From assembly GCF_014960965.1 (NCBI RefSeq), contig NZ_CP063169.1:1211581-1275580 (forward strand): DNA of 64,000 nucleotides. Reading direction: 5' to 3'. This document shows, in pieces, positions 1-64,000 of this stretch. This DNA is from Ruania alkalisoli (GTDB lineage: Bacteria; Actinomycetota; Actinomycetes; Actinomycetales; Beutenbergiaceae). How positions within the stretch are numbered: position 1 is the first letter of the stretch; every line of letters begins with the position of its first letter. The notes beneath the pieces are model-generated. The model did not search any database. It was given only the letters and a program-made list of their open reading frames with translations, and had not been told where the DNA came from. Position numbers and translations under genes: made by a program.

Positions 1-972
1 CGGATCGCCGTGGCCCACGGGAAGATGAACGAGCACGAGCTCGAACGCGTGATCGTGGACTTCTGGGAGCGGCGGTTCGACGTGCTCGTGTGCACCACGA
101 TCGTCGAGACCGGGCTCGACATCTCCAATGCGAACACGCTGATCGTCGAACGTGCGGATGTCTTCGGCCTCTCCCAGCTGCATCAGCTACGAGGCCGCGT
201 GGGGCGCGGCCGGGAGCGTGCCTACGCCTACTTCCTGTATCCGCCGGAGAAGCCGCTCACCGAGACCGCGCACGAGCGGCTGCAGACCATCGCTGCCCAC
301 ACCGACCTCGGTGCGGGGATCCAGGTGGCCATGAAGGACCTGGAGATCCGGGGAGCAGGCAACCTCCTCGGTGGAGAGCAGTCGGGGCACATTGCCGGCG
401 TCGGGTTCGATCTGTACGTGCGGATGGTCTCCGAGGCCGTCGCGGCCTTCAAGGGGGAGCAGACGCAGGAGCTCTCCGAGCTCAAGGTCGAACTACCGAT
501 CGACGCGCACGTGCCGCACGATTACATCAGCCACGAGCGGCTCCGCCTGGAGGCCTACACCAAGCTTTCCCAGGCAGCCGATGCGCAGGCGATCGACGCC
601 GTCCGGGAAGAGCTCGTGGACCGCTATGGGCCGGTACCCGAACCCGTCGAGCGGTTGTTCGCCGTCGCGGGGCTTCGGGTGAAGGCACGTGCCGCAGGAC
701 TGGCCGACATCACCTCCCAGGGCAAGTACATCCGATTCGCCCCGGTTGAGCTCGCCGAGTCTGCTCAGCTGCGCCTCAAGCGACTCTTCCCGGGCACCGT
801 GCTCAAGCCCGCCGTCCGCACGATCCTGGTGCCTGCACCGATGACCTCACGCGTGGGCGGGCAGCCGTTGCGGGACGAGGCGCTGCTCACGTGGGTGGGG
901 GAATTGATCGACGCGGTCATCGCACCCGATGCAAGCGTCGCCGCCGCGGCGGCTCTCGCGGCACGTTCCTGA
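1..972 (+). CDS. mfd: Mfd transcription-repair coupling factor, C-terminal part
   Basis: This is the 3' end of mfd; the reading frame is open at base 1, so the start lies outside the window and 323 residues remain. Mfd is the cytosolic DNA translocase that pushes stalled RNA polymerase off damaged DNA and recruits UvrA. The fragment opens in the second helicase lobe (RIAVAHGKM), then shows the superfamily 2 motif around TTIVETGLDI (about residue 32) and the arginine-finger motif GRVGRGRERAYAY (about residues 66-78). Residues from about 180 on match the C-terminal TRCF regulatory domain, and the length after the motifs is normal. An in-frame GTG at base 10 is internal, not a start. In mycobacteria mfd directly precedes mazG, whereas here about 20 kb separate them. 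Confidence 0.96.
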   Translation, partial: RIAVAHGKMNEHELERVIVDFWERRFDVLVCTTIVETGLDISNANTLIVERADVFGLSQLHQLRGRVGRGRERAYAYFLYPPEKPLTETAHERLQTIAAHTDLGAGIQVAMKDLEIRGAGNLLGGEQSGHIAGVGFDLYVRMVSEAVAAFKGEQTQELSELKVELPIDAHVPHDYISHERLRLEAYTKLSQAADAQAIDAVREELVDRYGPVPEPVERLFAVAGLRVKARAAGLADITSQGKYIRFAPVELAESAQLRLKRLFPGTVLKPAVRTILVPAPMTSRVGGQPLRDEALLTWVGELIDAVIAPDASVAAAAALAARS

Positions 973-1069
973 GCACCGGAAATCCCTCACGCCGCGCACA
1001 ATTCGGCATGCGCTTTCCGTGCGTATTCCGTGATCCTTGATTGCCTGACCTGTCATTTTTAGCCACGTC

Positions 1070-1081
1070 TACACCGGTGTA
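1070..1081. promoter_or_regulatory. 12-bp perfect palindrome, possible operator
   Basis: TACACCGGTGTA reads the same on both strands and lies just upstream of the 11-bp repeat array. Such a palindrome could bind a dimeric repressor, but 12 bp of symmetry can occur by chance and no core promoter is clear beside it. Confidence 0.3.
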
Positions 1082-1108
1082 AACGGATGATATTTGAATG
1101 CCCGTTCA

Positions 1109-1150
1109 GGGTGATGAGAGGGTGACGGAAGGGTGATCGCGAGGGTGATG
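1109..1150. repeat. Four GGGTGA(T/C)G direct repeats at 11-12 bp spacing
   Basis: GGGTGA begins at 1109, 1120, 1131 and 1143, so the copies lie on one face of the helix. On the minus strand the unit reads TCACCC, which resembles the direct-repeat sites of OmpR/PhoB-family regulators, including the TCAC core of actinobacterial PHO boxes. The array is about 270 bp upstream of the surface protein start. Which regulator uses it cannot be told from sequence. Confidence 0.55.
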
Positions 1151-1157
1151 CCCTCGC
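1139..1157 (+). terminator. GC-rich hairpin, possible mfd terminator
   Basis: GCGAGGG and CCCTCGC form a perfect 7-bp stem around a 5-nt loop. There is no U tract, so termination is only a possibility. The left arm also contains the last GGGTGA repeat. Confidence 0.35.
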
Positions 1158-1422
1158 CTTATGGGCCTTGGAACCGTTGAAATCGCAGCGTTTCTAGAGC
1201 ATTCGTCGACTGCGCTCCCGCGCTCGGTACGACCGCGGGTGATCTACCCCCGGATTGTCGAGCCATGGGCAGAGTGAAGGTCCGGTGCTAGCGTGCGGCT
1301 CAGCGAGATAGCAGTCGCACATTCTCCGTAGTACGCGGGTGCGCGGCTTCCATTTCGCGTACCTTTTCGAACCCGCGGGCGGGTCGAATTGACGTGCGTT
1401 CATGCAGGACCAGGGAGGAACC

Positions 1423-4400
1423 GTGCGAGGCGTGACTTCACAGGCAGGGTTGGTGCGGCACGCGGCAGGGATGCCCGATGCTGGTGCCGGCCGGAGACGC
1501 AAGATCATTCTGGGATGGGTCGTCGCGTTGGCGCTCGGCCTCGGAGCCCCGGCCTCCATCGCGGCGTCCGCCATGGCGGACGAACTGGCCGGTGAGAGCG
1601 AGAGCAGCACGGCCGAGTCGGAGACGACGAGTGCGAGCGCGTCCGAGACGACCGAGTCGACCGCGGAGTCGACGGACGAGTCCACCGCTGGTTCCGAGGA
1701 GGAGACCACTGACAGCGGTGAGGACTCGACCGGCTCCACCGAGGACGCCACGGGAACCGCGGGATCCGATGGCGAGACCGATGATGGTCAGGATGCCGGC
1801 GGTGACTCGGCGGCGAGTGAGGACGACTCCACGGGAGGTGACTCCTCGGGTGAGGACGGCACCGGCGAGGAGACCTCGACCGACGGATCCGATGGTTCCA
1901 CCGAGGATGCCAGTGGTACGGCCGAGGGTGGATCCGACGGGACCAGCGGCTCGGAGTCGACTGACGAGAGCACGACCGAGGAGCAGAACTCCGAGGAGGA
2001 CGCAGCATCCGAACCGGAGCTCGCAGCCGCCAACGAGATCTCTCCCCTGGCGTTGGAGCTCGACTGTGACGCGTGGCCGGTAGGGACGCCTGCAGGGTTC
2101 GAGATCGACGGCAACCTGTGCGCCAATCCCGGTAGTTCAACTGGTCTGGACTGGTCCACCGTGGGCGGCCAGCCCGTCTACACCGACCCGTACGGCAACT
2201 CCGACCCGACCCAGTTCACGCAGGGCGCTGACGAGACCAACTGGCCCTGGTCGGCGGGGCAGACCGGCGGATCGGGTAGTGGTCAAGGTGGCAAGGAGGA
2301 TGTCGGCAATGTGTACGCCTTCTCCACCACCTCGGGCGGGGACGTCTTTGCGTTCCTCGGCTTCGAACGGGAAGCGACGAACGGTTCCGTGGCCTACCGG
2401 GTTGAGCTCAACCAGCTACCCGGCGGTCCGAGCCCGGACCGTTCGGTGGGGGACCTGCGGCTGACGATCGATCAGACGGGCAACGAGACCATCTCATTGG
2501 TCGGTGCCGATACGTGGAACGGTACGTCCTGGGACTCGCTCGGCTCGCTGGGCGGTTTCACCGGGCAGGTGAACCAGGACACCACCTTCAACCTTGCTGA
2601 CGACGAGCTCGACGCCGGCGCGTTCGCCGAAGTGGCCATCAATCTCACCACCCTGTTCGGCGAGGCCGGCTGCAGTGGCGAGTACGGCACGCTCAACGTC
2701 CGCTCCAGCGCTTCCCCCTCGCCCACGGCGGCCCTGAAGGACTGGATTCCCGCCATCTCCCTCAACGTCCCCAGCACCTGCGCCTCGGTGCAGGTCGACA
2801 AGACTTGGGTGATCGACGGGCAGAGCTACGACGACGGCGCCCAGCCGTTCGGTGACGCCACCCTGGAACTCACCGGGCAGGACGCTCCCGAGTTCGGCGA
2901 GACGTACACCGAGCACAGCGACACCACCGACTACGAGGCCGGGGACGTCATCACCATCGGTGAGCAGGTCACCGGGCTTCCGCCCGGCTGCACCAACGTG
3001 CCCTCCGGTGATCTCGGTGACCATAGCCTCTCCACGGGCCTGAACACCTACACGGTGACCAACACCGTCACGTGCACCTACCTCACTCTGGTCAAGGAGG
3101 TCGTGGGCGAGGCAGACCCGACCGAGTGGACCCTGACCGCGGACGGCCCCACGCCCGTGAGCGGCGTGAGCGGCTCGGATGCCGTCACCCAGGCACACGT
3201 CGCACCGGGGGAGTACACCATCGGTGAGACCGGCGGTCCCGAGGGCTACCAGCAGACCGACCTCGTGTGTACCCCCAACGAGGTCGACGGTGAGGCCGTG
3301 ATGGTGAACGCAGGGGACGCCGTCACGTGCACCATCACCAACACCGCCGAGGTCGGTCTGCAGGTTCTCAAGACCTGGGTCGTGGACGGGGAGCAGTTCG
3401 CCGACGGCGACCAGCCGGTCGGCGAGGCCCAGCTCACCCTGGACGGCGCCGACGCCGACTTCGGCACCGTCTATGACGGATATGTCGTCGGGTCACAGGT
3501 CGTCGTGGCCGAGGAGGTCTCCGGCCTCCCCGAGGCGTGCGACCTCGTCACCACGATCGATGGCGAGGAGACGGCAAGCGTCGACCACACCATCACCCTC
3601 ACCCCCGATCCGAACGTCCTTGAGGTCGTCAATACCGTCACCTGCACCCAGACGATCACTCTCATCAAGGACGTCGAGTTCGGCAGCGCGCTGCCGAGCG
3701 AGTGGACCCTGACGGCGGTGGGCCCGGAGGACCACACGGTCACCGGGGCGAGCGGGTCGCCGGAGGTGACGGACCAGCCGGTCGTCGCTGACGAGCCCTA
3801 CGCGCTGAGCGAGTCCGACGGTCCGATCACCTACGTGCAGAGCGGCGAGTGGGTCTGCGAGGACGCCGAGCAGCAGGTGGTCGAGGTCGTCAACGGTGAG
3901 GTGACCGTCGCCTACGGCGCCAGCGTCACCTGCACAGTCACGAACACCACCGCGATGATCACCATCCTCAAGCACATCGACGACGGTTCCACCGACGTGC
4001 TCTCGCCCGAGGACTGGACCCTGGTCGCCACCCCGGACTGCGGCATCGCCGAGCTCCCCGTGGTTGAGGTGACCGGTGCCGAGACCGAGAGTGCAGACAA
4101 CACTGCTGAGATCCTTCCGGACTGCAGCTACCTGCTCACCGAGGAACTGGCCGAAGGTAGCCCCATCGCCTACCGCGAGGTTGCCTTGCAGGTCTGGGAC
4201 CCCGATGCCGCGGAGTGGGTGACGGTCGCCGACAACGCGGTGAGCGTGGAGCAGGGTGAGCACGGGATCTACCGGTTCGTCAACGACGCACCGCCGGCGG
4301 TCAACCTTCCCCTCACCGGTGGCACGAGTACCGACGCCGTGACCTTTGCCGGTCTCACGTTCCTGGTCATGGCCGCAGGGCTCGTCTTCTACCAGTGGCA

Positions 4401-4431
4401 CCGCCGCCGGGAAGCCGGGGTGAGGTCATGA
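1423..4431 (+). CDS. LPXTG-anchored surface protein with DUF5979-like repeats (probable minor or tip pilin)
   Basis: A 1002-residue secreted wall protein. The N-terminus has an RRRK stretch, a hydrophobic core and an Ala-rich cleavage region. Next comes an acidic Ser/Thr/Glu/Asp-rich stalk (about residues 45-195), a 240-residue globular head without obvious relatives, and about five repeated modules with recurring NTVTCT and (L/V)xKxW/V patterns and paired cysteines, typical of DUF5979/Cna-B-like stalk domains. It ends with LPLTG (residues 962-966), a membrane helix and a basic tail, the signal for sortase attachment. GTG 1423 was chosen because GGAGG at 1414-1418 precedes it; ATG 1402 lies before that site and GTG 1432 is possible. 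The major pilin and class C sortase follow, so a tip or accessory pilin role is inferred. Confidence 0.85.
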   Translation: MRGVTSQAGLVRHAAGMPDAGAGRRRKIILGWVVALALGLGAPASIAASAMADELAGESESSTAESETTSASASETTESTAESTDESTAGSEEETTDSGEDSTGSTEDATGTAGSDGETDDGQDAGGDSAASEDDSTGGDSSGEDGTGEETSTDGSDGSTEDASGTAEGGSDGTSGSESTDESTTEEQNSEEDAASEPELAAANEISPLALELDCDAWPVGTPAGFEIDGNLCANPGSSTGLDWSTVGGQPVYTDPYGNSDPTQFTQGADETNWPWSAGQTGGSGSGQGGKEDVGNVYAFSTTSGGDVFAFLGFEREATNGSVAYRVELNQLPGGPSPDRSVGDLRLTIDQTGNETISLVGADTWNGTSWDSLGSLGGFTGQVNQDTTFNLADDELDAGAFAEVAINLTTLFGEAGCSGEYGTLNVRSSASPSPTAALKDWIPAISLNVPSTCASVQVDKTWVIDGQSYDDGAQPFGDATLELTGQDAPEFGETYTEHSDTTDYEAGDVITIGEQVTGLPPGCTNVPSGDLGDHSLSTGLNTYTVTNTVTCTYLTLVKEVVGEADPTEWTLTADGPTPVSGVSGSDAVTQAHVAPGEYTIGETGGPEGYQQTDLVCTPNEVDGEAVMVNAGDAVTCTITNTAEVGLQVLKTWVVDGEQFADGDQPVGEAQLTLDGADADFGTVYDGYVVGSQVVVAEEVSGLPEACDLVTTIDGEETASVDHTITLTPDPNVLEVVNTVTCTQTITLIKDVEFGSALPSEWTLTAVGPEDHTVTGASGSPEVTDQPVVADEPYALSESDGPITYVQSGEWVCEDAEQQVVEVVNGEVTVAYGASVTCTVTNTTAMITILKHIDDGSTDVLSPEDWTLVATPDCGIAELPVVEVTGAETESADNTAEILPDCSYLLTEELAEGSPIAYREVALQVWDPDAAEWVTVADNAVSVEQGEHGIYRFVNDAPPAVNLPLTGGTSTDAVTFAGLTFLVMAAGLVFYQWHRRREAGVRS

Positions 4432-4511
4432 CCGGCTCCGGAGCCGGCGGCAGTCCGACCGGTACCGCGCCAGGTATAGACATCCGCAGCACTCGCACCC
4501 AGGAGGAAAGA

Positions 4512-5942
4512 ATGTCCCGTAGTCACCGGCCGCTGAGGCGGCTCGCAGCGGCGGTGAGCACAGCCGCACTGGGCGTACTCGGCATCGTCGCCCTGTCCGC
4601 CCCCGCTGGGGCTGCGCCAGGCCCCAACCTCGACCCCGAGGCCACCGGATCGCTGACGATCCACAAGTACGAGAGCCCCAATGAGGACCCAGGGCTGCCG
4701 AACGATGGCAGCGAAATCCCGGATCCAGGCTTGAACCCGCTGGAGGGTGTGGAGTTCACACTCACACAGGTCACCGATATCGATCTGACCACCAACGAGG
4801 GCTGGAACGAGGCCGACGCCCTCGCGACGTCAGTCGCCGCCGGAGGCGATCTGGGCGGGCACACGACCTCCGTCGTCGGAAGCCAGACCACCGCTGCGGA
4901 CGGGACGGCGTTCTTCGGCGACCTGCCGATGGGCGTCTACTACGTCGAGGAGACGGCACCTGGCCCGAACCAGATCGTCGCCCCCGTTGAGCCGTTCATC
5001 GTGACGGTCCCGCTCCCGACCACGGTCGACGAGGAGTCGATCTGGCTCTACGACGTCCACGTCTACCCGAAGAACGCTCTCGGAGAGAACGAGAAGAGCC
5101 TCGACGATTCCGACGCCTACGGTCTCGGTGACACCGTCTCCTTCGCTGTCGACTCGGCCATCCCGAGCTTCTTCGGCACCGAGGAACTCGCCAGCTACAG
5201 CATCGTCGACGAGTTGGACACCCGGCTCGCCTACACCGCCGGAACCACGGTGGTCAGCGCGGTCGACAGCGGTGCCGCGGACATCGGCCTCGCCCCGGCC
5301 GACTACACGATCACCGAGCCTGCCGGCCCCACCGGTGGGACTCTCACGGTCGAGTTCACCGCCTCCGGCCTGGCCAAGCTGGCCGCAGCCCCGGGTGGAA
5401 CGGTGACGGTCGAGTTCGATACCACGGTCACCGCGATCGGCGACGGCACGATCACCAACGACGCGATCACCTTCATCAACGACCACGAGATCAACTCCAA
5501 CACCGTCGAGACCCTCTGGGGAGCGGTGGAGATCTTCAAGTTCGACGAGGAGACCCTGGACGGGCTCGAGGGTGCGGTCTTCGAGGTCTACCTCGACGAG
5601 ACCGGCGGCGACCCGATCGCCGTGGACGGCGCGACCGAGTTCACCACGGACGAGAACGGCCGCGTCGTGATCCCGGGCCTGAAGGTCGGTACCTACTGGA
5701 TCGAGGAGACCGTGGCGCCCGAGCGCTATCTCGGCGTCACCGACAGGATCCAGGTGACCGTCGTCGTGGGCTCCATCGAAGAAGCCGTGCTGGTGGAGGT
5801 TCCGAACGAGAAGATCCCCGACGTCGAGCTGCCCCTGACCGGTAGCCAGGGTGTGGCGCTGTTCACCACGCTCGGAATCGGCCTGATCCTCGTCGGCGGC
5901 GGCACGGCCATCCTGCTGGCACGTCGCGGAGCGCGCCGCTGA
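4512..5942 (+). CDS. Major pilin subunit, SpaA/SpaH/EbpB type
   Basis: A 476-residue LPXTG pilin. The signal peptide ends near residue 34. The N-terminal pilin domain has an E-box (YYVEETAPG, 143-151) and ends in the pilin motif VYPKN, whose Lys187 is the expected acceptor for the isopeptide bond to the next subunit. A C-terminal Cna-B domain carries a second E-box (YWIEET, about 395-400). LPLTG (440-444), a membrane helix and RRGARR complete the sorting signal. The start is ATG 4512, 5 nt after AGGAGG; longer in-frame starts overlap the preceding gene and would bury the signal peptide. The class C sortase downstream is expected to polymerise this protein into a covalent fibre. Confidence 0.93.
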   Translation: MSRSHRPLRRLAAAVSTAALGVLGIVALSAPAGAAPGPNLDPEATGSLTIHKYESPNEDPGLPNDGSEIPDPGLNPLEGVEFTLTQVTDIDLTTNEGWNEADALATSVAAGGDLGGHTTSVVGSQTTAADGTAFFGDLPMGVYYVEETAPGPNQIVAPVEPFIVTVPLPTTVDEESIWLYDVHVYPKNALGENEKSLDDSDAYGLGDTVSFAVDSAIPSFFGTEELASYSIVDELDTRLAYTAGTTVVSAVDSGAADIGLAPADYTITEPAGPTGGTLTVEFTASGLAKLAAAPGGTVTVEFDTTVTAIGDGTITNDAITFINDHEINSNTVETLWGAVEIFKFDEETLDGLEGAVFEVYLDETGGDPIAVDGATEFTTDENGRVVIPGLKVGTYWIEETVAPERYLGVTDRIQVTVVVGSIEEAVLVEVPNEKIPDVELPLTGSQGVALFTTLGIGLILVGGGTAILLARRGARR

Positions 5943-5954
5943 GTCTCGATGGCT

Positions 5955-6008
5955 AGGTGAGGGAGGCGGACCAACTCCATCCCCCCCGGGGTTCCGCCTC
6001 CCTCACCT
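5955..6008 (+). terminator. 16-bp hairpin between pilin and sortase genes
   Basis: Bases 5955-5970 and 5993-6008 are perfect complements (AGGTGAGGGAGGCGGA and its reverse complement) around a 22-nt loop containing a C/G run. It starts 12 nt after the pilin stop and ends 43 nt before the sortase start. A partial terminator or mRNA-stabilising stem here would make much more pilin than sortase, as fibre assembly needs; that role is inferred. Confidence 0.75.
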
Positions 6009-6051
6009 CATTCGTGGCACGTGTCCTGACCGTCCGTGGAGGGAGAGATCG

Positions 6052-7014
6052 GTGAGTGCGATCTGGGAGTTGGAACGCGCCGATCCCGATGCGGAGCCGC
6101 CACGCTCGCCCCACAGTCGTGCCGATCGCCACCGTGGCCGACGCGGCGGCTGGCGGTTGCGCCCGCTCTCCGTCGTCGTGGCGCTGGTGTGCGTGCTGGG
6201 TGTGGCGCTGCTGCTGGTCCCCACGGCCGCGAACTGGTTCGCGACATCCGATCACGCCGAACGGATCGTGGCACTCAACGAAGACGTCGAGGTGATCGGT
6301 CCGCAGCAGCAGACCGCTCAGCTGGGCGCGGCCCGGGTCTACAACGACTCCCTGACCGGGGGTGTTGCCACGGTGGGAGCCGGTCAGAACGTGCCGTTCG
6401 CCGACCGGGGTAACGGCGCCGAGTACGAGCAGATTCTGGCAGCCGCTGACGGGGGCACGATGGCCCGGCTGGTCATCCCGTCGATCGGCGTCGACCTTCC
6501 CATCTACCACGGAACCAGCGACGAGGTGCTGCTGCGCGGGGTCGGCCACCTGGAGGGCACATCCCTTCCGGTCGGCGGTCCAAGTACCCATGCCGTCCTG
6601 ACGGCGCACCGCGGGCTCGCCTCCGCGGAACTGTTCACCCACCTCGACCAGGTCGAGGTGGGTGAGACGTTCACGATCCAGATCTACGGTGAGGTCCTCA
6701 CCTACCAGGTGATCGAGCGCCAGGTCGTCGAGCCGGACGAGACGCAGACTCTGTACCCTCGGCAGGGGGAGGACCTCGTCACTCTCGTCACGTGCACCCC
6801 CCTCGGCATCAACAGTCACCGCATCCTCGTCACCGCCGAGCGCGTGCTGCCCACCCCGCTCGACTCGCTAGAGATCGCCTCCCAGCCGCCGGCTCCGGCC
6901 CCGTTCCCGTGGTGGGCGCTCGCGCTCGCAGGCACGGTGCTCGCAGCCGGGGCCTACGTCTACCTCACAGGCCGGCCGCGCCCTTCCGAGCGCAGCCGGC
7001 CCGGCGCAGCCTGA
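6052..7014 (+). CDS. Class C sortase (pilus polymerase)
   Basis: A 320-residue membrane transpeptidase that links pilins by cutting LPXTG and joining Thr to the pilin-motif Lys. There is an N-terminal basic region and membrane helix (about 40-62) and a second helix near the C-terminus (about 283-305), typical of class C. The catalytic residues are visible: His186 (LTAHRG), Cys248 (TLVTC) and Arg257 (NSHRILV). The lid region before the catalytic core has VPF at 114-116 where DPF/DPW would be expected. GTG 6052 follows GGAGGGAGA. It is the last gene of the pilus locus, 2 bp from the convergent ABC permease gene. No other sortase is present in the window. Confidence 0.93.
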   Translation: MSAIWELERADPDAEPPRSPHSRADRHRGRRGGWRLRPLSVVVALVCVLGVALLLVPTAANWFATSDHAERIVALNEDVEVIGPQQQTAQLGAARVYNDSLTGGVATVGAGQNVPFADRGNGAEYEQILAAADGGTMARLVIPSIGVDLPIYHGTSDEVLLRGVGHLEGTSLPVGGPSTHAVLTAHRGLASAELFTHLDQVEVGETFTIQIYGEVLTYQVIERQVVEPDETQTLYPRQGEDLVTLVTCTPLGINSHRILVTAERVLPTPLDSLEIASQPPAPAPFPWWALALAGTVLAAGAYVYLTGRPRPSERSRPGAA

Positions 7015-7016
7015 GG

Positions 7017-8675
7017 TCAGGTCGTCACCAGATCCCGACGGCGGAACGCCAGCAGTCCGACCGCTGCCAGAACCAGTGCCACCAGGGTCTGCACCAGCAG
7101 CGGGGCTGCCGTGATCGCTTCACCCGGGACGGCGGGTGTGTAGTGCCACGGCGAGATTGCCAGGAGCGCCTCGGGGAGCTCGAGCAGCTCGCCGAAGAAG
7201 GCTGCCAGGCCGCTGAAGGTGACGACCGCCGTCGCGATAGGCAGCAACCTGGGGGAGAAGCCGTACAACGCGCATGCCAGGCCGACGATCACGAGGACGG
7301 CGGGCGCTCCCACCAGACCCGCGACCGTCAGTTCGCCGACCAATGACCAGTCGCCGGTGCTCGACGCGGCCGTCAAGCCCATCGCAGCACAGGCCAGCAC
7401 CAGCAGCACGATCGAGGCGACCGCGGTGACTAGGATGTGGCCGGCCAGCCATGCCTGCTTGCTGACCGCTGTCGCCAGCACCGGCTCGGCGCGGCCGTCG
7501 AGCTCTTCCGCACGTACCCGCATCACGGCGAGCAGGGCGTAGACGGCGACGGCGATCACCATCATCACCATCAGCGTGTTGAGGTACCCGAGCACGGGGT
7601 CCGGACCCGTGGTGAACATCTCACCCATCGTGCCGGTCATGTCCGCGAACGAGTCCACGAACGGGCCCGTCGTGCTCCCGTACACCAGCCCGGCCACGAC
7701 GAGTCCCAACACCCAGCCGCGGATCCCGCCCCGGTGCAGTCGCAGCGCCAGCGCGATCGGGTTCGTCACCCACGGCGCCGCAGATGCCCGACCCCGCCGG
7801 GAAGCGCGCAGCCCGGCCCCGAGGTCCCGGCGGTCGGAGAGCCGGTAGGCAAGCACGATCAGGGCGATCGAGACCACCGCCGAGATTCCCAGCGGCCACC
7901 ACCGCTCGTCCACGAACGCCCGTGTCTGCTGCGACCAGGCGTACGGCGTCAGCCAGGACAACACGTTGCCGTGCTCGCTCGACATGTCTCCAGTGGCGCG
8001 CAGCACGTAGGTGCCACCGAGGACAGCCCCGGCTATCGCGCTGCCTACCCGCGAGTACTCGCTCACCTGGGCACAGACGAACGCGACCCCGGCGAAGACC
8101 ATCCCGAAGGCGCCGACTCCCACGGCCACCAGCAGCGATCCCGACGCCGGGGCGTCGAAGGCTAGCAGCCCGCCGAGCACCGCCAGCGTCACCGCCGCAT
8201 TGCCGATCGCGGCCATGATCAAGGTTGCGGTGAGCGCTGCGTACCGGCCCACCACATTCGCGCGGATCAACTCGGCGCGCCCGGTCTGCTCCTCGACTCG
8301 CGTGTGCCGCGAGACGAGCAGGATGTTCATCAGCGCAGCTGCCAGCATGAAGTAGATGACATAGAGCGCTGTGAAGAACGTGACGTAGCTGAGCCCCTCG
8401 CCGAGACCGTAGCCGGGGCCGCCGAGCAGCCCGACCATCGGCCCCGAGGTGAACGCGCTGAGCTCGGCCAGCTCGGCCTCGCTCGGGAACAACGTCTCGA
8501 AGGCGGTGAAGAAGTACGGCACGAAGATGCCGATGCCGATCACCCATGCCGGCAGCCTGATCCGGTCGCGGCGGAACATGAAGCGCAGCAGCTTCCCAGT
8601 CCCGGTGAACGGGCCGGACGGACGCCCGCTGCTCGCCTGCGGGCTGGTCGGCCGGGCTCCCACGACGGCGCTCAT
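7017..8675 (-). CDS. ABC-2 type exporter permease
   Basis: A 552-residue polytopic membrane protein with about twelve hydrophobic helices in two halves, the build of the permeases often annotated as exporters of polyketide antibiotics. It partners the ATPase encoded just upstream, and the two genes overlap by ATGA (8672-8675). The pair should export an unknown, probably hydrophobic or antibiotic-like compound. The adjacent TetR gene suggests ligand-induced expression. No substrate can be read from the sequence. Confidence 0.88.
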   Translation of the reverse strand: MSAVVGARPTSPQASSGRPSGPFTGTGKLLRFMFRRDRIRLPAWVIGIGIFVPYFFTAFETLFPSEAELAELSAFTSGPMVGLLGGPGYGLGEGLSYVTFFTALYVIYFMLAAALMNILLVSRHTRVEEQTGRAELIRANVVGRYAALTATLIMAAIGNAAVTLAVLGGLLAFDAPASGSLLVAVGVGAFGMVFAGVAFVCAQVSEYSRVGSAIAGAVLGGTYVLRATGDMSSEHGNVLSWLTPYAWSQQTRAFVDERWWPLGISAVVSIALIVLAYRLSDRRDLGAGLRASRRGRASAAPWVTNPIALALRLHRGGIRGWVLGLVVAGLVYGSTTGPFVDSFADMTGTMGEMFTTGPDPVLGYLNTLMVMMVIAVAVYALLAVMRVRAEELDGRAEPVLATAVSKQAWLAGHILVTAVASIVLLVLACAAMGLTAASSTGDWSLVGELTVAGLVGAPAVLVIVGLACALYGFSPRLLPIATAVVTFSGLAAFFGELLELPEALLAISPWHYTPAVPGEAITAAPLLVQTLVALVLAAVGLLAFRRRDLVTT

Positions 8676-9661
8676 CGCCCGCTCCTGGACGTGGTGGCGC
8701 TCGTGTGGTCGCCCCGTGCGGGCTCTGCCGGACGAGCTCGGTCAGCCGGACGTGCTGCACCTGCTGAAGGGACGCCGTCACCGGTGCCGTAGTGGCGCAG
8801 CAGCAGCTGCTCGAGCGTGGGCGGGTGCGCCACGATCGACCGCACGCCCAACGGGGCGAGCTGCTGCAGCACGGTCGGGACGTGCTCGCCATCGACCTCG
8901 AACCGCGTCTGACCGTCCTCGACGGCCAAGCCGTGCACCCCGGGCAGATCGGCCAAGGCATCGGCGGGCTGCTCGGTGGTCACGGTCACGGACGTGCGCG
9001 TCAGGTGCCTGAGCTCGGCGAGGGTTCCGGTCTCGATCGTCTGACCGGCACGCACGATGGAAACGCGGTCGGCGAGCACCTCGACCTGGGCGAGGATGTG
9101 GCTGGAGAGCAGCACGGACGTTCCGGCGGCCTTCGCCTCGCTGATGCACTCCTGGAAGACGGCCTCCATGAGTGGGTCGAGGCCTGCCGTCGGCTCGTCC
9201 AGGACGAGCAGGTCCACCTCACTCGCGAGTGCGGCCACCAACGCCACCTTCTGGCGGTTGCCCTTGGAGTAGGTGCGCCCCTTCTTCCGCAGATCCAGGT
9301 CGAAGCGCTCCGCGAGCGATTCCACGAGGGAGCGATCAGCCCCGCCGCGCAGCCGGGTGAAGACGTCGATTGCTTCCCCGCCGGTGAGGTTCGGCCACAG
9401 TTCGACGTCGCCGGGCACGTAGGCCAGCCGCCGGTGCAACGCGACAGCCTCGGCCGCCGGATCCTCACCGAAGAGCCGGACCGTTCCCGAGGTGGGGCGC
9501 AGCAGCCCGAGCAGGATACGGATCGTGGTGGTCTTACCCGCGCCGTTGGGCCCGAGCAGGCCGTGCACTTCTCCCGGGGTGATGGACAGGTTCAGGCCGT
9601 CAAGGGCGCGGACGCGGCCGTAGTCCTTGACGAGGTTCTCGATGGTGATGACGTCGGTCAT
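8672..9661 (-). CDS. ABC transporter ATP-binding protein
   Basis: A 329-residue cytosolic ATPase of the DrrA/CcmA-like group. The Walker A motif LLGPNGAGKTTT lies near residues 36-47, a signature-like segment (RTYSKGNRQKV) follows, and the Walker B motif is LLVLDEPTAGLDP. A C-terminal extension of about 100 residues follows, as in drug-exporter ATPases. ATG 9661 was chosen because GGAGG lies just upstream and the protein then begins MTDVITIENL; an upstream extension to 9751 has no such support. It is translationally coupled to the permease gene. Confidence 0.93.
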   Translation of the reverse strand: MTDVITIENLVKDYGRVRALDGLNLSITPGEVHGLLGPNGAGKTTTIRILLGLLRPTSGTVRLFGEDPAAEAVALHRRLAYVPGDVELWPNLTGGEAIDVFTRLRGGADRSLVESLAERFDLDLRKKGRTYSKGNRQKVALVAALASEVDLLVLDEPTAGLDPLMEAVFQECISEAKAAGTSVLLSSHILAQVEVLADRVSIVRAGQTIETGTLAELRHLTRTSVTVTTEQPADALADLPGVHGLAVEDGQTRFEVDGEHVPTVLQQLAPLGVRSIVAHPPTLEQLLLRHYGTGDGVPSAGAARPADRARPAEPARGDHTSATTSRSGR

Positions 9662-9773
9662 CGGATGCCTCCAAGTGGAAGGGTGGGCGACAAGGGTCGC
9701 CAACGAGTGAAGGGGAGCGCGGTGCTCCGGGTTGAGTGCTGGGAGCAGCACTGTCGTGACCGACCGGCGAGAG

Positions 9774-9806
9774 GCTGGCCGGCAGTTGGCCGGTAGTTGG
9801 CCGGTA
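9774..9806. repeat. Three 11-bp direct repeats upstream of the ABC ATPase
   Basis: GCTGGCCGGCA is followed without gap by two exact copies of GTTGGCCGGTA. The block lies about 110-145 nt before the ATPase start, in the 173-bp gap after tetR. A small hairpin (AGTGCT/AGCACT, 9735-9752) lies closer to the ATPase gene. The repeats could be a regulator site or simple slippage, and no core promoter is clear. Confidence 0.45.
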
Positions 9807-9834
9807 CGGTGTGCAGTTGTGGCGCTGGTGCGCC

Positions 9835-10539
9835 TCAGGTTCGCTCGGGTGGGTCGGTGGCGACGTCGTGCGGAGCGGGGACGGAGCCGCTCTGCTGGTT
9901 GCCGTAGCCGGCGTCGAGCACGGCGTCGAGGATCCGCCTGTCGGCGAAGATGCCGTCGGTGTAGATCTCGAGGCTGGGCAGCATGGACCGCTGCATGAAG
10001 GCACGCATCATCGCCGCGGGGTCGCGTGGCCCGTCGTCACTGGCGAGCCGGATCTGCAGCAGCAGGCCGCCCAGCCCTGCGTAGGTGAGGTAGCGGGCGC
10101 GTGCTTCGGGGTCGCGGCTGGGCTTGATCGTTCCCGACCGTTCACCTTCGGCCAGGTAGTCGACGGCATCGGCGATCATGTGCTCGATGAGGTCGCGCGC
10201 CAGGTTGCCGCCGTCGATGAGGCTGGCAATCACGTAGCCCGTGAGCGGTGCGTACTCCTCCATGTGGGCGAGTTGTTCCAGCAGGCTCCGCGTGTCGCTG
10301 GTCATCGATTCCATCTTGACCTGGCGCACTTGCGCGAGCACGTGCTCGTCGCACGCGCGGCGAAGATTCTCCTTGGAGCCGAAGTGCCGGATCACCAGAG
10401 CGGCGCTCACCCCGGCATCGGCCGCGATCTCGCGCAGTCCGACACTGAAGCCGTCAATCCCGAACCGGCGCACGGCAGCGGCGAGGATCCGCTCGGGCGT
10501 GCTTCCCGAGCCGCTCTCCCCTCCTGCCGCACCTGTCAT
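9835..10539 (-). CDS. TetR/AcrR family transcriptional regulator
   Basis: A 234-residue repressor-type protein. The N-terminal helix-turn-helix (about residues 13-60) contains REIAADAGVSAALVIRHFGSKENL, the TetR DNA-recognition pattern. The rest is a helical ligand-binding domain of normal length. It precedes the ABC exporter genes on the same strand. The start is ATG 10539: a -10-like TACACT lies 6 nt upstream, pointing to a leaderless transcript, and a perfect 8+8 bp palindrome overlaps that hexamer. Autoregulation is therefore likely, and control of the exporter is inferred from position. Confidence 0.92.
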   Translation of the reverse strand: MTGAAGGESGSGSTPERILAAAVRRFGIDGFSVGLREIAADAGVSAALVIRHFGSKENLRRACDEHVLAQVRQVKMESMTSDTRSLLEQLAHMEEYAPLTGYVIASLIDGGNLARDLIEHMIADAVDYLAEGERSGTIKPSRDPEARARYLTYAGLGGLLLQIRLASDDGPRDPAAMMRAFMQRSMLPSLEIYTDGIFADRRILDAVLDAGYGNQQSGSVPAPHDVATDPPERT

Positions 10540-10545
10540 GTGACC

Positions 10546-10565
10546 AGTGTAAACGCTCGTTTACA
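10546..10565 (-). promoter_or_regulatory. tetR promoter (-10 TACACT) with overlapping palindromic operator
   Basis: Bases 10548-10565 read TGTAAACG-CT-CGTTTACA, a perfect inverted repeat with 8-bp arms. The minus-strand hexamer TACACT (10546-10551) overlaps it and sits 6 nt before the tetR start codon. Repressor binding here would block polymerase directly. No second copy was found in the gap before the ABC ATPase gene. Confidence 0.75.
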
Positions 10566-10595
10566 GCCTCGGCAAGTGGAGTGGTTGACGGCGCA

Positions 10596-10645
10596 TTGCC
10601 CCGATCTGTCGGGCGTGGCCGGTGTCATGCGACAGACCGGGGCAA
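10596..10645. repeat. 50-bp inverted repeat, copy 1 (over the DUF559 gene 3' end)
   Basis: TTGCCCCGATCTGTCG (10596-10611) and CGACAGACCGGGGCAA (10630-10645) pair with one mismatch across an 18-nt spacer. The right arm and part of the spacer encode the last residues (LPRSVA) and the stop codon of the DUF559 protein. A second copy with an identical left arm and the same spacer length lies at 11666-11715. Confidence 0.8.
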
Positions 10646-11569
10646 CGGGCGAACTGGATGGTCTGACGCGCGCCAGCCGCGGTTGATCAGCGCGCGTCTC
10701 ACCTGGTCGATGACCGCGGCAGGGTCCCTGCGGTAGTGGGACCGGTTCACCCGGATCACGAGCCATCCGGCCTCGGCCAGATCGTTGAGGCGGTCGACGT
10801 CATGCTCGTACTGCCGCCTGTCGGTGCGGTGCTGGTCGCCGTCGTACTCGACGATCACACGGAAGTCGCGATAGCTGAGTTCGACAGTCGCGAGGAACCG
10901 ACCCTCCTCGTTGATGATCTCCCGGTTGACCTCGGGTTCAGGCAGACCCGCCGCGATGAGGTCGAGGCGCAGCACAGTCTCGCGTGGAGAGTCGGTTCCC
11001 GGCCGGATGAGGCGGGCGGCATCGACGAGACGTCGCTGACCCGGTCGCCGACCGTGTGCCTCGATAGCGCGTGCCAGCAGCTCGGGTGTGGCGAGCGGGC
11101 GTCTGCGTCGCAGGAGTCCATCGCCGAGGACGACGAGCTCACGGACGGTGAGCGTGTCCGCCAACTGCAGGAGCACGCTCGCGCCGGACGCCACGCGCAG
11201 GCCACGCATGCTGCGGATCTGGGTGTTGTCAGGATGGAGCCGATGGCCGCGGATGCGACGACCGCGTGGTGCACGTGCGGGAGCGAGGACGGCCATGTCG
11301 AGGTGATCGCCGGTGTGCAGCGGAGTTGGCAGTCCGTGGAGGCGAGCCGCGGTGAGGTGGGAGACGAAGGTATCCGGGCGCAGCACCTGGTACGCCAGGC
11401 ACCGCTCGTGCAGGCTGAGATCCAGGGGACCGGGGACGCGCAGTCCGTGGAACGGGGCGGCCAGGTCGCCGCGACGCAACCGTTCGGCTGAAACACCGGA
11501 CGCGAGCGCCTGCTGGACGGTGAACGCGCGATCGCGCATGCCGTCGGGGAGCGGGTGCGGACGTGACAT
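10625..11569 (-). CDS. DUF559 (Vsr-like fold) protein with AbiEi-like N-terminus
   Basis: A 314-residue protein. The N-terminal part (QQALASGVSAERLRRGDLAAPFHGLRVP) fits the winged-helix of type IV AbiEi-like antitoxins. The C-terminal part has the DUF559 endonuclease-like core: ATVELSYRDFRVIVEYDGDQH, then a dense Arg/Tyr/Asp region and WLVIRVNRSHY. The acidic residues of the nuclease fold (E of VEYDGDQH and neighbours) are present. No partner toxin gene is beside it. The start is uncertain among ATGs at 11581, 11569 and 11539, with no clear ribosome binding site. The gene is bracketed by two related 50-bp inverted repeats, and its stop codon lies in one of them. Function is unknown. Confidence 0.75.
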   Translation of the reverse strand: MSRPHPLPDGMRDRAFTVQQALASGVSAERLRRGDLAAPFHGLRVPGPLDLSLHERCLAYQVLRPDTFVSHLTAARLHGLPTPLHTGDHLDMAVLAPARAPRGRRIRGHRLHPDNTQIRSMRGLRVASGASVLLQLADTLTVRELVVLGDGLLRRRRPLATPELLARAIEAHGRRPGQRRLVDAARLIRPGTDSPRETVLRLDLIAAGLPEPEVNREIINEEGRFLATVELSYRDFRVIVEYDGDQHRTDRRQYEHDVDRLNDLAEAGWLVIRVNRSHYRRDPAAVIDQVRRALINRGWRASDHPVRPLPRSVA

Positions 11570-11665
11570 GCTGCCCAGCATGGCGTTCCGGGGGAGCCGC
11601 GGGCTGGTGGTGCCGTGCGTCCTGTGGATGCAGTTCGGGTATCCACAGGTGCGAGGTCGCCCCTG

Positions 11666-11715
11666 TTGCCCCGATCTGTCGTATGGGCGCGCGCGGGGGC
11701 GACAGAACGAGGCAA
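11666..11715. repeat. 50-bp inverted repeat, copy 2 (between cysteine desulfurase and DUF559 genes)
   Basis: TTGCCCCGATCTGTCG (11666-11681, identical to copy 1) and CGACAGAACGAGGCAA (11700-11715) pair with two mismatches across an 18-nt GC-rich spacer. It begins 6 nt after the cysteine desulfurase stop, so on the minus strand it could end the nad operon or act upstream of the DUF559 gene. The spacer sequence differs from copy 1 although its length is the same. Confidence 0.8.
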
Positions 11716-11721
11716 CGGCCG

Positions 11722-12969
11722 CTACCTGGTGAGTGCTCCGATGGAGCCGGCCACCAGGTCTGCGGCGGCCACCAGGTCTGCGACGTCGATGTCCGCGCCC
11801 GCCGTGAACCGGACCGAGGTCTGCGCCACCTCGGGCGCGATCCCGCACGCCAGCAGCACGTGCGAGGGCTCATCCGACCCGGCCGCGCACGCGGAGCCAC
11901 TGGAGCTGATCACCCCCCGCCGCTCCAGCTCCAGTAGCACCGCCTCGCCCGAGACGCCGGGGAAGCAGAAGGAGGCGTGATTCGGCAGCCTGCCCAATCT
12001 CCCGACGGCGGAGCCACCCTCCCGCGCCGATGTCGCCTCAGTCTGGGGGTGGGGAGGAACGGCCGGGATGTGCGGGGCAGTGGCGGGACCCGCGTCGTCC
12101 CGCACGTGCGATGCTCCGGTGAGCTGCGCCGTCGGGACCTGCGTGAGCACATCGGCGGTGAAGGCAGCCATCGCAGCCCCGACCTGGGCCACCCGCTCCT
12201 CGCGCCCGGACTCGGCCAACGCCAGCGCCACCCCCAGCGCCACCGCCCCGGCGACATTCTCGGTCCCCGAACGGCGATCGCGCTCCTGTCCGCCGCCGTG
12301 CAGCACCGGCTCCACCGCCAGCCTGCCCCGCAGGAACACCACCCCGATTCCCTTTCCGGCACCCACTTTGTGCCCGGACAGGGACAGGGCGTCGACCCCC
12401 AGAGCCCGCACGTCGAGGCTGAGCCAGCCGGCTGCCTGCACCGCATCGGTGTGCATCAGCGCGCCGACCTCGTGGGCCACTGCTGAGAGAGCCGCGATGT
12501 CCTGCACGGTCCCGATCTCGTTGTTCGCCAGCGCCACGCTCACGAGCGTGGTGTCCTCGCGCAGCACCGCGCGCAACGAGTCGGGCGTCACCACCCCCTC
12601 GCGGGTGACAGGCACCATCGACACCTCGAAACTGTGCACCCGGCGCAGGTAGTCCACCGACTCCAGGACGGCTTCGTGCTCGATCGCGGCGGTCACCAGA
12701 TGCCGGCCGCGGGGATTGGCCAGGGCGAGACCTTTGATGGCGAGATTGGCGCCCTCGGTCCCGCCGGAGGTGAAGGTGACCTCGCTCGCCCGCGCTCCCA
12801 GCACTGTTGCAACTGACCTCCGGGCTCCGGACAGCCCGGCCGCTGCCCGTTCCCCCACACCGTGGTGGCTGGAGGGGTTGCCGAACTCACCGGTCAGGTA
12901 GGGCCACATCGCCTCTAGTGCCTCCCGGCGCATCGGCGTGGTGGCAGCGGCATCGAGGTACAGGTTCAT
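11722..12969 (-). CDS. Cysteine desulfurase of the NAD operon (NifS/IscS type)
   Basis: A 415-residue PLP enzyme that removes sulfur from cysteine for Fe-S cluster assembly. Visible landmarks are LDAAATTPM at the N-terminus, the cofactor-binding TEGANLAIKG and HEAVLES segments, the Schiff-base lysine in SLSGHKVGAGKG, and the catalytic cysteine in SSSGSACAAGSDEPSHVL. A Pro/Ala-rich insertion of about 45 residues precedes the catalytic loop. It is last in the nad operon, 18 nt after nadC, so it probably supplies sulfur for the NadA [4Fe-4S] cluster. ATG 12969 is preferred; an adjacent GTG at 12972 is also possible. Confidence 0.92.
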   Translation of the reverse strand: MNLYLDAAATTPMRREALEAMWPYLTGEFGNPSSHHGVGERAAAGLSGARRSVATVLGARASEVTFTSGGTEGANLAIKGLALANPRGRHLVTAAIEHEAVLESVDYLRRVHSFEVSMVPVTREGVVTPDSLRAVLREDTTLVSVALANNEIGTVQDIAALSAVAHEVGALMHTDAVQAAGWLSLDVRALGVDALSLSGHKVGAGKGIGVVFLRGRLAVEPVLHGGGQERDRRSGTENVAGAVALGVALALAESGREERVAQVGAAMAAFTADVLTQVPTAQLTGASHVRDDAGPATAPHIPAVPPHPQTEATSAREGGSAVGRLGRLPNHASFCFPGVSGEAVLLELERRGVISSSGSACAAGSDEPSHVLLACGIAPEVAQTSVRFTAGADIDVADLVAAADLVAGSIGALTR

Positions 12970-12987
12970 CACCGGATCACCTGCACC

Positions 12988-13854
12988 TCATCGGGGGTCC
13001 ACCCGCACGTCCAGGCCCAGATCCAGAGCCGGTGCCGAGTGCGTGAGTGCCCCGACGCTGATCACGTCGACGCCCGCCTCGGCGATCGCGCGCACCGTGT
13101 CCAGGCGCACGGTTCCCGAGGCCTCCACGATCGCGCGACCGGCCACCATGTCCACCCCGGTCCGCAGATCGGCGAGGGAGAAGTTGTCGAGCATGATCGT
13201 GTCCACCCCGGCGGCCAGCACAGGTTCGATCTGATCGACGCGATCGACCTCCACCTCCACGTGCACTGTGTGTCCCAGGCGCGTCTTCGCGGCACGGATT
13301 GCCTCGGTCAGTCCGAGCCCCGCTGCCCGCGCCACGGCGAGATGGTTGTCCTTGACCATGACCGCGTCGGAGAGCGAGAACCGGTGATTCGACCCGCCGC
13401 CGGCCAGCACGGCGTGTTTCTCCAGCGCTCGCAGCCCGGGCGTGGTCTTGCGGGTGTCGGCGATCCGTGCCCCGGTCCCGGCCACGGCGTCCACGAACGC
13501 CGCCGTCAGCGTGGCGGTACCGGAGAGGCGTTGCAGGAAGTTCAGGGCGATCCGTTCGGCCCGCAGCACCGCCGTTGCCGGGCCGCTCGCCTCGGCGAGG
13601 ATCTCGCCTGCGTGGAAGCGGGTCCCGTCGACCATCCGCCAGCTGAGGGTGGCACCTGTCTGTGTGAAGGCCTCGGTCGCGACCTCCGCCCCCGCGAGGG
13701 TGCCGTCGACGCGAGCGGTGAGCTGCGCCGTCGCGAGGGCCGACGACGGAACGAACGCAGCGCAGGTCACGTCGCCCCACGGTGCATCCTCGGCGAGGGC
13801 AGCACGCACCACCTGCTCCACATGAGCGGGGTCGAGCGTCGGCATCCAGGTCAT
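12988..13854 (-). CDS. nadC: Nicotinate-nucleotide pyrophosphorylase (carboxylating)
   Basis: A 288-residue cytosolic enzyme that converts quinolinate and PRPP to nicotinate mononucleotide, the third step of de novo NAD synthesis. It shows the quinolinate-binding RKTTPGLR, the acidic EVEVDRVDQ strand, MLDNFS, the EASGTV turn and the C-terminal SVGALTHSAPALDLGLDV of the family. Length is normal. Its start overlaps the nadB stop by 4 bp (ATGA, 13851-13854), indicating translational coupling. Confidence 0.96.
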   Translation of the reverse strand: MTWMPTLDPAHVEQVVRAALAEDAPWGDVTCAAFVPSSALATAQLTARVDGTLAGAEVATEAFTQTGATLSWRMVDGTRFHAGEILAEASGPATAVLRAERIALNFLQRLSGTATLTAAFVDAVAGTGARIADTRKTTPGLRALEKHAVLAGGGSNHRFSLSDAVMVKDNHLAVARAAGLGLTEAIRAAKTRLGHTVHVEVEVDRVDQIEPVLAAGVDTIMLDNFSLADLRTGVDMVAGRAIVEASGTVRLDTVRAIAEAGVDVISVGALTHSAPALDLGLDVRVDPR

Positions 13855-15407
13855 GAGGCGGTCTCCAGCAGGTGGGCGTCGTCGGTGCGAAAGTGGGCGC
13901 CGGCAGAGCGTGTGCGTGCGCGTGCGGCCCGGGCCATGAGCCGGGCGACGAGCAGCAGGTTCGCAGTCTCATGCTCGGCGACGGTGCCCGCGGTGGCGCC
14001 GGCTGCGGTCCACCCGGCCAGGGTCTCCTCGGCCTGTGCGAGCCCATCGTCGTCTCGTCCCAGCCCGACGGCGTCCCACATCACCCGTTGCAGGTCCGCC
14101 CGGGCGCCGCTCACCGTGGCACCTGCCGGGTGCTCGGCGGTGATCGCTGGTTCGTTCTGGTCGGCGACGTCCAACGCCGGCGTGTGGCTGAGGGGGGTCG
14201 GGTCGGTGAGCGAGAGTGCCGCCCGGTGCCCGAACACCGCCCCCTCGAGCAGCGAGTTGGAGGCGAGCCGATTCGCACCATGCACACCCGTGCGGGCCAC
14301 CTCCCCGACGGCGTACAACCCCGGGATCGACGTCCGCCCGGCCAGATCGGTGGCGACCCCGCCCATCCAGTAGTGCGCGGCGGGAGTGATCGGCACCGGT
14401 TCGCGCGCCCAGTCCAGGCCGGCTGATCGCACAGCGGCGTCGATACTGGGGAATCTCCCGGCGAGCCGGTCGCCGAGCCGGGTGGCGTCGAGCACGACCG
14501 GAGCACCAGTTTCGCGCATCCGATCGGCCACTGCGCGTGCCACTACATCCCGCGGTGCGAGCTCGGCGTCGGGGTGTACGCCGATCATGAATCTGCTTCC
14601 GGCGCTGTCCCGCAGCACGGCGCCCTCCCCGCGGACGGCCTCGGAGACCAGGAAGTTCCCTGGCAGGGCGAGGGTGGTCGGGTGGAACTGGTAGAACTCC
14701 AGATCGGCCAGTACCGCTCCGACGCGGGCGGCGAGGGCCACTCCGTCGGCCGTGGCAACGTCGGGGTTGGAGGTGTATGGGTACAGCTGTCCGGCGCCGC
14801 CGGTGGCCAGCACGACGGCGTCGGCCTGGATCTCCTGGACCACACCGGCTCCTGCAACCCTGTCTGACCCCGCCCCGTCTGACCCAGCCCCACCTGGGGT
14901 GAGAGTCCGTACGCCACGCACGCGTCCGCCGTCGGTGATCAGCTCGGTGACCAGGGTGTGCGGGCGTATCTCGATCCCGCGGTGGGTGACGGCCGCGAGC
15001 AGTGCTCCGGCGATCCCGGCACCGGTGGCGTCGCCGCCGGCGTGAAGGATGCGCGCGACCGAGTGCGCGGCCTCCAGGCCGCGGGAGAGGGCCCCGTCCG
15101 GGGTGCGATCGAACGGGACACCGGCGGCGATGAGGTCGGCGATGCGGTCTGGCCCGTCGCCGCACAGGGTCTGCACGGCCTCGGCGTCGCACAGGCCCGC
15201 GCCGGCAGTGAGGGTGTCGGCCACGTGGCTGGCGATACTGTCGCCGGGGGCCGGCGGCCGGGTGACTGCCGCGATGCCGCCCTGGGCGGCATCGGTGTTG
15301 GACGCCCTCGGATCGGCCTTGGTGAGCACCAGGACGTCCTCGGGAGCAGGGTGGGCGAGGGCGCACACCAGGCCGGCGATACCGGTGCCGACGATGATGG
15401 TCCGCAT
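13851..15407 (-). CDS. nadB: L-aspartate oxidase
   Basis: A 518-residue FAD enzyme that oxidises L-aspartate to iminoaspartate, first step of de novo NAD synthesis. The dinucleotide-binding motif VGTGIAGLVCAL is at the very N-terminus, followed by the flavin-binding SNTDAAQGGIA and the C-terminal HGANRLASNSLLEGAVFGHRAA typical of the succinate dehydrogenase/fumarate reductase flavoprotein family. ATG 15407 overlaps the nadA stop by one base (TGATG). Confidence 0.96.
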   Translation of the reverse strand: MRTIIVGTGIAGLVCALAHPAPEDVLVLTKADPRASNTDAAQGGIAAVTRPPAPGDSIASHVADTLTAGAGLCDAEAVQTLCGDGPDRIADLIAAGVPFDRTPDGALSRGLEAAHSVARILHAGGDATGAGIAGALLAAVTHRGIEIRPHTLVTELITDGGRVRGVRTLTPGGAGSDGAGSDRVAGAGVVQEIQADAVVLATGGAGQLYPYTSNPDVATADGVALAARVGAVLADLEFYQFHPTTLALPGNFLVSEAVRGEGAVLRDSAGSRFMIGVHPDAELAPRDVVARAVADRMRETGAPVVLDATRLGDRLAGRFPSIDAAVRSAGLDWAREPVPITPAAHYWMGGVATDLAGRTSIPGLYAVGEVARTGVHGANRLASNSLLEGAVFGHRAALSLTDPTPLSHTPALDVADQNEPAITAEHPAGATVSGARADLQRVMWDAVGLGRDDDGLAQAEETLAGWTAAGATAGTVAEHETANLLLVARLMARAARARTRSAGAHFRTDDAHLLETAS

Positions 15408-16699
15408 CAGGACGCCTGAGGTTTGGCCGCAAGCATCCGTTCCAGCGCGATGCGGGCGGGCTCGGCGACGTCGGCGGGAACGCTGATCCGGTTGACGACC
15501 TCACCGGCCACCAGCGACTCCAGCACCCAGGCGAGGTAGCCCGGGTGGATCCGGTACATCGTCGAGCACGGGCACACCACCGGGTCGAGGCAGAAGATGG
15601 TGTGCTGGGGGTACTCGGCGGCCAGGCGCTGCACCAGGTTGATCTCGGTGCCGATCGCGAAGGTGGTGGGTTCGGTGGCCGCCGCGATGGCCTTGGTGAT
15701 GTAGTCGGTGGACCCTGATTCGTCAGCTGCATCCACCACAGGCATCGGGCACTCCGGGTGAACGATCACCCGGACGCCGGGGTGTTCGGCGCGGGCCTGC
15801 TCCACCTGCGCCACCGTGAAGCGGCGGTGCACCGAGCAGAATCCGTGCCAGAGCACCACCTGAGCGTCGAGGAGAGCCTGCTCGTCATTGCCGCCGAGGG
15901 GTTTGTTCGGGTTCCACATCGGCATCCGGTCCAAGGAGATGCCCATCGCCTTGGCGGTGTTGCGGCCCAGGTGCTGGTCGGGGAAGAAGAGCACGCGCTG
16001 GCCGCGCTCGAACGCCCACTCCAGCACCGTGGCGGCGTTGGAGGAGGTGCACACGATGCCCCCGTTGCGGCCACAGAATCCCTTGAGGGCGGCGGAGGAG
16101 TTCATGTAGGTGACCGGGATGACGGGCTGCAGACCGTCGGGAGAGGAGTCAGTGGTGTCCCGGTACACCTCCATCAGCTGCTCCCAGCACTCCTCCACCT
16201 GGTCGATATCGGCCATATCGGCCATCGAGCAGCCGGCGGCGAGGTTCGGCAGAATCACGGCCTGGTCAGGCTCGGAGAGCATGTCAGCGGTCTCGGCCAT
16301 GAAGTGCACGCCGCAGAACACGATCGCCTCCGCCTCGGGGCGGGTCAGGGAGGCGTTCGCGAGCTGGAAGGAGTCGCCCACGAAGTCGGCGTGGGCGATG
16401 ATCTCCTCGCGCTGGTAGAAGTGGCCGAGGATCACAAGCTTCTCGCCGAGGGTCGCTTTCGCGGCACGGATGCGCTCGTGCAGGTCCTCGGTGGTGGCCC
16501 GCTTGTACTCCTCGGGCAGTTCCCCCTGCCGTGGTGCGGTGGTGGGGATCTCGTCCGCCATCGAGGCGCCCGGGCCGTACCCGGGCTGTGGGTCGAACTC
16601 CCACGGCCCTTGGGCCAGATCGGGAGAGCAGGTGCTGCCGGGGGCCTGCTGGGTGGTGATCAGCTGGATCCGGGTGTCGACGGAGGCGGTCTGGCTCAT
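15407..16699 (-). CDS. nadA: Quinolinate synthase
   Basis: A 430-residue Fe-S enzyme that condenses iminoaspartate with dihydroxyacetone phosphate to quinolinate. Cysteines suited to hold the [4Fe-4S] cluster are seen in AAGCSMADMAD, GFCGRNGG and DPVVCPCSTM; HPECPMPVV adds another conserved cysteine. The N-terminal 60 residues before the conserved LVILGHFYQREEI region are longer than in E. coli and look like an actinobacterial extension. The start overlaps the nrtR stop by 4 bp, so the operon is tightly coupled. Confidence 0.96.
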   Translation of the reverse strand: MSQTASVDTRIQLITTQQAPGSTCSPDLAQGPWEFDPQPGYGPGASMADEIPTTAPRQGELPEEYKRATTEDLHERIRAAKATLGEKLVILGHFYQREEIIAHADFVGDSFQLANASLTRPEAEAIVFCGVHFMAETADMLSEPDQAVILPNLAAGCSMADMADIDQVEECWEQLMEVYRDTTDSSPDGLQPVIPVTYMNSSAALKGFCGRNGGIVCTSSNAATVLEWAFERGQRVLFFPDQHLGRNTAKAMGISLDRMPMWNPNKPLGGNDEQALLDAQVVLWHGFCSVHRRFTVAQVEQARAEHPGVRVIVHPECPMPVVDAADESGSTDYITKAIAAATEPTTFAIGTEINLVQRLAAEYPQHTIFCLDPVVCPCSTMYRIHPGYLAWVLESLVAGEVVNRISVPADVAEPARIALERMLAAKPQAS

Positions 16700-17526
16700 C
16701 GGGAGCTCCTCATGGCCGGGGTGGTCGGTTCAGGTGTGGTCGGTGCTGTGGTGGTCGTGGCCAGCGGACCCAGGTCCACTGGCGCGATCGCGGTGTTGTA
16801 GCGGTAGAGCCGTGCGGGGCGGTGCCGCCCGCCCGTGCGGAAGGAATCAGTGGGCACGACGGCGTCGCTCGCCTCCACCTGCCGGCGGAAGTTGGCAGGA
16901 TCGAGGGTGCGGTCCAGCACCAGCTCGTGGACTTCGCGCAGTTCCTTGAGGGTGAAGGTCTCGCCGAGGAAGGCGTGGGCGATCCGGGAGTACTCGACCT
17001 TGGTGCGAAGTCGCCACAGGGCATAGTCGACGATGAGGTTGTGATCGAAGGCCAGCGTCGGCAGCGTGTCGGCTGCCAGCCAGCGCACGTTCTGACTGAC
17101 GCGGGCGCGGGCGGCTTCCTCCTGGCCGACGAGTGCCCAGTACACGATCGAGACGACCCGTTCGCGATCGGAGGCGGTGCGCTCGGGGGTGCCCGCCGCT
17201 CGTGTATCGGCGGCTCCCGGTGTGTGGGTCGTGTCGGTTGTGTCGAGCATCGATCGATCTGGATCGCCGAAGGCGTAGAGCTGCTCCAGGTAGGCCGAGC
17301 GCAGACCGGTGGTCTCTTCCAATGTGCGGGCCGCCGCCTCGGTGAGGCCCTCGTACGCGCGCAACGGACCGCCGGGTAGGGCCCAGTAGCCGTCATAGGG
17401 GTCGCGGACCCGGCACACCAGGGGCAGGGAGAGGATCGGCCGGGAGTCCTCCGCTGAGGCGCGGCGAACGGCGCGCCGATCCGGCTCGCGCAGGGCGAAG
17501 ATCACCGTGGAGACAGCGAGTTGCAC
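16696..17526 (-). CDS. nrtR: NrtR-type NAD biosynthesis regulator (Nudix plus winged helix)
   Basis: A 276-residue protein: an N-terminal Nudix domain (about 1-160) and a C-terminal winged helix (FTLKELREVHELVLDRTLDPANFRRQV). The Nudix box starts at Gly53 with Glu59 and Arg67 kept, but the REUxEE core reads RTLEET, so two of the usual metal-binding glutamates are Thr68 and Thr72. That fits a sensor of NAD-pathway metabolites such as ADP-ribose rather than a hydrolase. It is the first gene of the nad operon. GTG 17526 follows AAGGAGA. A 21-bp inverted repeat 42-62 nt upstream is the likely operator. Confidence 0.9.
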   Translation of the reverse strand: MQLAVSTVIFALREPDRRAVRRASAEDSRPILSLPLVCRVRDPYDGYWALPGGPLRAYEGLTEAAARTLEETTGLRSAYLEQLYAFGDPDRSMLDTTDTTHTPGAADTRAAGTPERTASDRERVVSIVYWALVGQEEAARARVSQNVRWLAADTLPTLAFDHNLIVDYALWRLRTKVEYSRIAHAFLGETFTLKELREVHELVLDRTLDPANFRRQVEASDAVVPTDSFRTGGRHRPARLYRYNTAIAPVDLGPLATTTTAPTTPEPTTPAMRSSR

Positions 17527-17566
17527 GGGGTCTCCTTCCGGGCCGCCTGATCGCCGTGGTGAGTTA

Positions 17567-17588
17567 AGAGTACACCTGACCTGTACTC
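17567..17588 (-). promoter_or_regulatory. Candidate NrtR operator over the nad operon promoter
   Basis: GAGTACA (17568-17574) and TGTACTC (17582-17588) form a perfect 7+7 bp inverted repeat with a 7-bp spacer. On the minus strand TACTCT (17567-17572) overlaps it and could serve as the -10 of nrtR-nadABC, with TCGACG 18 nt upstream as a weak -35. Repression by NrtR is inferred from position. Confidence 0.6.
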
Positions 17589-17627
17589 CGCGTCGATGTA
17601 AAGGTCGAAACGACCATATTACTTGGT

Positions 17628-17662
17628 GGGGGTGTGGGTGTGGGCATGGGTGTGGGCATGGG
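17628..17662 (+). repeat. Six G-tracts with 3-nt loops (potential G-quadruplex)
   Basis: A run of five Gs and then five GGG tracts are separated by TGT, TGT, CAT, TGT and CAT, giving a perfect 6-nt periodicity. It lies in the 177-bp gap between the response regulator stop and nrtR. The G-rich strand is the template for the leftward genes, and the RNA would be C-rich. Confidence 0.65.
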
Positions 17663-17703
17663 CACGGTGGTGGCCGGTCGCCCGCGCCGACGGGTGGCTG
17701 CCC

Positions 17704-18417
17704 TCAGGTGCTGTGCTCGAGGACCCGGATCGCGAGCTGCACGCGGTTCGTCACGTGCAACTTGTCGAAGAGGCGACCCAGGTGTGTCTTGACCGTGGTG
17801 GTGCTCAGGTACATCGCCTCGGCGATCTCGGAGTTGGTGAGACCTTGGGCCACGAACTCGCCGACCTCCCACTCCCGTGGTGTGATCCCGACTGGCACTG
17901 CGGGCACTGAGGGCACTGAGGGCACTGAGGAGTCCGGCGTCAGGGACCGATCGGCTTCGATCGCCCACGTGACCAGACGCGTGAGCACCGGTGCGGAGAA
18001 CTGAGGGCTCCCGCCCACGGCGCCCTTGATCGCCGCGATCACCTCTGCCGGTTGGGCGTCCTTGAGCAGGAAGGACACAGCACCCGAGCGCAGGGCCTCG
18101 AGGACGTACCCGTCGGTGTCGAACGCCGTCAACACGATGACCCGGGCACGAATGCCCTCGTTCTGCAGGCGGCGCGTCGCTTCCAGGCCGTCGCAACCGG
18201 GCATGCGCACGTCCATGAGCACGACGTCGGGATCGAGTGCGCGTGCCTGATCGATCGCCGTGGCGCCGTCGGTAGCCTCACCGACCACGCGGATCTCGTC
18301 GACCCCGTCGACCAGCATGCGCAGGCCTGCCCGCATCAGCGACTCGTCATCAGCGATGAGGACGCGGATCGGTGACGGTGCCTCGACCGAGGGCTCCTCC
18401 GTTCTCACGTGTGCCAC
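17704..18417 (-). CDS. NarL/LuxR-family response regulator
   Basis: A 237-residue regulator. The receiver domain (about 17-135) has the acidic pair in VLIADDES, the phosphorylated Asp in VVLMDVRMPG, the Thr in VLTAFD and the Lys in LLKDA. The C-terminal helix-turn-helix (about 173-235) carries LTNSEIAEAMYLSTTTVKTHLGRLFDKL. The linker holds a VPS repeat made by a 9-nt DNA repeat. It overlaps the upstream kinase gene by 13 nt, so the two form a two-component system. The signal and targets are unknown. Confidence 0.94.
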   Translation of the reverse strand: MAHVRTEEPSVEAPSPIRVLIADDESLMRAGLRMLVDGVDEIRVVGEATDGATAIDQARALDPDVVLMDVRMPGCDGLEATRRLQNEGIRARVIVLTAFDTDGYVLEALRSGAVSFLLKDAQPAEVIAAIKGAVGGSPQFSAPVLTRLVTWAIEADRSLTPDSSVPSVPSVPAVPVGITPREWEVGEFVAQGLTNSEIAEAMYLSTTTVKTHLGRLFDKLHVTNRVQLAIRVLEHST

Positions 18418-19676
18418 GGGATCCTCACCTCCACCTCGAACTGGTCGTGCCGGGTGTGGCCCCAGCGAGCCGTTCCGCCGACGAGTCGGGCGCGCTCGGC
18501 GACACCCACGAGGCCGAATCCCGTCCCGAGCGTGTGCGGCTGCGAGCCTAGGGCTGGGTTCAGCGCACGCAGCACCAACTCGGTGCCGGTCAGTTCCAGC
18601 CGCAACGCGAGAGCGGCGCCCGGGGCGTGTTTACGCGCGTTCGTGATCAGTTCGGAGCAGATGCGCACCAGCGAGGTGCCCGTCGTCGGTGACTGCTCCT
18701 GAAGCGCGTGTGGCGTGGTCCCCCGCCAGGAGACGGCGACCTTCTGACCTGTGGTGCGTGCCTGGTTCGCGAGCGCATCGATGGTCGTTGCCACTGGCAG
18801 GGGATCAGTGACTCGCTCCCGCTCCTCGGAGCCCGGGTGGCTTGCGTACCGAAGGGTCGAGAGCACTTCCCGAAGCACCGCATTGGCCTCGCCAGCGCAC
18901 GTGTGGATCGTCCGTGCCGCCTCTCGTATCCGCATTGGTGGAAGGTCGTTCCGGTGAGCGAGAGCGCCGGCATGGACCGAGATGAGAGAGAGCTGGTGCG
19001 AGAGCGAGTCGTGCATATCGCGGGCGATGGCGCTGCGCTCCTGTGCACGTGCGCGAGCGATGTCAGCCTCGCGCTCGCGGCGCGTGGCTTCACGGGCGCG
19101 TTCAGCGGCTGCGGCCTGGTGGCGCAACGAGGTGATCAGCGCGGCCCGGGTTCCACGAGCGCGGCCCCACATCAGGGCGGCGATCGCCACTGCGGCTACC
19201 GCCACCGCTCCGATCAGCCGCCATGTCAGCGGTTCGCCGCTGGAGAGCGGATGGACCCACGCCACGGCGAACGTCCCGGCGACCATGATCGCCACCACTG
19301 CGCCGTCCCACGCAGGTGAGCGGCGGCCCCCGATCCGCACCATCGCGACCATGCTCGCGGGCACACTCCAAGCGCTGAGGCTGCCCGCGACCACGAGCAA
19401 CAGATTGCCGGAACGCGACCCTCGGACCGGACCTGACGCGATGCCTGCGACGAGGCCCACCAGCAGGTCGAGGACCATCAGTGCGATGATCGATGCGGCC
19501 GGCTCGGGCTCGTTCTCCTCGAGCGCCAGCCCGTATGTCGCGACGAAGGCGAGTGCTCCCGTCACGCAGCAGCAGGACGAGATCAGCACCGCCCGCGCAG
19601 TGCGGCGCGCTCGTGGTCCGAACCGCTCCACGCTCCGGTTGGGTGCGGCGACCGGCGTGGCGACGGAGATGGTCAT
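18405..19676 (-). CDS. NarL-type sensor histidine kinase
   Basis: A 423-residue membrane kinase with about five N-terminal hydrophobic helices and no large outer domain, then a HisKA_3 dimerisation segment (IARDMHDSLSHQLSLISVHAGAL, the phospho-acceptor His in RDMHDS) and an HATPase domain with ELITNARKHAPG and GTGFGLVGVAERARLVGG. The membrane-embedded sensor suggests detection of an envelope signal. ATG 19676 starts the conserved part; a longer reading to 19805 is arginine- and proline-rich and lacks support. It is divergent from the CPBP protease gene. Confidence 0.92.
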   Translation of the reverse strand: MTISVATPVAAPNRSVERFGPRARRTARAVLISSCCCVTGALAFVATYGLALEENEPEPAASIIALMVLDLLVGLVAGIASGPVRGSRSGNLLLVVAGSLSAWSVPASMVAMVRIGGRRSPAWDGAVVAIMVAGTFAVAWVHPLSSGEPLTWRLIGAVAVAAVAIAALMWGRARGTRAALITSLRHQAAAAERAREATRREREADIARARAQERSAIARDMHDSLSHQLSLISVHAGALAHRNDLPPMRIREAARTIHTCAGEANAVLREVLSTLRYASHPGSEERERVTDPLPVATTIDALANQARTTGQKVAVSWRGTTPHALQEQSPTTGTSLVRICSELITNARKHAPGAALALRLELTGTELVLRALNPALGSQPHTLGTGFGLVGVAERARLVGGTARWGHTRHDQFEVEVRIPWHT

Positions 19677-19795
19677 CGCGCCAGCATAGGAATCGTCTGG
19701 GTGCCGCGAGATCCTCCGAACGGACGAGTTCGCCAGCGGGTCATCGAACCTGTCGGAGGATCCACGCGGTATGAGCGGTGCGCCATGGTGACCTG

Positions 19796-20764
19796 ATGAC
19801 ACCACACCTCACCGGTCAGGTCACGGCTCCAGTCCCGGCCTCACGCCAGCAGCAGGAAGGATCAGTGCCCGCTCCTGTGCCGTACCACCGGCTTGCGCAC
19901 CTGCAGCGGCGAACGTCGCGGTGGTGGCGCCCGCTCCTGACGTTGTTGCTCTCCGCGGCGTTGTGGTGCGGATTTCTGATCGTCGCAGGTCTGCTCGGGC
20001 TGCTGCTCTGGTGGTTGGTGCCGGGTCTGCCGCAGCCGACTCCGGGCCTCGACGACCCACGCAATCCGAGCGACATGCTCATCGCCTTCGGCATGATCGC
20101 CCTGCTCCTCCCGTCCGTGGTGCTCGGCAGCCGGTGGGGCGGTGGTGCGCCGCGGATCGTCCACTCGGTGCTCGGGTGCGTGCGATGGCGGCTGCTGCTG
20201 CGCGCAGGCGTGGTGGTCGTGCCGCTCTACGCGATCGTCTCGTGGACCTCCTTCCTGCTCGGCCCGCCCGCGGACGCCTCGATGCCGCGCCTCGACCTTT
20301 CGCTGGCGGCACTCCTCGTGATCGTGGTGGTGGTGGTGCCCCTGCAGAGCGCTGCCGAGGAGTATGCGTTCCGCGGCTTGCCGCAGCTGGCCCTGGGGAC
20401 CTGGCTACGCTCTCCGGTGTGGGGCATCATGCTGCCCGTGCCGCTGTTCATCGTCGGGCATGGGTACGACGTGGTGGGCCAGGTGAGCGTGGGGATGTTC
20501 GCTCTTTGCGCAGGGTTTCTGGTCTGGAAGACCGGCGGCCTGGAGCTCGCCGTCGTCATGCACGTGGCCAACAATCTGCCGCTGGCCGTGATCGCTCCGC
20601 TCAGTCCCTCCTCGATGCATCAGGGTGCCGTCGATCCGGCGCATCTCCTGATCGACCTGCCCCTGACGATTGGCGTGACGGCCGGTCTGACACTCTGGGT
20701 GTCGCGGATCCACGGCCTCAGAGTGCTCGAACCGCTCCGCGGTCCTGGTGCCTCGCCGTCGTGA
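19796..20764 (+). CDS. CPBP-family intramembrane metalloprotease
   Basis: A 322-residue multi-pass membrane protein of the CAAX-protease/bacteriocin-processing (Abi) family. The conserved metal-binding motifs are EEYAFRG (EExxxR type), GHGYD and HVANN (HxxxN type), each beside hydrophobic helices. The start is not settled: ATG 19796 has no clear ribosome binding site, whereas GTG 19865 follows AGGAAGGA and would remove 23 residues before the conserved VPYHRLA region. Substrate unknown. It lies upstream of a lipoprotein gene, with no bacteriocin gene nearby. Confidence 0.88.
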   Translation: MTPHLTGQVTAPVPASRQQQEGSVPAPVPYHRLAHLQRRTSRWWRPLLTLLLSAALWCGFLIVAGLLGLLLWWLVPGLPQPTPGLDDPRNPSDMLIAFGMIALLLPSVVLGSRWGGGAPRIVHSVLGCVRWRLLLRAGVVVVPLYAIVSWTSFLLGPPADASMPRLDLSLAALLVIVVVVVPLQSAAEEYAFRGLPQLALGTWLRSPVWGIMLPVPLFIVGHGYDVVGQVSVGMFALCAGFLVWKTGGLELAVVMHVANNLPLAVIAPLSPSSMHQGAVDPAHLLIDLPLTIGVTAGLTLWVSRIHGLRVLEPLRGPGASPS

Positions 20765-20853
20765 TGCATCGCCTCGCCGGCGATGCATCGTCTCCCCGGC
20801 TCCGGGCTCTACGATGGGAGCAGCCGAACCACACCGCTGAAAGGTCCGTGTCA

Positions 20854-21408
20854 ATGACGTCCCGCTTGCGCCGTATCGCCGCACCCGCTGTGGCCGTGAT
20901 CACCGCCGCCCTGCTCGCTGCCGGGTGCGCCGGTCAGCCGGGCGCAGCAGCCGTGGTGGACGGTGAACCGATCACCGAGTCTGACCTGACCGACGCCTCG
21001 ACCACACTGGCCCCGTTCCTGCAGGAAGGGGTGGCCCCCGCAGCCCTGCTCGCGGCCATGATCCAGGCCCCCGTGCTGATGGACATCGCTGCCGAGCGTG
21101 GGATCGCCATCTCCGCCGATCAGGCGCAGCAGCAGTTGGCCGCGAACGCCGAAGCGGGTGGGATCGAGGTGCCGGAGGAGTACTCGCCGGAGACGATGGA
21201 ACTCGCGCGGTACCTCTTCCTCGTGAATATGGTGAACCAGAGCCCGGATGCCCAGGCCATCAACGAGGAGTTCGCCGCCGAGCTGGCCGAGCTCGATGTC
21301 GAGGTGAGCCCCCGTTACGGAACCTGGAATCCCGATCTTTCCCAGGGATCGACCATCCAGGCCACCGCGCCAGAATGGATCGCGCCCGTCGCGCCAGAGC
21401 AGGCATGA
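20854..21408 (+). CDS. Lipoprotein with SurA-like N-terminal region
   Basis: A 184-residue exported lipoprotein: basic N-terminus, hydrophobic helix and lipobox LAAGC (Cys about residue 24). The mature part begins AAVVDGEPITESDL, the pattern at the N-terminus of SurA/PrsA-type chaperones, then helices, but no peptidyl-prolyl isomerase domain follows. A possible -10 TACGAT lies about 38 nt upstream of ATG 20854. The stop overlaps the mazG start by ATGA. In mycobacteria a lipoprotein (LpqU) sits near mazG and eno, though similarity cannot be judged here. Chaperone activity is inferred only. Confidence 0.82.
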   Translation: MTSRLRRIAAPAVAVITAALLAAGCAGQPGAAAVVDGEPITESDLTDASTTLAPFLQEGVAPAALLAAMIQAPVLMDIAAERGIAISADQAQQQLAANAEAGGIEVPEEYSPETMELARYLFLVNMVNQSPDAQAINEEFAAELAELDVEVSPRYGTWNPDLSQGSTIQATAPEWIAPVAPEQA

Positions 21409-22136
21409 CCGGGTTCGGCGGGGCCCGCTCCACGGACGTTCCGCTCGATGACGACGTCCCGGGCGACCCCCTGCGAGCCGCCGTTGCGGTGATGGACCGT
21501 CTCCGGTCCCCGGGCGGCTGCCCGTGGGATGCCGAGCAGACGCACGCCTCACTCGCTCCGTACTCGATCGAAGAGGCGCACGAGGTGGCCGAGGCCGCCG
21601 AGAACGGCGACCGGGAGCACCTGCTCGAAGAACTCGGAGACCTGCTGCTGCAGGTGCTGTTCCACGCCCGGATCGCTGCTGAGGGGAGTCTGGGAGAACC
21701 GTTCACCATGGACGACGTTGCTCGCGGACTGGTCGCGAAACTCACCTCCCGGCACCCGCACGTGTTCGGCACGGGTGCTGGCAGCGCGTCCGGGCAGGGC
21801 GAGAGCAGCGCTGTGACAGCCTCGGATGTCAACGAACGCTGGGAGCAGCTCAAGGCGGCGGAGAAGCAGCGCACCTCGCTCCTGGACGGCATCCCCACCT
21901 CCATGCCCGCCTTGGCGCGCACACAGAAAGTGGTGCGCCGCGCTCAGCGTGCCCAGGTGCCCCTTCCCGAACCTGGTGAGGACCTGGCAGGGCGACTGGA
22001 CGCCGTCGTGCGGGATGCGGTGGCTGCCGGGGTGGACGCTGAAGCGCTGCTACGGAAACGGCTACGCGTGCTCGAAGACGTGGTGCGCCAGGCCGAGCGC
22101 CCGGGTGTGCCATCTGCCGAGACTCGCGCGCCCTAG
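21405..22136 (+). CDS. mazG: MazG nucleoside triphosphate pyrophosphohydrolase
   Basis: A 243-residue cytosolic enzyme that hydrolyses NTPs and damaged dNTPs to monophosphates. The all-alpha NTP-PPase motif is visible: IEEAHEVAEAAE followed by LLEELGDLLLQVLFH, the EExxE and ExxD metal ligands. GGCPWDAEQTHASL precedes it as in other MazG proteins. The C-terminal half is helical and less conserved. ATG 21405 overlaps the lipoprotein stop. The gene directly precedes eno, a common actinobacterial order. Confidence 0.95.
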   Translation: MTGFGGARSTDVPLDDDVPGDPLRAAVAVMDRLRSPGGCPWDAEQTHASLAPYSIEEAHEVAEAAENGDREHLLEELGDLLLQVLFHARIAAEGSLGEPFTMDDVARGLVAKLTSRHPHVFGTGAGSASGQGESSAVTASDVNERWEQLKAAEKQRTSLLDGIPTSMPALARTQKVVRRAQRAQVPLPEPGEDLAGRLDAVVRDAVAAGVDAEALLRKRLRVLEDVVRQAERPGVPSAETRAP

Positions 22137-22186
22137 CAACGCTCGCGCTATTACAGTAGTCCGTGGACACCGCCGACCTCGCGTGA

Positions 22187-23515
<1,329 letters not shown>

Positions 23516-23560
23516 GCATGACGCTGCGGTAGTCATGCGGCGGCCGGCTACGGCACGCGC

Positions 23561-23594
23561 TGACGGCGGGTACCCACACGGGTGCCCGCCGTCA
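23561..23594 (+). terminator. Intrinsic terminator after eno
   Basis: TGACGGCGGGTACCC (23561-23575) and GGGTGCCCGCCGTCA (23580-23594) form a 15-bp stem with a single G-U wobble and the 4-nt loop ACAC. It lies 46 nt after the eno stop and separates eno from the ftsB group. Confidence 0.85.
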
Positions 23595-23711
23595 CTGGTG
23601 TGGGGCGCAGGTGAGGTTGACCGGCGTGGATCGAGGCGGGTCGAACGTGCCTCAGCGACTCGCGCTCAGGCGATACCCCGGATCGGCGGGCGAGTGGGCG
23701 ACCATAGGGAC

Positions 23712-24389
23712 ATGCCTGCCCGCCGTCCGCCCGCGCCGCGTACTCGCGCGTCCGCCGGCTCGGGCACGGGCACGGCCACCACATCGCGCACGTCCCCGGC
23801 ACGCACCACACCACCCCGTGCGAGCGCTGCGCGCACCGGCAGTACCGGACGCGGACGAGGGTCCGGCCCCGCCCGATCGGGCACACGCTCGACCCCGAGC
23901 CAAGCCTCGGCTCGCCCGCGCGGCAAACCGGCACCCACGTCCTCGACAGCGCGACGTGGCTCCCGCGGGAGTGCTGTTCACGAGGAGGTCGATGAACCTC
24001 GCCAGATCACCGTGCGTGGCCTGGTGCTGTTCGTGGTGATCCTGATGGCGTTCATCGTGCTGGCCCCCACCTTGCGTGCCTACGTCTCGGTGCAGGAGGA
24101 GAGCCGGGACCTGGCCGCGCAGATCTCGGCCACGCAGGAGCGCAACGCTCAGCTGCAGGCCCAGATCGACCAGTGGAACGATCCCGTCTACATCCAGTCC
24201 CAGGCCCGGGACCGACTAGGATTCGTGATGCCGGGCGAGACGCCGTACCGTGTGGTCGATCCCGAGATCGTGACCGGGGAGGAACCGGCCGGTGCCGACG
24301 ATCAGGGTCCGGTCTCGGTGCCTCCGACCGGCCCGTGGTACCTGACCGTGTGGGACTCGGTGCAGGTGGCCGGTGAGGTCGATGACTGA
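23712..24389 (+). CDS. ftsB: FtsB/DivIC-family septum formation initiator
   Basis: A 225-residue bitopic divisome protein. A long basic, Pro/Ser/Thr/Ala-rich disordered tail (about 1-95) faces the cytoplasm, then one membrane helix (GLVLFVVILMAFIVLAPTL), then a coiled coil (VSVQEESRDLAAQISATQERNAQLQAQIDQW) and the family segment WNDPVYIQSQARDRLGFVMPGETPY. The eno-ftsB-DUF501-ppx order is conserved in actinobacteria. ATG 23712 has only a weak AGGGA before it; longer in-frame starts exist but would add low-complexity sequence. Confidence 0.92.
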   Translation: MPARRPPAPRTRASAGSGTGTATTSRTSPARTTPPRASAARTGSTGRGRGSGPARSGTRSTPSQASARPRGKPAPTSSTARRGSRGSAVHEEVDEPRQITVRGLVLFVVILMAFIVLAPTLRAYVSVQEESRDLAAQISATQERNAQLQAQIDQWNDPVYIQSQARDRLGFVMPGETPYRVVDPEIVTGEEPAGADDQGPVSVPPTGPWYLTVWDSVQVAGEVDD

Positions 24390-24897
24390 CGAGCGGAGCA
24401 CAGTGACGGACGAACAGCTGTTGCCCGGTGACCTGGACGTGGTGGCCGAGCAGCTCGGGCGCGAGCCGCGGGGAGTGGTTGCGGTGGCGGCACGGTGCGT
24501 GTGCGCTCGCCCGCTGGTGGTGCGGACGCGACCCCGCCTGGACGATGGCACGCCCTTCCCGACCTCGTTCTATCTCACCTCGCCAGGAGCCGTGGGCGCG
24601 GTCAGCACCCTCGAGGCGAACGGCGTGATGCGGGAGATGACCGACCGGCTTGGCGAGGACGAGGAACTGGCGGCGGCCTACGGGCGCGCGCACGACGACT
24701 ACCTGCGTCGCCGGGCCGAGCTCGGTGAGGTTCCCGAGATCGACGGCATCTCCGCCGGTGGCATGCCCACCCGCGTCAAGTGCCTACACGTGCTCGTCGC
24801 CCATTCCCTCGCCGTCGGGCCCGGCATCAATCCGCTCGGGGACGAGGCCCTGGCGATGATCGCCGAGACCTGGCGTCCCGACCGCTGCACCTGCTGA
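24382..24897 (+). CDS. DUF501 domain-containing protein
   Basis: A 171-residue soluble protein of unknown function. It has the DUF501 landmarks CARPLVVRTRPRLDDGTPFPTSFYLT and CLHVLVAHSLAVGPGINPLGDEAL, and ends in DRCTC; the conserved Cys and His residues suggest metal or nucleotide handling, which is not proven. Its start (ATG 24382) overlaps the ftsB stop by 8 nt and ppx follows 80 nt later, the conserved arrangement of these families. Confidence 0.92.
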   Translation: MTDERSTVTDEQLLPGDLDVVAEQLGREPRGVVAVAARCVCARPLVVRTRPRLDDGTPFPTSFYLTSPGAVGAVSTLEANGVMREMTDRLGEDEELAAAYGRAHDDYLRRRAELGEVPEIDGISAGGMPTRVKCLHVLVAHSLAVGPGINPLGDEALAMIAETWRPDRCTC

Positions 24898-24977
24898 AGC
24901 GCTGCCCCTGACGGCGTCCCCGGCGTTGGTGAGGGAAAGGGGCCGTCGTTGGTCGGCGGGCATGGCAGGCTTGGTCT

Positions 24978-25925
24978 GTGACTCGAGTGGCTGCCATTGA
25001 CTGCGGGACGAACTCCATCCGGCTCCTGATCGCCGATCGATCTGACGGCGTGCTCAGTGACGTGTTGCGGCGGATGGAGGTGGTCCGGCTCGGTCAGGGC
25101 GTCGACCGGACCGGCGAGTTCGATCCGGCGGCGTTGCAGCGGACGCTGCAGGTCACCCGCCGGTATGCCGAACTGTGCGAGGAGCACGACGTGGAGGCGG
25201 TGCGCTTCGTCGCCACCTCCGCCACCCGGGATGCCCGCAACCGGGCTGTCTTCATCGACGGGGTGCGGGATGCGCTCGGTGTCCAGGTGGAGGTCATCTC
25301 CGGGACGGAGGAGGCCGCGTTGTCCTTCGCCGGTGCGGTCAGCATCCTTGACGAGAGTGCTGCCTCGGACCGGCTCGTGGTCGACATCGGTGGCGGGTCG
25401 ACCGAGCTGGTTCTGGGGGGTGGGCAGGTGCCCGACTCCTCCATCTCTCTCGACATCGGGTGCGTCCGGATGACCGAGCGTCACCTGCACGACGACCCGC
25501 CGACGGACGCTCAGATCACCTCGGCCATCGTCGATGTGAGGGCTGCGCTGGACGAGGCGGCCGCGGTGGTGCCCCTCGAGCGGGTGGGCACGATCGTGGG
25601 CGTGGCGGGTTCGGTGACCACGGTGACGGCGCACGCCCTCGGGCTGCCCAGCTACCAGCCCGAGCGGATCAACGCCTCCCGTCTGCCCATCGACGACGTC
25701 CGCGTGGCCTGTGCGGATCTGCTCGCCATGCCTCGCACCCGGCGCGAGGCGCTCGGATTCATGCATCCGGGACGCGTGGACGTGATCGGCGGTGGAGCGC
25801 TCATCTGGTCCGAGGTGCTGGCCCGGGTGGCCGCTGAGGTTCGGGGTGCCGGGGGAGTCCTCACCGAGGCGATCACGAGCGAACACGACATCCTGGACGG
25901 GGTCGCGTTGTCGGTGTCCAGCTGA
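24978..25925 (+). CDS. ppx: Ppx/GppA-family exopolyphosphatase
   Basis: A 315-residue enzyme of the actin-like ATPase fold that removes phosphate from polyphosphate or pppGpp. It shows the phosphate-1 motif AAIDCGTNSIRLLI at the N-terminus, ATSATRDARNR, SGTEEAALSFAGA, the glycine-rich VVDIGGGSTELVLG and VGVAGSVTTVTAHALG. It is the short, two-domain type without the C-terminal HD domain of E. coli Ppx. GTG 24978 lies directly before TRVAAIDCGT. Confidence 0.93.
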   Translation: MTRVAAIDCGTNSIRLLIADRSDGVLSDVLRRMEVVRLGQGVDRTGEFDPAALQRTLQVTRRYAELCEEHDVEAVRFVATSATRDARNRAVFIDGVRDALGVQVEVISGTEEAALSFAGAVSILDESAASDRLVVDIGGGSTELVLGGGQVPDSSISLDIGCVRMTERHLHDDPPTDAQITSAIVDVRAALDEAAAVVPLERVGTIVGVAGSVTTVTAHALGLPSYQPERINASRLPIDDVRVACADLLAMPRTRREALGFMHPGRVDVIGGGALIWSEVLARVAAEVRGAGGVLTEAITSEHDILDGVALSVSS

Positions 25926-25987
25926 CATAGCCTCCGCGTCCGTGAGCCGTGGCCGCCCTTGAGCCGTGGTCCGGGCGGGGTGGCCCC

Positions 25988-26353
25988 TCAGCCAGCCTCG
26001 GTGATCCCCTCGTACAGCCCGATGGTGTTGCCATCGGTGTCGGTGAAGATCGCCCACCAGCTGGTCTCGCTGATCGGCTGCTTGTCCATCACGACCGTGC
26101 CGCCGAGAGCGGTGACCTTCGCCAGCGTCTCCTCGATCGAGTCGACCTCCACGTAGGAGCGGGGCTGGGTGAAGCCCTCCTCCCGCGGAGCCAGCCCGCC
26201 GCCACTGATCTTGTTGGGTGCCTGCCACATCGGATAGCCCTCGAAGCCGGGCATCTCGGCGATCTGCCAGCCGAACAGTTCACCGTAGAAGCGGGACGCC
26301 GCTCCGGTGTCGCTGACCGGGATGTCGATGTGGGTGATGTCGCCGTGTGCCAT
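25988..26353 (-). CDS. VOC-family (glyoxalase-like) protein
   Basis: A 121-residue single-domain protein with the vicinal-oxygen-chelate fold: a first half starting ITHIDIPVSDTGAASRFYGELFGW and a second half with YVEVDSIEETLAKVTALGG and the C-terminal IFTDTDGNTIGLYEG. Potential metal ligands are His8 and Glu115. It resembles short proteins annotated as glyoxalase/bleomycin resistance; no substrate can be assigned. ATG 26353 follows GGAGAG. It is convergent with ppx. Confidence 0.9.
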   Translation of the reverse strand: MAHGDITHIDIPVSDTGAASRFYGELFGWQIAEMPGFEGYPMWQAPNKISGGGLAPREEGFTQPRSYVEVDSIEETLAKVTALGGTVVMDKQPISETSWWAIFTDTDGNTIGLYEGITEAG

Positions 26354-26495
26354 GGCACTCTCCTTGCCGGAACGGGTCGTCACCGCTGCAGTGACGCCAT
26401 CACCGCCGAGTCTGGCACCGGGTACTGACATCGCACCAGAGGTCGGATGCTGGCAGGCCGGTGCGTAGACGTCCGTGGCTGTGGGCGCCGGACGG

Positions 26496-26501
26496 TAACC
26501 T
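26496..26501 (+). promoter_or_regulatory. -10 element TAACCT of guaB3 (leaderless type)
   Basis: TAACCT ends 7 nt before the guaB3 GTG, the distance at which transcription would begin on the start codon. No ribosome binding site is present. Confidence 0.6.
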
Positions 26502-26508
26502 GCTGGGT

Positions 26509-27633
26509 GTGAGCAACGAGATCGAGATCGGCCGCGGCAAGCGCGGCCGCCGCGCCTACTCCTTCGACGACATCGCCGTCGTGCCCTCCCGTCGGACGCG
26601 GGATCCCGAAGAAGTCTCCGTAGCCTGGCAGATTGATGCCTATCAGGTGGAGCTTCCCGTCCTGGCTGCACCGATGGACTCGGTGATGAGCCCGGAGACC
26701 GCGATCCAGCTGGGCGAGCTTGGCGGGATCGGTGTGCTTGATCTTGAGGGCCTGTGGACGCGGTATGAGAACCCCACCGCACTGCTGGAGGAGATCGCCC
26801 AGCTCCCGGCCGACGGGGCGACGGCGCGGATGCAGGAGATCTACGCGGCGCCGATCATTCCCGAGCTGATCACAGCCCGGCTCAAGGAGATTCGTGCGGC
26901 CGGGGTGACGGTCGCGGGAGCTCTCTCCCCACAGCGCACCCAGGAACACTGGCGCACGGTGGTGGACGCCGGGGTGGACCTCTTCGTGATCCGCGGCACC
27001 ACCGTCTCGGCCGAGCACGTCTCCGGCAACGCCGAGCCCCTGAACCTCAAGCGATTCATCTACGAGCTCGACGTCCCCGTGATCGTCGGCGGAGCCGCCA
27101 CCTACACCGCAGCCCTGCACCTGATGCGCACCGGTGCCGCCGGAGTGCTCGTCGGGTTCGGCGGCGGGGCCGCGCACACCACCCGACAGACCCTGGGCAT
27201 CCACGCCCCACTGGCCAGCGCTGTCGCGGACGTCGCGGCTGCGCGCCGTGACTACCTGGACGAGTCCGGTGGCCGGTACGTGCACGTGATCGCCGACGGC
27301 GGTGTGGGCCGCAGCGGCGACCTCGTGAAAGCGATCGGATGCGGGGCGGACGCCGTCATGCTCGGCGCCGCCCTCGCCCGGGCCGCGGAAGCTCCGGGTC
27401 GCGGATGGCACTGGGGCCCGGAGGCGCACCACCCGCAGCTGCCTCGCGGGGAGCGGGTGCACGTGGGCAGCGTCGGGAGCCTCGAGGAGATCCTGCTCGG
27501 TCCCGGCAACCGCGCTGACGGGACGTTGAACATGTTCGGTGCGCTCCGCCGTGCCATGGCCACCACCGGATACTCCGACCTCAAGGAGTTCCAGCGCGTG
27601 GAAGTTGTGGTCTCGCCCTACTCGCCCCGGTGA
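26509..27633 (+). CDS. guaB3: GuaB3-family IMP dehydrogenase-related protein
   Basis: A 374-residue TIM-barrel protein of the IMPDH/GMP reductase superfamily. It lacks the CBS insert of GuaB and is the length of actinobacterial GuaB3. Conserved segments include YSFDDIAVVPSRRTRDPEEVS, LAAPMDSVMSP, VGFGGGAAHTTRQTLGI, HVIADGGVGRSGDLVKAIGCGADAVMLG and GALRRAMATTGYSDLKEFQRVEVVV. The active loop has His where the catalytic Cys of IMPDH would be; the only cysteine is in AIGCGADA. A cyanobacterial GuaB3 has been reported as a GMP reductase, but activity of this protein is open. GTG 26509 is probably leaderless. Confidence 0.93.
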   Translation: MSNEIEIGRGKRGRRAYSFDDIAVVPSRRTRDPEEVSVAWQIDAYQVELPVLAAPMDSVMSPETAIQLGELGGIGVLDLEGLWTRYENPTALLEEIAQLPADGATARMQEIYAAPIIPELITARLKEIRAAGVTVAGALSPQRTQEHWRTVVDAGVDLFVIRGTTVSAEHVSGNAEPLNLKRFIYELDVPVIVGGAATYTAALHLMRTGAAGVLVGFGGGAAHTTRQTLGIHAPLASAVADVAAARRDYLDESGGRYVHVIADGGVGRSGDLVKAIGCGADAVMLGAALARAAEAPGRGWHWGPEAHHPQLPRGERVHVGSVGSLEEILLGPGNRADGTLNMFGALRRAMATTGYSDLKEFQRVEVVVSPYSPR

Positions 27634-27657
27634 GCACAGCGCCACAGGAGGCGTGTG

Positions 27658-27677
27658 CACCGAGGGCACCCTCGGTG
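27658..27677. terminator. Bidirectional hairpin between guaB3 and the DUF1304 gene
   Basis: CACCGAGGG and CCCTCGGTG are perfect 9-bp complements separated by CA, so the RNA would form an 8-bp stem with a 4-nt loop. It lies between two convergent genes and could end both transcripts. Confidence 0.6.
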
Positions 27678-27730
27678 GCCGCGGGCTATGAGGCCTAGGA
27701 CGTCACTGTGGCGGCGGCGTCTCGGCTAGT

Positions 27731-28126
27731 TCACGGCATGAGGAGAGCGAGGGTGAGGAATCCAAGTGCGAGCGCGGGCAGGGCGCCTTGCACCGTCGCC
27801 GCCCGAGCCATCGCAGGATTCTTCGTCACCAGCACCACCGCCGCCAAGAGCATCGACCCGGCACCCGCATAGATCAGCGTCCGCCCGGCTCCCGCGGGGC
27901 CGGTGCCCGTCGCCACCAGGATCACCCCGATCGCGGTCGCCAGAGCCAGGAACAGGTTGTAGAAGCCCTGGTTGTAGGCCAGCTCCTTGGTGGCCTGCGC
28001 CTGCTCACGGGTGGTGCCGAAGGTCGCTCGCCCACGGGGCGTGTCCCAGGCGAACGATTCCAGAACGAAGATGTAGACGTGTAGCAGTGCGGCGAGTGAG
28101 GCGAGCAGGAGCGCGACCGTGAGCAT
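27731..28126 (-). CDS. DUF1304 membrane protein
   Basis: A 131-residue membrane protein with four predicted helices. The DUF1304 pattern is clear: [24 protein letters not shown] then [21 protein letters not shown]. Function is unknown. The start is ATG 28126 with TAGGCT 7 nt upstream, another leaderless-type promoter. Confidence 0.9.
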
Positions 28127-28133
28127 GGTACGC

Positions 28134-28139
28134 AGCCTA
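28134..28139 (-). promoter_or_regulatory. -10 element TAGGCT of the DUF1304 gene (leaderless type)
   Basis: On the minus strand TAGGCT is followed by 7 nt and the ATG at 28126, with no ribosome binding site between. Confidence 0.55.
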
Positions 28140-28218
28140 CGGCGCCGCGCGTCACCTACGGCGAATCGCAGGTGGAATACTGACGCGTGGCAGCGACAGG
28201 CCCGACCACGGAGCAGTG

Positions 28219-29610
28219 ATGACGCAGGAGATCGAGTACCGCATCGAGCACGACACGATGGGTGAGGTGAAGGTCCCGAAGAACGCCACCTATCGAGCGC
28301 AGACCCAGCGAGCGGTGGAGAACTTCCAGATCTCCGGTAGCGGGATCTCCCGGCACCACATCGCTGCCCTGGCGCACATCAAGCGTGCCGCGGCGCAGGC
28401 CAACGCCGAGCTCGGAGTGCTCGACGAGGCACGGGCGCTGGCGATCGGCGGTGCCGCGGACCGGGTGATCGCCGGCGAGTTCGACCACGACTTCCCGATC
28501 GACGTCTTCCAGACCGGCTCGGGCACCTCCTCGAACATGAACACCAACGAGGTGATCGCCACCCTCGCCAGCACCGAGGCGCTCGACGTGCACCCGAACG
28601 ACCACGTGAACGCCTCGCAGTCCTCCAACGACACCTTCCCCGCCTCGATCCACATCGCCGCCACGCAGGCCGTGATCGAAGAGCTGCTGCCGGGCCTCGA
28701 GGTCCTCGCCAGCTCGCTGGAGGCGAAGGCCGCGGAGTTCGCCGATGTCGTCAAGTCGGGCCGTACGCACCTGATGGACGCGACCCCGGTCACCCTCGGT
28801 CAGGAGTTCGGCGGGTACGCCCAGCAGATCCGCAACGGCATCGACCGGGTGAACGCAGCCTTGCCGCGACTGGCAGAACTGCCGTTGGGCGGCACCGCCG
28901 TCGGTACCGGGATCAACACCCCGCCCGGGTTCGCACCGCGGGTGATCGAGCTGATCGCCGAGCGCACCGGGCTGCCGCTGACCGAGGCGCCGAACCACTT
29001 CGAGGCCCAGGGCGCCCAGGACTCTCTCGTGGAGACGTCGGGACAGTTGCGGACCATCGCGGTCTCGCTGGTGAAGATCTGCAACGACATCCGCTGGATG
29101 GGCTCCGGTCCGCGCACCGGCCTCGGGGAGATCGCGTTGCCGGACCTGCAGCCAGGCTCCTCGATCATGCCGGGCAAGGTGAACCCGGTGATCCCCGAAG
29201 CCACGCTGATGGTCAGTGCCCAGGTGATCGGCAATGACGCCGCGATCGCGTTCGCGGGTGCCTCCGGGTCGTTCGAGCTGAACGTGATGCTGCCGGTGCT
29301 GGCCCGGAACATCTTGGAGTCGATCACCTTGCTCGCGAACGCCTCGACCCATCTGGCTACCAAGTGCGTGGACGGGATCACGGCCAACACCGAGCGCGCG
29401 CTGCAGCTGGCCGAGTCCTCACCCTCGATCGTGACGCCGCTGAACCGGCACATCGGGTACGAGGCGGCCGCGAAGATCGCCAAGCACTCAGTGGCCGAGG
29501 GGATCACGATCCGCCAGGCCGTCGAGGACCTCGGGTATGTCGAGCGGGGTGAGATCACCGCCGAGGTGCTCGATCAGGCGCTGGACGTGGCCACCATGAC
29601 GCATCCCTGA
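28219..29610 (+). CDS. fumC: Class II fumarate hydratase
   Basis: A 463-residue TCA-cycle enzyme that interconverts fumarate and malate. The superfamily signature [11 protein letters not shown] is present, with the other active-site regions [29 protein letters not shown] and [20 protein letters not shown]; the catalytic His is in the last. Length is typical and no iron-sulfur cysteines are needed. ATG 28219 and the in-frame GTG just before it are both possible starts. The gene is convergent with pepN and followed by a strong hairpin. Confidence 0.96.
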
Positions 29611-29637
29611 CATCTGACAACGGGGAGTGGCACCTAC

Positions 29638-29674
29638 CGGCCGGTGGGTGACCGTGCCTGGCACCCACCGGCCG
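29638..29674. terminator. Bidirectional terminator between fumC and pepN
   Basis: CGGCCGGTGGGTG (29638-29650) and CACCCACCGGCCG (29662-29674) form a perfect 13-bp stem with an 11-nt loop. A near-palindrome CACCTACCGG/CCGGTGGGTG overlaps its left arm, so two alternative folds are possible. It lies between the convergent stops at 29610 and 29696. Confidence 0.85.
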
Positions 29675-29695
29675 TGAACTAGCGTATGGACCCGC

Positions 29696-32236
29696 TCAGT
29701 GCTGCGCCTGGCGAGCCCTGAGTGCTCGCTGCATGTCGTCCAGCCCTTCGCGTACGTACCGCTTCGCGGCCGGGTTCGCTGAGGATGTCGCCAGCCACTG
29801 GCTCACGCGGTCCACTGCCTCGGCCGAGACGAGCGGGAGCGGGAACATGGACGTCAGGGCTGTCGAGGCACGTTGCACGCCCTTGTCCTCCCAGATGGTC
29901 TCGGCCGCCGTGAGGTACTTCTCCAGGTAGGGCGCGAGCAGGTCGGCCTGTCCGAGCGTGGCGAAGCCCAGGGCGATCTGGCGCTGGGTCTCGTTGGCCA
30001 CGTCGTCCCGCTCGACGGCATCCCGCCATGCCTGAGCCTTGGCCGCAGCGTCGGGGCGGACGGCGCGGGCCATGCCGGCACGCTCCTGACCGGAGATGGT
30101 GTTGTCCCGTTCCAGTTCGGCGGTGATCTGTGCCTCCCCGGCGCGGTCGGTGCGCGTCAGGGCAGTCAGCAGTGCCCAGCGCAGGTCCGTGTCCACGGTC
30201 AACCCCTCGAGCACGACCGACCCGTCCAGCAGGCCGGCGATCAGGTCCAGGCTCGCACCGGTCTCGGCGCTGCCGGCCAGGGCGCGCGCGAAAGCCAGCT
30301 GATGGTCGCTGCCCGGCGCCGCCTGAGCGAGGAGGTCACGTACCCCGGTTTCCCAGGTGGTGCGCAGCTTCTCCCGCTGGTCCGGATCGGTGTAGAGCTC
30401 GATGGCGGTTCGCACGAAGACGGGCAGCCGGGAGACCGCTGTCAGGTCGGACTCGGTGCCGATACCGGTGAGCACCAGCTCAACGAAGGTGGCCGCGGGC
30501 ATCTGAGCGTCGCGGGTCATGTCCCATGCCGCACCCCACAGGAGGGCGCGGGTGAGCGAGTCCGGGGAATCCTGGATGTGCGCCACCGCCGTAGCCAGGG
30601 AGCGCTCATCGAGGCGGATCTTGGCGTAGGTGAGGTCGCCGTCGTTGAGTAGCAGCAGGTCCGGCTGAGCCTTGCCCACCAGCTCCTCGATCTCGGTCAG
30701 CTCGCCGCGAACGTCCACCTCGACCCGTTCCCGCAGGGTGAGGGCGCCGTCGGCCAGGTCGTACAGGCCGATCCCGATCCGGTGACGGCGCAACGTGGGG
30801 AAGTCCGATGACGCCCCCTGGCGCACGGCAAAGGTCTCGTACGCTCCGCCGTCGGAGATGGTGAACTCTGGGGTGAGGACGTTCACGCCCGAGGTCTTCA
30901 GCCACTCATCCGCCCAGGACGCGAGCTCACGGCCGGAGGCAGCTTCCAGAGCCCGCAACAGGTCCGCGAACTCGGTGTTGCCGAAGGCGTGCTCGGTGAA
31001 ATACGCGCGTAGGCCGGCGAGGAACTCCTCCAGACCCACCCAGGCCACCAGCTGCTTCAGCGTGGAGGCACCCTTGGCGTAGGTGATCCCATCGAAGTTG
31101 ACCTCGACGGCCTCCAGGTCGTGGTTGTCCGCGGCGATCGGGTGTGTGGAGGGCAGCTGATCCTGCCGGTAGGCCCAGTTCTTGCGGGCATTGGTGAAGG
31201 CGGTCCACACCTCGGTGTACTCGGTGGCGCTGGCCATCGCGTGGTGCGAAGCCCACTCGGCGAAGGACTCGTTCAGCCACAGGTCGTCCCACCACTTCAT
31301 GGTGACCAGGTCGCCGAACCACATGTGCGCCATCTCGTGCAGGATGGTGTTCGCGCGCTGCTGGTAGAAGGAGTGGGTCTGCCGGGAGCGGGGCAGGTAC
31401 TCGTCGCGGAAGGTGACGGCGCCGGCGTTCTCCATCGCGCCCATGTTGTACTCGGGAACGTACAGCTGGTCGTACTTGCCGAACGCGTAGGGGACGCCGA
31501 AGGTCTCCTCGAAGAAGGCGAAGCCCTGCTTGGTGACGTGCAGCAGGGTCTCGACGTCCAGGTGCTCGGCGAGGGACTGGCGGCAGTAGTGGCCCAACGA
31601 GATGGTGCCGTGTGCGCCTTGATAGACGTCGAGCACCTCGTGGTACTCCCCGGCCACCAGAGCGGTGATGTAGGTGGACATCCGCTCGGTGGTGGGGAAG
31701 GACCACGTGGCGGTGCCCTCGCCGGCGGGGGCAGGCTCAGGGGTGGGTGCGTTGGAGATGACTCGCCACTGCTGCGGTGCGGTGACGGTGAAGGTGAAGA
31801 CCGACTTCAGGTCGGGCTGCTCGAAGGTGGTGTACACGCGACGGGCATCCGGCACCTCGAACTGGGTGTAGGTGTAGACGCGATCGTCGGCTGGGTCGAC
31901 GAAGCGGTGCAGTCCCTCGCCGGTGCGGGAGTAGGGGAGCGTAGCGCTCACGCGCAGCTCGTTCTGCTCCGCCAGCTCGCGCAGCAGGATCCGGGAGTCG
32001 GTGTAGACCTCGGCCGGGTCCAGGGCGGTGCCGTTCAGGGTGATCGAGTGGACCTCGGCGCCCACCAGGTCGGCGAAGGTAGCGGCGCCGGGGCGCGAGC
32101 AGGAGAACCGGATCACGGTGCTGCTCGCGAAATGGGTGTCCGAACCGGTCAGGTCCAGATCGATCGTGTAGCTGTCAACGGAGAGGAGCGCGGCGCGGGT
32201 AGCGGCCTCGTCTCGGGTGAGGTTGGTTCCAGGCAT
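29696..32236 (-). CDS. pepN: Aminopeptidase N (M1 family)
   Basis: An 846-residue zinc metallopeptidase that removes N-terminal residues from peptides in the cytosol. The exopeptidase motif GAMEN and the zinc-binding HEMAHMWFGDLVTMKWWDDLWLNE are intact near residues 280-325, and the C-terminal half is the helical ERAP1-like domain with normal length. ATG 32236 gives the usual start MPGTNLTRDEAATRA; a much longer upstream reading is proline- and arginine-rich and not credible. It stands alone, divergent from a DUF222/HNH gene. Confidence 0.95.
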   Translation of the reverse strand: MPGTNLTRDEAATRAALLSVDSYTIDLDLTGSDTHFASSTVIRFSCSRPGAATFADLVGAEVHSITLNGTALDPAEVYTDSRILLRELAEQNELRVSATLPYSRTGEGLHRFVDPADDRVYTYTQFEVPDARRVYTTFEQPDLKSVFTFTVTAPQQWRVISNAPTPEPAPAGEGTATWSFPTTERMSTYITALVAGEYHEVLDVYQGAHGTISLGHYCRQSLAEHLDVETLLHVTKQGFAFFEETFGVPYAFGKYDQLYVPEYNMGAMENAGAVTFRDEYLPRSRQTHSFYQQRANTILHEMAHMWFGDLVTMKWWDDLWLNESFAEWASHHAMASATEYTEVWTAFTNARKNWAYRQDQLPSTHPIAADNHDLEAVEVNFDGITYAKGASTLKQLVAWVGLEEFLAGLRAYFTEHAFGNTEFADLLRALEAASGRELASWADEWLKTSGVNVLTPEFTISDGGAYETFAVRQGASSDFPTLRRHRIGIGLYDLADGALTLRERVEVDVRGELTEIEELVGKAQPDLLLLNDGDLTYAKIRLDERSLATAVAHIQDSPDSLTRALLWGAAWDMTRDAQMPAATFVELVLTGIGTESDLTAVSRLPVFVRTAIELYTDPDQREKLRTTWETGVRDLLAQAAPGSDHQLAFARALAGSAETGASLDLIAGLLDGSVVLEGLTVDTDLRWALLTALTRTDRAGEAQITAELERDNTISGQERAGMARAVRPDAAAKAQAWRDAVERDDVANETQRQIALGFATLGQADLLAPYLEKYLTAAETIWEDKGVQRASTALTSMFPLPLVSAEAVDRVSQWLATSSANPAAKRYVREGLDDMQRALRARQAQH

Positions 32237-32408
32237 GGGGTCGATCTTGTCATGCGGGTGGGACAGGCGGGTGCGCATCGGGGATACGGAACGTCGGTAC
32301 TGACCGGTGCTGACAAGGATGTAGTCGGTGTTCTGACTCGATCTTCGAGGCTGACGGCTGCGGGGGAGCGAGGTCCTCACTTCTTGCCGTTCCCGCAGGT
32401 CAGAGTGA

Positions 32409-34070
32409 ATGTCAGTGCTCGGTGGCAGGGTGTGGACCATGAGATCGACGGCTGCGGCAACCGAGGCGGGCGAGGCGCCCGGTGCGTCCGTGGTGCTGGC
32501 TGCGGTTCGGTCGATTCGGTCCGGGCTGAGGTCTGCGGCTACCAGCGCCGATCTCGCCGCTCTGGGTAACACCGGGCGCGTGGATCTCCTACGGGAGCTG
32601 GAGGAATTGGCCGGGTCGGTCGCGGCGGTGCAGGCACGGCTGTCGGCAGATCTGGATGCCTCGATCCGTGCGGAGCGGGCAGGGGTGGGAATCCCGCCCG
32701 AGCAGCAGGGGGCCGGGGTGGCGACGCAGGTGGCGCTGGCCCGCCGGGTCTCGCCGGTGCGGGGCGGCCAGTACCTGGGAATGGGTAAGGCGCTCGTGAA
32801 CGAGATGCCGCACACGATGGCGGCGCTGGCAGGCGGTGAGCTGAGCGAGTGGCGCGCCACCCTGCTGGTGCGGGAGTCCGCATGTCTGAGCGTCGAGGAC
32901 CGGGCGGCATTCGACGCGGAACTGTGTGCTGATCCCGAGCGGTTCGCCGGGTGGGGAGACAAGCGGTTCGTTGCCGAGGCGCGTGCCCTGACGACTCAGC
33001 TGGACCAGGCGGCGTTGGTGCGAAGGGCGGCCAAGGCTGAGGCGGATCGGCGGGTGACCATCCGGCCGGCGCCGGACGTCATGGCGCAGGTGACGGCCTT
33101 GGTCCCGGTGGCACAGGGAGTGGCCGTATACGCGGCGTTGACCCGTCGAGCGGACGAGTTGAACGCCCAAGGTGATCCACGCAGCACCTCTCAACTGATG
33201 GCCGACACCCTGGTCGAACGGGTCACGGGGCATGCCCGTGCTGAGGATGTCCCGATCCAGGTGCAGGTGGTGATGAGTGACCGGGCCCTGTTGGACGGAG
33301 CCGACGAGGCCGCGCACGTGAATGAGTACGGAACCGTGCCCTCGCGATGGGCTCGGGAACTCGTCGCCCGGGCTGCGGAACAGGGTGGGGCAGTGGATGC
33401 CTCTCGAAGACGGTCGCACGAGACGCGCGGGGTGGGCGTGTGGGTCCGTCGTCTCTTCACTCGGCCCGCGAGCGGGGAGCTGGTGGCGATGCAGTCACGT
33501 GCCCGTCGGGCTCCGGCGGGGCTGGCGGCCTTCATCAGGGCCCGCGATCGCACGTGCCGGACGCCGTGGTGCGACGCACCGATCCGCCATATCGATCACG
33601 TCACCGACCACGCCGGCGGCGGGCCGACCGAGGAGTCGAACCTGCAAGGCCTGTGCGAGGCGTGCAACTACGCCAAGACTGCCCCGGGATGGTCGGCGCG
33701 GGCCGAGTACGACGTGGCGGGTGGAAGTGAAGGCGTGCGGGGCGGGCCGCCACATGGATCCCGGTTCGCCGACACCGCATGCGGCGGCCATCGCGTGCAG
33801 ACGACGACGCCGACCGGGCATGCCTACCTTTCTCGGCCGCCCCGGCCACCCGGATTCACCACGCCGCTTCGGTTGCCCGGGTCCGTGCTTCCACCGCTCG
33901 CACTCGCCCGCACCCTTCGACCACCAGGCTCAGCGGCCGGCACGTTCTTGAACCGTGCAGACGAACGCGCCGCTGCCTACGCCCGTGAGCTCGAGGAGGC
34001 CTATGCCGGCGCCGGACCACCGACGCTCACATCGGCGGGCCGGGTCCGGGGGTCACCCGTGGCAGCGTGA
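32409..34070 (+). CDS. DUF222 and HNH endonuclease domain protein (13E12-repeat type)
   Basis: A 553-residue protein. The N-terminal helical part matches DUF222 (VDLLRELEELAGSVAAVQARLSADLDAS, and further on QMADTLVERVTG). Residues about 375-420 hold an HNH nuclease module: CRTPWCDAPIRHIDHVTDHAGGGPTEESNLQGLCEACNYAK, with zinc cysteines and the catalytic His-Asn set visible in shorter pieces (RHIDHV, SNLQGLCEACN). The last 120 residues are Pro/Arg-rich. Related proteins are multicopy in actinobacterial genomes and their role is unknown. ATG 32409 was chosen; ATG 32439 is also possible. Confidence 0.88.
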   Translation: MSVLGGRVWTMRSTAAATEAGEAPGASVVLAAVRSIRSGLRSAATSADLAALGNTGRVDLLRELEELAGSVAAVQARLSADLDASIRAERAGVGIPPEQQGAGVATQVALARRVSPVRGGQYLGMGKALVNEMPHTMAALAGGELSEWRATLLVRESACLSVEDRAAFDAELCADPERFAGWGDKRFVAEARALTTQLDQAALVRRAAKAEADRRVTIRPAPDVMAQVTALVPVAQGVAVYAALTRRADELNAQGDPRSTSQLMADTLVERVTGHARAEDVPIQVQVVMSDRALLDGADEAAHVNEYGTVPSRWARELVARAAEQGGAVDASRRRSHETRGVGVWVRRLFTRPASGELVAMQSRARRAPAGLAAFIRARDRTCRTPWCDAPIRHIDHVTDHAGGGPTEESNLQGLCEACNYAKTAPGWSARAEYDVAGGSEGVRGGPPHGSRFADTACGGHRVQTTTPTGHAYLSRPPRPPGFTTPLRLPGSVLPPLALARTLRPPGSAAGTFLNRADERAAAYARELEEAYAGAGPPTLTSAGRVRGSPVAA

Positions 34071-34119
34071 GTCATGCGGGTGAGTCATGAGGACCAGGGA
34101 CCCGGGACGCCCCGGTTCT

Positions 34120-34617
34120 TCAGTTGTGCCGCAGCACGAGCTCGTCGACCACCCGGCCCCGGTCCGGGGCGTAGCCACTCTCTTCGCCGACCAGGTGGAA
34201 CCCGTTCCGACGCAGCACCACCATCGCTGCCGCGTTGTGCCGCGCGACCCGGGCGGTCACCGGACGGTGCGGCACTTCCTGCAGGAAGGCGCCAAGAGCT
34301 TTCGTGGTGATCCCGCGCCCCCAGTAGGCGCGGTCGATCCAGAAGGAGACCCGGTGCTCGTCCGACTCCGAGCGGCCACGGATATGGCCGACCACGCGGC
34401 GTTCGTCATCGTCGTCGATCTCGATCGTGCGCACGTCGGCGGTCTCGTCCGCGCGCAGGTGGCGCCAGTGAGCGTTGAACGCCTGCCGTTCGTTCGGGTC
34501 CTCGAAGGTGTCGCCGGCGAGGGAAGCTGCCTCCGGGTCGCGGAGCTGAGTGAAGAAGGCGTCGAGGTCGGCATCCTCCACCGGACGCAGGAACACCGTG
34601 ACCTGGCTCTGGCTCAT
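34120..34617 (-). CDS. GNAT-family N-acetyltransferase
   Basis: A 165-residue acetyl-CoA-dependent acetyltransferase of the RimJ/RimL-like type. The acetyl-CoA-binding signature is YWGRGITTKALGAFL, preceded by the strand VSFWIDRAY; the C-terminal part has ARHNAAAMVVLRRNGFHLVGEE, typical of this group. The substrate is unknown. ATG 34617 follows GGAGGTG. It is convergent with the HNH gene and upstream of ackA-pta on the same strand but with its own gap. Confidence 0.93.
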   Translation of the reverse strand: MSQSQVTVFLRPVEDADLDAFFTQLRDPEAASLAGDTFEDPNERQAFNAHWRHLRADETADVRTIEIDDDDERRVVGHIRGRSESDEHRVSFWIDRAYWGRGITTKALGAFLQEVPHRPVTARVARHNAAAMVVLRRNGFHLVGEESGYAPDRGRVVDELVLRHN

Positions 34618-34732
34618 CTGGTCACCTCCGTAGGCCCATGGTAAGTGGGTGTGATCTCTGTCACCAGCGGGCGCTCGCGAGCGGCTCGCGTCGAGGGCCT
34701 GAGGTCTCGGACGTGCCGGAACGCGGCTGTGC

Positions 34733-35962
34733 TCAGATCGCCTGCACGACCCTCGCGGCTTCTCGCGCGATCTCCCATTCCTCGTTCGTGGGAACCACGA
34801 GGACTGTCACCGGGGAGTCCTGCACCGAGATGCACGAGACCGCTCCCGGCCGCACGCTCTTGTTGGCCGCCTCGTCGAGCATGATCCCCAGGTTCTCCAG
34901 ACCGCGCAGGGCGCCGGCGCGGACGGGCGCGCTGTTCTCGCCGACACCTGCCGTGAACACCACGGCGTCCACCCGGCCCAGCGCGGCCGTGTAGGCGCCG
35001 ATGTACTTGCGCAGCCGGTAGCAGTAGACGTCCAGTGCAAGCCGGGCGTCGTCGTCGCCGTGCTCGGCAGCGTCCACGACATCGCGCATGTCGTTGCTGC
35101 CGGCGAGCCCCAGCAGCCCCGAGCGCCGGTTCATCACCGTGTCGATCTCGTCGATGCTCATCCCGGCCGTCCGCGCGAGGTGGAACACCACCGCAGGATC
35201 GATGTCCCCAGTGCGGGTGCCCATCACCAGGCCCTCCAGCGGCGTGAGTCCCATGGACGTGTCGACCGACCGGCCGCCTGCCACCGCCGTGGCCGAGGCG
35301 CCGTTGCCAAGGTGGAAGACGATGAGGTTCGCCGACTCCGGTGCCAGGCCCAGTTCCCTTGCAGCGGTGCGTGCGACGTATTGGTGCGAGGTGCCGTGCG
35401 CCCCGTATCGGCGCACCCGGTGAGCCTGGGCGATCTCCCGGTCGAGAGCGTAGGTGGCGGCGTGGGCGGGCATGGAGCGGTGGAAGGCGGTGTCGAAGAC
35501 CGCAACCTGGGGCAGGTCGCCGAAAGTGGCCTGCGCTGCCCGGATCCCGGCCAGATTGGGAGGGTTGTGCAGCGGTGCCAGGTCCGAGACGTCCTCGATC
35601 GCTGCCACCACCTCGGCGTCGATGCGCACCGAGGCGCTGAACTCCGGTCCTCCCTGCACCACGCGGTGCCCGACCGCCATCAGATTCGCGCTCGCGAGCT
35701 CTGGGCCGAACGCCTCGAACGCCTCCCGCATGGCCGCCATTGCCGCACCATGGTCGGGCAGCGGCAACTCGCGTTCGTGCACGTCCTCGCCCACCTCATG
35801 GCGCAGGTGCCCCACGGCACCGGTCTGACCCACCCGCTCCGCCAGCCCCGAGGCGAGCGCCGTACCTGAGGCGGCGTCCACCACCTGGTACTTGAGCGAG
35901 GAGGAGCCGGCGTTGATGACCAGGACGTGCTGCGCCGTCCTGGGCTCGCCCGCGGTGCCCAT
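34733..35962 (-). CDS. ackA: Acetate kinase
   Basis: A 409-residue enzyme converting acetyl phosphate and ADP to acetate and ATP. ASKHA-fold motifs are visible: VINAGSSSLKYQV at the N-terminus, the adenine and phosphate sites HGTSHQYVA and HLGNGASATAVAGG, and GVGENSAPVR. The conserved GHRVVHGG is GHRVVQGG here. ATG 35962 overlaps the pta stop by one base (TGATG), so pta and ackA form one operon for acetate overflow or use. Confidence 0.96.
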   Translation of the reverse strand: MGTAGEPRTAQHVLVINAGSSSLKYQVVDAASGTALASGLAERVGQTGAVGHLRHEVGEDVHERELPLPDHGAAMAAMREAFEAFGPELASANLMAVGHRVVQGGPEFSASVRIDAEVVAAIEDVSDLAPLHNPPNLAGIRAAQATFGDLPQVAVFDTAFHRSMPAHAATYALDREIAQAHRVRRYGAHGTSHQYVARTAARELGLAPESANLIVFHLGNGASATAVAGGRSVDTSMGLTPLEGLVMGTRTGDIDPAVVFHLARTAGMSIDEIDTVMNRRSGLLGLAGSNDMRDVVDAAEHGDDDARLALDVYCYRLRKYIGAYTAALGRVDAVVFTAGVGENSAPVRAGALRGLENLGIMLDEAANKSVRPGAVSCISVQDSPVTVLVVPTNEEWEIAREAARVVQAI

Positions 35963-38028
35963 CACGCCTCCTCGCCCTGTGCCTGGACGGCGGTGATCGC
36001 CACCGTGTTCACGATGTCCTGCACGAGTGCGCCCCGGGAGAGGTCGTTGACCGGCTTGCGCAGGCCTTGCAATACCGGCCCCACGGCCACCGCACCAGCA
36101 CTGCGCTGAACCGCCTTGTAGGTGTTGTTGCCGGTGTTCAGATCCGGGAAGATCAGTACGGTGGCCCGGCCGGCTACCTGGGAGTCCGGCATCTTCGTTC
36201 GTGCCACCTCGGCGTCCACGGCGGCGTCGTACTGGATCGGCCCCTCCACCACCAGGTCGGGTCTCCGCCGTCGCACCTCGGCCGTCGCGGCCCGCACCTT
36301 GTCCACATCGGCGCCGCTGCCGGACTCGCCCGTGGAGTAGGAGAGCATCGCGATCCGCGGCTCCACCCCGAACTGTGCCGCGGTCGCCGCCGAGGAGATC
36401 GCGATATCCGCGAGCTGCCCGGCGTCCGGATCCGGGTTCACCGCACAGTCGCCGTACACGAGCACCTGGTCGGTCAGGCACATGAAGAACACCGAGCTGA
36501 CGATCGAGACCCCCTCAGCGGTCTTGATCGTCTCGAAGGACGGCTTGATCGTGTGCGCCGTGGTGTGGCGGGCGCCGGAGACCATGCCATCGGCGAGGCC
36601 CTCGTAGACCATGAGGGTGCCGAAATAGGAGACGTCGGTGACGATCTCGCGGGCGCGCTCGACCGTCATGCCCTTGTGCTCGCGCAGCCCGGCGTAGGTG
36701 CGGGCGAAGCGCTCCCGCAGCTCGGGATCCTTCGGGGAGAGCACCCGCGCCGCCGTCAGGTCCAGGCCCAGCTCACTGGCCCGGGCGCGGATGGTGGCCT
36801 CGTCGCCGAGCAGAGTGAGGGCCGCCACCTCGCGCGCCAGCAGCGTGCTCGCCGCCCGCAGGATCCGGTCGTCCTCACCTTCGGGCAGCACCACGTGCTT
36901 GCGGTCCGCGCGGGCGCGTTCGAGCAGCTCATGCTCGAACATCAGCGGCGTCACCACGGTGCTGCGCGGCACATCCACGGCGTCGAGCAGCCGTTCGGAG
37001 TCGATCGCCTGCTCGAATGTGGATCGGGCAAGGTCGAGCTTGCGCTGGGAACCGGTGGAGAGCAGCCCCGGTGTCCGGGCTGCGCGGCTGGCGGCTTCGA
37101 ACGTGCCCAGATCGGTGGTGATGATCGGCAGCCGCTGACGCAGACCGTCCATCAACCGGGTGGTCTGTTCCGACGGAGCGAACCCGCCGTTGAGGATCAG
37201 CGCGGCCAGTGAGGGGAAGTTCTCGGCGGCGTGTGCCGCGACGAGCGCGAGGATCACCTCGGACCGGTCACCCGGCACGATCACCACGGCCCCGTCGGAG
37301 AGGCGCTGGAGGATGTGCTCCATCGTCATGCCGCCGACGATCAGTTCCTCGGCCTCACGATCGAGCAGTTCATCGTCTCCTGTGACGAGCGTGCCGCCGG
37401 TCGCCCGCATCAGATCCCGCACACTCGGCGCTGCCAGCAGCGGCACGTCCGGCATGACCCACGCCGGCACCGGCAGGTCAGCGAGGTTCGCCCCGATCTC
37501 AGCCATGTGCTCCGGCCGCGCCCGGTTCGCGACCACCGCCACTAGCGAGGCGTGCGCTCCGGCCAGCTCAGCCGCCGACACGTCCACCATCTGCCGCACA
37601 TCACCCGCCTCGCGATCCACCGCGGAGACCACGAGGACCACCGCCGAACCGAGGTTCGCGGCCACCCGGGCGTTGAACGCGAGCTCGGTCGGCCCGGCCA
37701 CGTCGGTGTAGTCCGAGCCCACGATCACGACGGCGTCACACCGGTCGGCCACGTGGTGGTAGCGCTGCACGATGGTCGCCAGTGCGCCGTCGGGGTCGGC
37801 GTGCACGTCGTCGTAGGAGACGCCGACGCAGTCGTCATAGGTGAGGTCGACACCGTCGTGGGCGAGGAGCAGCTCGACGACCGAGTCCCTGTCGGCGTCG
37901 CCGCGGGTGATCGGGCGGAACACCCCGACCCGGCCGACTCGCCGGACGAAGGATTCCAGCAGTCCGAGGGCGACCGAGGATTTCCCGGTGTGCCCTTCGG
38001 GTGACGTCACGTAGACACTGGTCACCAT
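35962..38028 (-). CDS. pta: Phosphate acetyltransferase with N-terminal BioD-like and DRTGG domains
   Basis: A 688-residue enzyme that converts acetyl-CoA and phosphate to acetyl phosphate. The long form is present: an N-terminal P-loop BioD-like domain (SVYVTSPEGHTGKSSVALGLLE), a DRTGG-type middle domain (about 215-320), and the C-terminal catalytic domain with HVVLPEGEDDRILRAA, DGMVSGARHTTAHTIKP, SYSTGESGSGADVDKVR and FPDLNTGNNTYKAVQRS. It is the first gene of the pta-ackA pair, divergent from SURF1. Confidence 0.96.
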   Translation of the reverse strand: MVTSVYVTSPEGHTGKSSVALGLLESFVRRVGRVGVFRPITRGDADRDSVVELLLAHDGVDLTYDDCVGVSYDDVHADPDGALATIVQRYHHVADRCDAVVIVGSDYTDVAGPTELAFNARVAANLGSAVVLVVSAVDREAGDVRQMVDVSAAELAGAHASLVAVVANRARPEHMAEIGANLADLPVPAWVMPDVPLLAAPSVRDLMRATGGTLVTGDDELLDREAEELIVGGMTMEHILQRLSDGAVVIVPGDRSEVILALVAAHAAENFPSLAALILNGGFAPSEQTTRLMDGLRQRLPIITTDLGTFEAASRAARTPGLLSTGSQRKLDLARSTFEQAIDSERLLDAVDVPRSTVVTPLMFEHELLERARADRKHVVLPEGEDDRILRAASTLLAREVAALTLLGDEATIRARASELGLDLTAARVLSPKDPELRERFARTYAGLREHKGMTVERAREIVTDVSYFGTLMVYEGLADGMVSGARHTTAHTIKPSFETIKTAEGVSIVSSVFFMCLTDQVLVYGDCAVNPDPDAGQLADIAISSAATAAQFGVEPRIAMLSYSTGESGSGADVDKVRAATAEVRRRRPDLVVEGPIQYDAAVDAEVARTKMPDSQVAGRATVLIFPDLNTGNNTYKAVQRSAGAVAVGPVLQGLRKPVNDLSRGALVQDIVNTVAITAVQAQGEEA

Positions 38029-38148
38029 GAGCCGCTCGTCTCCTGTCTGCTGAAGCCTGCCCGTGCTCGCCCACGCTACCGGCGCGGGCGGCTCCCGGGG
38101 CAGGGTCCTTCGTCCCGGGTGCTCACCGCGGCACCGTGCCGCGGTGCG

Positions 38149-38154
38149 TATTCT
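38149..38154 (+). promoter_or_regulatory. -10 element TATTCT of the SURF1 gene (leaderless type)
   Basis: TATTCT is followed by 6 nt and the GTG start at 38161, without a ribosome binding site. Confidence 0.6.
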
Positions 38155-38160
38155 GGACGG

Positions 38161-38973
38161 GTGAGTGCGAGTGGACGCGCCGGCGGGCTGTCGGACTGGA
38201 TCCGGGCAGCGACCCGTCCGCGACTGCTCGGGATCCTGGTGATCCTGCTCGCCGGGGCCGCGCTGTGCATCCGCCTGGGTGCCTGGCAGTTGGACCGCGC
38301 CCAGATCCGGGGCAACCAGGAAGCCGAGGTGGCCGCCTCGGCCCGCGAGAACGGACCGGCGCTGCCGCTGGCGGACGTGCTGGGGTTGGGGGAGGGGCTG
38401 ACGCAGGAGCAGCTCGGCCAGCGGGTCGAGGTGGCCGGCGAGTGGGAGCCCGACCTGCAGGTCTTCGTGGAGGGCCGCGGGTACGAAGGCGAGCTCGGGT
38501 ACTACGTGCTTTCGGCGTTACGCGTGAGCGAGGACGACGCGCTGCTGCCGGTAGTCCGCGGATGGGTGCCCAGCACCGACGAGGCGGCGCTCGCGGTTTC
38601 CCCGGGTGAGGTCGAGGTGATTGGGTTCCTCGCCAGTCCGGAACACGCTGAACGAGGGATCGACCCCTCGGCCGGCACCGGTGCGGTGGTCGAGTCGGTG
38701 AGCCCGGCTCAGCTGGTGAACTTCTGGAACGAGCCCACCTACGCGGTGCACCTGCGGTTGGCAGCTACGGATCTCACCGGTGCAGGGGACTCAGCCTCAG
38801 CCGACGTCCCCACCCCGGTCGGCCCGCCCGAGATCCCCGACGGTGGGCTGAACGTGCGCAACCTCGCCTACGCCGCCGAGTGGTGGATCTTCGGCGGGTT
38901 CGCGCTGGTGCTGTGGTGGCGGATGGTGCGCGACGAGGTGCGCCACCTGCGGCAGGAGAGCGCTCCCGCCTGA
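38161..38973 (+). CDS. SURF1-family protein (cytochrome oxidase assembly)
   Basis: A 270-residue membrane protein with one helix near the N-terminus (LGILVILLAGAALCIRLGAWQL, ending in the SURF1 pattern GxWQxxR) and one near the C-terminus (EWWIFGGFALVLWW), with a large outer domain between. Family segments are RVEVAGEW, LLPVVRGWVP and NLAYAAEWW. SURF1 helps assemble heme-copper terminal oxidase, though no oxidase gene is nearby. GTG 38161 is probably leaderless. Confidence 0.92.
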   Translation: MSASGRAGGLSDWIRAATRPRLLGILVILLAGAALCIRLGAWQLDRAQIRGNQEAEVAASARENGPALPLADVLGLGEGLTQEQLGQRVEVAGEWEPDLQVFVEGRGYEGELGYYVLSALRVSEDDALLPVVRGWVPSTDEAALAVSPGEVEVIGFLASPEHAERGIDPSAGTGAVVESVSPAQLVNFWNEPTYAVHLRLAATDLTGAGDSASADVPTPVGPPEIPDGGLNVRNLAYAAEWWIFGGFALVLWWRMVRDEVRHLRQESAPA

Positions 38974-38991
38974 CGGCGTGCCGGGCGGGCC

Positions 38992-39789
38992 CTACCAGGT
39001 GGCCTCGAACTCGGTGGCGACCTCGTGCACCCGCTGGGCTGCGCCGTCGGCGCGTGAGGCCACCAGCTCGGCGAGGGTCTGCTCCACCTCCTGCGGGCCG
39101 AGGCCCGCGAGTTCCTCGACCCCCGAGCCGGCGACGGCGGAGCTCCAGTCGGTCCGGATACGTGCGGCATCCGCGGGGTCGGCCGCCATGTTCTCGGCCG
39201 CGTCGATCGTGGCCGTGCACACCTGCGCGAGGTCGGCCACCGGGCACTGCACCCGTAGCGCGTCGGCGACCGCCTGGTTCGCCTCGGCCAGGTCGGCTCC
39301 GGCGTGAGCGGTCATGAGCGTCGGTGCGGTGCCGCAATACCTGCGGATGGCTGACAACGGCTCCGACAGTCCGGCGCGCAGACCCGCCAGGGCGGCCTGG
39401 GCGGTCTCGAACTGTTCACGTTCGGCCGTTGTCGGCTCCAGTCCGGCCGGGACGGCGGGTGGTCCGGGGGCGAGGTCTGCTTGCTCGGCGTAGGAGGTCA
39501 GCGTGGTGCAGGCGGCGTTGATCGCGTCAGCTGTCGCCGGGTCCTGACTCTCGCTTCCGGGCCAGACGGGGGTGAGCGCTGGTGCCGGACCGGGCGTGAG
39601 GTCGACCGACTCGACGAGGCTGGGAGCGAGCGCGGCGGACTGCTCGGCCTCCCAGGCCGTCAGGTCCGCGTGCCAGGCCTCGAGTGCGGCGGTGCGTTCA
39701 GGATCGGATTCCTGGCAGGCCGCAAGCCCGATGGTGGCAGCGGCGATGACCGCGACGAGGCAGGCGGTGGCAGCGCGACGGGAAGGCAC
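38992..39789 (-). CDS. Hypothetical lipoprotein
   Basis: A 265-residue exported protein with a short basic N-terminus, hydrophobic helix and lipobox GLAAC, then a helical Ala/Glu-rich body with four further cysteines. No known domain was recognised. The start is inferred: GTG 39789 has TACCGT 7 nt upstream and gives a normal signal peptide, while ATG 39834 would overlap the start codon of the divergent DUF3817 gene. Confidence 0.75.
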   Translation of the reverse strand: MPSRRAATACLVAVIAAATIGLAACQESDPERTAALEAWHADLTAWEAEQSAALAPSLVESVDLTPGPAPALTPVWPGSESQDPATADAINAACTTLTSYAEQADLAPGPPAVPAGLEPTTAEREQFETAQAALAGLRAGLSEPLSAIRRYCGTAPTLMTAHAGADLAEANQAVADALRVQCPVADLAQVCTATIDAAENMAADPADAARIRTDWSSAVAGSGVEELAGLGPQEVEQTLAELVASRADGAAQRVHEVATEFEATW

Positions 39790-39796
39790 GGGGTCC

Positions 39797-39802
39797 ACGG
39801 TA
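39797..39802 (-). promoter_or_regulatory. -10 element TACCGT of the lipoprotein gene (leaderless type)
   Basis: On the minus strand TACCGT is followed by 7 nt and the GTG at 39789. Confidence 0.5.
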
Positions 39803-39832
39803 GCGGGGCGGCGACGGTGAGAGACTGTGATC

Positions 39833-40237
39833 ATGACGGACTCGGAGGCCATGGACAACGCCACCACTGCTGATGCTCAGGACATGCGTGACCGCGGGGC
39901 GTTCACGCGCTACCGGATCATGGCGTTCATCACCGGCGGGATGCTCCTGCTGCTGTGCCTGGAGATGCTGCTGAAGTACGTGGTGCAGGTCAATGGGGTG
40001 GACGCCGATGGCAGTGCGCGCCCGGTGATCGGATCGTGGGTGGCCTTCGTGCACGGGTGGATCTACGTCGTCTACGCCGTGACGGTCTTCGACCTGTGGA
40101 GCCGGATGCGATGGAGTTTCGGCCGGATCGTGCTGCTCATCGCCGGTGGCGTGATCCCGGTGCTCTCCTTCGTGATGGAGCAGAAGGCCGGCCGGTGGGT
40201 CACCGAGACGCTTCAGGCGCGCCAGAGCGCGAGCTGA
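39833..40237 (+). CDS. DUF3817 membrane protein
   Basis: A 134-residue membrane protein with three helices. The DUF3817 pattern is [25 protein letters not shown], then [25 protein letters not shown] and [19 protein letters not shown]. In actinobacteria such genes often lie beside guaA, as here, but function is unknown. ATG 39833 was chosen; no good ribosome binding site precedes it. Confidence 0.88.
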
Positions 40238-40301
40238 GTCCTCTGCCGAGGCGCGGCCACTGGCGCCGGCCCCGGAGGTTCGAGCGGGCCCGTGGGGCCA
40301 C

Positions 40302-40307
40302 TATCCT
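40302..40307 (+). promoter_or_regulatory. -10 element TATCCT of guaA (leaderless type)
   Basis: TATCCT is followed by 6 nt and GTG 40314. TTCGAG at 40279-40284 sits 17 nt upstream as a weak -35. Confidence 0.65.
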
Positions 40308-40313
40308 TCTCGG

Positions 40314-41897
40314 GTGAGTGCCGCCACCGATCCTGCCCTGCCCCGGCCCGTTCTCGTCGTCGACTTCGGCGCCCAGTACGCGCAGTTGATAGCCCGCCGT
40401 GTGCGCGAGGCGGACGTGTTCTCCGCGATCGTGCCCCACACCATGCCGGTGGCGGACATGCTCGCCAAAGACCCGGCCGCGATCATCCTCTCCGGCGGGC
40501 CCGCCTCGGTCTATGCGGACGGCGCGCCCGCGGTGGACCCGGCGTTGTTCGAGGCCGGGGTGCCGGTGCTCGGCATCTGCTACGGCTTCCAGGCGATGGC
40601 GCGGGCGCTCGGCGGTACCGTCGCCCACACGGGCACCCGCGAGTACGGCGGCACGACCGTCACGGTGGACGAGGCGGGCACGCTGCTGCACGGCTCGCCG
40701 CAAGCACAGACCACATGGATGAGCCACGGCGATGCGGTGCACGAGGCCCCGGCGGGGTTCGAGGTGCTCGCCACCTCGCCCGGATCCCCCGTGGCGGCCT
40801 TCGAGGACCACCAGCGCCGCCTGTACGGGATGCAGTGGCACCCCGAGGTCAAGCACTCCGAGCGGGGACAGCAGGCGCTGGAGAACTTCCTGTACCGGGC
40901 CGCCGGCCTCGAGGCCTCGTGGACGGCGGGCAACGTGATCGCCGATCAGGTGGCCGCGATCCGCGCCCAGGTCGGGGATGCCAAGGTGATCTGTGGTCTG
41001 TCCGGAGGTGTGGACTCCTCCGTTGCTGCTGCCCTCGTACAGCGGGCGATCGGTGACCAGCTCACGTGCGTCTTCGTCGATCACGGGCTCCTGCGCAGCG
41101 GTGAGGCTGAGCAGGTCGAAGAGGACTTCGTCGCGGCCACCGGCGTGAACCTCAAGGTGGTGGATGCTTCCGAGCGATTCCTCAGTGCGCTCGCGGGGGT
41201 GAGTGACCCCGAGACGAAGCGCAAGATCATCGGCCGGGAGTTCATCCGGGTCTTCGAGCAGGCCGCGCGGGAGGTGGTCGCCGATGCCGGTGAGCACGGC
41301 GAGGACGTGAAGTTTCTTGTCCAGGGCACGCTCTATCCGGACGTGGTCGAGTCCGGCGGCGGTGAGGGCGCGGCCAACATCAAGTCTCACCACAACGTCG
41401 GCGGGCTCCCGGAGGACCTGCAGTTCGAGCTGATCGAGCCCCTGCGCACGTTGTTCAAGGATGAGGTCCGTGCTGTCGGGCTCGAGCTGGGGGTACCGGA
41501 GGCGATCGTCTGGCGTCAGCCGTTCCCCGGGCCAGGGCTGGGCATCCGGATCGTCGGTGACGTGACCGCAGACCGGTTGGAGACACTGCGCGCGGCCGAC
41601 GCCATCGCCCGGGCCGAGCTGACTGCCGCCGGGCTGGACCGGGAGATCTGGCAGTGCCCGGTGGTCCTGCTTGCTGACGTTCGTTCGGTGGGGGTGCAGG
41701 GCGACGGCCGCACCTACGGTCACCCGATCGTGCTGCGCCCGGTCTCCTCCGAGGACGCCATGACGGCGGACTGGACCCGCGTGCCCTTCGACGTGCTCGC
41801 GCGTATTTCCACTCGCATCACCAACGAGGTCGCCGAGGTCAACCGGGTGGTGCTGGACGTGACCAGTAAGCCGCCGGGCACCATCGAGTGGGAGTGA
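40314..41897 (+). CDS. guaA: GMP synthase (glutamine-hydrolysing)
   Basis: A 527-residue two-domain enzyme converting XMP to GMP. The N-terminal class I glutamine amidotransferase has the nucleophile in [13 protein letters not shown] and the His/Glu in [13 protein letters not shown]. The ATP-pyrophosphatase domain has the P-loop [15 protein letters not shown] and VDHGLLR. The C-terminal dimerisation region ends [15 protein letters not shown], fully intact. The GTG start is probably leaderless. Confidence 0.98.
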
Positions 41898-41938
41898 ACG
41901 TCCCGGTGGCATGAGCTGACGAGCGGAGGGAGCGCATC

Positions 41939-43123
41939 GTGCGTATCGTCCACGTCTCCGACTGCTACGCCCCGCGCGTGGGCGGCATCGAGAGTCAGGT
42001 GGAGGATCTGGCGGCGCACCAGGTCCAGCGCGGCCATGCCGTGCACGTGCTCACCGCGACCGCGGCTGAGGCCGGCACCGAGTCCACCGTGGGCCGGTAT
42101 CGCGAGTCGGTGACCCAGGCCTCCGGGGTGCGCCTGCACCGGATGGCCTCACCGATGACCTTCGGCCTGCCCGTCCACCCACGCGGACGTGCCCTCGTGC
42201 GACGCGCCCTGCAGGTGCTGGACCCGGACGTGGTGCACGTGCACGCGGGCGTCGTCTCACCGTTTGCCTACGACGGCGCCCGTGCAGCACGGGCACTCGG
42301 CCTGCCTGTGGCCCTCACCTGGCACTGCATGCTCGACGGCGTGGAGCCCCTCCTCGCACTGGGATCCCGGGCCATGGGCTGGCGGCAGGCTCCGGTTGCA
42401 CTGAGCGCTGTGAGCGGAGTGGCGGCCGAACGTGTGGCCGCGGCGCTGGGCCGCACGGACGTCAGCGTGGTCCCGAACGGACTGGACCTGACGCCGTGGC
42501 GAGCGGTGGCCGCCCGGGGCGAGCGGCCGCCGTCGGGGAGCGGACCGTTGCGGGTGGTGGCCACGCAACGGCTGGCGCCGCGCAAACGTGCCGTGCCACT
42601 GGTGCGCACCGTGATCGAGGCTGCCGAGCAGCTCGGGCCCGACGGCGCAGGTCGCCCGCGCATCCACCTCACCGTGGCCGGGGGTGGGCCCGCCGAGCAC
42701 GGGGTGCGCACCGAGGTGGCGTCTGCGGGGGCCGAGGAGGTGGTGACGGTCCTCGGCCGCGTCCCGCGGCCGACACTGCCGACCCTGTACCGGGACCAGG
42801 ACGTCTTCCTCACCTCATCCACGCTGGAGGCGTTCGGGATCGCCGCGCTGGAAGCGCGCGCTGCAGGCCTGGCCGTCGTGGCGCAGGCAGGGACCGGGGT
42901 GAGCGAGTTCGTCGAGGATGGACGCGAGGGGTTCCTCGTCCGCGGGGACGAGGCGGCGACCCAGGCGCTGGTGCGCCTCGCCGAGGATCGGGAGCAATTG
43001 GCCGGGATCCGGAGCCACAACAGCTCCGAACCGCCGCCGATGTCCTGGGCCGACGTCATCGGGCGGGCCGAGCGCGTCTACGCACGAGCCCGGGAGGCGG
43101 TGGGCCTCCCGGGCTCGGGATGA
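41939..43123 (+). CDS. Glycosyltransferase family 4 protein
   Basis: A 394-residue GT-B glycosyltransferase. The N-terminal acceptor domain begins RIVHVSDCYAPRVGGIESQVEDLA; the C-terminal nucleotide-sugar domain has VVPNGLDLTPW and the E-x7-E region EAFGIAALEARAAGLAVVAQAGTGVSEFVEDGREGFLV. It probably transfers a sugar to a lipid or glycan in the envelope; the acceptor is unknown. GTG 41939 follows GGAGGGAG. It sits 42 nt after guaA but is unrelated by function. Confidence 0.92.
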   Translation: MRIVHVSDCYAPRVGGIESQVEDLAAHQVQRGHAVHVLTATAAEAGTESTVGRYRESVTQASGVRLHRMASPMTFGLPVHPRGRALVRRALQVLDPDVVHVHAGVVSPFAYDGARAARALGLPVALTWHCMLDGVEPLLALGSRAMGWRQAPVALSAVSGVAAERVAAALGRTDVSVVPNGLDLTPWRAVAARGERPPSGSGPLRVVATQRLAPRKRAVPLVRTVIEAAEQLGPDGAGRPRIHLTVAGGGPAEHGVRTEVASAGAEEVVTVLGRVPRPTLPTLYRDQDVFLTSSTLEAFGIAALEARAAGLAVVAQAGTGVSEFVEDGREGFLVRGDEAATQALVRLAEDREQLAGIRSHNSSEPPPMSWADVIGRAERVYARAREAVGLPGSG

Positions 43124-43159
43124 GGATGCGGACTCCCCGATCCGTCAGCTCGTGGGCCG

Positions 43160-43507
43160 TCAGTTCTTGGGGCGACCACGTGCGGCGGAGACGAGCGCCC
43201 CCACCAGCAGGGTCGCTCCTGCGATCGCCAGGATCCCGATGAACACGGTGGCTGGGTCGAGGCGTGCACCCAGGCCGATCGCGATCACCACCGCTCCGAG
43301 CAGTATCAGCACCAGACCCCACACGACGGTGCGCAGGCGCGTGCCCTCCCGGGCGGGCTCCGGCGTCGCGGCGCCGTTGTACTCGACAGTGCTGGTGGAC
43401 GACATCGGAACGGTCTCCTCGTGCTCGACATTCTGGTTCATGAGGTACTCCTGAGGGTGTGCGCCCTGCTGCTCGGCATTCATCGGAGTGCTCCGGTCGG
43501 TGTTCAT
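43160..43507 (-). CDS. Small two-helix membrane protein of the PspC locus
   Basis: A 115-residue protein with a polar N-terminal half and two hydrophobic helices (VVWGLVLILLGAVVIAIGL and ATVFIGILAIAGATLLVGALV), ending in RGRPKN. No known domain was recognised. Its ATG overlaps the stop of the PspC-domain gene (ATGA), so the two are co-translated and may act together in envelope stress. Confidence 0.82.
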   Translation of the reverse strand: MNTDRSTPMNAEQQGAHPQEYLMNQNVEHEETVPMSSTSTVEYNGAATPEPAREGTRLRTVVWGLVLILLGAVVIAIGLGARLDPATVFIGILAIAGATLLVGALVSAARGRPKN

Positions 43508-45255
43508 GACCGCTCCTCGATCACGATCTCGCCGAATCCGAGATCGACCTCCAGCCGCAGGGGTTCGACACCCTCCGGCGACTCGGACTCCGGAGAGTTC
43601 AGGGTGATCTCCCGGTTCCCGCCGAAGCGCCAGCCGTAGTCCAACTCACCGTCGACTGTCTGGGAGGACCGGCCCTCGACCTGCGCCGTCCAGCCGTCGA
43701 GGTTCCGGGTGCTGATCTCACCGGTGACGGAGGTCTCGATGCTGATCGGCATACCCTCGGGCACCTGGACGATGATCTGGCCCGCACCCATCTCGACCTC
43801 CACCGGATCGGTCACCGTGATCCCCTCGAGATCACGGAGGTCAACCCGGAGTGCACCGCCTGCCAGCTCGTCGAAACCGTCGGCAGCTTCGGACGCGGTG
43901 CCCGGGCGCCACGTCTCGTCGCTGTAGGCGGTGGAGTCGTTCCAGTCGAAACGGTGCACGACGTCCGCCGAGTGCGCCAGCGCCATCGGGACGGCGACCA
44001 AGGCCGCCAGGGTCCCCAGCACTCCGAGGCTGCCGGAGCGGCGTCCCATCAGTCCGGCGAGCACTGCGCCGAGGCCGAAGAGCGTGACGGCGGAACCCAG
44101 CGCGAGTAGTTCCACGCTCCAGCCGCTGCCGGAGATGGCACCAGCCCACGGATCGATCCATGCACTGCTGAGGCCGGTGTAGTCGGCCGCGAGCAGGAGG
44201 GCGATCACGAGCAGGATCAGGCCGAGGGTGACACGGACGAGGGTGGCCCCGGGCCCAGGAACGCGGGGCTTCGGCGGTGGCGGAGGGGTAGGGGCCGGTT
44301 GGGGAGTGGGCGGTTGTGGCGGACCGGCCGGCGGGATTGGCGGGGTTGGCGGGATCGACTCAGTGGTGCCACCGGGGCCGCCCGGGTGCTGAGACTGCGC
44401 GGTGGCGTCGTCGTGGGTGGTGCTCATGGTGTCGTTCGGATCGCTCTCGGTCGAATCGCTCTGGTGGGTGTCATCGCTATGGCTGGACTCGGCCGGGTCG
44501 TCCTGATCGTCGGTGCCGGAAGTCTCGTGCAGCGGTTTGGCTGGTTCCCCCGCCGTGCTGTCGCTCTCAGCACCGCCTTCGGACGCACCGCCCTCGGACG
44601 CGCTGCCGGAGAGCTGCCCATCGACCGTCGCAGGCGCGGGGACCGCCTGGCTGCCTGCTGCCGCGAATGGGACAGTCAGGGCTGACGATGGCTGGTTGCC
44701 CGGGGCCGTGGCGGGCGACGGGCCTCTTTCCGGCGGGGGAGGAGGCGAGCCTGCGCTGTCATGGAATGGGGTGGCGGGGCCACCCGAGGGTTCTGACGGG
44801 CCTGCCCGGCGGCCTTGCTGGATGGCGAGCACCACGACGGCGGCTAGGGCGATCAGTGCGATCAGCCCGACGCTGAACACCAGTCCATCCCAGCCGCTCC
44901 ACCAGAAGCCGGCCCGGGAGAAGCCGATGATCACCATGACGATCGCACCAGCGAGCGCGGCGTCGAAGCGCCCGCGGAAGGCCTCCTGCAGGTGGATCCG
45001 GCCATCGGACCGCTCGGGCAGGAGTGCCCAGGCCAGGCCGTACAGCAGCAGGCCCAGCCCGCCGAACAACGTCACCAGCAGCAGAGCCCCCCGCACGATC
45101 AGCGGGTCGACGCCGAGCCGGTGGGCCAGGCCCGCGGCCACACCACCGATCCAGCGGTCATCGGTACGGGAGATGCCGATGCGTCGCAGCGAGTCGAAGA
45201 AGCTGTCCGCTGCCTGTGGAGGCTGCGGGGCAGAGAAGTTCGAAGTCATGACCAC
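43504..45255 (-). CDS. PspC-domain membrane protein with LiaF-like C-terminus
   Basis: A 583-residue membrane protein. An N-terminal PspC domain (WIGGVAAGLAHRLGVDPLIVRGALLLVTLFGG) is followed by more helices, a long Ser/Pro/Asp/Thr-rich segment (about 165-350), another helix bundle, and a C-terminal beta-rich region with GAGQIIVQVPEGM, similar to the cell-wall-active LiaF/DUF2154 type. It is divergent from a histidine kinase that also carries PspC, so it is likely a negative regulator or sensor partner in envelope stress. GTG 45255 is 7 nt after GGAGGAG; ATG 45249 is the alternative. Confidence 0.88.
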   Translation of the reverse strand: MVMTSNFSAPQPPQAADSFFDSLRRIGISRTDDRWIGGVAAGLAHRLGVDPLIVRGALLLVTLFGGLGLLLYGLAWALLPERSDGRIHLQEAFRGRFDAALAGAIVMVIIGFSRAGFWWSGWDGLVFSVGLIALIALAAVVVLAIQQGRRAGPSEPSGGPATPFHDSAGSPPPPPERGPSPATAPGNQPSSALTVPFAAAGSQAVPAPATVDGQLSGSASEGGASEGGAESDSTAGEPAKPLHETSGTDDQDDPAESSHSDDTHQSDSTESDPNDTMSTTHDDATAQSQHPGGPGGTTESIPPTPPIPPAGPPQPPTPQPAPTPPPPPKPRVPGPGATLVRVTLGLILLVIALLLAADYTGLSSAWIDPWAGAISGSGWSVELLALGSAVTLFGLGAVLAGLMGRRSGSLGVLGTLAALVAVPMALAHSADVVHRFDWNDSTAYSDETWRPGTASEAADGFDELAGGALRVDLRDLEGITVTDPVEVEMGAGQIIVQVPEGMPISIETSVTGEISTRNLDGWTAQVEGRSSQTVDGELDYGWRFGGNREITLNSPESESPEGVEPLRLEVDLGFGEIVIEERS

Positions 45256-45295
45256 GAGTCAACTCCTCCACGGCTTCGGGCGGTATCGGGGGACA

Positions 45296-45356
45296 CCCTG
45301 AACGACCCCTGAATCGGCCAGGTCCGGACCGGGTCGCAACCCTGATCTGCCCCTGA
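45296..45356. repeat. Four CCCTGA repeats on one helical face in the PspC/kinase divergent region
   Basis: CCCTGA begins at 45296, 45307, 45340 and 45351, so offsets are 0, 11, 44 and 55 bp, all multiples of 11. The repeats lie between the divergent starts at 45255 and 45408. They are good candidates for binding sites of the response regulator encoded at 46739-47389. Confidence 0.6.
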
Positions 45357-45407
45357 GGTGCTGGGCCACGGGCGTCTGTGAGCGCCGCCGCGTGCCACGA
45401 TGTTGCT

Positions 45408-46742
45408 GTGACCCAGGCCGAGACTCCGAGGACGCACCGTGGTGCGGTCCCGTTGCGTCGGCCTGTCCAGGGCCGGCTCCTGCTCGGGGTGAGCGCCGGA
45501 CTGGCGCAGCATCTGGCCGTGCCCGTGACCGCCGTCCGGTGGTTCTTCGTGATCCTCACACTGGTGTTCGGTGCCGGGGCTGTGCTCTACGCCTGGTTCG
45601 CGCTCACGGTGCCGGGCGGGGACCCGCAGGAGGCGGCGGCGCAGGCCCGGCCCACCAAGCTGACCCGGCTGGTGCCGCGACTGCGTGCCGTGACGGCCAG
45701 CACTCGCGGATCCGATCTGGTGATTGGTGCCGTCCTCCTGCTGGTGGCAGCACTTCTGCTGGCCAGCCAGGTGCAGGACTGGTTCGGCGGCGCCTGGTTG
45801 CTGCCTGTGGTCGTGCTGGTAGCCGGCGCTGCGTTGGCATGGAGCCAGATCGAAGTGACCGAGCGGCAGCGCCGCACGGGGCAGCCGGTGCGACGGACGT
45901 CAGTGCTGCTCCGCGTGGGTGGAGGGGTGGCGCTGGCGCTGCTGGGCGTAGTGATCTTCGTGGCCCGCGGCAAGCCGCTCGGTGACGTGGTCAACGGTGT
46001 GCTGGCTGGGTTGGCCATCCTGGCAGGCACGGCCTTCGTGCTCGCTCCACTGGGTCTGCGATTGTGGCGCGACCTGGTGGCTGAGCGGGCCGCGCGGGCA
46101 CGTGAGTCCGAGCGTGCTGACATTGCCGCACATTTGCACGATTCGGTGCTGCAGACCCTCTCGCTGATTCGCGCCCGGGCGGATGATCCGGCGTTCGTGC
46201 GCCGGATGGCACGGGGGCAGGAACGCGAGCTGCGGGACTGGCTGTATGCGGACCGGCCCGAGCCCGGGGAGTCGATCGCGCAGGTGCTACGCGAGGCCGC
46301 TGGTGAGGTTGAGGACCACCACGGCTCCGAGATCGATGTGGTGACGGCCGGGGATGCGGTGCCTGACTCGGGCACGGCTGCGCTCACGGCGGCGGCGAGG
46401 GAAGCGATGGTCAACGCGGTGGTGCACGGTGCCCCTCCGGTCTCGATCTACGTCGAGGTCGGGGAGAAGGCGACCGAGGTGTACGTCCGTGATCGCGGGG
46501 AGGGGTTCGACGTCGACTCGGTGAGCGAGGACCGGCACGGGGTGCGGCACTCGATCTTCGGACGCATGCACAGGCACGGGGGTAGTGCGGACATCCGCAG
46601 CGACAGCACCAGGGGTACGGAGGTGCGCCTGCGGATGCCACATCAGGTGCGAGAAGACTGGGGTGGGACGGATTCGGGCAGTTCCGGCTCCGGCGGCGAC
46701 GATTCTGATGGCGACGGCCAAGGTACGGGAGGAACGACATGA
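45408..46742 (+). CDS. PspC-domain sensor histidine kinase
   Basis: A 444-residue membrane kinase. An N-terminal PspC domain (RLLLGVSAGLAQHLAVPVTAVRWFFVILTLVFG) precedes several helices, then a HisKA_3-like segment with the phospho-acceptor His in IAAHLHDSVLQTLSLI, and an HATPase domain (AAREAMVNAVVHG, VRDRGEGFDVDSV). The C-terminus is Gly/Ser/Asp-rich. It is the kinase of the NarL-type system whose regulator overlaps it by ATGA. Such kinases sense envelope stress, with the neighbouring PspC/LiaF-like protein as the likely partner. GTG 45408 is the chosen start. Confidence 0.92.
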   Translation: MTQAETPRTHRGAVPLRRPVQGRLLLGVSAGLAQHLAVPVTAVRWFFVILTLVFGAGAVLYAWFALTVPGGDPQEAAAQARPTKLTRLVPRLRAVTASTRGSDLVIGAVLLLVAALLLASQVQDWFGGAWLLPVVVLVAGAALAWSQIEVTERQRRTGQPVRRTSVLLRVGGGVALALLGVVIFVARGKPLGDVVNGVLAGLAILAGTAFVLAPLGLRLWRDLVAERAARARESERADIAAHLHDSVLQTLSLIRARADDPAFVRRMARGQERELRDWLYADRPEPGESIAQVLREAAGEVEDHHGSEIDVVTAGDAVPDSGTAALTAAAREAMVNAVVHGAPPVSIYVEVGEKATEVYVRDRGEGFDVDSVSEDRHGVRHSIFGRMHRHGGSADIRSDSTRGTEVRLRMPHQVREDWGGTDSGSSGSGGDDSDGDGQGTGGTT

Positions 46743-47389
46743 GCTTGCGGGTAGTTCTGGTCGATGACCATCGGATGGTGCGCGTCGGGGTCCGTAGCGA
46801 ACTGGCAGACGACCTCGTGGTGGTCGGTGAGGCCGCCGACGTACCCTCGGCCGTGGCCACGGTGCATGAGCAGCGACCGGACGTGGTGTTGCTCGACGTG
46901 CACCTGCCCGGCGGTGAGGGCGGCGGTGGCGCCGAGGTTCTCCGTCAGTGCTCCGATCTGCTGGGCGATGTGCGCTTCCTGGCGCTCTCGGTCTCGGATG
47001 CCGCGGAGGACGTGGTCTCGGTGATTCGGGCCGGTGCGCGGGGATACGTCACGAAGGCGATCGCCGGAAGCGATCTCTCGGACGCCATCCGCCGCGTGGC
47101 AGGCGGGGACGCCGTGTTCTCGCCACGACTCGCGGGATTCGTGCTCGATGCTTTCGGTACTGCGGCCACCGATGTGGCCGTCGCCGACGACGAGCTCGAC
47201 CGGCTCTCCGCTCGGGAGCAGGAGGTGATGCGCCTCATCGCCCGGGGCTTCACCTACCGGGAGGTGGCGAGTGAGTTGTTCATCTCGATCAAGACGGTCG
47301 AGACACACGTCTCGGCCGTGTTGCGCAAACTTCAGCTGAGCTCGCGGCACGAGCTCACGCGGTGGGCGGCGGTGCGGCGGCTGCTCTGA
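46739..47389 (+). CDS. NarL/LuxR-family response regulator of the PspC kinase
   Basis: A 216-residue regulator. The receiver domain has VVLVDDHRMVRVGV, the phosphorylation site VVLLDVHLPGGEGGGG and LALSVSDAAEDV, and the helix-turn-helix (about 155-210) has LSAREQEVMRLIARGFTYREVASELFISIKTVETHVSAVLRKL. Its start overlaps the kinase stop by 4 bp. Regulation of the divergent PspC gene is likely from the repeats in the shared intergenic region. Confidence 0.95.
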   Translation: MSLRVVLVDDHRMVRVGVRSELADDLVVVGEAADVPSAVATVHEQRPDVVLLDVHLPGGEGGGGAEVLRQCSDLLGDVRFLALSVSDAAEDVVSVIRAGARGYVTKAIAGSDLSDAIRRVAGGDAVFSPRLAGFVLDAFGTAATDVAVADDELDRLSAREQEVMRLIARGFTYREVASELFISIKTVETHVSAVLRKLQLSSRHELTRWAAVRRLL

Positions 47390-47423
47390 CGAGCACCAGC
47401 GCGACCGTGGCTCCCGGGCATCC

Positions 47424-47452
47424 TTGACTAACTTACACCCGTAAGGCAAGGT
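47424..47452 (+). promoter_or_regulatory. Promoter of the deazaflavin-type oxidoreductase gene with operator in the spacer
   Basis: TTGACT (47424-47429) is 17 nt from the weak -10 CAAGGT (47447-47452). Inside the spacer CTTAC-ACCC-GTAAG (47432-47445) is a perfect 5+5 bp inverted repeat. A repressor bound there would block polymerase. No regulator is adjacent that clearly matches it. Confidence 0.45.
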
Positions 47453-47477
47453 GGTGAGTGCTGAAGGGAGTCCTGAC

Positions 47478-47849
47478 ATGGCGATGCCTCGTTGGTGGGG
47501 ACAGATCAACAAGCGCTTCTTCAATCCCCGGGCGATCGCCCGGGGGAAGTGGCCCGTGCTGGTGCACGAGGGCAGGAGCAGCGGTGCGGAGTACCGCACG
47601 CCCATGGATGCTCATCCCGTCCCGGGCGGCTATCTCTTCGTACCGGTCTACGGACTGCAGTCGGACTGGGTGCGCAATGTGCTCGCGGCCGGCCGCGCCC
47701 GTCTGGTTGTGGACGGGCGCGAGGTGGAGCTGACGGCTCCACGGGTGGTGGGTGAGGAGGTCTGGGCGGACGTGCCGGAGGAGATCTCTCCGCCGCCGTC
47801 GGTGTTGCGATTGCGTGACTTCCTGCGCATGGACCTCGTCCAGCGCTGA
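47478..47849 (+). CDS. Nitroreductase/deazaflavin-dependent oxidoreductase family protein (DUF385)
   Basis: A 123-residue beta-barrel protein of the actinobacterial F420-dependent Ddn/DUF385 group: FFNPRAIARGKWPVLVHEGRSSGAEYRTPMDAHPVPGGYLFVPVYG, then DWVRNVLAAGRARLVVDGREVELTAPRVV. It may use F420H2 to reduce a substrate, or be a non-catalytic relative; the sequence does not settle this. ATG 47478 follows AAGGGAG with normal spacing. Confidence 0.88.
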   Translation: MAMPRWWGQINKRFFNPRAIARGKWPVLVHEGRSSGAEYRTPMDAHPVPGGYLFVPVYGLQSDWVRNVLAAGRARLVVDGREVELTAPRVVGEEVWADVPEEISPPPSVLRLRDFLRMDLVQR

Positions 47850-47889
47850 CCGGCGACTCGTCCAGGGCGAGCCGCCGCAGACGTCGAGG

Positions 47890-47895
47890 TAGCGT
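47890..47895 (+). promoter_or_regulatory. -10 element TAGCGT of the SDR gene (leaderless type)
   Basis: TAGCGT is followed by 7 nt and the ATG at 47903. The intervening GGAGG is too close to the ATG to act as a normal ribosome binding site. Confidence 0.55.
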
Positions 47896-47902
47896 GGAGG
47901 TC

Positions 47903-48553
47903 ATGAGTCGCATCGCCATCATCGGAGGGCACGGCAAGATCGCCCTCCTCCTCTCGAAGATCCTCGCCGACCGTGGAGACGAGGTCACCTCGATCATCCG
48001 CAACCCCGAGCACTCGGCTGACGTCGAGGCGACCGGGGCGCAGGCCCTCGTGGCCGACGTCGAGCATCTCAGCGCGACTCAGATCGCCGAGGCGATTGCC
48101 GGTCACGACGCGATCGTCTGGTCCGCCGGCGTCGGCGGGGGCAACCCGGCCCGCACCTACGCCGTCGACCGAGATGCCGCGATCCGCACCATGGACGCCG
48201 CCCAGCTCACCGGGATCCTGCGCTTCGTGATGGTCTCCTACCTCGGTGCCGGCCCGGACCACGGGGTTCCGGAGGACTCCGCCTTCTTCCCCTACGCCGA
48301 GGCCAAGGCGGCGGCCGACGAGCATCTGCGCGCGACCGCCCTCGACTGGACGATCCTGCAGCCGAGCCGGCTGACCGACGAGCCGGGTAGCGGGCGTATC
48401 GCCCTCAGTCAGGAGCGTGGCGAGATCTCGCGTCAGGACGTGGCCGCGGTTGCGGCCCGGGTGCTCGAGCGGGCCGACACGGTGAGTGTCTCGGTTCCGT
48501 TCGTCGGTGGCCAAGTGCCGATCGATGAGGCGCTTGACTCCGTCGTCGGCTGA
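47903..48553 (+). CDS. NAD(P)-binding atypical SDR family protein
   Basis: A 216-residue soluble Rossmann protein. The nucleotide-binding motif is IAIIGGHGKIALLLSKIL, followed by VADVEHLSATQIAEAIAGHDAIVWSAG and YAEAKAAADEHLRATALDWTILQPSRLT. It belongs to the NAD(P)H-binding, YwnB/SDR_a5-like group, often NADPH-dependent or a regulatory NAD sensor. Substrate unknown. Confidence 0.9.
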   Translation: MSRIAIIGGHGKIALLLSKILADRGDEVTSIIRNPEHSADVEATGAQALVADVEHLSATQIAEAIAGHDAIVWSAGVGGGNPARTYAVDRDAAIRTMDAAQLTGILRFVMVSYLGAGPDHGVPEDSAFFPYAEAKAAADEHLRATALDWTILQPSRLTDEPGSGRIALSQERGEISRQDVAAVAARVLERADTVSVSVPFVGGQVPIDEALDSVVG

Positions 48554-48584
48554 ACGCCCGTGAACCGGGTGTGGTCAGGTCGCC

Positions 48585-49133
48585 TCACCGGCCCCGGGTG
48601 GCGAGTTCCTGTGCCAGTTCCACCAGTCTCTCCACCTCGGAGTCTGCGAGCGGATCGACGCTTGCGGCTCGCCTGACCTCGGCGTCGGCGGCGAGGCCGT
48701 CGCAGATGTAGATCAACGCACGGGCAACCAGTGCGTCAGGAACGGCGCCGGCCAGCGTCTCCCGCCAGGCGTCCTGGGCGCGCACCAACGCAAGTGCGGC
48801 GCTCTGGTGTGCTCCGCGCGCGAGGATGGCGATCGCCGCGTAGTAGAGCTCGAACTCAGAGTCGGCGCGTGCGGAGGTGCGCACGATGTAGTCGACCGGA
48901 CCTGCCTCAGCGTTGCGCATCCGATCGGTGTCGGCCGCGACCAAGTCGCCGAAGAAGTCTGCGAGGCCCTCGGTCAGTTCGTCCTTGGACGGGAAGTGGT
49001 AGAGCAGGCCTCCCTTGGAGACGGAGGCGCGATCGGCGACGGCGTCGAGTGTGGCGGCCCGCTCACCCTGGGTCACGAGGATCTCGGCGAATGCGTGCAG
49101 CACCTTCGCGCGTGCTGCCGGGGGTGGCGGCAT
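48585..49133 (-). CDS. TetR family transcriptional regulator
   Basis: A 182-residue repressor-type protein with the N-terminal helix-turn-helix (ATLDAVADRASVSKGGLLYHFPSKDELTEGLADFF) and a helical ligand domain. It is divergent from the MFS exporter gene and is probably its repressor. ATG 49133 is preferred because TACCCT lies 7 nt upstream; the longer GTG at 49166 is less likely. Confidence 0.9.
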   Translation of the reverse strand: MPPPPAARAKVLHAFAEILVTQGERAATLDAVADRASVSKGGLLYHFPSKDELTEGLADFFGDLVAADTDRMRNAEAGPVDYIVRTSARADSEFELYYAAIAILARGAHQSAALALVRAQDAWRETLAGAVPDALVARALIYICDGLAADAEVRRAASVDPLADSEVERLVELAQELATRGR

Positions 49134-49140
49134 GCCGATC

Positions 49141-49146
49141 AGGGTA
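49141..49146 (-). promoter_or_regulatory. -10 element TACCCT of the tetR-like gene (leaderless type)
   Basis: On the minus strand TACCCT is followed by 7 nt and the ATG at 49133. Confidence 0.55.
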
Positions 49147-49189
49147 CGCCAGGTGTCGGAGATCACTCGTCACTCAACCGTCCAGCCGG

Positions 49190-49208
49190 TACAGTAACGA
49201 ATGTTCGT
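49190..49208 (+). promoter_or_regulatory. MFS promoter with candidate TetR operator at the start site
   Basis: TACAGT (49190-49195) is a good -10. It is followed by ACGAA-TG-TTCGT (49197-49208), a perfect 5+5 bp inverted repeat located where transcription would begin. Binding there would block the MFS gene. Confidence 0.5.
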
Positions 49209-49254
49209 CCGATCGCCGGTCTTGCCGACCCGCGCTGCCCGGGAGGTGTCATTC

Positions 49255-50799
49255 ATGTCGCTCACGTTCGACCCCCAGGTCGATCCAGGTCACGACCGCA
49301 CGGTCGTGCCGGTCACGCCGCTCTCGCGTCGGCGCCGGTGGCTCGCCCTGGCGGTGCTGATGCTCCCGGTACTGCTCGTCGCCGTGGACAACACCGTGCT
49401 CAACTTCGCGCTCCCGCAGATCAGCGAAGCGTTGCAGCCGACCGGCACCCAGCTGCTGTGGGTGATCGACATCTACCCACTCGTGCTCGCGGGACTGCTG
49501 GTGCCCATGGGCGCGGCAGCTGACCGATTCGGACGGCGGCGCATGCTGTTGATCGGTGCCGCCGGCTTCGCGCTCGTCTCAGTCGGCGCTGCCTACGCGC
49601 CCACGGCCGCAACCCTCATCGCCGCGCGTGGGCTACTCGGGTTCTTCGGGGCGATGCTCATGCCATCGACCCTGTCGCTGCTGCGTCACATCTTCACCGA
49701 TCGCCAGGAACGTCGGACGGCTATCGCCGTCTGGGGTGCTGGTTTCGGGGGAGGGGCCGCGCTGGGGCCGATCGTCGGCGGCTTCCTGCTCGAACACTTC
49801 TGGTGGGGGTCGGTCTTCCTGCTCGCGGTAGGTGTGCTGGTGCCGTTGCTCGTGCTCGCGCCGCTGTTCGTTCCCGAGTCGGCCGACCCGCGCGCCCAGC
49901 CGGTCGATGCGGTGTCGGTGCTGGTGGTCCTGGCCGGGATGGTGGCGCTCGTCCTGGGGGTCAAGACCTTCGCCAAGGATGGGGCGAGCATTGTCGCCTT
50001 CGGAACCTTCGCCGTCGGGCTGGGCCTATTGACGGCGTTCGTGCGCCGGCAGCGGCGCGTGCGCCATCCGATGATCGAGCTCGACCTGTTCCGGCGCGGT
50101 GGATTCTCCGGCGCGGTGCTGATCAACCTGCTCTCGGTGGTCGCGCTCGTCGGCTTCCTCTTCTTCGCCTCCCAGGATCTGCAGCTCGTGCACGGCCTCG
50201 CGCCGATGCGGGCCAGTCTGGTGCTGCTGCCCGGGGTGTTCGGGATGGTCCTGGCGGGGCTGCTGGCTGCTCGGCTGGCGCGGCGGGTTCGCCCGGTGGT
50301 GATCGTGACCGGTGGCCTGCTGCTGTCGGCGAGCGGGTACCTGCTGGTGGCGCTGGGATCGGCTGACCTGACGCTGCTCGGTGTGGCCTTCGCGATGGTG
50401 GCGATCGGGATCGGGGCGGCCGAGACGCTCTCGAACGATCTCATCCTGTCGTTGGTCCCGGCGGAGAAGGCAGGGGCGGCTTCGGCCATCTCCGAGACTG
50501 CCTACGAGGTGGGATCGGTGCTGGGGACGGCGATCCTCGGCGGCTTGCTGACCAGTGCGTATACCCGCTCGGTGGTCGTGCCGGACGGTGTGGCTGGTGG
50601 GGATGCGGCGGCGGCCCGCGAGACCCTCGGTGGTGCGGTCGAGGTGGCCGGCAGGCTTCCGGCCGAGCAGGCGCAGGCCTTGGTGGCTTCGGCTCAGGAT
50701 GCCTTCGCCTCCGGGATCTGGCTCACGTCGCTCATTGGTTGCGTGCTCGTGCTCGGCGCGGCTGGGATCGCCGTCGGCGCGCTACGCCGGGCCAGGTGA
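49255..50799 (+). CDS. MFS transporter, DHA2 drug:H+ antiporter type (14 helices)
   Basis: A 514-residue membrane protein with about 14 helices. The first helix has the DHA2-type MLPVLLVAVDNTVLNFALP pattern, and motif A is MGAAADRFGRRRMLLIG. Internal polar loops are short. It most likely exports drugs or other hydrophobic cations or lipids; the substrate is unknown. ATG 49255 is 6 nt after GGGAGGTG. The divergent TetR gene suggests substrate-inducible expression. An upstream ATG at 49201 would fall inside the operator. Confidence 0.93.
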   Translation: MSLTFDPQVDPGHDRTVVPVTPLSRRRRWLALAVLMLPVLLVAVDNTVLNFALPQISEALQPTGTQLLWVIDIYPLVLAGLLVPMGAAADRFGRRRMLLIGAAGFALVSVGAAYAPTAATLIAARGLLGFFGAMLMPSTLSLLRHIFTDRQERRTAIAVWGAGFGGGAALGPIVGGFLLEHFWWGSVFLLAVGVLVPLLVLAPLFVPESADPRAQPVDAVSVLVVLAGMVALVLGVKTFAKDGASIVAFGTFAVGLGLLTAFVRRQRRVRHPMIELDLFRRGGFSGAVLINLLSVVALVGFLFFASQDLQLVHGLAPMRASLVLLPGVFGMVLAGLLAARLARRVRPVVIVTGGLLLSASGYLLVALGSADLTLLGVAFAMVAIGIGAAETLSNDLILSLVPAEKAGAASAISETAYEVGSVLGTAILGGLLTSAYTRSVVVPDGVAGGDAAAARETLGGAVEVAGRLPAEQAQALVASAQDAFASGIWLTSLIGCVLVLGAAGIAVGALRRAR

Positions 50800-50817
50800 A
50801 GGTTCGAGCCCCACCCT

Positions 50818-50863
50818 CGAAATTGCTCGTCGATCTGGTCGACCAGATCGACGAGCAATTTCG
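50818..50863. repeat. Perfect 46-bp palindrome between the MFS and small membrane protein genes
   Basis: Bases 50818-50863 are perfectly self-complementary with no unpaired centre: GTCGAC lies at the middle (centre 50840/50841) and the ends are CGAAATTG and CAATTTCG. It starts 18 nt after the MFS stop. In RNA it would be a very stable hairpin, good for ending the MFS transcript. Such length with no mismatch is far beyond chance and suggests an additional role. Confidence 0.9.
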
Positions 50864-50875
50864 CGAACGAACCGG

Positions 50876-50894
50876 TTCTGACGTAGTGTCAGAA
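50876..50894 (+). promoter_or_regulatory. Promoter (-10 TAGTGT) with overlapping inverted repeat
   Basis: TTCTGAC-GTAGT-GTCAGAA is a perfect 7+7 bp inverted repeat. The hexamer TAGTGT (50884-50889) lies in its centre and is 7 nt before the ATG at 50897, so this is both a leaderless-type promoter and a likely operator. Confidence 0.6.
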
Positions 50895-50896
50895 TC

Positions 50897-51244
50897 ATGG
50901 ACATCGTGTACGGAATTGTGTTGGTTCTCCACCTCATCGGGTGGGCGATGGTGCTCGGTGGGGCGATCTATGGCATGCGTAGCGCCGAGCTGAGCAAGGG
51001 AATGCTGCACGGCATCCTGACGGCGCTGGTCGCCGGGATCGTCATGGTTGGCCTGGCCTCGGCGGGCGTGGCAGGCAACGAGCCCAACAACATCAAGATC
51101 GGCGTCAAGCTCATCATCGCGCTGGTGGTGACCGGCATGGTCATCTACGGCGGCCGCAACAGCGAGAAGGTGACCCGCGGATACCTCGGGGGGATCGCGG
51201 GTCTGACCACGCTCAATGTCGCCATCGCGGTGCTCTGGAGCTGA
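50897..51244 (+). CDS. Small four-helix membrane protein
   Basis: A 115-residue integral membrane protein with four helices (IVLVLHLIGWAMVLGGAIYG, GILTALVAGIVMVGLASAGVA, KLIIALVVTGMVIYGG, GIAGLTTLNVAIAVLWS) and short charged loops. No known domain was recognised. It is transcribed alone from the leaderless-type promoter just upstream. Confidence 0.85.
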   Translation: MDIVYGIVLVLHLIGWAMVLGGAIYGMRSAELSKGMLHGILTALVAGIVMVGLASAGVAGNEPNNIKIGVKLIIALVVTGMVIYGGRNSEKVTRGYLGGIAGLTTLNVAIAVLWS

Positions 51245-51330
51245 GAAGTCGCGTGGTCACGAGCGGTCGCCAAGGCGCATCCGGCCTGCCCGGAGCCGAT
51301 AGATGAGACCCTGGCCACACTTTGCCTGAT

Positions 51331-51363
51331 GTTCACCTGATGTTCATCTAACGTTCCCTGTCT
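51331..51363 (+). promoter_or_regulatory. PHO-box-like triple direct repeat
   Basis: Three gapless 11-bp units read GTTCACCTGAT, GTTCATCTAAC and GTTCCCTGTCT; a degenerate fourth precedes them. They match the actinobacterial PHO-box pattern (GTTCACC-type direct repeats bound by PhoP). It lies 48 nt upstream of the symporter start, so the phosphate locus is probably PhoP-activated under phosphate limitation. Confidence 0.8.
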
Positions 51364-51410
51364 TGCCGGCGCGCTGACCCCCTTGGCACCGGTTGACTTG
51401 GACCGTGCCC

Positions 51411-52697
51411 ATGACTGACGGGATTGGCGAGATGAGCCACCAGCAGCCCGAGCGAATCGTCACCTCAGACCCCGAGACCCCCGTCGCCGGCACCACGGTC
51501 CTCACTGCGGGCGAGATCAGCGCCGACACGGTCGCTGAGAGTCCGCTCCGCGGGCCGTTCGACTCACTGATCGCTGAAGGGCGAGCGCGGTCGGTCGTCA
51601 ACTGGCTCTCCGTCGTCGTCTCGGTCTACGTCCTGATCTCCGCCGTCGGAGTGATCGGGGCCGGCTTCAAAGCGGCCACCGGCGGCCAGGCCGAAGCACT
51701 GTTCGGCTTCGCCAGCAACCCGATCGTGGCGCTCATGGTGGGCGTGCTCGCCACTGCGGCCACCCAGTCCTCCTCCACCACGACCTCCATCACGGTGGGT
51801 CTGGCAGCGGGTGGGTTGCCGCTGGAGATCGCGATCCCGATCATCATGGGTGCCAACATCGGCACCACGCTCACAAACACCCTGGTGAGCGTCGGAATGA
51901 TCCGCAACAAGGATGACTTCCGGCGTGCCTTCGCCGCCGCGACCGTGCACGACTTCTTCAACCTCCTCGCCGTGCTCATCCTGCTGCCGCTGGAGATCGC
52001 GACAGGCTTCCTGGAGCGCGTATCCGGGTGGCTTGCTGGTGCACTCACCGGGGTGGGCGGGGTCGACACCGACAGCGTGGACGTCGTCGGTGCGGCAACA
52101 GCGCCGCTGGAGAGTCTCGTCGGCTCGCTCACGGAGCCGTTGGCCGCACCCTGGGGCGGACTGGTGATGATCGCCGTCGGCGTGGCGCTCATCCTCCTGT
52201 CGATCACCTTCATCGGGAAGGTGCTCAAGGTCCTGATGGTCGGTCAGGCCAAGCGGGTCCTGCATGGCGCCATCGGCCGCGGGCCGATCAGTGGCATCGC
52301 CTCCGGAGCCGTGGTGACGGCGATCGTGCAGTCGTCCTCGACGGCCACATCGCTGATGATCCCGCTTGCCGGTTCGGGCACGTTCACACTGCGTCAGATT
52401 TACCCATTCACGCTTGGCTCGAACATCGGCACCACCGCGACCGCGCTGCTGGCGGCACTCGGTCTGAGCGGGGTCGACGCCGCCCTCGGACTGCAGGTCG
52501 CGCTGGTGCACCTGCTGTTCAACCTGACCGCCACGGCCGTCATCTTCGGGATCCCGTTCCTGCGTGCCATCCCGATCAAGGGCGCCACCTGGCTGGCCGG
52601 CCGATCGGCGGAGAACAAGTCCTTCGCCGCGGTGTGGGTGCTCGGGGTGTTCGTCGTTGTTCCTGGCCTGTTGATCGCTGCCACCACCATCTTCTGA
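51411..52697 (+). CDS. Na+/phosphate symporter (PNaS family)
   Basis: A 428-residue membrane protein of the NptA/PNaS (SLC34-like) type. Two inverted repeats each carry the signature: ATQSSSTTTSITVGLA in the first and VQSSSTATSLMIPLA in the second, with GANIGTT and GSNIGTT in the matching positions. It should take up inorganic phosphate with sodium. A polar 60-residue N-terminus precedes the first helix; ATG 51411 was chosen over TTG 51393 and ATG 51432. It sits directly under a PHO box and is followed by a coiled-coil gene and a PstS-like lipoprotein gene. Confidence 0.93.
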   Translation: MTDGIGEMSHQQPERIVTSDPETPVAGTTVLTAGEISADTVAESPLRGPFDSLIAEGRARSVVNWLSVVVSVYVLISAVGVIGAGFKAATGGQAEALFGFASNPIVALMVGVLATAATQSSSTTTSITVGLAAGGLPLEIAIPIIMGANIGTTLTNTLVSVGMIRNKDDFRRAFAAATVHDFFNLLAVLILLPLEIATGFLERVSGWLAGALTGVGGVDTDSVDVVGAATAPLESLVGSLTEPLAAPWGGLVMIAVGVALILLSITFIGKVLKVLMVGQAKRVLHGAIGRGPISGIASGAVVTAIVQSSSTATSLMIPLAGSGTFTLRQIYPFTLGSNIGTTATALLAALGLSGVDAALGLQVALVHLLFNLTATAVIFGIPFLRAIPIKGATWLAGRSAENKSFAAVWVLGVFVVVPGLLIAATTIF

Positions 52698-52707
52698 GAG
52701 GCCGATC

Positions 52708-53094
52708 GTGAACTCCACCAGCGACCACGATCCATCCACCCCCGAACCGGCCGACGAACACCCGCCCCTCACCGAGGAGGACGTGCCACGTTCCCTCGAG
52801 GAGATCGACGCGGCCCTCGTGCGTCTGATGGCCGAGACCGAGGCGACAGTCAACCGGCTCCGCGCCGAGCTGGCCGAGCGCCGTCAGCACGAGGCACAGC
52901 ACGCCGAGATCGAGCGACTCGAACACCACCTCGCCGAGGCCACAGTGAACTGGTCGAAGGTCAAGGAGTTCTTCGAAGAAGTGCTTCGTGAGCTGACCGG
53001 CCGGCAGGCGGCCGCCCCTGGCGAGGACGAGCGCCCCCTCGGACGTCCCGCAGGCGACGAGAGGCGGAGCGGCCCGGGAACGGAGGAGCGATGA
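52708..53094 (+). CDS. Small coiled-coil protein of the phosphate locus
   Basis: A 128-residue soluble, acidic protein. Residues about 30-100 form a long helix with coiled-coil character (ALVRLMAETEATVNRLRAELAERRQHEAQHAEIERL), and the C-terminus is charged and disordered. No domain was recognised. GTG 52708 lies 10 nt after the symporter stop, and the gene overlaps the PstS-like gene by ATGA, so it is firmly part of the operon. A role in coupling or regulating the transporter is inferred, as PhoU does for Pst systems, but it is not a PhoU homologue. Confidence 0.85.
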   Translation: MNSTSDHDPSTPEPADEHPPLTEEDVPRSLEEIDAALVRLMAETEATVNRLRAELAERRQHEAQHAEIERLEHHLAEATVNWSKVKEFFEEVLRELTGRQAAAPGEDERPLGRPAGDERRSGPGTEER

Positions 53095-54062
53095 CCCCGA
53101 CGAACCGGCGCGCTGCCGCAGCCACGCTGGCCGGTGTGGCCGCACTGGCACTGGCTGCCTGTACGGGTCAGGCGTCCGCCACCGACCAGATCGAGATCTC
53201 GGGATCGTCCACCGTGGCTCCCATCACCGAGCACGTTGCCAGAATGGCCGGGCAGGACGTGTCGGTGACGGCGGAGGGCACCGAGGACGGGTTCGCGCGC
53301 TTCTGCGCGGGTGAGACTGCGATCAACAACGCCTCCGAAGCCATCCCCCAGGAGTTCCTGGACGCCTGCGAGGCCGCCGGGGTGGAGTTCATCGAGCTGC
53401 CGATCGCCTGGGACGCCCTCGCTGTGGTGGTGCATGCCCAGAACGAGTTCGCCGACGACGTCACGATCGAGGAGCTGGGCGCGATCTGGGCCCCGGACTC
53501 GAGTGTGCAGACCTGGCAGGACGTGCGGCCGGAGTGGCCGGACTCCGAACTCACCCGCTACGGGCGACCGGATGGGTCGGGCACGTTCGCCACCTTCACC
53601 CATCAGGTCAACGGCGAAGCGGGCCAGATCGTCGAGGGAGTGCAGTCCTCGGACGACATCACCGAACTCACCGGCTGGGTCGCGGACGACCCGGGGGCGA
53701 TTGCCTTCATGGGCATCGGCAACTACCTCGGCAGCGCCGAGACGCGCGACGAGCTGACCACCGTGAGCATCGATGGGGTGGCACCCTCGCGCGAGCGCGT
53801 CCAGGATGGCAGCTACGAGCCGCTGAGCCGGCCGCTGTTCATCTACGTCTCCACGACTGCGCTGGAGTCAGAGGACGTGACGGGGTTCGTCGAGGCCTAC
53901 CTGGAGCAGGCGCAGGCTTCCGCAGCCCTGACGTTCTTCTACGCTCTGGACGACGAGCTCACCGCGGCGGCCGCGCAGCGTTTCGAGGCGCGCGTGACCG
54001 GGTCGGTGTTCGATGGTGACCCGTTCGGTGAGGTCGATCTGCTCGAGGCGCTCACGTCCTGA
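53091..54062 (+). CDS. PstS-like phosphate-binding lipoprotein
   Basis: A 323-residue solute-binding protein with a lipobox LAAC after a hydrophobic signal, then the PstS-type fold: IEISGSSTVAPITEHVARMAG, ICE-type hinge, and YGRPDGSGTFATFTHQVNGE. The conserved Ser/Thr residues that hold phosphate are in GSSTVAP and DGSGTF. No pstC, pstA or pstB genes follow; instead the gene is in the operon of the Na+/phosphate symporter. Its partner and mechanism are therefore open. Confidence 0.9.
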   Translation: MTPTNRRAAAATLAGVAALALAACTGQASATDQIEISGSSTVAPITEHVARMAGQDVSVTAEGTEDGFARFCAGETAINNASEAIPQEFLDACEAAGVEFIELPIAWDALAVVVHAQNEFADDVTIEELGAIWAPDSSVQTWQDVRPEWPDSELTRYGRPDGSGTFATFTHQVNGEAGQIVEGVQSSDDITELTGWVADDPGAIAFMGIGNYLGSAETRDELTTVSIDGVAPSRERVQDGSYEPLSRPLFIYVSTTALESEDVTGFVEAYLEQAQASAALTFFYALDDELTAAAAQRFEARVTGSVFDGDPFGEVDLLEALTS

Positions 54063-54126
54063 TGCGGATGGGCCGATTCATGCGGCTACCTCAGCAACGG
54101 CACGCGATGCGGCACCATGGGGCGCA

Positions 54127-55344
54127 ATGACTGAGGCAACTGAGACCGAAGTCCGCTCGCGCGGTTCCGTGGGTGAGGTGTTCTGGATCTTCCTGCGGCT
54201 CGGCTTGACGTCCTTCGGCGGTCCGGTGGCGCACCTCGGCTACTTCCGGGAAGCCCTGGTGCAGCGGCGCCGCTGGCTGACCGATGCCGCCTACGCCGAC
54301 ATCGTGGCGCTGTGCCAGTTCCTGCCCGGCCCCGCCTCCAGCCAGGTCGGTATGGCGCTCGGCCTGCGCCGAGCGGGCATCGGCGGGATGCTGGCCGCCT
54401 GGTTCGCGTTCACGATGCCCTCCGCCATCGTGCTCGTGGCCTTCGCCTACGGCGTGTCCGCGTGGGGAGATCTCGACGGCGCAGGCTGGCTTCTCGGACT
54501 GAAAGCGGCGGCCGTGGCCGTGGTTGCCCAGGCGGTGCTCGGGATGGCCAAGACGCTCACCCCGGATGCGCCGAGGGCTACCATCGCCGCCGCCGCCATG
54601 ATCCTGGTGCTGTTGGTGCCGAGCACCGTGGTGCAGGTGGTGGTGATCGCAGCGGGTGGTCTGGCCGGGCTGCTGTGGCTGCGGGCACGGGAGGATGCGG
54701 TGCCCGGCGACGACAGCGACCTGGCTCTCCCTGTGTCGCGCCGCACCGGGGTGATCTGCCTGAGCCTCTTTGCCCTGGTGCTCGCGGGGTTGCCGATCCT
54801 GGTAGCACTCACCACTGACCCCACCCTCCGGCTCGTGGACCTGTTCTACCGGGCCGGGTCACTGGTGTTCGGCGGCGGGCACGTGGTCCTCCCGCTGCTG
54901 GAGTCCGAGACTGTGGCCACGGGGCTGGTCGGGCATGACACCTTCCTCGCCGGGTATGGGGCCGCACAGGCGGTGCCTGGCCCGCTGTTCACCTTCGCCG
55001 CCTATCTCGGGGCCAGCACCACCGCGGGACCAACGGGAGTTCTCGGCGGCGCGATCGCGTTGCTGGCGATCTTCCTGCCCGCGGCGTTGCTGGTGCTCGG
55101 GGTGCTGCCGTTCTGGGACCGCCTCCGGCGGGTGCGGGCCGCGCGGCGCGCACTGCTGGGAATCAACGCGGCCGTGGTGGGCATCCTCGCCGCCGCGTTG
55201 TACGACCCGGTGTTCACACAAGGTGTGACCTCCGCGACCGCCCTGGCGCTGGCCGTGGCGGTGTTCATCGCGCAGACCTGGTGGAAGGTGCCCGCCTGGG
55301 CGGCAGTAATTGGTGCAGGGGTCGTCGGCTTCTTCGTGCTGTAG
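54127..55344 (+). CDS. chrA: Chromate transporter, ChrA family
   Basis: A 405-residue membrane protein with two homologous halves of about six helices. The CHR motif of the first half is LGLTSFGGPVAHLGYFREALVQRRRWLTDAAYADIVALCQFLPGPASSQVGMALG, and the second has FYRAGSLVFGGGHVVLPLLESE and AAQAVPGPLFTFAAYLGA; only short pieces are quoted. It may export chromate or a related anion. ATG 54127 was chosen. Confidence 0.92.
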   Translation: MTEATETEVRSRGSVGEVFWIFLRLGLTSFGGPVAHLGYFREALVQRRRWLTDAAYADIVALCQFLPGPASSQVGMALGLRRAGIGGMLAAWFAFTMPSAIVLVAFAYGVSAWGDLDGAGWLLGLKAAAVAVVAQAVLGMAKTLTPDAPRATIAAAAMILVLLVPSTVVQVVVIAAGGLAGLLWLRAREDAVPGDDSDLALPVSRRTGVICLSLFALVLAGLPILVALTTDPTLRLVDLFYRAGSLVFGGGHVVLPLLESETVATGLVGHDTFLAGYGAAQAVPGPLFTFAAYLGASTTAGPTGVLGGAIALLAIFLPAALLVLGVLPFWDRLRRVRAARRALLGINAAVVGILAAALYDPVFTQGVTSATALALAVAVFIAQTWWKVPAWAAVIGAGVVGFFVL

Positions 55345-55422
55345 CCCGCGCCGTCAGAACGGCCGATCGGGGTGACGGTGATGCGTCTGTGGACACGTGC
55401 GTTCGATGTCGGACCGAGCGCA

Positions 55423-55428
55423 TAGGCT
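55423..55428 (+). promoter_or_regulatory. -10 element TAGGCT of pcrA
   Basis: TAGGCT lies 9 nt before the ATG at 55438, so the transcript would have at most a few leader bases. Confidence 0.5.
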
Positions 55429-55437
55429 CGGGTCGCG

Positions 55438-57933
55438 ATGACATCACTGTTCGACGACCTGCCCCTGTTCCCCTCCGCCACGGTTCCCGTTGGCGGTGAC
55501 TCCCACCTGCCCGGTGTGCCCTCCCGGACTGCCGACGAGGCTAGCCCCGCGGAGGCGACACCCGGGGAGAGCGAGGGGCCGCCGTCGTTGGCCGCCGAAG
55601 CACTCCTCGACGGGCTGAACCCGCAGCAGAAGGCCGCGGTGGAGCACACCGGCGGGCAGCTGCTCATCATCGCCGGCGCCGGATCGGGCAAGACCCGCGT
55701 GCTCACGCACCGCATCGCCTACCTGCTCGCCACCGGGCGGGCGCGCCCGGGGCAGATCCTCGCGATCACGTTCACCAACAAGGCGGCCGCGGAGATGCGT
55801 GAGCGCGTCGCCGAACTGGTGGGCCCGCGTGCGGCGGTGATGTGGGTCTCCACCTTCCACTCCGCGTGCGTGCGGATCCTGCGGCGGGAGGCGAAGACGC
55901 TGGGGATCCGATCGTCCTTCTCCATCTATGACGCCGCCGATTCCCAGCGGTTGATGACGCTCGTGTGCCGCGAGCTGGACCTCGACCCCAAGCGTTACCC
56001 GCCGAAGGCGTTCAGCCGGCGCGTCTCGGACCTGAAGAACGAGCTGATCGATCCTGACAGCTACGCCGGCGAGGTGAGCGAGTCCAACCCCTACGAGCAG
56101 AACCTGCTCGCCGCCTACCGGCTCTACAACGAGCGTCTCCGGCAGGCGCACGCGCTCGACTTCGACGACATCATCATGACCACGGTCAGCCTGCTGCAGG
56201 CCTTCCCGGCCGTGGCCGAGCACTACCGCCGCCGGTTCCGGCACATCCTGGTGGACGAGTACCAGGACACCAACCACGCCCAGTACATGCTGGTGCGTGA
56301 GCTCACCGGTGTCACAACCGAGATCGCCGACGGCGCAGGTTCTGTTGCCGAGGAGGGCGCCCTCGCGGCCCTCCCGCCCGCCGAGCTGACCGTGGTGGGT
56401 GACTCCGACCAGTCCATCTACGCCTTCCGCGGTGCCACGATCCGCAACATCCTCGAGTTCGAGGCCGACTACCCGAACGCGCGCACCATCGTGCTCGAGC
56501 AGAACTACCGCTCCACCCAGACGATCCTCACGGCCGCGAACGCGGTGATCGCGAAGAACTCCGGGCGGCGCGCGAAGAACCTGTGGACCGACTCCGGCGA
56601 CGGCACCCAGATCGTGGGGTACGTCGCCGACAACGAGCACGAAGAGGCGCGCTTCATCGCCGAGGAGATCGACCGGCTCATCGACGCCGGGACCCTCGCC
56701 CCGAAAGATGTGGCGGTCTTCTATCGCACCAACGCCCAGTCGCGTGCGCTGGAAGAGGTGTTCATCCGCACCGGACTGCCGTACAAGGTAGTGGGCGGCA
56801 CCCGCTTCTACGAGCGCAAGGAAATCAAGGACGCGATCGCCTATCTGCGGTCGATCGCCAACCCGGACGACTCGGTGAACCTGCGCCGCATCCTGAACGT
56901 CCCCAAGCGCGGGCTGGGGGATCGGGCCGAGGCGATGCTCGCCGCGCACGCCGAACGTGAACGAGTCTCGTTCGGGGCGGCGATCGAGGATCTCGACAAC
57001 GTCCTCGGGCTGGCCACGCGATCGATGACGGCCGCGCGCGGGTTCGCGGACATGATGCGCGAGCTGCGGGCGCTCGCGGACGGCGGGGCCACACCGGCGG
57101 AGGTGCTGGACGCCGCACTGGACAACTCGGGCTATCTGGGCGAACTACGCGCCAGCAACGACCCGCAGGACCACTCCCGGGTGGAAAACCTGGCTGAGCT
57201 GCATGCGGTGGCGGCCGAGTTCACCGAGAACGAGCCCGAGGGCGACCTCGGGGACTTCCTGGAGCGGGTCTCCCTCGTGGCCGATGCCGACCAGATTCCC
57301 GACGACGATGCCGGCATGGTCACCCTGATGACGGTGCACACAGCGAAGGGTCTGGAGTTCCCGGCGGTGTTCGTCACCGGGATGGAGGACGGCACGTTCC
57401 CGCACCAGCGGGCGCTCGCCGATCCGGACGAGCTCGCCGAGGAGCGACGGCTGGCGTATGTGGCACTGACGCGCGCCCGGGAACGGCTGTACCTGACCCG
57501 CGCCGGGGTGCGGACCTCGTTCGGGATGCCGAACGAGCAGCCCGCGAGCCGGTTCCTCTCCGATGTCCCTCCGGAGCTGCTGGACTGGAAGCGCGAGGAG
57601 TCCTCGATGGCGACCCTGCGTGCCGGGCGTGGGGGATACGGCGGGTTCGGCGGCCAGGGTGGATCCGGAGGTGGGCGGCGAGGTTCGCGCGGTCCGTCCG
57701 GTCCTGCGGTGACCACCACCCGGGGGGAGCGACCCGCGTCTTTCGGCTCGGCCACGCCGCGCGGGGACGTGCCTACGCTCGACATCGGCGACCGGGTCAC
57801 CCACGACGCCTACGGCATGGGGCGGGTGGTGGCCCTGGAAGGAACGGGCAGCAACGCCGTCGCCAAGATCGACTTCGGTGGCAGCGGGACCAAGCGGCTG
57901 TTGCTGCGGTACTCGCCGGTGGAGAAGTTGTAA
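55438..57933 (+). CDS. pcrA: UvrD/PcrA-type ATP-dependent DNA helicase
   Basis: An 831-residue superfamily 1 helicase for nucleotide-excision and replication-linked repair. Motifs are in order: Walker A IIAGAGSGKTRVLTHR (about 78-93), ITFTNKAAAEMRERV, Walker B ILVDEYQDTNHAQYML, GDSDQSIYAFRGA, QNYRSTQTIL, MTVHTAKGLEFPAVFV and VALTRARERLYLT. After a Gly/Arg/Ser-rich linker, the C-terminal Tudor-like RNA polymerase-binding domain (GDRVTHDAYGMGRVVALEG) is present. A 50-residue acidic N-terminal extension is seen. It precedes sucCD, the same order as in mycobacteria (uvrD1 near sucC). Confidence 0.97.
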   Translation: MTSLFDDLPLFPSATVPVGGDSHLPGVPSRTADEASPAEATPGESEGPPSLAAEALLDGLNPQQKAAVEHTGGQLLIIAGAGSGKTRVLTHRIAYLLATGRARPGQILAITFTNKAAAEMRERVAELVGPRAAVMWVSTFHSACVRILRREAKTLGIRSSFSIYDAADSQRLMTLVCRELDLDPKRYPPKAFSRRVSDLKNELIDPDSYAGEVSESNPYEQNLLAAYRLYNERLRQAHALDFDDIIMTTVSLLQAFPAVAEHYRRRFRHILVDEYQDTNHAQYMLVRELTGVTTEIADGAGSVAEEGALAALPPAELTVVGDSDQSIYAFRGATIRNILEFEADYPNARTIVLEQNYRSTQTILTAANAVIAKNSGRRAKNLWTDSGDGTQIVGYVADNEHEEARFIAEEIDRLIDAGTLAPKDVAVFYRTNAQSRALEEVFIRTGLPYKVVGGTRFYERKEIKDAIAYLRSIANPDDSVNLRRILNVPKRGLGDRAEAMLAAHAERERVSFGAAIEDLDNVLGLATRSMTAARGFADMMRELRALADGGATPAEVLDAALDNSGYLGELRASNDPQDHSRVENLAELHAVAAEFTENEPEGDLGDFLERVSLVADADQIPDDDAGMVTLMTVHTAKGLEFPAVFVTGMEDGTFPHQRALADPDELAEERRLAYVALTRARERLYLTRAGVRTSFGMPNEQPASRFLSDVPPELLDWKREESSMATLRAGRGGYGGFGGQGGSGGGRRGSRGPSGPAVTTTRGERPASFGSATPRGDVPTLDIGDRVTHDAYGMGRVVALEGTGSNAVAKIDFGGSGTKRLLLRYSPVEKL

Positions 57934-57973
57934 GGGTGCTGTGACGTCGGCCCTCGGCGGTGTCTGGGAGACG

Positions 57974-57979
57974 TAGCGT
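57974..57979 (+). promoter_or_regulatory. -10 element TAGCGT of the small membrane protein gene (leaderless type)
   Basis: TAGCGT is followed by 7 nt and the ATG at 57987. No ribosome binding site intervenes. Confidence 0.55.
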
Positions 57980-57986
57980 CGAGGCG

Positions 57987-58376
57987 ATGGACTCCCGAGC
58001 GCAGCGACCTGATGCGATCCCAGCAGCGTCGGCTGTTGCTGCGTGGGAGGTCGAGGATCGCAGGAGCAGGCGTCGCGAACGTCGGCTGCTGGTCAGTGGC
58101 GGAGTCTGCTCACTAGCACTGATGGTCCTCTGGCCGACGGTTGCGCTGCTCGGGCGCGGCAACGACAACGCCGAGCACAGATGCCACGACGCCATCGACG
58201 CCTGGTCCGTGGAGTCGCGACTTGAGAACCCACCGGCGCGGCTGTATTGCCGGGCCGAGGGTGGCGACTGGGTCCTGGTGGCGGACTGGACCGCGTTCAC
58301 TGTCGTGACCGGCCTCCTGGGCCTGGGGATGCTCGCGTGGGCGTTCGTGCTCTGGTGGCGCGAGGCAGGCCGCTGA
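57987..58376 (+). CDS. Hypothetical two-helix membrane protein
   Basis: A 129-residue protein with a charged N-terminal tail (RRSRRRERR), a helix (LLVSGGVCSLALMVLWPTVALL), an outer loop with two cysteines (CHDAIDAW, LYCRAEGG) that may form a disulfide, and a second helix (FTVVTGLLGLGMLAWAFVLWW). No known domain was recognised. Confidence 0.72.
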   Translation: MDSRAQRPDAIPAASAVAAWEVEDRRSRRRERRLLVSGGVCSLALMVLWPTVALLGRGNDNAEHRCHDAIDAWSVESRLENPPARLYCRAEGGDWVLVADWTAFTVVTGLLGLGMLAWAFVLWWREAGR

Positions 58377-58503
58377 CCCGCGCCTGGCACGGGAGGGCGA
58401 CACGACGCAGACGCGACATGACGCAGGCGCGACGCGCCCTGCGTCTGACCGGGAGCTGCGCTCGCCGCGCACTACCCTAGGTGCGAGGCGAGGAGGACGG
58501 TAC

Positions 58504-60528
58504 GTGGCTGCGCACATCGACGCTGCCGGATCGGCACCGGCGGCAGCGCTCCGTCGAGGACGGATCGAGGGTCTGGATGGCGTGCGCGCGCTCGCCATCA
58601 TCGGCGTGCTCATCTACCACCTGCGCCCGCACAGCCTCCCCGGCGGCTACCTCGGCGTGGACGTCTTCTTCGTCATCTCCGGCTTCCTCATCACCACCCT
58701 GCTGATCCGCGAACTGCGTGCGAACGGACGTCTCGACCTGCGTTCGTTCTGGACCAGGCGCGCGAGGCGGCTGCTCCCCGCGCTCGTGACCGTCGTGGTG
58801 GTCTCGGTCAGCCTCGCCTATTTCGCCGGTGACGACCTCCTCGTCAACATCGGCCGCCAGGTGCTCGGGGCGCTGACGTTCTCCAACAACTGGGTGGAGA
58901 TCGGCGCCGGGTCGAGCTACTTCAACACCACCGCCCCGCAACTGTTCGTGAACTTCTGGTCGCTGGCGGTGGAAGAGCAGTTCTACCTGCTGTGGCCGCT
59001 GCTGTTCGTGGTGATCATGGCCGTGACCAAGACCGGCCGCCAACGTGTGGGAGTGCTGCTCGCGCTCGCCGCGATTTCGGCGCTGCTGATGGCCCTGCTC
59101 TTCACCCCCGGCCAGGACGCGACCCGTGTTTACTACGGCACCGATACCCACGCATTCGGGTTGATGATTGGTGCCGCGCTCGCGCTGAGTGGCGCGGGGG
59201 AGTCAGCGAACCTGTTCGCCCAGGCCTGGTACCGGCGGCTGCGGGTGCTGCTCGGGATCGCGGGACTCGCCGGCCTGATCGCGCTGATGATCTGGCTCGA
59301 CCCCACGCAGACCATCGCCTACCGGGGTGGGATCCTCGCCGCCTCCCTCTGCACCGCCCTTGTGCTCGGCGCCCTCCCGGGCCGCCCCAACGTGATTCAA
59401 GGACTGTTCCAGCTGCGTCCGCTGGCATGGGTGGGAGAGCGGTCCTACGGCATCTACCTGTGGCATTGGCCGGTGATTCTGCTGATCGCGGCCTTCGCCC
59501 CTCCCACCGCGCCGGACTCGGTGGCGAGCTGGGTGCAACGCGGTGCCGCCCTGGTTCTCACTCTCGCCGTCTCCGCCGCTTCCTACCGGTGGATCGAGAC
59601 ACCGGTGCGGCGTCACGGCTTCCGTGAGTGCGCGCGCCTGGTTGGCGCCGCACTTGCTGCCCCCGGTCGTCTCACCGCACCGCGGACGGCGTTGCTCGCC
59701 TCGACGGTCTGTCTCGCCCTGTTCTCGGTGGCAGTCGCCACGGCTCCCGACCGATCCCAGGTGGAGATCGCCATGGACGAGGCCGCCGGAGTGGTGGACG
59801 CCTCCGGCGGTGGGACGCCACCCATCGCCGGTGAGACCGGCGACAGCACAGAGCGCGCCCCCGAGGCCGGGCCTTCGCCCAGTGAGGACGGCGCGGGAGC
59901 AGGGGATACCGGCGAGAGTGCTGACGACGCGGATGGTGCCGAGGAGGGCACGTCGGCGGGTGAGTCCGGGGACACCGGGGGAGAGGAGGCTTCCGAAGGC
60001 GGTGAGGGGACGCCGTCGGGAGACTCCGAGGAGCAGACGGACGCGCCCATCGGGGAGCGGATCAGCGGGTTCGGTGACTCGATGATGTACGTGGCGGCCC
60101 CCGGACTGACCGCGACGTTCCCAGGGATGAGCGTCGATGCCGAGTCGAACCGGCAGTGGCCCGCCGTCGCGGAGGTGGTGCAGTCGGCAGCTGCCGACGA
60201 TGCCGTACGGGACATCGTGGTCATCGCGGCCGGGACCAATGCGGGCGTGCGTGATCCGGGACTGGTGCGCGAGACCCTTGACGCACTCGGCCCGGACCGG
60301 CAGATCGTGCTCGTCAACATCTACGGCTCGTCCTTCTGGGTGGAAGAGTCCAACGACAATCTCGACGCCATCGCGGCCGACTACCCGAACGTGGTGGTCG
60401 CGGATTGGTACACCGCCGCAGTGGAGCACCCCGAGGACCTGCAGCCGGACCGGATCCACCCCGACATGGAAGGCATGTACCTCTACGCCGAGGTCGTCCA
60501 GGCCGCCCTGGACGAGTTGCTCGAGTAG
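58504..60528 (+). CDS. Acyltransferase family 3 with SGNH domain (OatA type)
   Basis: A 674-residue envelope enzyme. Residues about 20-385 form the ten-helix acyltransferase-3 membrane domain (RIEGLDGVRALAIIGVLIYHL, FFVISGFLIT, FWSLAVEEQFYLLWPLLF, SYGIYLWHWPVILL). An acidic Gly/Ser/Thr/Glu linker follows (about 415-515). The outer SGNH esterase-like domain shows the GDSMMY nucleophile block, GTNAG and the terminal DRIHPD Asp-His pair, so all catalytic positions are kept. It likely O-acetylates peptidoglycan or a surface glycan. GTG 58504 follows GAGGAGGA. Confidence 0.93.
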   Translation: MAAHIDAAGSAPAAALRRGRIEGLDGVRALAIIGVLIYHLRPHSLPGGYLGVDVFFVISGFLITTLLIRELRANGRLDLRSFWTRRARRLLPALVTVVVVSVSLAYFAGDDLLVNIGRQVLGALTFSNNWVEIGAGSSYFNTTAPQLFVNFWSLAVEEQFYLLWPLLFVVIMAVTKTGRQRVGVLLALAAISALLMALLFTPGQDATRVYYGTDTHAFGLMIGAALALSGAGESANLFAQAWYRRLRVLLGIAGLAGLIALMIWLDPTQTIAYRGGILAASLCTALVLGALPGRPNVIQGLFQLRPLAWVGERSYGIYLWHWPVILLIAAFAPPTAPDSVASWVQRGAALVLTLAVSAASYRWIETPVRRHGFRECARLVGAALAAPGRLTAPRTALLASTVCLALFSVAVATAPDRSQVEIAMDEAAGVVDASGGGTPPIAGETGDSTERAPEAGPSPSEDGAGAGDTGESADDADGAEEGTSAGESGDTGGEEASEGGEGTPSGDSEEQTDAPIGERISGFGDSMMYVAAPGLTATFPGMSVDAESNRQWPAVAEVVQSAAADDAVRDIVVIAAGTNAGVRDPGLVRETLDALGPDRQIVLVNIYGSSFWVEESNDNLDAIAADYPNVVVADWYTAAVEHPEDLQPDRIHPDMEGMYLYAEVVQAALDELLE

Positions 60529-60552
60529 ACCCACCGATGACGGCAGAGCTCG

Positions 60553-60577
60553 CGTCGGCGGGCAGTGTGCGCCGACG
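60553..60577 (+). terminator. Hairpin after the acyltransferase gene
   Basis: CGTCGGCG and CGCCGACG form a perfect 8-bp stem around a 9-nt loop, 24 nt after the stop. Probable terminator without a U tract. Confidence 0.6.
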
Positions 60578-60644
60578 TGACGCATCGCACTGTTGCGACT
60601 CCGGATAGCGCTTACCAGAGCCCCGCGGCAGGTATTTCGCGCGG

Positions 60645-60671
60645 TAGGGTGACTCGGGGAATAGTCCCGAG
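60645..60671 (+). promoter_or_regulatory. sucC promoter candidate and leader hairpin
   Basis: TAGGGT (60645-60650) could be the -10. Immediately downstream CTCGGG (60653-60658) and CCCGAG (60666-60671) form a 6-bp stem with a 7-nt loop near the 5' end of the mRNA leader. No -35 is clear. Its role in leader folding is untested. Confidence 0.4.
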
Positions 60672-60719
60672 CGTCCCGAGATCCGGGACCAGCGTGTGGC
60701 GAGGAAAGGCGAGGCGCAG

Positions 60720-61913
60720 GTGGACCTGTTCGAGTACCAGGCACGAGATCTCTTCGAGAAGCACGGAGTACCCGTGCTGGACGGTGTGGTCGCCACCACG
60801 CCCGACGAGGCACGCGCCGCGGCCGAGAAGCTGCTGAACGCAGGCAGCTCCGTCGTGGTGGTCAAGGCACAGGTGAAGGTCGGGGGTCGCGGCAAGGCCG
60901 GCGGCGTGAAGATCGCGAAGTCCGCCGACGAGGCCGCCGAGCGCGCCGGTGAGATCCTCGGGATGGACATCAAGGGCCACACCGTGCACCGGGTGATGAT
61001 CGCCGCCGGTGCGGACATCGCTGAGGAGTACTACTTCTCCATCCTGCTGGACCGCTCCGAGCGCCAGTACCTGGCGATGTGCAGCGTGGAGGGTGGCGTC
61101 GAGATCGAGCAGCTCGCGGTCGAGCGGCCCGAAGCGCTGGCCAAGGTGGGTGTGGACCCGCAGGTCGGGGTGGACGAGGCCAAGGCCGCCGAGATCGTCC
61201 AGTCCGCCGGCTTCCCCGCCGAGGATGCCGAGAAGATCGCCGCGGTGCTGCGCACGCTGTGGACCGTCTTCTCCGCGGAGGACGCCACGCTCGTGGAGGT
61301 TAACCCGCTCGTCAAGACCGGATCTGGGGACATCATCGCCCTCGACGGCAAGGTCACGCTCGACGAGAACGCCGACTTCCGTCACCCCGAGCACGCCGAC
61401 CTGGCTGACAACTCCGCCACGGACCCGCTTGAGCTCAAGGCCGCCGAGAACGACCTCAACTACGTCAAGCTCGACGGTGAGGTCGGCATCATCGGCAACG
61501 GCGCCGGGCTGGTCATGTCCACGCTCGACGTGGTTGCCTACGCCGGAGAGGCGCACGGGGGCGTCAAGCCCGCCAACTTCCTCGACATCGGTGGCGGCGC
61601 GAACGCGCAGGTGATGGCCGCCGGGCTGGACGTCATCCTCGGCGACGAGCAGGTCAAGGCCGTCTTCGTGAATGTCTTCGGTGGGATCACCGCCTGTGAC
61701 GAGGTCGCCAACGGCATCGTCGGTGCTCTCGACCTCCTGGGCGACGCCGCGACGAAGCCGCTGGTCGTGCGGCTGGACGGCAACAACGTCGAGAAGGGCC
61801 GGGCGATCCTCACCGAGCGCAACCACCCGCTGGTGACTCTCGCCGAGACCATGGACGGCGGCGCCGACAAGGCTGCTGAGCTGGCCCACGCCGCCGCGCC
61901 GGCCACCGCCTGA
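60720..61913 (+). CDS. sucC: Succinyl-CoA synthetase, beta subunit
   Basis: A 397-residue subunit of the TCA enzyme that makes ATP or GTP from succinyl-CoA. The ATP-grasp fold has [17 protein letters not shown] at the start, [26 protein letters not shown], and in the ligase domain [18 protein letters not shown] and [18 protein letters not shown]. Length is normal. GTG 60720 starts VDLFEYQ. sucD follows 33 nt later. Confidence 0.97.
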
Positions 61914-61946
61914 CCCGCCCCGACTGCCCGAAAGAGCGATACAGAC

Positions 61947-62840
61947 ATGTCGATCTACCTGAACTCTGACTCCAAGATCATCGTCCAGGGCATCACCGGC
62001 GGGATGGGTGCCAAGCACACCGCCCTGATGCTCGACTCCGGCGCCACGATCGTCGGTGGCGTGAACGCCCGCAAGGCTGGCACCACGGTTGAGCACAAGG
62101 ACAGTACTGGCAACGACGTCACGTTGCCCGTGTTCGGCACCGTGTCCGAGGCCATGGCCGAGACCGGTGCGAACGTTTCCGTGCTGTTCGTCCCGCCCGC
62201 CTTCACCAAGGACGCCTGCATCGAGGCCATCGACGCCGGCATCGACCTGATGGTGGTCATCACCGAGGGAGTGCCCGTCCAGGACACCGCCGAGGTGTGG
62301 TCCTATCTCGAGGGCAAGAAGACCCGCATGATCGGGCCGAACTGCCCCGGCATCATCACCCCGGGGGAGTCGCTGGCCGGGATCACCCCGCACACGATCA
62401 CCGGCTCCGGGCCAATCGGACTGGTGTCCAAGTCTGGCACCCTGACCTACCAGATGATGTACGAGCTCAAGGACTTCGGCTTCTCGACCGCCATCGGCAT
62501 CGGCGGCGACCCGATCGTGGGCACCACCCACATCGACGCACTCGAGGCGTTCGAGAACGACCCCGAGACCGAGCTGATCGTGATGATCGGTGAGATCGGC
62601 GGAGACGCCGAGGAGCGTGCGGCGGCGTACATCGCCGAACACGTCACCAAGCCGGTCGTCGGCTATGTCGCGGGCTTCACCGCCCCCGAGGGTAAGACGA
62701 TGGGCCACGCCGGTGCGATCGTCTCCGGCTCAGCCGGTACCGCTCAGGCGAAGAAGGAAGCGCTCGAGGCCGTCGGCGTCAAGGTCGGCAAGACCCCGTC
62801 CGAGACGGCGCAGCTCGCCCGGGACGTCCTCGCCGGCTGA
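61947..62840 (+). CDS. sucD: Succinyl-CoA synthetase, alpha subunit
   Basis: A 297-residue partner of SucC. It has the CoA-binding Rossmann domain starting [20 protein letters not shown], the segment [13 protein letters not shown] and the phospho-histidine in GHAGAIVSG, with the conserved glutamate of the active site in [12 protein letters not shown]. It is the second gene of the sucCD operon, followed by a strong terminator. Confidence 0.97.
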
Positions 62841-62865
62841 CATACCAAGCCGGGATCCGACCGAC

Positions 62866-62899
62866 ACGCCGCCCCGCCACCCTCGTGGCGGGGCGGCGT
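62866..62899 (+). terminator. Terminator after sucCD
   Basis: ACGCCGCCCCGCCAC (62866-62880) and GTGGCGGGGCGGCGT (62885-62899) form a perfect 15-bp stem with loop CCTC, 25 nt after sucD. Confidence 0.9.
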
Positions 62900-62917
62900 T
62901 GCCGCACCATGGGACCA

Positions 62918-64000
62918 ATGAGCCCTGCCCGCACCCCGACCCCAGCGCACGATGCGCCTCGTATCGCGCCCCGGGTGGTCGAGCACACCTCGACGCGGCG
63001 CGCGCTACGTACCCCAGAGGGGGCACTGCGAGGTCTGCTCGCTGGTGCTGAGGCGGTGCTCCTGAGCTGGCTGGTGGTAATCGTGCCGGCCATCGCCACC
63101 TATGTGGCCACAGCCTCAGCGCCCGCCCTGGGGTCGGCCGGCTGGCTGGAGGCGGCCCGGGTCGGGACCGCCGCCTGGCTGCTCGGGCACGGCGCCTCGG
63201 TCTCGCTCGACGGACTGGAACTCTCGCTCATCCCGCTTGGGGTCACCGTCCTGGCGGTTGCCCTGATGGCCGGGTCGGTGCGTCGCGCACGTCTGCCCGG
63301 GTGGCCCGCGGCCATGATCTCGGCTGCGGTGTATGTCGCATTCGCGATGCTGTTCGTCGTCTTCGCCGGACTACCCGGCGCGAACCGGGCCTTGGTGGGA
63401 GCCGCACTCGTGGCGGGTGTGGGCACCGTCCTCGGATTCCCGACGGCGTCCCTCCCCTCTCGCGTTCTGGCAGCCCTGGCCAAGGTCCCTGGCTGGATAC
63501 GGACCGCATTCGGTGGTGCGTGGCGGGCGCTGGCCCTGCACCTGCTGATCGCAACGGCGGCGGTGGTGACGGCCGTCGTCGTGAACTTCGGCCAGGTCCG
63601 TGACCTGCACGAGGGTCTGCATCCGGACATTGTCAGCGGGATCGTTCTTGTCCTTGCGCAGCTGCTGGCGCTGCCGAACCTGGTGGTCTATGCCGCTTCC
63701 TTCTTGCTCGGCCCAGGATTTGCGGTGGGGGAGGGCACGGCGTTCACCCCGTCTGGTGTGGAGGCCGGACCGCTGCCGATGGTGCCGGTGCTGGGTGCGC
63801 TCCCGGGACCCGATTCCCTGGCCGGCCAGTTGCCTGTGCTTGGTGTTGTGGGGCTCGTGTCCGGGGTGGCTGTGGGTGTATGGCTGGCCCGCCGGCTGCG
63901 GGCCCGGACGTTGGTCGACGCGGTCGCGACGACGCTCGGCACGGCCCTGCTCACCGGCGGCGGGATGGCTACCCTCGTAGCGCTCGCCTCCGGCGCGGCT
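62918..64000 (+). CDS. DUF6350 membrane protein, 5' part
   Basis: The frame is open at the end of the window; 361 codons are visible. It is a membrane protein with about eight helices so far. The family segment QLLALPNLVVYAASFLLGPGFAVGEGTAFTPSGVEAGPLPMVPVLGALPGP is present (quoted in part: LLALPNLVVYAASFLLGP, then GTAFTPSGV). In actinobacteria it lies between sucD and purN. It is related to mycobacterial PerM by position, but function in this organism is unknown. ATG 62918 follows the terminator. Confidence 0.88.
   Translation, partial: MSPARTPTPAHDAPRIAPRVVEHTSTRRALRTPEGALRGLLAGAEAVLLSWLVVIVPAIATYVATASAPALGSAGWLEAARVGTAAWLLGHGASVSLDGLELSLIPLGVTVLAVALMAGSVRRARLPGWPAAMISAAVYVAFAMLFVVFAGLPGANRALVGAALVAGVGTVLGFPTASLPSRVLAALAKVPGWIRTAFGGAWRALALHLLIATAAVVTAVVVNFGQVRDLHEGLHPDIVSGIVLVLAQLLALPNLVVYAASFLLGPGFAVGEGTAFTPSGVEAGPLPMVPVLGALPGPDSLAGQLPVLGVVGLVSGVAVGVWLARRLRARTLVDAVATTLGTALLTGGGMATLVALASGAA

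Follow-up and report, generated by a model that had tools for sequence, protein, structure and literature searches.

Does a PstS-like phosphate-binding lipoprotein, encoded in one operon with a Na+/Pi symporter, supply that symporter with phosphate? The question is raised by a locus in the 64,000-nucleotide stretch of Ruania alkalisoli DNA analysed here (the window), whose source genome is a single contig of 4.45 Mb. The reading that we favour, with slightly less than even confidence, is that the operon would constitute a phosphate-starvation Na+/Pi uptake module, with the lipoprotein supplying Pi to the SLC34-type symporter and a small coiled-coil protein acting inside the cell.

Organization of the symporter operon

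A PHO-box-like repeat, a symporter gene (PNaS), a small coiled-coil gene and the gene of the PstS-like lipoprotein were found in this order within 51331-54062, tightly spaced and in one direction. The features were assigned as follows.

51331..51363, + strand: PHO-box-like operator of three 11-nt direct repeats, GTTCACCTGAT GTTCATCTAAC GTTCCCTGTCT
51411..52697, + strand: PNaS, predicted SLC34/NptA-type Na+/Pi symporter without a PhoU domain (PF02690, NF037997; start codon unsure, 51393-51432)
52708..53094, + strand: small soluble coiled-coil protein of alpha-helices, which usually accompanies this type of PNaS (helices from AlphaFold2)
53091..54062, + strand: PstS-like, predicted phosphate-binding lipoprotein of the PNaS-linked clade (PF12849, AlphaFold2, Foldseek, tree)

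The spacer between PNaS and the coiled-coil gene was 10 bp. The initial annotation had placed the symporter, coiled-coil and PstS-like genes in one operon, which was borne out by the PF02690 and PF12849 matches and by the spacing; it had also described the coiled-coil gene as tightly coupled through an ATGA overlap, and this overlap, of 4 bp, was indeed observed with the PstS-like gene. A Pfam scan of six proteins between 49201 and 55344 gave no match to DctQ or DctM, the TRAP membrane proteins. Consensus searches at the locus yielded no promoter or terminator, and no Rfam family reached its gathering threshold there. The gene called from 54127, 3′ of the lipoprotein gene, encodes a chromate-type transporter (PF02417); since such a gene follows PNaS and the coiled coil in two Ruania relatives where PstS is missing (L085, L086), it was regarded as a neighbour outside the module.

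PNaS is a predicted SLC34-type symporter

PNaS matched PF02690 in two stretches (115.1 bits, cut-off 29.1), and no other Pfam family, and no PhoU domain, was detected at E up to 1. The cut-off of NF037997 was passed (104.3 bits against 50), and the score against TIGR01013, the sodium-dependent inorganic phosphate transporter subfamily, was 178.9 bits, below the cut-off of 306.15. PDB chains named 'Solute carrier family 34 member 2a' were matched at E 3.1e-54. Both halves of PNaS carry a QSSST motif that was invariant in 15 aligned homologues; the QSSS parts lie at Q119-S122 and Q307-S310, numbered from the 51411 start, and QSSS is described as a conserved NaPi-II motif (PMC6325988). By these matches PNaS is an SLC34-type symporter, for which Na+-coupled Pi transport is predicted. 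Candidate start codons were the TTG at 51393 (longest frame), the ATG at 51411 (used here) and the ATG at 51432. When four symporters from loci with the PstS-like gene (PstS+ loci) were compared with five relatives from loci without it, a comparison that left out genomes G118 and G008, six residues were particular to the former; five of these lie in a 13-residue stretch towards the C-terminus.

The lipoprotein has a PstS-type fold and an altered pocket

The lipoprotein matched PF12849 with 100.2 bits (cut-off 27) and scored 192.3 bits against TIGR02136 (PstS family protein), just below the cut-off of 206.6. Its N-terminus bears a lipobox-like LALAAC. The AlphaFold2 model (mean pLDDT 89.4) was of PstS-type fold, with 4jwo as the best Foldseek match (E 1.9e-27, TM 0.71 by query length). 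Seven Pi contacts are reported for CpPstS (9JWY; PMC12421899); in the sequence alignment they fall on S39, S40, T41, T64, S82, G164 and T165, and all seven are kept in the window lipoprotein, position 64 being Ser in two of the six members of the PNaS-linked clade described below.

Other pocket positions set this clade apart. CpPstS is reported to have Pro where the PstS proteins of E. coli, M. tuberculosis and C. perfringens bear a Pi-binding Arg (PMC12421899). At this position R159 is found in the window protein, and Arg in all six clade members but in none of the outgroup; Pro stands there in 15 of the 24 outgroup rows and, as judged by eye, Ala in most others. Position 83 is Glu in 6/6 clade members against Arg in 24/24 outgroup rows, and the genome's own canonical PstS has Asp at the equivalent position, in the motif GSDA. 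We take this position to be the place of E. coli Asp56. Altogether the pocket differed from that of the outgroup (24 rows, L052 and L053 left out) at E62, D66, E83, R159 and G162. The observations fit a predicted Pi binder with a re-tuned pocket, and an altered ligand, arsenate for example, would also be conceivable.

The coiled-coil protein follows the symporter

The coiled-coil protein reached no Pfam or NCBIfam cut-off. AlphaFold2 gave a long helix (30-78) and a short one (82-101) at a mean pLDDT of 75.3; Foldseek found no match for the model in the PDB, and the best PDB sequence matches were eukaryotic receptor coiled coils at E 0.0036 and weaker. The gene lay directly 3′ of PNaS in 18 of 23 testable PNaS genes, that of G071 being left out as it stands at a contig edge: it was present in 16/16 cases of at least 59% identity with sequenced flank and in 2/6 of the class-level family f38, and it was absent from G134 (43%). 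A class-wide profile search of 394 genomes returned strong matches at five places in four genomes, all adjoining PNaS, along with five further matches in longer frames (E 9.5e-4 to 7.7e-3) that look like chance. The coiled coil is therefore a more constant partner of the symporter than the lipoprotein is.

According to the initial annotation, the coiled coil could link symporter and lipoprotein. This role was rejected, because the protein contains no membrane-like segment (highest 19-residue hydropathy 0.53) and follows the symporter also where the PstS-like gene is missing. For the same two reasons, the second of which holds in many genomes, it looks like the symporter's own cytosolic partner, and a cytosolic protein would have no direct link to an extracellular lipoprotein. 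Three types of accessory regulators have been described for Pi importers, that of the NptA type being a C-terminal PhoU domain (PMC13170248). With E up to 1 as the limit, the coiled coil of the window had 10 Pfam matches, none of them PhoU, and PhoU was also absent from the best 25 of 58 families matched by 14 homologues. The coiled coil may be a candidate stand-in for the PhoU regulator domain that PNaS lacks, and offers a lead toward the regulator of NptA proteins without this domain.

A PHO-box-like repeat precedes the operon

An 11-nt direct repeat of three units starts at position 51331. With at most two mismatches allowed, GTTCAYCTNNNGTTCAYCTNNNGTTC matched once in the window, and shuffled sequences gave 0.00 matches on average. 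The strict two-unit pattern GTTCAYNYNNNGTTCAYYT occurred at exactly two sites in the 4.45 Mb genome, one before the PNaS operon and the other before the chromosomal pstS, and its reversed control matched nowhere in the genome. The PhoP boxes before Streptomyces pstS are likewise described as 11-nt direct repeat units (PMC7866108).

Among 22 PNaS upstream regions scanned against the repeat consensus, 11 scored at least 16 of 18, the best score in the random-stretch control (1992 stretches of the window) being 15. These regions were drawn from the 24 PNaS genes of the tree, L093 and L094 being left out; in a separate scan the upstream regions of these two showed no repeat match. A score of at least 16 was reached at only two of the six PstS+ loci, those of the window and of Ruania rhizosphaerae, and the scores were 12-14 at Microbacterium halotolerans, Frigoribacterium, G118 and the first copy of G008.

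The lipoprotein is rare and was found beside PNaS

The nearest named relative found was R. rhizosphaerae, whose lipoprotein shows 92% identity. In 198 genomes of the order, the lipoprotein query P0003 matched 18, including six weak matches (E 4e-8 to 2e-4), and PNaS matched 17, including two weak ones (G033 and G080). Matches of at least 51% identity to the lipoprotein were confined to four genomes (the window's, G105, taken to be R. rhizosphaerae, G118 and G008), all adjoining PNaS, so that a clade member was present in 4 of the 17 PNaS-matched genomes. When 396 genomes of the order were searched with a profile, the same four scored 545-606 bits and all others 244 bits or less, a gap widened by the fact that the profile was built from clade members. 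The lipoprotein was found in 2/24 genomes of the family, both in the window's genus (2/8), two other matches in the family being of pst type by score, and in 1/38 genomes of the genus of G118. Two Microbacteriaceae, M. halotolerans and Frigoribacterium sp. JB110, also carry it beside PNaS. The gene order in G008 was PNaS, coiled coil, PstS, PNaS, coiled coil, and in three Ruania genomes (G031, G047 and G189) PNaS and the coiled coil stood behind the same two upstream genes without PstS at that place. Loci L015 and L016 entered through the PstS search and are for this reason not an unbiased sample of PNaS loci.

Conservation across genera, on which the initial annotation had placed weight, was thus found in part: symporter and PstS-like gene occur together in at least three genera by group code (the window's, g13 and g16) and in the two Microbacteriaceae, but most related symporters stand without a PstS-like gene. 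A plasmid home of the module was not supported; the plasmid collection held 74 PstS records, all below 60% identity, and three PNaS records, and of the two records examined one bore no annotation and the other was a pst operon.

In a 32-row PstS tree, from which L041 was left out and in which L047, L052 and L053 were included, the six PNaS-linked lipoproteins formed one side of a branch with support 100/100 and a stem of 0.99. In an earlier 30-row tree with a faulty L051 and the far row L041, the clade was not recovered: the linked proteins required two changes and were one group in 58% of bootstrap trees. Near-copies (L095, L029, L033, L034, L030, L017 and L025) were left out of the PstS trees, L022 was absent too, and L095 (G105) and L014 were treated as one genome and counted once. 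By tblastn of all 32 loci, several outgroup loci being shorter than 4 kb, PNaS adjoined 6/6 clade loci against 0/26 outgroup loci, and pst permease or ATPase genes were present at 0/6 against 25/26. The outgroup exception, L047, whose locus is 3.9 kb long, lacked both pst genes and PNaS.

Since clade members are 50-92% identical to the window lipoprotein, the linkage with PNaS has outlasted much divergence. This bears on the possibility that the lipoprotein is simply a Pi buffer near the membrane, raising the local concentration but making no specific contact with the symporter. Marine bacteria are reported to accumulate Pi in the periplasm (PMC7250820), but a buffer would not need a lasting linkage to one symporter type, and we consider this very improbable. 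The PNaS genes with a PstS partner did not form a clade (AU p 1e-89), which implies either several losses of the lipoprotein or its transfer between operons. When the PNaS tree was pruned to its six PstS+ members, the groups seen by eye were those of the PstS tree: the window paired with R. rhizosphaerae and M. halotolerans with Frigoribacterium, G118 and G008 standing apart from those four, an agreement that would follow from genes travelling together. The deep part of the trees is unsure because of long branches. The patchy presence would also suit a mobile PstS gene that landed behind PNaS and spread by transfer without shared function; however, the place and order of the genes were the same in all six loci, the coiled-coil and PstS genes being -8 to 14 bp apart, and the binding residues are kept, which leaves such hitchhiking with hardly any credence.

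The cluster shared by the six loci consisted of PNaS, the coiled coil and the PstS-like gene only. This is relevant to another proposal, that the lipoprotein is a Pi sensor or gate: it would signal the external Pi level through contact with the symporter or with a membrane kinase, and would pass on no substrate. Accessory regulators are described as commonly paired with Pi importers (PMC13170248), the pocket is unlike that of the outgroup at the five positions given above, and related symporters occur without a lipoprotein gene, all of which a sensor could accommodate. Against it, the part of the cluster common to all loci holds just these three genes and the Pi contacts are those of uptake proteins, and we hold a sensory role to be quite unlikely. 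Delivery of Pi to the symporter, the reading preferred here, has then to be weighed against service to an ABC transporter.

The genome has a separate, complete pst system

The statement of the initial annotation that pstCAB is missing proved valid for the operon, no match to pstC, pstA or pstB being found within 47001-58000, but not for the genome, which carries one complete pstSCAB elsewhere with its own, different PstS. This PstS and the window lipoprotein are 26% alike over 174 residues. The genes near pstSCAB (L081) are presumably ppk, pitA and a PIT accessory gene. PF12849 was matched three times in the genome, by the PstS of the pst operon, by the window lipoprotein and, weakly (34.3 bits), at 1085551. 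The possibility raised at the outset, that a pst operon lacking its own PstS borrows the window lipoprotein, was ruled out, as PstS stands beside pstC.

It could still be that the lipoprotein is an extra PstS feeding the chromosomal PstCAB and shares an operon with the symporter only through a common Pi-starvation regulon. Several actinobacteria have more than one PstS. The PF12849 match and the PstS-type fold agree with such a function, as do the PHO-box pattern common to the PNaS operon and pstS and the presence of pstC in 11/11 genomes checked by PstC family search, including all six PstS+ genomes. In G008, moreover, two pst operons were found, one of them of the family-2 type, so that the lipoprotein could serve an ABC permease there. 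On the other hand, all six PstS+ genomes already have their own PstS gene beside pstC, and no pst genes stand beside the clade (0/6). The clade's relatives adjoin PstC/PstA of the family-2 type, which was not found in the window genome; the one PstC/PstA pair detected there (E up to 1e-30) is accompanied by a PstS of another type, and the PstC of family-2 operons is only about 27-33% alike to the genome's own. An extra PstS for the ABC transporter is thus unlikely, though it is the alternative to which we give the most weight.

A proposed phosphate uptake module

The gene content, the spacing, the shared PHO-box-like repeat, a single lipoprotein clade met only beside the symporter and the aligned contact residues form the gene-level basis for delivery of Pi to the symporter. 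As far as sequences tell, the gene set is real and has been maintained in several genera; it includes a specialised binding protein and is preceded by a PHO-box-like switch. In the proposed module, Pi limitation would lead to PhoP-type activation of both the pst and the PNaS operon. The PstS-type lipoprotein, membrane-anchored outside the cell, would capture Pi at low concentration and would hand it to, or concentrate it at, the SLC34-type symporter, which is predicted to import Pi using the Na+ gradient. From the cytosolic side the helical coiled coil would act on the symporter and probably regulate it, taking the place of the PhoU domain of other NptA proteins. The partnership is not obligate for the symporter: the clade is rare (4/396 genomes of the order), related symporters occur without the lipoprotein even in the same genus, and the lipoprotein is dispensable for the PNaS family.

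Comparison with known transport systems

Judged from its genes, the operon may add a new case in which a binding protein supplies a transporter that runs without ATP. SLC34 is the family of the human intestinal and kidney phosphate transporters. To our knowledge a binding protein feeding an SLC34 symporter would, if true, be the first case for this family and for phosphate. No published PstS-PNaS partnership was found in the open-access literature, a scope outside which most subscription journals lie, and no such pair appears in the accessible portions of PMC12872454 and PMC8115612.

PstSCAB has in common with the lipoprotein and its operon the PstS fold, the same aligned Pi contacts and a PHO-box-like repeat upstream, and differs in that PstC, PstA and PstB are absent from the PNaS cluster. 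PNaS resembles the NptA types of Vibrio cholerae and Bacillus subtilis described in PMC13170248 in being an NptA-type symporter without a PhoU domain; it differs from these in being accompanied by a small coiled-coil protein encoded separately and, in some genomes, by a PstS-like lipoprotein.

TRAP and TTT systems, as described in PMC12344293, are secondary transporters driven by ions that work with an extracytoplasmic binding protein, an arrangement also proposed here, but the membrane protein of the present operon belongs to PF02690 and is not a TRAP or TTT membrane protein. Before TAXI-GltS, TRAP and TT were the only secondary transporters known to have a soluble binding protein (PMC12344293). 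The authors of that study suggest that elevator transporters suit binding proteins and that an elevator mechanism is possibly required, and that further classes would allow this need to be tested (PMC12344293); an elevator-like mechanism is also proposed in models of NaPi-II (PMC6325988). If a bacterial SLC34 relative takes Pi from a binding protein, it would be a direct test case for the elevator requirement and an illustration of how a binding protein of the ABC type can come to serve an ion-driven pump.

By analogy, the closest described case is TAXI-GltS of Bordetella pertussis (PMC12344293). There, as here, the gene of a binding lipoprotein overlaps the gene directly before it, which in TAXI-GltS is that of the symporter itself, the transporter is a Na+ symporter, no cognate tripartite permease adjoins it, and most relatives of the symporter work alone. 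The families differ, being TAXI and ESS in TAXI-GltS and PstS and PNaS/SLC34 in the present operon, and in the present operon a coiled-coil gene separates symporter and lipoprotein. Fusion proteins and ligand binding are on record for TAXI-GltS, whereas the PNaS operon is known from its genes.

Genes around the operon

The operon encoding the SLC34/NptA-type Na+/Pi symporter (PNaS), the coiled-coil protein and the PstS-like lipoprotein (51331-54062) was flanked in the window by the following genes.

48585-50799: divergent TetR-like gene and MFS efflux gene
50897-51244: 115-aa protein, no Pfam family above cut-off
54127-55344: ChrA-type chromate transporter (PF02417; TIGR00937, 331 bits)

The divergent gene is presumably TetR-like, and the top NCBIfam match of its MFS neighbour was LfrA, under the LfrA cut-off. 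Look-alikes of the 115-aa protein were observed at the same position before PNaS in three Ruania-genus genomes (G031, G047 and G189). The ChrA-type gene was the immediate 3′ neighbour of the operon.

Related loci in other genomes

In G008 (locus L083, 5351-9593), the consecutive genes were PNaS, coiled coil, PstS, PNaS and coiled coil, and a scan of upstream regions revealed a strong PHO-box-like repeat for only the second of the two PNaS copies. In G118 (locus L082, 9341-11917), genes upstream of the PNaS cluster are what we take to be look-alikes of Mrp-type Na+/H+ antiporter subunits.

On a Cellulosimicrobium plasmid (L162), ArsR and arsenate reductase genes were annotated close to a family-2 pst operon; the genes preceding PstS at the outgroup locus L047 presumably resemble them. 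The family-2 PstS type may have been shaped by arsenate.
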